11,417 nt of DNA from the NCBI GenBank assembly GCA_012719335.1, contig JAAYAO010000006.1, positions 1-11,417 of the forward strand, read 5' to 3'. This DNA comes from Propionibacterium sp. GTDB taxonomy: Bacteria; Actinomycetota; Actinomycetes; Propionibacteriales; Propionibacteriaceae. The position numbers and the translations under genes were made by a program. Below, piece after piece: positions 1 through 11,417 of this stretch; position 1 is the stretch's first letter; each line of letters begins with the position of its first letter. Under the pieces are notes generated by a model. That model was given only the letters and a program-made list of their open reading frames with translations, was not told the origin of the DNA and made no database searches.

Positions 1-648
1 CAGCGGCTGGTCGGACACCTCGGGGAACGGGTCGGCGCATTCCCAGTCCATGAAGTCGATCTGGTCGGTCTCCGACGGCTGCCAGGTCAGCGCCTCGTCG
101 GGGCCCCAGCCCTCACCCGGTTCGGTGGGTCGGGGGGCCTGCGGCAGCCGTGGGTCGCGTTCGGGTTCGGCCGGGGTGGGCTCCCCGGTCGGCTCCCCGG
201 TGGGTTCACCGGTCGGCTCCTCGGTGGGCTCACCCGTCGGATCGGTGGTCGGTTCCTCGTTCGGGGTGGGTGCGCTCGGCATCACCGGGGCGACGTTGAC
301 CACCTGTCGGAAGGTCAGCACCGCGGTGGTGCCCACCATCCGCACCAACTCGTCCTGCTGGACGTTGGGTACCGCCACCACGATCTGGTTGCCGCCGGAG
401 GTGGTCACCTCGGTCTCGCCGACACCCAGCGCGTCGACGCGATTCTGGATGATCGTGCGGGCCTGTTCCAGGCTTTCGGGGGTGACCTGGCCGGTGCGGG
501 TGGACGCGGTCAGGGTGACCGTCGTACCGCCCTGCAGGTCGAGGCCGAGTTTGGGCGTCCAACTGCCCATGATCGCCATCGAGGCGAACATGGCCACGAT
601 GGCCAGCCCCAGCACCACGAGGGTGCGGATGGGTCGAACTTTGTGCAT
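1..648 (-). CDS. secD: Protein translocase subunit SecD, N-terminal part (runs off left edge)
   Basis: SecD is the membrane subunit that, with SecF, uses the proton gradient to help pull exported proteins through SecYEG. The 216 codons present start at ATG 648. They show an N-terminal membrane segment (about residues 8-28), then the SecD signature GLDLQGGTTVTL (35-46) and the start of the periplasmic-type P1 domain (QARTIIQNRVDALGV, 62-76). At about 120-200 the P1 domain is broken by a Pro/Glu/Gly/Thr-rich low-complexity linker with six tandem four-residue units. Linker insertions of this kind are common in actinobacterial SecD. Ten nucleotides separate it from yajC, the usual partner order, so co-transcription is likely. 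The Shine-Dalgarno sequence is weak (AGG about 5-7 nt upstream), which suggests coupling to yajC. The C-terminal transmembrane bundle is outside the window. Confidence 0.95.
   Translation of the reverse strand, partial: MHKVRPIRTLVVLGLAIVAMFASMAIMGSWTPKLGLDLQGGTTVTLTASTRTGQVTPESLEQARTIIQNRVDALGVGETEVTTSGGNQIVVAVPNVQQDELVRMVGTTAVLTFRQVVNVAPVMPSAPTPNEEPTTDPTGEPTEEPTGEPTGEPTGEPTPAEPERDPRLPQAPRPTEPGEGWGPDEALTWQPSETDQIDFMDWECADPFPEVSDQPL
172..243 (-). repeat. Tandem 12-nt repeats encoding a Pro/Glu/Thr/Gly linker in SecD
   Basis: Six 12-nt units encode DPTG, EPTE, EPTG, EPTG, EPTG and EPTP (SecD residues 136-159). Third-position changes between units show that the array is not a fresh slippage copy. 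It forms a flexible acidic extracellular linker inside the P1 domain. In-frame repeats of this type can change copy number between strains. Confidence 0.8.
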
Positions 649-658
649 GAGGACCTGA

Positions 659-1111
659 TTACTCCTGGTTGCGGCCCGGCCGGTCGACCTCGGGGTCGGT
701 GGTCGGTTCGGCACCGGTCAGCGCATCGGAATCGGTGCGATCGGGATCGGCGAGGGCCTCGTCGGCCACGGGAACGTCGGTGGCGGCGTCGTCGGTGAAC
801 ACCTCGTCGTCGGCCGGCAGCACATCATCATCGGCGGCGAACTCGTCGGTGGCCGACGTGTTGATGATCACCTGCTTGAGCACCGACATCTCCAGGCCGG
901 GGGCGATCTCCACCAGCACCTGGGTGTCACCGATCTCGACCACGTTGGCGATGATGCCGCTGGAGAGCATGACGGTCGTGCCCGGCTGCAGCGCGTCCAT
1001 CATCTTGGTCTGCTCCTTGACCCGACGCTGCTGCGGACGAATCAACAGCAGGTAGAAGAGCAGGCCCATGACTGCAACCAGCAGGAGCGTGGACGTGATT
1101 CCCTCAGGCAT
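659..1111 (-). CDS. yajC: Preprotein translocase accessory subunit YajC
   Basis: YajC is a small single-pass membrane protein associated with the SecDF complex. The 150-residue product has a short outside N-terminus, one hydrophobic segment (about 7-24) and the family hallmark IRPQQRR (24-30). The conserved cytosolic core follows, including LQPGTTVMLSSGI (41-53). After about residue 88 comes a long Asp/Glu-rich tail of roughly 60 residues, typical of actinobacterial YajC and absent from the ~110-residue proteobacterial form. The start is ATG 1111, with an AGGA Shine-Dalgarno 5-6 nt upstream. It lies 57 nt after ruvB and 10 nt before secD, the conserved ruvB-yajC-secD order. The tail is probably disordered. 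Confidence 0.95.
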   Translation of the reverse strand: MPEGITSTLLLVAVMGLLFYLLLIRPQQRRVKEQTKMMDALQPGTTVMLSSGIIANVVEIGDTQVLVEIAPGLEMSVLKQVIINTSATDEFAADDDVLPADDEVFTDDAATDVPVADEALADPDRTDSDALTGAEPTTDPEVDRPGRNQE

Positions 1112-1135
1112 GTTATTCCTAAATCATCGCTAGTA

Positions 1136-1150
1136 CGGCGGACGCCGCCG
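1136..1150 (-). other. Short GC hairpin between ruvB and yajC
   Basis: A perfect inverted repeat with a 6-bp stem (CGGCGG/CCGCCG) and a 3-nt loop lies in the 57-nt ruvB-yajC spacer. On the transcribed strand no run of U follows it, so a strong intrinsic terminator is unlikely. It could tune read-through or mRNA decay between the ruv and sec parts of the operon, or be chance in GC-rich DNA. Confidence 0.3.
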
Positions 1151-1168
1151 CGCGGAGTCTACACGTCT

Positions 1169-2191
1169 TCACGCGAACAGGTCCGGCCCTTGATTGTCCG
1201 GTACCGCCAACCCTAAGTGCTGCCACGCCGCGGGCAAGGCAACCCGGCCACGTTGGGTGCGCATCAGGAATCCCTGCCGCACCAGGAAGGGCTCGGCGAC
1301 CTCCTCCACGGTGCCGGCTTCCTCCCCGACGGCCATCGCCAGGGTGGAGATGCCGACCGGCCCGCCACCGAAGCGGCGACAGACCGCGTCCAGTACCGCC
1401 CGGTCGAGCCGGTCCAGGCCGAGTTCGTCCACCTCGTAGAGGGCCAACGCGGCGTGGGCGAGATCGCGGGTGACCCTGCCGTCGGCGCGCACCTCGGCGT
1501 AGTCGCGCACCCGGCGCAGCAGTCGGTTGGCGATTCGGGGGGTGCCGCGGGAGCGGCGAGCGATCTCGGCGGCCGCGGCCGGGTCGACCCGTACCGACAA
1601 CACATCGGCCGACCGGTGCACGATGTGCTCCAGGGCGGACGGCTCGTAGTAGTCCAGTTGGGCGGTGAAACCGAACCGATCCCGCAGCGGGCCGGGCAAC
1701 AGACCGGCGCGGGTGGTGGCCCCGACCAGGGTGAATCGGGGGATGTCGATCGGGATGGCGGTGGCACCGGGCCCCTTGCCGACGATCACGTCGACCCGGA
1801 AGTCCTCCATCGCCAGGTAGAGCATCTCCTCGGCCGGCCGCGACATCCGGTGGATCTCGTCGAGGAAGAAGACCTCCCCCTCGACCAGCCCGGACAGGAT
1901 CGCGGCCAGGTCACCGGCGTGTTGGATCGCCGGCCCCGACGAGATCCGCAGCGGCGCGGACATCTCGGCGGCGATGATCATCGCCAGGGTGGTCTTGCCC
2001 AGCCCGGGCGGGCCGGACAGCAGGACGTGGTCGGGCACCTGGTTGCGGCCCCGGGCGGCGGCCAGCATCAACTCGAGTTGATCGCTGACCCGGGATTGCC
2101 CCTCGAACTCGGTGAGTCGGCCGGGGCGCAGCGCCGCCTCGACGGCACGGTCCTCGGCATCGGCGATCGGGTCGACCGGTGAATAGTCCAT
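1169..2191 (-). CDS. ruvB: Holliday junction branch migration ATPase RuvB
   Basis: RuvB is the AAA+ motor that forms hexameric rings on either side of a RuvA-bound Holliday junction and drives branch migration. The 340-residue protein is of normal family length. It shows Walker [10 protein letters not shown] (60-68), Walker B/DEIH (FFLDEIHR, 108-115), sensor GATTRAG (157-163), the arginine-finger region PLRDRFG (168-174), and the C-terminal winged-helix segment with [19 protein letters not shown] 2191 follows the ruvA stop after 5 nt, so translation is almost certainly coupled. It belongs to the ruvCAB operon behind the LexA box at 3350-3363. No key residue appears missing. Confidence 0.98.
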
Positions 2192-2196
2192 GAGCG

Positions 2197-2793
2197 CTAC
2201 TTGGCCATCGCTTGCAGGGCGGCGCGCATCAGCGCGGCGATCGTGATGTCGGGGTTCTCCTCCACCAGCGGGGCGACCCGGTCACAGGCCAGGTCGGCTT
2301 CCTTGGCCGACCAGCCCAGCCCCTCCAGCCCGGCGGCCACCTGGCTGCGCCAGGGCGCGGACGCCGGCCGGATGGGCCGGCTGACCGCGGACAGGGCGTA
2401 CACCTTGCCCTTCAGTTCCAGCACCATCCGTTGGGCACCCTTGCGGCCGATGCCGGGCACCCGGGTCAGGGTGGTCAGATCCTCCCCCTCGATCGCGGCG
2501 CGCACCTCATCGGGGCTGAGCACCGCGAGCACCGCCTGGGCGAGCCGCGGGCCGATCCCGGAGGCCGTTTGCAGCACCACGAACAGGTCGCGGGCGTCGT
2601 CGTCGGCGAACCCGTAGAGGGTCAGCGAGTCCTCCCGGACGACCAGCGAGGTGGACAGTCGGGCGGTCTCCCCCAACCGCAGCTCGGCGCTGGTTTGTGG
2701 GCTGCACTGGGCTTCCAGGCCGACCCCGCCGATGTCGAGCACCACCGAGGTGGCCCCGATCGCGGTGACGGTGCCGTTCAGGTGGGCGATCAT
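2197..2793 (-). CDS. ruvA: Holliday junction DNA-binding subunit RuvA
   Basis: RuvA tetramers hold the four-way junction in square-planar form and load RuvB. The 198-residue product starts at ATG 2793 with MIAHLNGTV, the typical RuvA N-terminus. The OB-fold domain covers about 1-62 and contains the acidic-pin region [12 protein letters not shown] (51-62; E54, D55). Two helix-hairpin-helix motifs follow, SGIGPRLA (78-85) and [11 protein letters not shown] (113-123). A linker leads to the RuvB-contacting domain III (about 147-198, [10 protein letters not shown]). The open frame extends upstream inside ruvC, but that extension is not RuvA-like. Start and ruvC stop share ATGA (4-nt overlap). The stop is TAG. 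Confidence 0.98.
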
Positions 2794-3299
2794 CGGGCGG
2801 CCGCCTCGACGGCCGCCTGCAGCCGGTTGCGTGCCCCGCCGCGCCACAACTGGCAGATCGCCAGGGCGACGGCGTCGGCGGCGTCGGCCGGTTTGGGGGC
2901 CGCGGTCAACCGCAGGATGCGCGCCACCATCGAACCGACCTGGGCCTTGTCGGCCCGGCCCGACCCGGTGATCGCCGCCTTCACCTCCGAGGGGGTGTGC
3001 GTGTCGACCGGGATGTCGAGGCTGGCGCCGATCATCATCGCCACCCCGGCGGCCTGGGCGGTGCCGATCACGCTGGACAGGTTGTGTTGGGCGAAGACCC
3101 GCTCCACCGCGATCACGTCCGGGGCCAGCGCGGTGATCTGTTCGGTGAGTTCGCGCGACAGGGCGTACAACCGGCGGGCCGGATCCAGGTCGCTGGGGGT
3201 ACGGATCACCCCGGCCATCACCAGATGCGCATGCCGACCGCCCTCGACCACGCCGACCCCGCAGCGGGTCAACCCGGGATCGATGCCCATCACACGCAA
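2790..3299 (-). CDS. ruvC: Holliday junction resolvase RuvC
   Basis: RuvC is the dimeric endonuclease that cuts Holliday junctions symmetrically. The 169-residue protein begins MRVMGIDPGLTRCG. The four acidic catalytic residues are in place: D7, E66 (VERVF), D139 and D142 (PADAADA). The start is placed at TTG 3299 because it restores the family N-terminus and has AGGGGA at 3308-3313, 8 nt upstream. The in-frame GTG (3293) and ATG (3290) sit too far from that site. The gene ends in a 4-nt overlap with ruvA. It is the first gene after a LexA operator, so it should be DNA-damage inducible. An upstream in-frame extension through yebC is rejected. Confidence 0.96.
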   Translation of the reverse strand: MRVMGIDPGLTRCGVGVVEGGRHAHLVMAGVIRTPSDLDPARRLYALSRELTEQITALAPDVIAVERVFAQHNLSSVIGTAQAAGVAMMIGASLDIPVDTHTPSEVKAAITGSGRADKAQVGSMVARILRLTAAPKPADAADAVALAICQLWRGGARNRLQAAVEAAAR

Positions 3300-3328
3300 C
3301 GCGGCACTCCCCTCTCGACACGCCGGAG

Positions 3329-3347
3329 CCCGGCGACGCCCGCCGGG
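3329..3347 (-). other. 7-bp GC hairpin in the ruvC leader
   Basis: CCCGGCG and CGCCGGG form a perfect 7-bp stem with a 5-nt loop, between the LexA box and the ruvC ribosome-binding site. No U-tract follows on the transcribed strand. It may weakly end yebC read-through or shape the ruvC 5' leader. A regulatory role is inference. Confidence 0.4.
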
Positions 3348-3349
3348 TG

Positions 3350-3363
3350 CGAACGTTTGTTCG
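3350..3363 (-). promoter_or_regulatory. LexA (SOS) operator of the ruvCAB operon
   Basis: The 14-nt palindrome CGAACGTTTGTTCG has perfect arms CGAAC/GTTCG around a 4-nt centre. It matches the Gram-positive/actinobacterial LexA box CGAAC-N4-GTTCG exactly in its conserved positions. It lies 4 nt downstream of the yebC stop and about 50 nt upstream of the ruvC start. A possible -10 element TAGGAT (3365-3370, containing the yebC stop) ends just upstream, so the operator would cover the transcription start. No good -35 was found. SOS control of ruvCAB is known in several bacteria. Confidence 0.85.
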
Positions 3364-3367
3364 GATC

Positions 3368-4132
3368 CTAGCCCTCGAGTTGGGCGATCACTTCGTCCGA
3401 CGCGTCGAAGTTGCCGAAAACATTCTGGACATCGTCGGAGTCCTCCAATGCCTCGATGATCTTCAGCACCTTCTCCAGGGTCGGGGCGTCGACCTCCTGG
3501 CTGAAGTCGGGCACGAAGGACACCTCGGCCGATTCGTAGTCCAGACCGGCCGCCTGCACCGCCTGCCGCACCGCCACGGTGTCGTTGGGGTCGCAGATGA
3601 TCTCGAAGGTGTCCCCGGAATCCTCGACCTCCTCGGGGTTGGCGTCCAGGGTGGCTTCCAGCAGGTCGTCCTCGGTGACGGTGCGGCCGTCCTGTTGCTT
3701 GGCGACCGCGACCACGCCCTTGCGGGAGAACAGCCGGGCGGTGGAGCCCACGTCGGCCATCGTGCCGCCGTTGCGGGTGACCGCGACCCGCACCTCGGAG
3801 GCCGACCGGTTGCGGTTGTCGGTCAGGCACTCGATCAGCAGCGCGATGCCGGCCGGCCCGTAGGCCTCGTACATGATCGTCTCGTAGTCGGAACCGCCGG
3901 CGTCGGCACCCGAACCGCGCTTGACCGCGCGGTCAATGTTGTCGTTCGGTACCGAGTTCTTCTTGGCCTTCTGGATGGCGTCGTAGAGGGTCGGGTTACC
4001 GGCCGGGTCGCCGCCACCGATCCGGGCCGCCACTTCGATGCCCTTGACCAGCTTGGCAAAAAGTTTGCCGCGCTTGGCGTCGAGCGCCGCCTTCTTATGC
4101 TTGGTGGTGGCCCATTTCGAGTGACCTGCCAT
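3368..4132 (-). CDS. yebC: YebC/TACO1-family protein (PmpR-type)
   Basis: This 254-residue protein has the YebC/TACO1 signature: [15 protein letters not shown] at the N-terminus, [18 protein letters not shown] (21-38), then [12 protein letters not shown] and the central [19 protein letters not shown] segment. Members were long annotated as transcriptional regulators (PmpR in Pseudomonas). Later work on YebC/TACO1 points to a ribosome-associated role in translating difficult, proline-rich stretches. ATG 4132 is chosen because it gives the invariant N-terminus and has GAGGAGAG just upstream. The in-frame ATG at 4183 adds 17 residues not typical of the family. The 5' end lies inside the 3' end of the GNAT gene (38-nt overlap). 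yebC directly upstream of ruvC is a conserved actinobacterial order. The stop is TAG. Confidence 0.96.
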
Positions 4133-5123
4133 CGGCGCTCTCCTCATCTCGCACATACAGCACCATCGTGTCTGCAGCCTCATACCCTAGTCGCTCGTAC
4201 AAGCCGAGGGTATGTGGACTCGCGACATCGACCCCGAGTCCGGCTCCGGGCAGGCCCTGATCGGCGAAGGTGCGCATGCAGGCGGTGACCACCGCGCTGG
4301 CCACGCCGCGGTGTCGCCACTCCCGGCGGACCCCGAGATGGTCGATCCAGCCGTACCGGCCCGGGCCGGCGTCCAGTTCGGAACAGATCGCGTACCCGAC
4401 GACCTCGTCCTCGTCGTCGGCGTTGACCGCCACCCACGACCATTGCGGACGGGCCGCGGCCCGGCTCAGGGTGCGTTGCCAGGTCTCGGCGGCGACCGGG
4501 TCGGCCCCCCACTCGCTGTGGAAGGCCTGATTGTGTGCCACCCGCACCGATTCGTAGCGGGCCGGGGTCAGCGGCACCAGCCGCACCCCGTCGGGGGCGT
4601 CCACGGGCTCGATGTCACCCAGATGGGGCCGCAGCATGTCGATGTACCAGCGGGTCGGGGTGAGCCCGGCCCGGGAGAGCAGGTGTTTGTGACCGGGCAG
4701 TTTCTCGTCGGCGTAGGCGATCAGTCGCAACGGCCCGTCGCCGGGCCGCAGGTCGCGGGCATACCACTCGCGGGCCTGGCGCACCTGCCAGTCGAACAGT
4801 CGCCAGCCGATCTGCTGGGAGCGCCACACCGGGTGCACGCCACCGCGCAGCCAGATCCGCACCGGGTCGCGGTCGCGGTCGAATTTGCGGTTCCACGCCC
4901 AGGCCGCGGCACTGCCGCCGCGGTCGCGGCCCAGCAGGGTGGAGATCTCGGGTTCGGATCCCGGGGCATGGAAGAACTCGCTCAGTTCCTCCAGGGAATG
5001 GCGGTCTATCGCATCATCGAGGTGTTCGATGGCGATCACCAGATCGGCGAACTCGGGTAGATCCGCGGAGGTCATCGGCGCCCACGTCAGAGGGGTCACG
5101 TCATCCAGAGGATGGTGTGACAT
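4095..5123 (-). CDS. Two-domain GNAT-family N-acetyltransferase
   Basis: The 342-residue protein contains two GNAT folds in tandem, a layout shared with mycothiol synthase MshD and several actinobacterial acetyltransferases; the substrate cannot be read from sequence. The C-terminal domain (about 180-325) has a good acetyl-CoA motif [17 protein letters not shown] (263-278), and LYERLGY (308-314). The N-terminal domain carries a weaker version around [17 protein letters not shown] (94-110). ATG 5123 is preferred because GGAGAGGAGG lies 6 nt upstream. The more distant GTG at 5150 has no ribosome-binding site, and its first codons would encode that Shine-Dalgarno. The gene follows an 81-nt gap that holds a possible -10 (TAGACT, 5154-5159) without a convincing -35. 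It overlaps yebC by 38 nt. Confidence 0.85.
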
Positions 5124-5204
5124 GGGCAGCCTCCTCTCCGTTGAGGGCACCCAAGTCTATCGGATTCTGCCCCGGTGATACCTCACCCGTGCGGTCGTGT
5201 GTCC

Positions 5205-5813
5205 TCAGCGCCAGATCCGGCGCCGGGTCACCGGGCCACCCCGTGGCATCGGACCCGTGCTGTGCCAGCGATCCCGCCACCCCCCGGATTCGGGGGCCGC
5301 ATCCGGTTGGTCGGTGCGCACGGCGTCCCACCACGTGGTTTCGTCCTCGGCCACCAGCCGGGCACAGGCCGCCGACACCTTCTCGACGGTGCGGCGCGGG
5401 TCGGCGTCGCGGCGAATCGGGGAGCCGAATCGCACCGCCACCCGCGGCCGGTCGTCGGGACGGGGCAGGCCCCGCCGGACGATGTCGCCCAAGCCGCCGA
5501 CCGCGCGCGCCCCGCGCACCCCGACCGGGATGATCGGCAGGTCGGTGTCGGCCAGCAGATCCGCGACCCAGGGTTCGTCGAGGTCGGCCAGCACCACCAG
5601 GGAGTTGCCCGCCGCGAGTTGGGCGCGTTGCACCGGCCCGTCCCCACCGGCGGCACGCAGCGTCCAGCGTCGGGCGCCGGGCACCGCGGCGGCGATCACC
5701 GCACCGTCCAGGTCGGCGGTGTGCGGGGCGACCAGCAGCACCGGGCCGGAGACCCGGTGGAACACCTCGGTGCCGCCGCTCTCCAGCCGCAGCACCGGCG
5801 AGAGCAGGTTCAT
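5205..5813 (-). CDS. PlsC-like 1-acyl-glycerol-3-phosphate acyltransferase family protein (degenerate)
   Basis: The 202-residue protein resembles the core of the PlsC/lysophospholipid acyltransferase family. HTADLD (31-36) fits the catalytic HX4D motif. LPIIPVGVRGA (92-102) fits the region where family members read IVPVxIxG, and RVAVRFGSPI (124-133) fits the usual final strand. The usual FPEGTR motif is not recognisable; the equivalent stretch reads LVVLADLDEP (72-81). There is no N-terminal membrane segment, and only 30 residues precede the catalytic His. Either it is a divergent acyltransferase or it binds lipid without classic activity. Its ATG overlaps the stop of the LarA-like gene by 4 nt (ATGA), so the two are translationally coupled. 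It probably acts with the reductase and phosphatase in lipid metabolism (inference). Confidence 0.65.
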   Translation of the reverse strand: MNLLSPVLRLESGGTEVFHRVSGPVLLVAPHTADLDGAVIAAAVPGARRWTLRAAGGDGPVQRAQLAAGNSLVVLADLDEPWVADLLADTDLPIIPVGVRGARAVGGLGDIVRRGLPRPDDRPRVAVRFGSPIRRDADPRRTVEKVSAACARLVAEDETTWWDAVRTDQPDAAPESGGWRDRWHSTGPMPRGGPVTRRRIWR

Positions 5814-7336
5814 GGCCGTACCTCGACGTCGGCCACCAGGCGGGGTGGGGTGTGCAGGTAGGTGATCGACGGCGCCTCACCCACCCGGGCCTCGGCGATC
5901 TCCAGGGCATCCGACATCGTGGTGGCGGCGCGGGCACCCAGCTTCGCGGCACTGTCGCGGTCGCCGCCGACCCAGATCACCTCGCCCAGCACCTGTCGGG
6001 CCGCGGCGGTGGCGAACCACAGGTGGAAGGGGTGCAACCCGTGGTTGCCGCGCTGGTTGCGGTACAGGTGCAGGTACCACTCGTCGCTCGCCCACCGGTC
6101 CCGGGCGGCGGCGATGGTGTCGTCGTCGGCGGGCAGCAACTGGGTGAAGAAGTCGGCCGCGGCGGCGTCCCGGTTCGCATGGAACTTCGGGGTGAGGGCG
6201 TGGTAGGCCAGCACCACCCCACCCGGGCGCAGTGCCGGAGTGCCGGTGTGGGCGCCGAAGGTGTCGGCCAGCACCGACCAGTTCGCGATCAGCGGGTCGA
6301 CCGCCTGATCGTGGTTGTAGGCGGTGTTCGGTGCCACCCCGGCGACCAGCACATCGGCCGGGGCCGGCGCCGGCACGGTCTGCACCCGGCTCAGCACGGT
6401 CGCGGTGGCGTCGGCGACCCGGCCGGGGTCACCGGCGTGGATCGCGACGATGCCGCGCTGCCCGATCGCCTGGTAGGCCCCGCGGCGCACCTGCCCCGAG
6501 GCGACCCGCGACAGCTTGTCGAAGGCGGCCCAGCCGAGCCGGTCGGCGATCGTCCACTCCCATTCACGGGCGGCGAGGAAGCCCAGGTTCGGGCCGAAGG
6601 GCTGGTCGGCGGTGACCACCTCGACGACGAACACCGGCAACACCCCGGCCAGGGCGGCAGCCATCCGTTCGCCCACCTGCCCGTCGCGCACCCCGGCCAG
6701 GCCCCGTTGGGCGTCGATCGTGGCGGTGCCGGCCAGCCCGGTGGTGATCTGGCTCCAGCCGCAGGTGCCGTGCTGTTCGATCAGGCCGACGTGCACGATC
6801 AGGTCGGATTCGGCCACCCGACGGTTCAGTTCGATTGGTTCGTCCCGTTCGGTGCGGGCGACCTCGACCAGGTTGTCGCGGTCCTCGGCGTCGTGGGAGC
6901 GCAGGGCGCCGTGGCCGAGGAAGGAGCGCACCACCCGTTCACCGACCACGTGCTGCAGGTCGGTCTCGGACAGTTTGTGCTGCAGGCCGTTGGCCGCGAT
7001 CAGCTCCACGTCGTCGATCCCGGCGGCCGCAGCCAGGGTGAGCACCTGCTCGATCACCCGGGCGCGCGGGTCGCTGTGCTGGCGGGCGCCGCCCACCGAG
7101 AAGGTGATCGTCAGCTTCATGCCGGGCCGGAGTTGCTCGGCCAGCGGGGTGGCGTCGAGCGGTGCGGTGAGCTTCGCGTCCAGTTCGGCGGCGGGCTCGG
7201 CCAGCACCTCGGGTTCGATCGGCGGGTACACCACCTTGGTGCCGAGCGGAAAACGCTGCCGACGGGCCCGGTGGCCCTGATGAATCAACAACGGCGGGGT
7301 CGACTCGTCGACCTCGTGAACGAATCCCGGACGCAT
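5810..7336 (-). CDS. LarA-like (DUF2088, lactate racemase superfamily) protein lacking the cofactor lysine
   Basis: The 508-residue protein matches the LarA/DUF2088 superfamily in layout. It has an N-terminal domain with TFSVGGARQHSDPRARV (78-94) and ELIAANGLQHKLSETDL (111-127), the LGHGALRSHDAEDRDNL region (140-156), and AESDLIVHVGLIEQHG (175-190). True LarA binds a nickel-pincer nucleotide through a lysine about ten residues after the His of the xxPH motif, and a later His ligates nickel. Here that position is Thr (T199), residues 190-299 contain no His, and the GLHR motif reads GLQHK. Racemase activity by the known mechanism is therefore doubtful. The start is ATG 7336 with AAGGAG 4 nt upstream. 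It follows the FAR-HAD gene by 22 nt and overlaps the acyltransferase gene by 4 nt. Residue equivalences are from memory of LarA and need alignment. Confidence 0.75.
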   Translation of the reverse strand: MRPGFVHEVDESTPPLLIHQGHRARRQRFPLGTKVVYPPIEPEVLAEPAAELDAKLTAPLDATPLAEQLRPGMKLTITFSVGGARQHSDPRARVIEQVLTLAAAAGIDDVELIAANGLQHKLSETDLQHVVGERVVRSFLGHGALRSHDAEDRDNLVEVARTERDEPIELNRRVAESDLIVHVGLIEQHGTCGWSQITTGLAGTATIDAQRGLAGVRDGQVGERMAAALAGVLPVFVVEVVTADQPFGPNLGFLAAREWEWTIADRLGWAAFDKLSRVASGQVRRGAYQAIGQRGIVAIHAGDPGRVADATATVLSRVQTVPAPAPADVLVAGVAPNTAYNHDQAVDPLIANWSVLADTFGAHTGTPALRPGGVVLAYHALTPKFHANRDAAAADFFTQLLPADDDTIAAARDRWASDEWYLHLYRNQRGNHGLHPFHLWFATAAARQVLGEVIWVGGDRDSAAKLGARAATTMSDALEIAEARVGEAPSITYLHTPPRLVADVEVRP

Positions 7337-7358
7337 GACGCTCCTTCTGCGGCGAATC

Positions 7359-7790
7359 TCAGAACTTACGGGTGGGCATCGACCAACGAGGCACCTGGGC
7401 GGCGGCCTTCCAGTCCACCGTCGACCAGGACCGTTCCTGGGCTTCCTTCATCAGGGCCAGGTCGGGGCTGACGACGACCGGGTGCCCGACCGCGCTCAAC
7501 ATCGGCAGGTCGACGTGGCTGTCGGCGTAGGCGTAACTGTTCGCCAGGTCGATGTCGTGCAGGGCCGCGTAATGCTTCAGCCAGGCCGAACGAGATTCCC
7601 CGACCATCGGGGGGCCGGTCAGGAAGCCGGTGGCGATGCCGTGCTCGTCGGTGATCAGGTCGGCGGCGATCACCACGTCGAACAGCGGCGCGATGGGCCG
7701 GGTCAACGGCCGGATCGCCCCGGTCAGCAGGATCGTGCGGTGCCCCGCGGCGCGGTGTTCCTTGATCCGGCGGATCGCCTCGGCCGACAC
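7359..7790 (-). CDS. C-terminal half of HAD-IB phosphatase domain, cut from FAR-HAD by an amber codon
   Basis: This segment is in the same reading frame as the upstream reductase gene and is separated from it only by TAG at 7818-7820. It carries the remaining HAD motifs of a SerB-like HAD-IB hydrolase: motif II ILLTGA (catalytic T671 in full-length numbering) and motif III YADSHVDLPML (736-746, D738 and D742). It ends SMPTRKF. Motif I, with the nucleophile, is on the other side of the stop, so alone this piece cannot be an active phosphatase. The first in-frame start codon is GTG 7790, with only GGAA nearby, so separate translation is doubtful. It could be the dead tail of a nonsense-mutated gene, a read-through extension, or part of an intact 791-residue protein if TAG is a sequence error. 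Confidence 0.7.
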   Translation of the reverse strand: MSAEAIRRIKEHRAAGHRTILLTGAIRPLTRPIAPLFDVVIAADLITDEHGIATGFLTGPPMVGESRSAWLKHYAALHDIDLANSYAYADSHVDLPMLSAVGHPVVVSPDLALMKEAQERSWSTVDWKAAAQVPRWSMPTRKF

Positions 7791-7817
7791 CCGTTCCAGG
7801 ATGTGGTTGGTCAGCTC

Positions 7818-9734
7818 CTAGTCCACGGCCCGTTCCAGCTCCGCGACGTCGGCGCCGGCGTAGCGTCGGTAGAAGGCGCGCAGGAAGGTGCCCCGGTCGC
7901 GCCGCTCGGCGTGCAGGTAGCCCGGCAGGCTGCTCAGGATGCTGCCGACCTCGCCCAGTCGGCCCAGCAGGCCGCGCTCGGACAGTCTGGTCCACAGGTA
8001 GGTTTCGATCACGTTGGTGGCCAGCACGGTGCCGTCCAGGTCGAAGGCGGCCAACACCTTCGACTGGTCACCGCTGAGGGTGCTCAGGTCGCGGAAGGTA
8101 CTGGCCTTGGTGCCGCGGCGACGCCGGGCCCGGTCGAGGCGCCGCACCGGTTCGGTGACCGCCGGGCAGTGCACCTCCACCAGGTAGGTGTGCCAGTCGT
8201 AGACCGCGGAGTCGAAGGCGAAGGCGTCCACATCGTCGGGGTGCAGTTCGTGGTGCAACCGCAGCGTGTTGTCGTCGACGAAGTGCAGCTCCGACTGGCC
8301 GTACTCGTTGTACAGATCCAGGTAGCGGCGCAGGAAGGCCAACTGTTTGGCCTGTTTGGCCAACTGGGTGCCGGTGCGGCGGACCGCCGCCGAGCGCGGC
8401 GCGAAGGTCAACGCCCGGGCGGCCACCGCGGTGGCCTTCTCGGAGGTGGCCAGCAGCCGTTCCACCGCCGCGGCGCCGGGGAAGTCCCATTCGTGGGCGA
8501 TCGGGGTGCCCCGGCCATCGGTTTCGAAGGGGTTGTCGATGAAGTACTGCCGCACCAGCTCGTACAGGGTGCGGAAGGTGATCGGGTTCCGGGCGCCGGA
8601 GTTCAGGTGGTAGAACTGCGGGTCGCCGACCTCGGGTTCGGTGGCGCACACCGCGACGATCGCGTTCACCACGTGGTCGACCGGCACGATGTCGATCACC
8701 GAGTCGGGGGATGCCGGAAACTCCGGCAGCCTGCCCTTGCCGTAGGCCATGATCAGCGGCTCGGCCATCTTGTAGCCCTCGATCCACCCCGGGTAGGGGT
8801 GTTTCCAGGCGGATTCGACGATCGCCGGGCGCACCACCGACAGCCGCACATCGCGGCCCACGTCGGTGACCACCCGCTCGCCGAGGGCCTTGGTGAAGGT
8901 GTAGACGTCGGTCCAGCCCAGTGACCGGGCGCGTTCGGTGCCGGCCTTGACCAGTTGTTCGGAGACCCATTCCTTGCGGCGACGTTCGGTGTCGACCGAG
9001 GTGGTCAGGTAGCCGGCGCGGCGATGGTCGCGTTCGGCGGCCTTGCGGAACTTGGTCAGCCGGGCCGGGGTGCGCGACTCGAGTTCGATGGCGGCCCCCA
9101 GGGCCAGGCCGTGTTCGGTCTCCACCCGGTAGTCGATGTCGTGCTCGTGCGGGGCCTCCCGGATCGCGCCGCGGCGCCGTCCGGCGGTGTAGGCGGTCGA
9201 GACGTGCAGGTAGTGCGGAATCCTGACCAGATTGCCGTCGGTGTCGCTGCAGGCTTCCAGCATCGCCCGGATCAGCGCTTCGGTGCCGATCGTGTTGGTG
9301 CGGAAGGCCTGGTCGATGGGTGGGTCGAAGGACACGTCACCGGCGCAGTGCACGACCACGTCCAGGTCGGCGGGCAGGGCGGGGACGTTGGGCAGGTCAC
9401 CCTCGATCACCTCGATGCGTTCGTCGACGAGGGCCTCGGGTGAACCCGCGGCGGCCACCAGGTCGGCGAAGATCTTCTTGCGCACCAGTTTGACCACCCG
9501 GGAGCGGGCGTCGGCCGAGCCCTTGCGGCGCACCAGCACCGCGGCGGTGGTCTCGGGCAGTTCGGTGAGGATCTTCCACAGCAGGTGTTCACCGATGAAC
9601 CCGGTGACGCCGGTCATCACGATCTTCTTGCCGGCCAGCAGGTCCTTCAGTCGCCCGTCCAGGGTGGGACGGGTGTCGTTGCCGGCGGAGGATCCGGCCT
9701 GGAAGGCGTGCGCCGGGGCGCTCGTGTTGGTCAC
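7818..9734 (-). CDS. Fatty acyl-CoA reductase (SDR) fused to the start of a HAD-IB hydrolase, ended by in-frame TAG
   Basis: The 638-residue product begins with a Male_sterility/NAD_binding_4-type reductase that converts fatty acyl-CoA to aldehyde or alcohol. It has the nucleotide-binding [12 protein letters not shown] (41-52), [10 protein letters not shown] (128-137), catalytic S179 in [10 protein letters not shown], and YTFTK (Y278, K282). The C-terminal sterile-type domain runs to about 545. A HAD domain then begins with motif [13 protein letters not shown] (563-574; D565, D567). TAG at 7818 stops translation after AELERAVD, before HAD motifs II and III. In frame it would continue to 7359, giving 791 residues, close to what is expected for actinobacterial SDR-HAD fusions. 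The GTG start shares GTGA with the hisA stop, and GAGGA lies just upstream. Reductase activity should survive; phosphatase activity should not without read-through. Confidence 0.88.
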
Positions 9735-10465
9735 CGATCCTCGCCCCGGGCCACGGCCAGCGCGTCGGGCAGGGTGAAGTTGCCGACGTACAAGGCGGTT
9801 CCGATGATGGCGCCCTCGACCCCGATCGGCACCAGGCCGCGCAACTGGCGCAGGTCCTCCAGCGAGGAGATACCGCCGGAGGCGACCACGGCCGCATTGG
9901 TGCGGGCACAGATCGCGCCGAGCAGTTCGAAGTTGGGGCCGGTCAGCATGCCGTCGGAGGCGACGTCGGTGACCACGAAGCGGGTGCAGCCGGCTTCGGA
10001 GAGGCGGGCCAGGGTGTCGAAGACGTCGCCGCCCTCACTGGTCCAGCCGCGGGCGGCCAGTTGGCTGCCCTTCACGTCCAGGCCGATCGCGATCCGGTCG
10101 CCGTGGGTGGCGATGATCTTCTCGCACCAGGCCGGGTTCTCCAGGGCGGCGGTGCCGATGTTCACCCGGGTGCAGCCGGTGCTCAATGCGCGGGCCAGGG
10201 ATTCGTCGTCGCGGATGCCGCCGGAGAGTTCGACCTTGATGTCCACCGCGGCGATGATTCCGGCGACCGCCTCGGCGTTGGAGCCACGCCCGAAGGCGGC
10301 GTCCAGGTCCACCAGGTGGATCCACTCGGCTCCCTCATCGGCCCAGCGACGTGCCGCGGCGATCGGATCCCCGAAAGTCTTCTCGGTACCGTCCACGCCC
10401 TGCACGAGCTGAACGGCTTGGCCGTCCTTGACATCGACGGCCGGCAACAGTTCCAGATGGCTCAC
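9731..10465 (-). CDS. hisA: Phosphoribosyl isomerase HisA/PriA
   Basis: HisA isomerises ProFAR to PRFAR in histidine synthesis; in many actinobacteria the same enzyme (PriA) also does the TrpF step of tryptophan synthesis. The 244-residue TIM barrel starts LELLPAVDV with D11 as general acid/base. It shows [14 protein letters not shown] (50-63), [12 protein letters not shown] (79-90), IGLDV with D130, ARGW (R139, W141) and SDG (D171). R139 and W141 correspond to PriA residues involved in dual specificity. Position 19, Arg in characterised PriA proteins, is Gln here ([10 protein letters not shown]), so TrpF activity is uncertain. The start is GTG 10465, fitting the family N-terminus, although the Shine-Dalgarno is weak. 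It lies 9 nt after hisH and overlaps the reductase gene by 4 nt. Confidence 0.96.
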
Positions 10466-10474
10466 CCGAGGAGC

Positions 10475-11113
10475 CTATCGCGGATCGAGCGAGCACACCC
10501 ACCGGCGGAGCAGCCGACCACCGGTCGCGCCCGACTTCTCGGGGTGGAATTGCATCGAGGCGAGCGGCCCGTGTTCGACCGCGGCGACCACCCGGTGCCC
10601 CTGGTGTTCGGTGAGGGTGACCTTCGCCCCGATCGTCCGCAGCGGGGCCGGGTCGAGCACCGCATAGCTGTGTACGAAGTAGTAGTACTCCCCCGGCTCG
10701 GGGCACAGCAGGCTGCCCGGGTCGGGTTCGGCGGTGTTCCAGCCCATGTGCGGCAGTCGTGGTGCCGGCACCCGGGCCACGGTGCCCGGCAGCAGACCCA
10801 GCCCGCGGGTACGGCGGCCGTGCTCGACGCCCTCCTCGAACAGCACCTGGTGTCCGACACAGATGCCCAGGGTGGGCCGGGAGGCGGCGACCCGTTCGGC
10901 CAGGATCTCCGGGGCACCGACCGCGGTCAGGCCGGCCATGCAGGACGCGAAGGCACCGACCCCGGGCACCACCAGACCGGCTGCGGTGCGGGCGCGTTCG
11001 GGGTCGGCGGTCAGTTCGACCCGGGCGCCGGCCGCGATCAGGGCACGGGTGGCCGAGTGCAGGTTGCCCGAACCGTAGTCGAGCACCACCACGTCCGATG
11101 CGGACGAGGTCAC
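10475..11113 (-). CDS. hisH: Imidazole glycerol phosphate synthase, glutaminase subunit HisH
   Basis: HisH hydrolyses glutamine and channels ammonia to HisF to make IGP and AICAR. The 212-residue class I amidotransferase starts [13 protein letters not shown] (8-20). It has the nucleophile elbow GICVGHQ (C85), PHMGWN (121-126), YYFVHSY (144-150), and the catalytic pair H190/E192 in FHPEKS. GTG 11113 is chosen because it overlaps the hisB stop in GTGA, has AAAGG 6 nt upstream, and gives the normal length. The longer in-frame extension to 11362 is antisense-like, low in family similarity and runs through hisB. The HisF partner is not in the window; the gene after hisA is a reductase instead. The stop is TAG. 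Confidence 0.96.
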
Positions 11114-11298
11114 AGCAGGCCTTTGGTACTGGGCACCCCGCTCACCCGGGGGTCGATCGCGACGGCGTCGCGCAGCGCCCGGGCCAGGGCCTTGAACTGG
11201 GCCTCGACGATGTGGTGCGGGTCCCGCCCGGCGAGCAGTCGCAGGTGGACGCAGATGTGGGCGTGGAAGGCGAAGGATTCGACCACGTGCCGGGTCAG
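11110..11298 (-). CDS. hisB: Imidazoleglycerol-phosphate dehydratase HisB, C-terminal fragment truncated at an inverted junction
   Basis: The last 62 residues are typical His[20 protein letters not shown], then the metal-binding [14 protein letters not shown] and the conserved ending [12 protein letters not shown]. HisB is normally about 200 residues, so roughly 138 are absent. The frame stays open to the window edge, but upstream of about 11298 it no longer looks like HisB in any frame; the expected SGRP region should fall near 11370 and is missing. From 11291 outward the plus strand instead encodes the end of HisC. The stop overlaps the hisH GTG start by 4 nt, as in an intact operon. The break is therefore at the 5' side only. 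Confidence 0.85.
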
Positions 11299-11299
11299 C
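11290..11299. other. Inverted chimeric junction between hisB (-) and hisC (+)
   Basis: HisB-type coding on the minus strand and HisC-type coding on the plus strand meet here. They share CGGGTCAG (11291-11298), which reads R-V-S in HisC and, as its complement CTGACCCG, L-T-R in HisB. An 8-nt inverted microhomology at a head-to-head join is typical of amplification fold-back chimeras. A real microhomology-mediated inversion would look the same. Confidence 0.6.
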
Positions 11300-11410
11300 G
11301 CCGGCACCCCCGACGAAATGGCCGCCTTCCGCACCGCGATGCAGAATGTGTTGAGCTCCCATCCCGAGCTGATCGACCGATCGGCCACGACCCCGAAGGA
11401 CACCCGATGA
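11291..11410 (+). CDS. hisC: Histidinol-phosphate aminotransferase HisC, C-terminal fragment on the opposite strand
   Basis: Forty codons on the plus strand read [20 protein letters not shown] and continue to a TGA at 11408-11410. RV(S/T)xGTPxE...F is the conserved C-terminal motif of HisC (PLP-dependent class II aminotransferase), whose Arg contacts the substrate phosphate. Codon choice is strongly GC3-biased, as expected for real coding, whereas the opposing hisB frame here uses atypical codons such as ACA, ATT and GGA. The stop overlaps a following ATG, the usual hisC-hisB coupling. Everything upstream of R is replaced by reversed hisB sequence, so this is a truncated piece at a fold-back junction. 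Identification rests on a short motif plus context. Confidence 0.65.
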
Positions 11411-11417
11411 CCCGCAC
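11407..11417 (+). CDS. hisB: Probable 5' start of hisB on the plus strand (first codons only, runs off right edge)
   Basis: ATGACCCGCAC overlaps the HisC-like TGA by 4 nt (ATGA) and would encode MTR followed by an incomplete codon. Several actinobacterial HisB proteins begin MTRTARIERTT-like, and hisB normally follows hisC. If correct, both ends of the same gene appear in this window in opposite orientation, with the middle missing. Confidence 0.4.

Follow-up and report, generated by a model that had tools for sequence, protein, structure and literature searches.

We regard it as highly probable that the last 127 bases of the window (the whole 11,417-nucleotide stretch of DNA analysed here) are an inverted piece of the histidine operon that became attached through a chimeric DNA molecule and was truncated at a fork in the assembly graph, and that they represent an artefact rather than a biological feature. 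The window is the entire contig C210 of a 2.83-Mb draft genome in 536 contigs, with the join at its end. The join itself was confirmed as inverted and head to head, with hisB on the minus strand against hisC on the plus strand. Comparison of the window with relatives showed that the stretch in between is skipped: the joined partners lie 482-569 nt apart in relatives, well within 10 kb, and are adjacent in the window.

Identity of the sequences at the join

Homology to HisB on the minus strand ended at LTRHV, whose L codon occupies positions 11296-11298. The piece, running from LTRHV to KGLL, is the C-terminal part of HisB; it shared 83% identity with HisB from the closest relative identified, and 18 distinct sequences of solved IGPD structures were matched in their C-terminal part. 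On the plus strand, the last 39 residues of HisC were read from 11291, followed by TGA at 11408-11410, and an ATG at 11407-11409 overlapped this stop as ATGA. A previous sequence-only reading of the window had placed the end of HisB homology at LTRHV (11298) and had read the plus strand from 11291 as the end of HisC up to TGA with an overlapping start; both readings, and their coordinates, were borne out. The ATG at 11407 is presumed from its position to be the start of hisB, of which 11 nt are present. In one relative (L009) hisB begins with an ATG located 2 nt downstream of the hisC stop. The features are listed in Table 1.

Table 1. Histidine biosynthesis genes and junction features at the end of the window
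Feature	Position	Strand	Evidence
hisA, bifunctional PriA type (HisA/TrpF), complete, downstream neighbour	9731..10465	-	NCBIfam TIGR01919, 345 bits (cut-off 306), profile 3-243 of 243
hisH, complete, GTG start to TAG stop	10475..11113	-	NCBIfam TIGR01855, 174.7 bits (cut-off 105)
hisB 3' part, interrupted at LTRHV (final 62 codons plus TGA)	11110..11298	-	NCBIfam HisB, E 8.4e-29, profile 137-199 of 199
Inverted microhomology, hisB (reversed)/hisC	11291..11300	.	Sequence and relatives' codons; 8 nt as read (11291-11298), 10 nt with the commonest codons
hisC 3' end, 39 codons and TGA, inverted	11291..11410	+	Profile matches and position in relatives
Presumed hisB, first 11 nt, ATG overlapping hisC stop	11407..11417	+	Position only; compare relative L009
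127-nt tail, probably a single assembly k-mer from the normal hisC-hisB sequence	11291..11417	+	127-nt overlaps of two contig pairs; base before the tail in relatives

As the plus-strand piece is short, its HisC profile scores were weak: the PRK03317 HisC model was matched at E 0.03 (positions 347-371 of 374), and PRK09105, a related aminotransferase model, at E 0.003 at the profile end. The tail was assigned to HisC because in all 42 informative related loci it matched sequence immediately upstream of hisB, in the same orientation, and on this strong positional evidence we read it as the very C-terminus of HisC. The sequence-only reading had made the fold-back depend on whether the plus-strand fragment aligns with HisC, and it aligned with the HisC C-terminus.

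In a large protein collection, the window's HisB and HisC fragments were present in none of the best 120 of 7999 and of 8000 scored proteins, and an intact enzyme from this species was thus not seen among them. By HisH, the nearest named relatives were Propionibacteriaceae (Micropruina and others), at no more than 65% identity among the matches listed; many of the other 80 HisH matches listed were from Nocardia or Rhodococcus. The top-ranked HisB protein (P0005; 317 residues, on a 1130-nt contig) carries its C-terminal part twice and is possibly another chimeric record.

Orientation of hisC and hisB in related loci

The normal actinobacterial gene order is hisC-hisB-hisH-hisA. Of 109 related loci, 42 had matches to both the hisC tail and hisB; of the 57 genomes matched in one search, the window's own included, 30 contributed loci. 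In all 42 the two lay on the same strand, 482-569 nt apart, and none were opposed, in agreement with the one-directional gene order that had been claimed earlier for his operons. The remaining 67 loci, many of them from Nocardia or Rhodococcus, gave no count, 2 lacking a hisB hit and 65 a hisC-tail hit at E < 0.05. At least one genome is probably represented twice among the 109 loci (L023 and L095, whose contigs are equally long); neither was counted. As no exact 200-mer was common to any two of the 42 informative loci (tested at 50-nt steps), these loci are not copies of one another.

The window thus joins, head to head, two sites that share a strand in relatives and are separated there by approximately half a kilobase. 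Its hisB end, hisH and hisA follow the usual order on one strand, as in the normal run. In contrast to that run, the hisC end and the presumed hisB start are in the opposite orientation, and approximately 146 N-terminal HisB residues are absent from the contig by comparison with the closest relative identified, whose HisB has 208 residues.

Tail length and contig overlaps

Fixed-length overlaps between neighbouring contigs are a trace of a de Bruijn assembler. We sampled 140 of the 536 contigs. Sequence could be read in 91 of these; the remaining 49, all of 2982 nt or less, were N throughout. Among the 91 readable contigs and the window, exact contig-end overlaps of at least 14 nt were present in three pairs. 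Two of these overlaps (C229/C18 and C71/C211) were exactly 127 nt long, so the final k of the assembly was probably 127. The third (C49/C55; end of L188, start of L194) was 44 nt, unlike the other two, and runs counter to a fixed overlap.

The stretch beyond the join, 11291-11417, is likewise 127 nt long. Among the 42 informative relatives, 26 were examined for the base preceding the first (arginine) codon of the tail; it was G in 25 and T in one, whereas the window has C at 11290. The normal sequence therefore very probably matches the tail from 11291 and not earlier. By this comparison with relatives, the agreement between the normal hisC-hisB sequence and the tail would be 127 nt, or one k-mer; this length presupposes a native base other than C ahead of the tail, as a CTC leucine codon there would make it 128 nt. 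An earlier remark that the tail is as long as an assembly k-mer has thus gained support from the two other contig pairs that overlap by exactly 127 nt, set beside the third pair at 44.

A contig that ends one k-mer past a join probably ran into a fork, at which the same 127-mer is also reached from the normal hisC. That the contig stops one k-mer past the join, as it would at a fork, suggests that the normal hisC-hisB sequence is present in the same data.

Shared bases at the junction

As read, hisB reversed and hisC forward have CGGGTCAG in common; the 8-nt inverted microhomology described previously was correct as read from both protein frames (11291-11298). With native hisB codons TCG CTG before the threonine and arginine codons, the shared stretch would be CGGGTCAGCG, or 10 nt. 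In hand counts, CTG occupied the hisB codon in 16 of 26 relatives, TCG preceded it in 21 and both were present in 14, while ATG or TTG replaced CTG in 9 of 26, which would give a 7-nt microhomology. The true length, set by the native hisB codons, is perhaps 7-10 nt.

When 200,000 inverted joins within 1 kb were simulated in this window, shared stretches of at least 6, 8 and 10 nt arose at frequencies of 3.8e-3, 4.2e-4 and 5e-5. In 1-kb stretches of three relatives, 8-nt inverted arms at least 300 nt apart numbered 8, 26 and 13, and 10-nt arms at that spacing 0, 4 and 0. With 8-nt inverted arms so frequent in DNA of this kind, a free 3' end readily meets a suitable site.

Search for an intact hisC-hisB junction

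Searches of the draft genome with the tail sequence and with models of HisB, HisC and HisD revealed no normal hisC-hisB junction, a result that is weak as 49 of the 140 sampled contigs were N throughout. Nor was hisD found in the draft genome by model search, some short contigs being N throughout. The short N-reading contigs may be the reason that the normal hisC-hisB path was not seen. The other end of the contig had no strong match elsewhere in the draft genome.

Candidates for a second copy or a partner were rejected. At E 0.001 or better, the lone other match to the tail was 28 nt long (C147:17661-17688); it spans the region around a different gene's start, and no adjacent his gene was recognised. 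When the threshold was relaxed to E 10, the rest of the 40 matches listed were short and chance-like. A HisC-like gene on contig C474 scored 260.8, below the hisC cut-off of 276.55, and has a different C-terminus.

Formation of the join

The chimeric molecule would have formed during amplification or library preparation, when two points of the hisC-hisB-hisH-hisA run were joined in opposite orientation. A 3' end within hisB, ending at approximately CGGGTCAG, would anneal to its complement near the hisC end on a nearby strand, and its extension would copy the hisC end and the hisB start. Where this chimeric path met the normal hisC-hisB path a fork would arise, and the contig would be ended there with a single 127-mer past the join. 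The remainder of hisB, together with hisC, would then be carried by a contig left out of the bin or by an N-reading contig shorter than 3 kb, and the living cell most likely has an intact his operon.

According to a study of multiple displacement amplification (PMC1855051), more than 85% of chimeras are inverted with intervening deletions, more than 70% of amplification chimeras are primed at 2-21 complementary nt, 337 of 475 are inverted and less than 10 kb apart, and formation within one branched molecule is favoured. Like the inverted chimeras that this study attributes to re-priming by a displaced 3' end, the join in the window is inverted, skips a stretch and connects partners well under 10 kb apart, and the 8 nt (7-10) complementary at the junction fall within the 2-21 nt range. 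The join thus resembles such a chimera in anatomy, and this library may have been amplified in that way. Chimeric reads may also arise by other routes, as reported for formalin-fixed samples (PMC8458033) and nanopore ligation libraries (PMC13141652).

Everything read near the join, as far as the contig extends, would be explained equally well by a real inversion in place, in some or all cells, of approximately half a kilobase between CGGGTCAG in hisC and its inverted copy in hisB, which would disrupt both genes. Short inverted arms are indeed read at both sites, and the failure to find a normal hisC-hisB copy in the draft genome is also in keeping with it. However, if the inversion were fixed the assembler would have no cause to end the contig one k-mer beyond the join, and the 127-nt tail points instead to a fork with a second path. 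Such an inversion would also leave hisB and the hisC end damaged beside complete hisH and hisA, and it was present in none of the 42 informative related loci. We therefore consider a real inversion of any kind very unlikely. That low estimate includes a population in which both orientations are mixed, which would yield the same assembly graph. It would be more surprising still if the inversion were reversible, acting between the short inverted repeats in hisC and hisB and turning histidine synthesis off in part of the population; no dedicated recombinase near the join was recognised by eye in the list of open reading frames of the window.

A misjoin made purely by the assembler, with no chimeric read behind it, would fit the position of the join at a contig end and the fragmented state of the draft genome. 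However, the approximately 8-10 shared nucleotides are too few for a de Bruijn assembler to make the join unaided, the usual smallest k being 21, and the bases across the join should derive from reads. As so short a repeat is insufficient for the assembler, the join most likely existed in a read or DNA molecule, and we give a pure misjoin hardly any credence. The earlier explanation, a chimeric read or misassembly near a contig end, was supported by the alignments, the gene order and the 127-nt overlaps, and is here narrowed to a chimeric read or molecule.

Annotation and other contig features

For curation, the contig end should be trimmed at approximately 11290, and annotation of this region as a hisB pseudogene or as an inversion should be avoided. 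A tail as long as the contig overlaps of the assembly, together with a diverging base just before the tail, could serve as a reusable diagnostic for chimeric contig ends.

Among the 91 readable contigs, C43 (L182) was considered as another fold-back end and rejected, since by eye its copies are similar but diverged over a longer stretch, as in a dispersed repeat; the 127-nt distance there was taken as coincidence. In this locus (G000:C43), positions 1-300 set against 2260-2360 show an inverted, diverged copy near the contig start, probably a dispersed repeat, with an exact 26-nt core that begins 127 nt from the end. Other shared stretches close to contig ends measured 24-67 nt. Approximately three exact tandem copies of a 33-nt unit stand at the start of another contig (L146, G000:C10, positions 1-100).

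Elsewhere in the window, a fatty acyl-CoA reductase-like protein (Male sterility, Pfam PF07993) with a subsequent HAD domain is encoded on the minus strand at 7359-9734 and is interrupted by one in-frame TAG at 7818-7820. The HAD domain (PF12710) was matched on both sides of this TAG in the same frame, and the codon is either a nonsense change or a base error.
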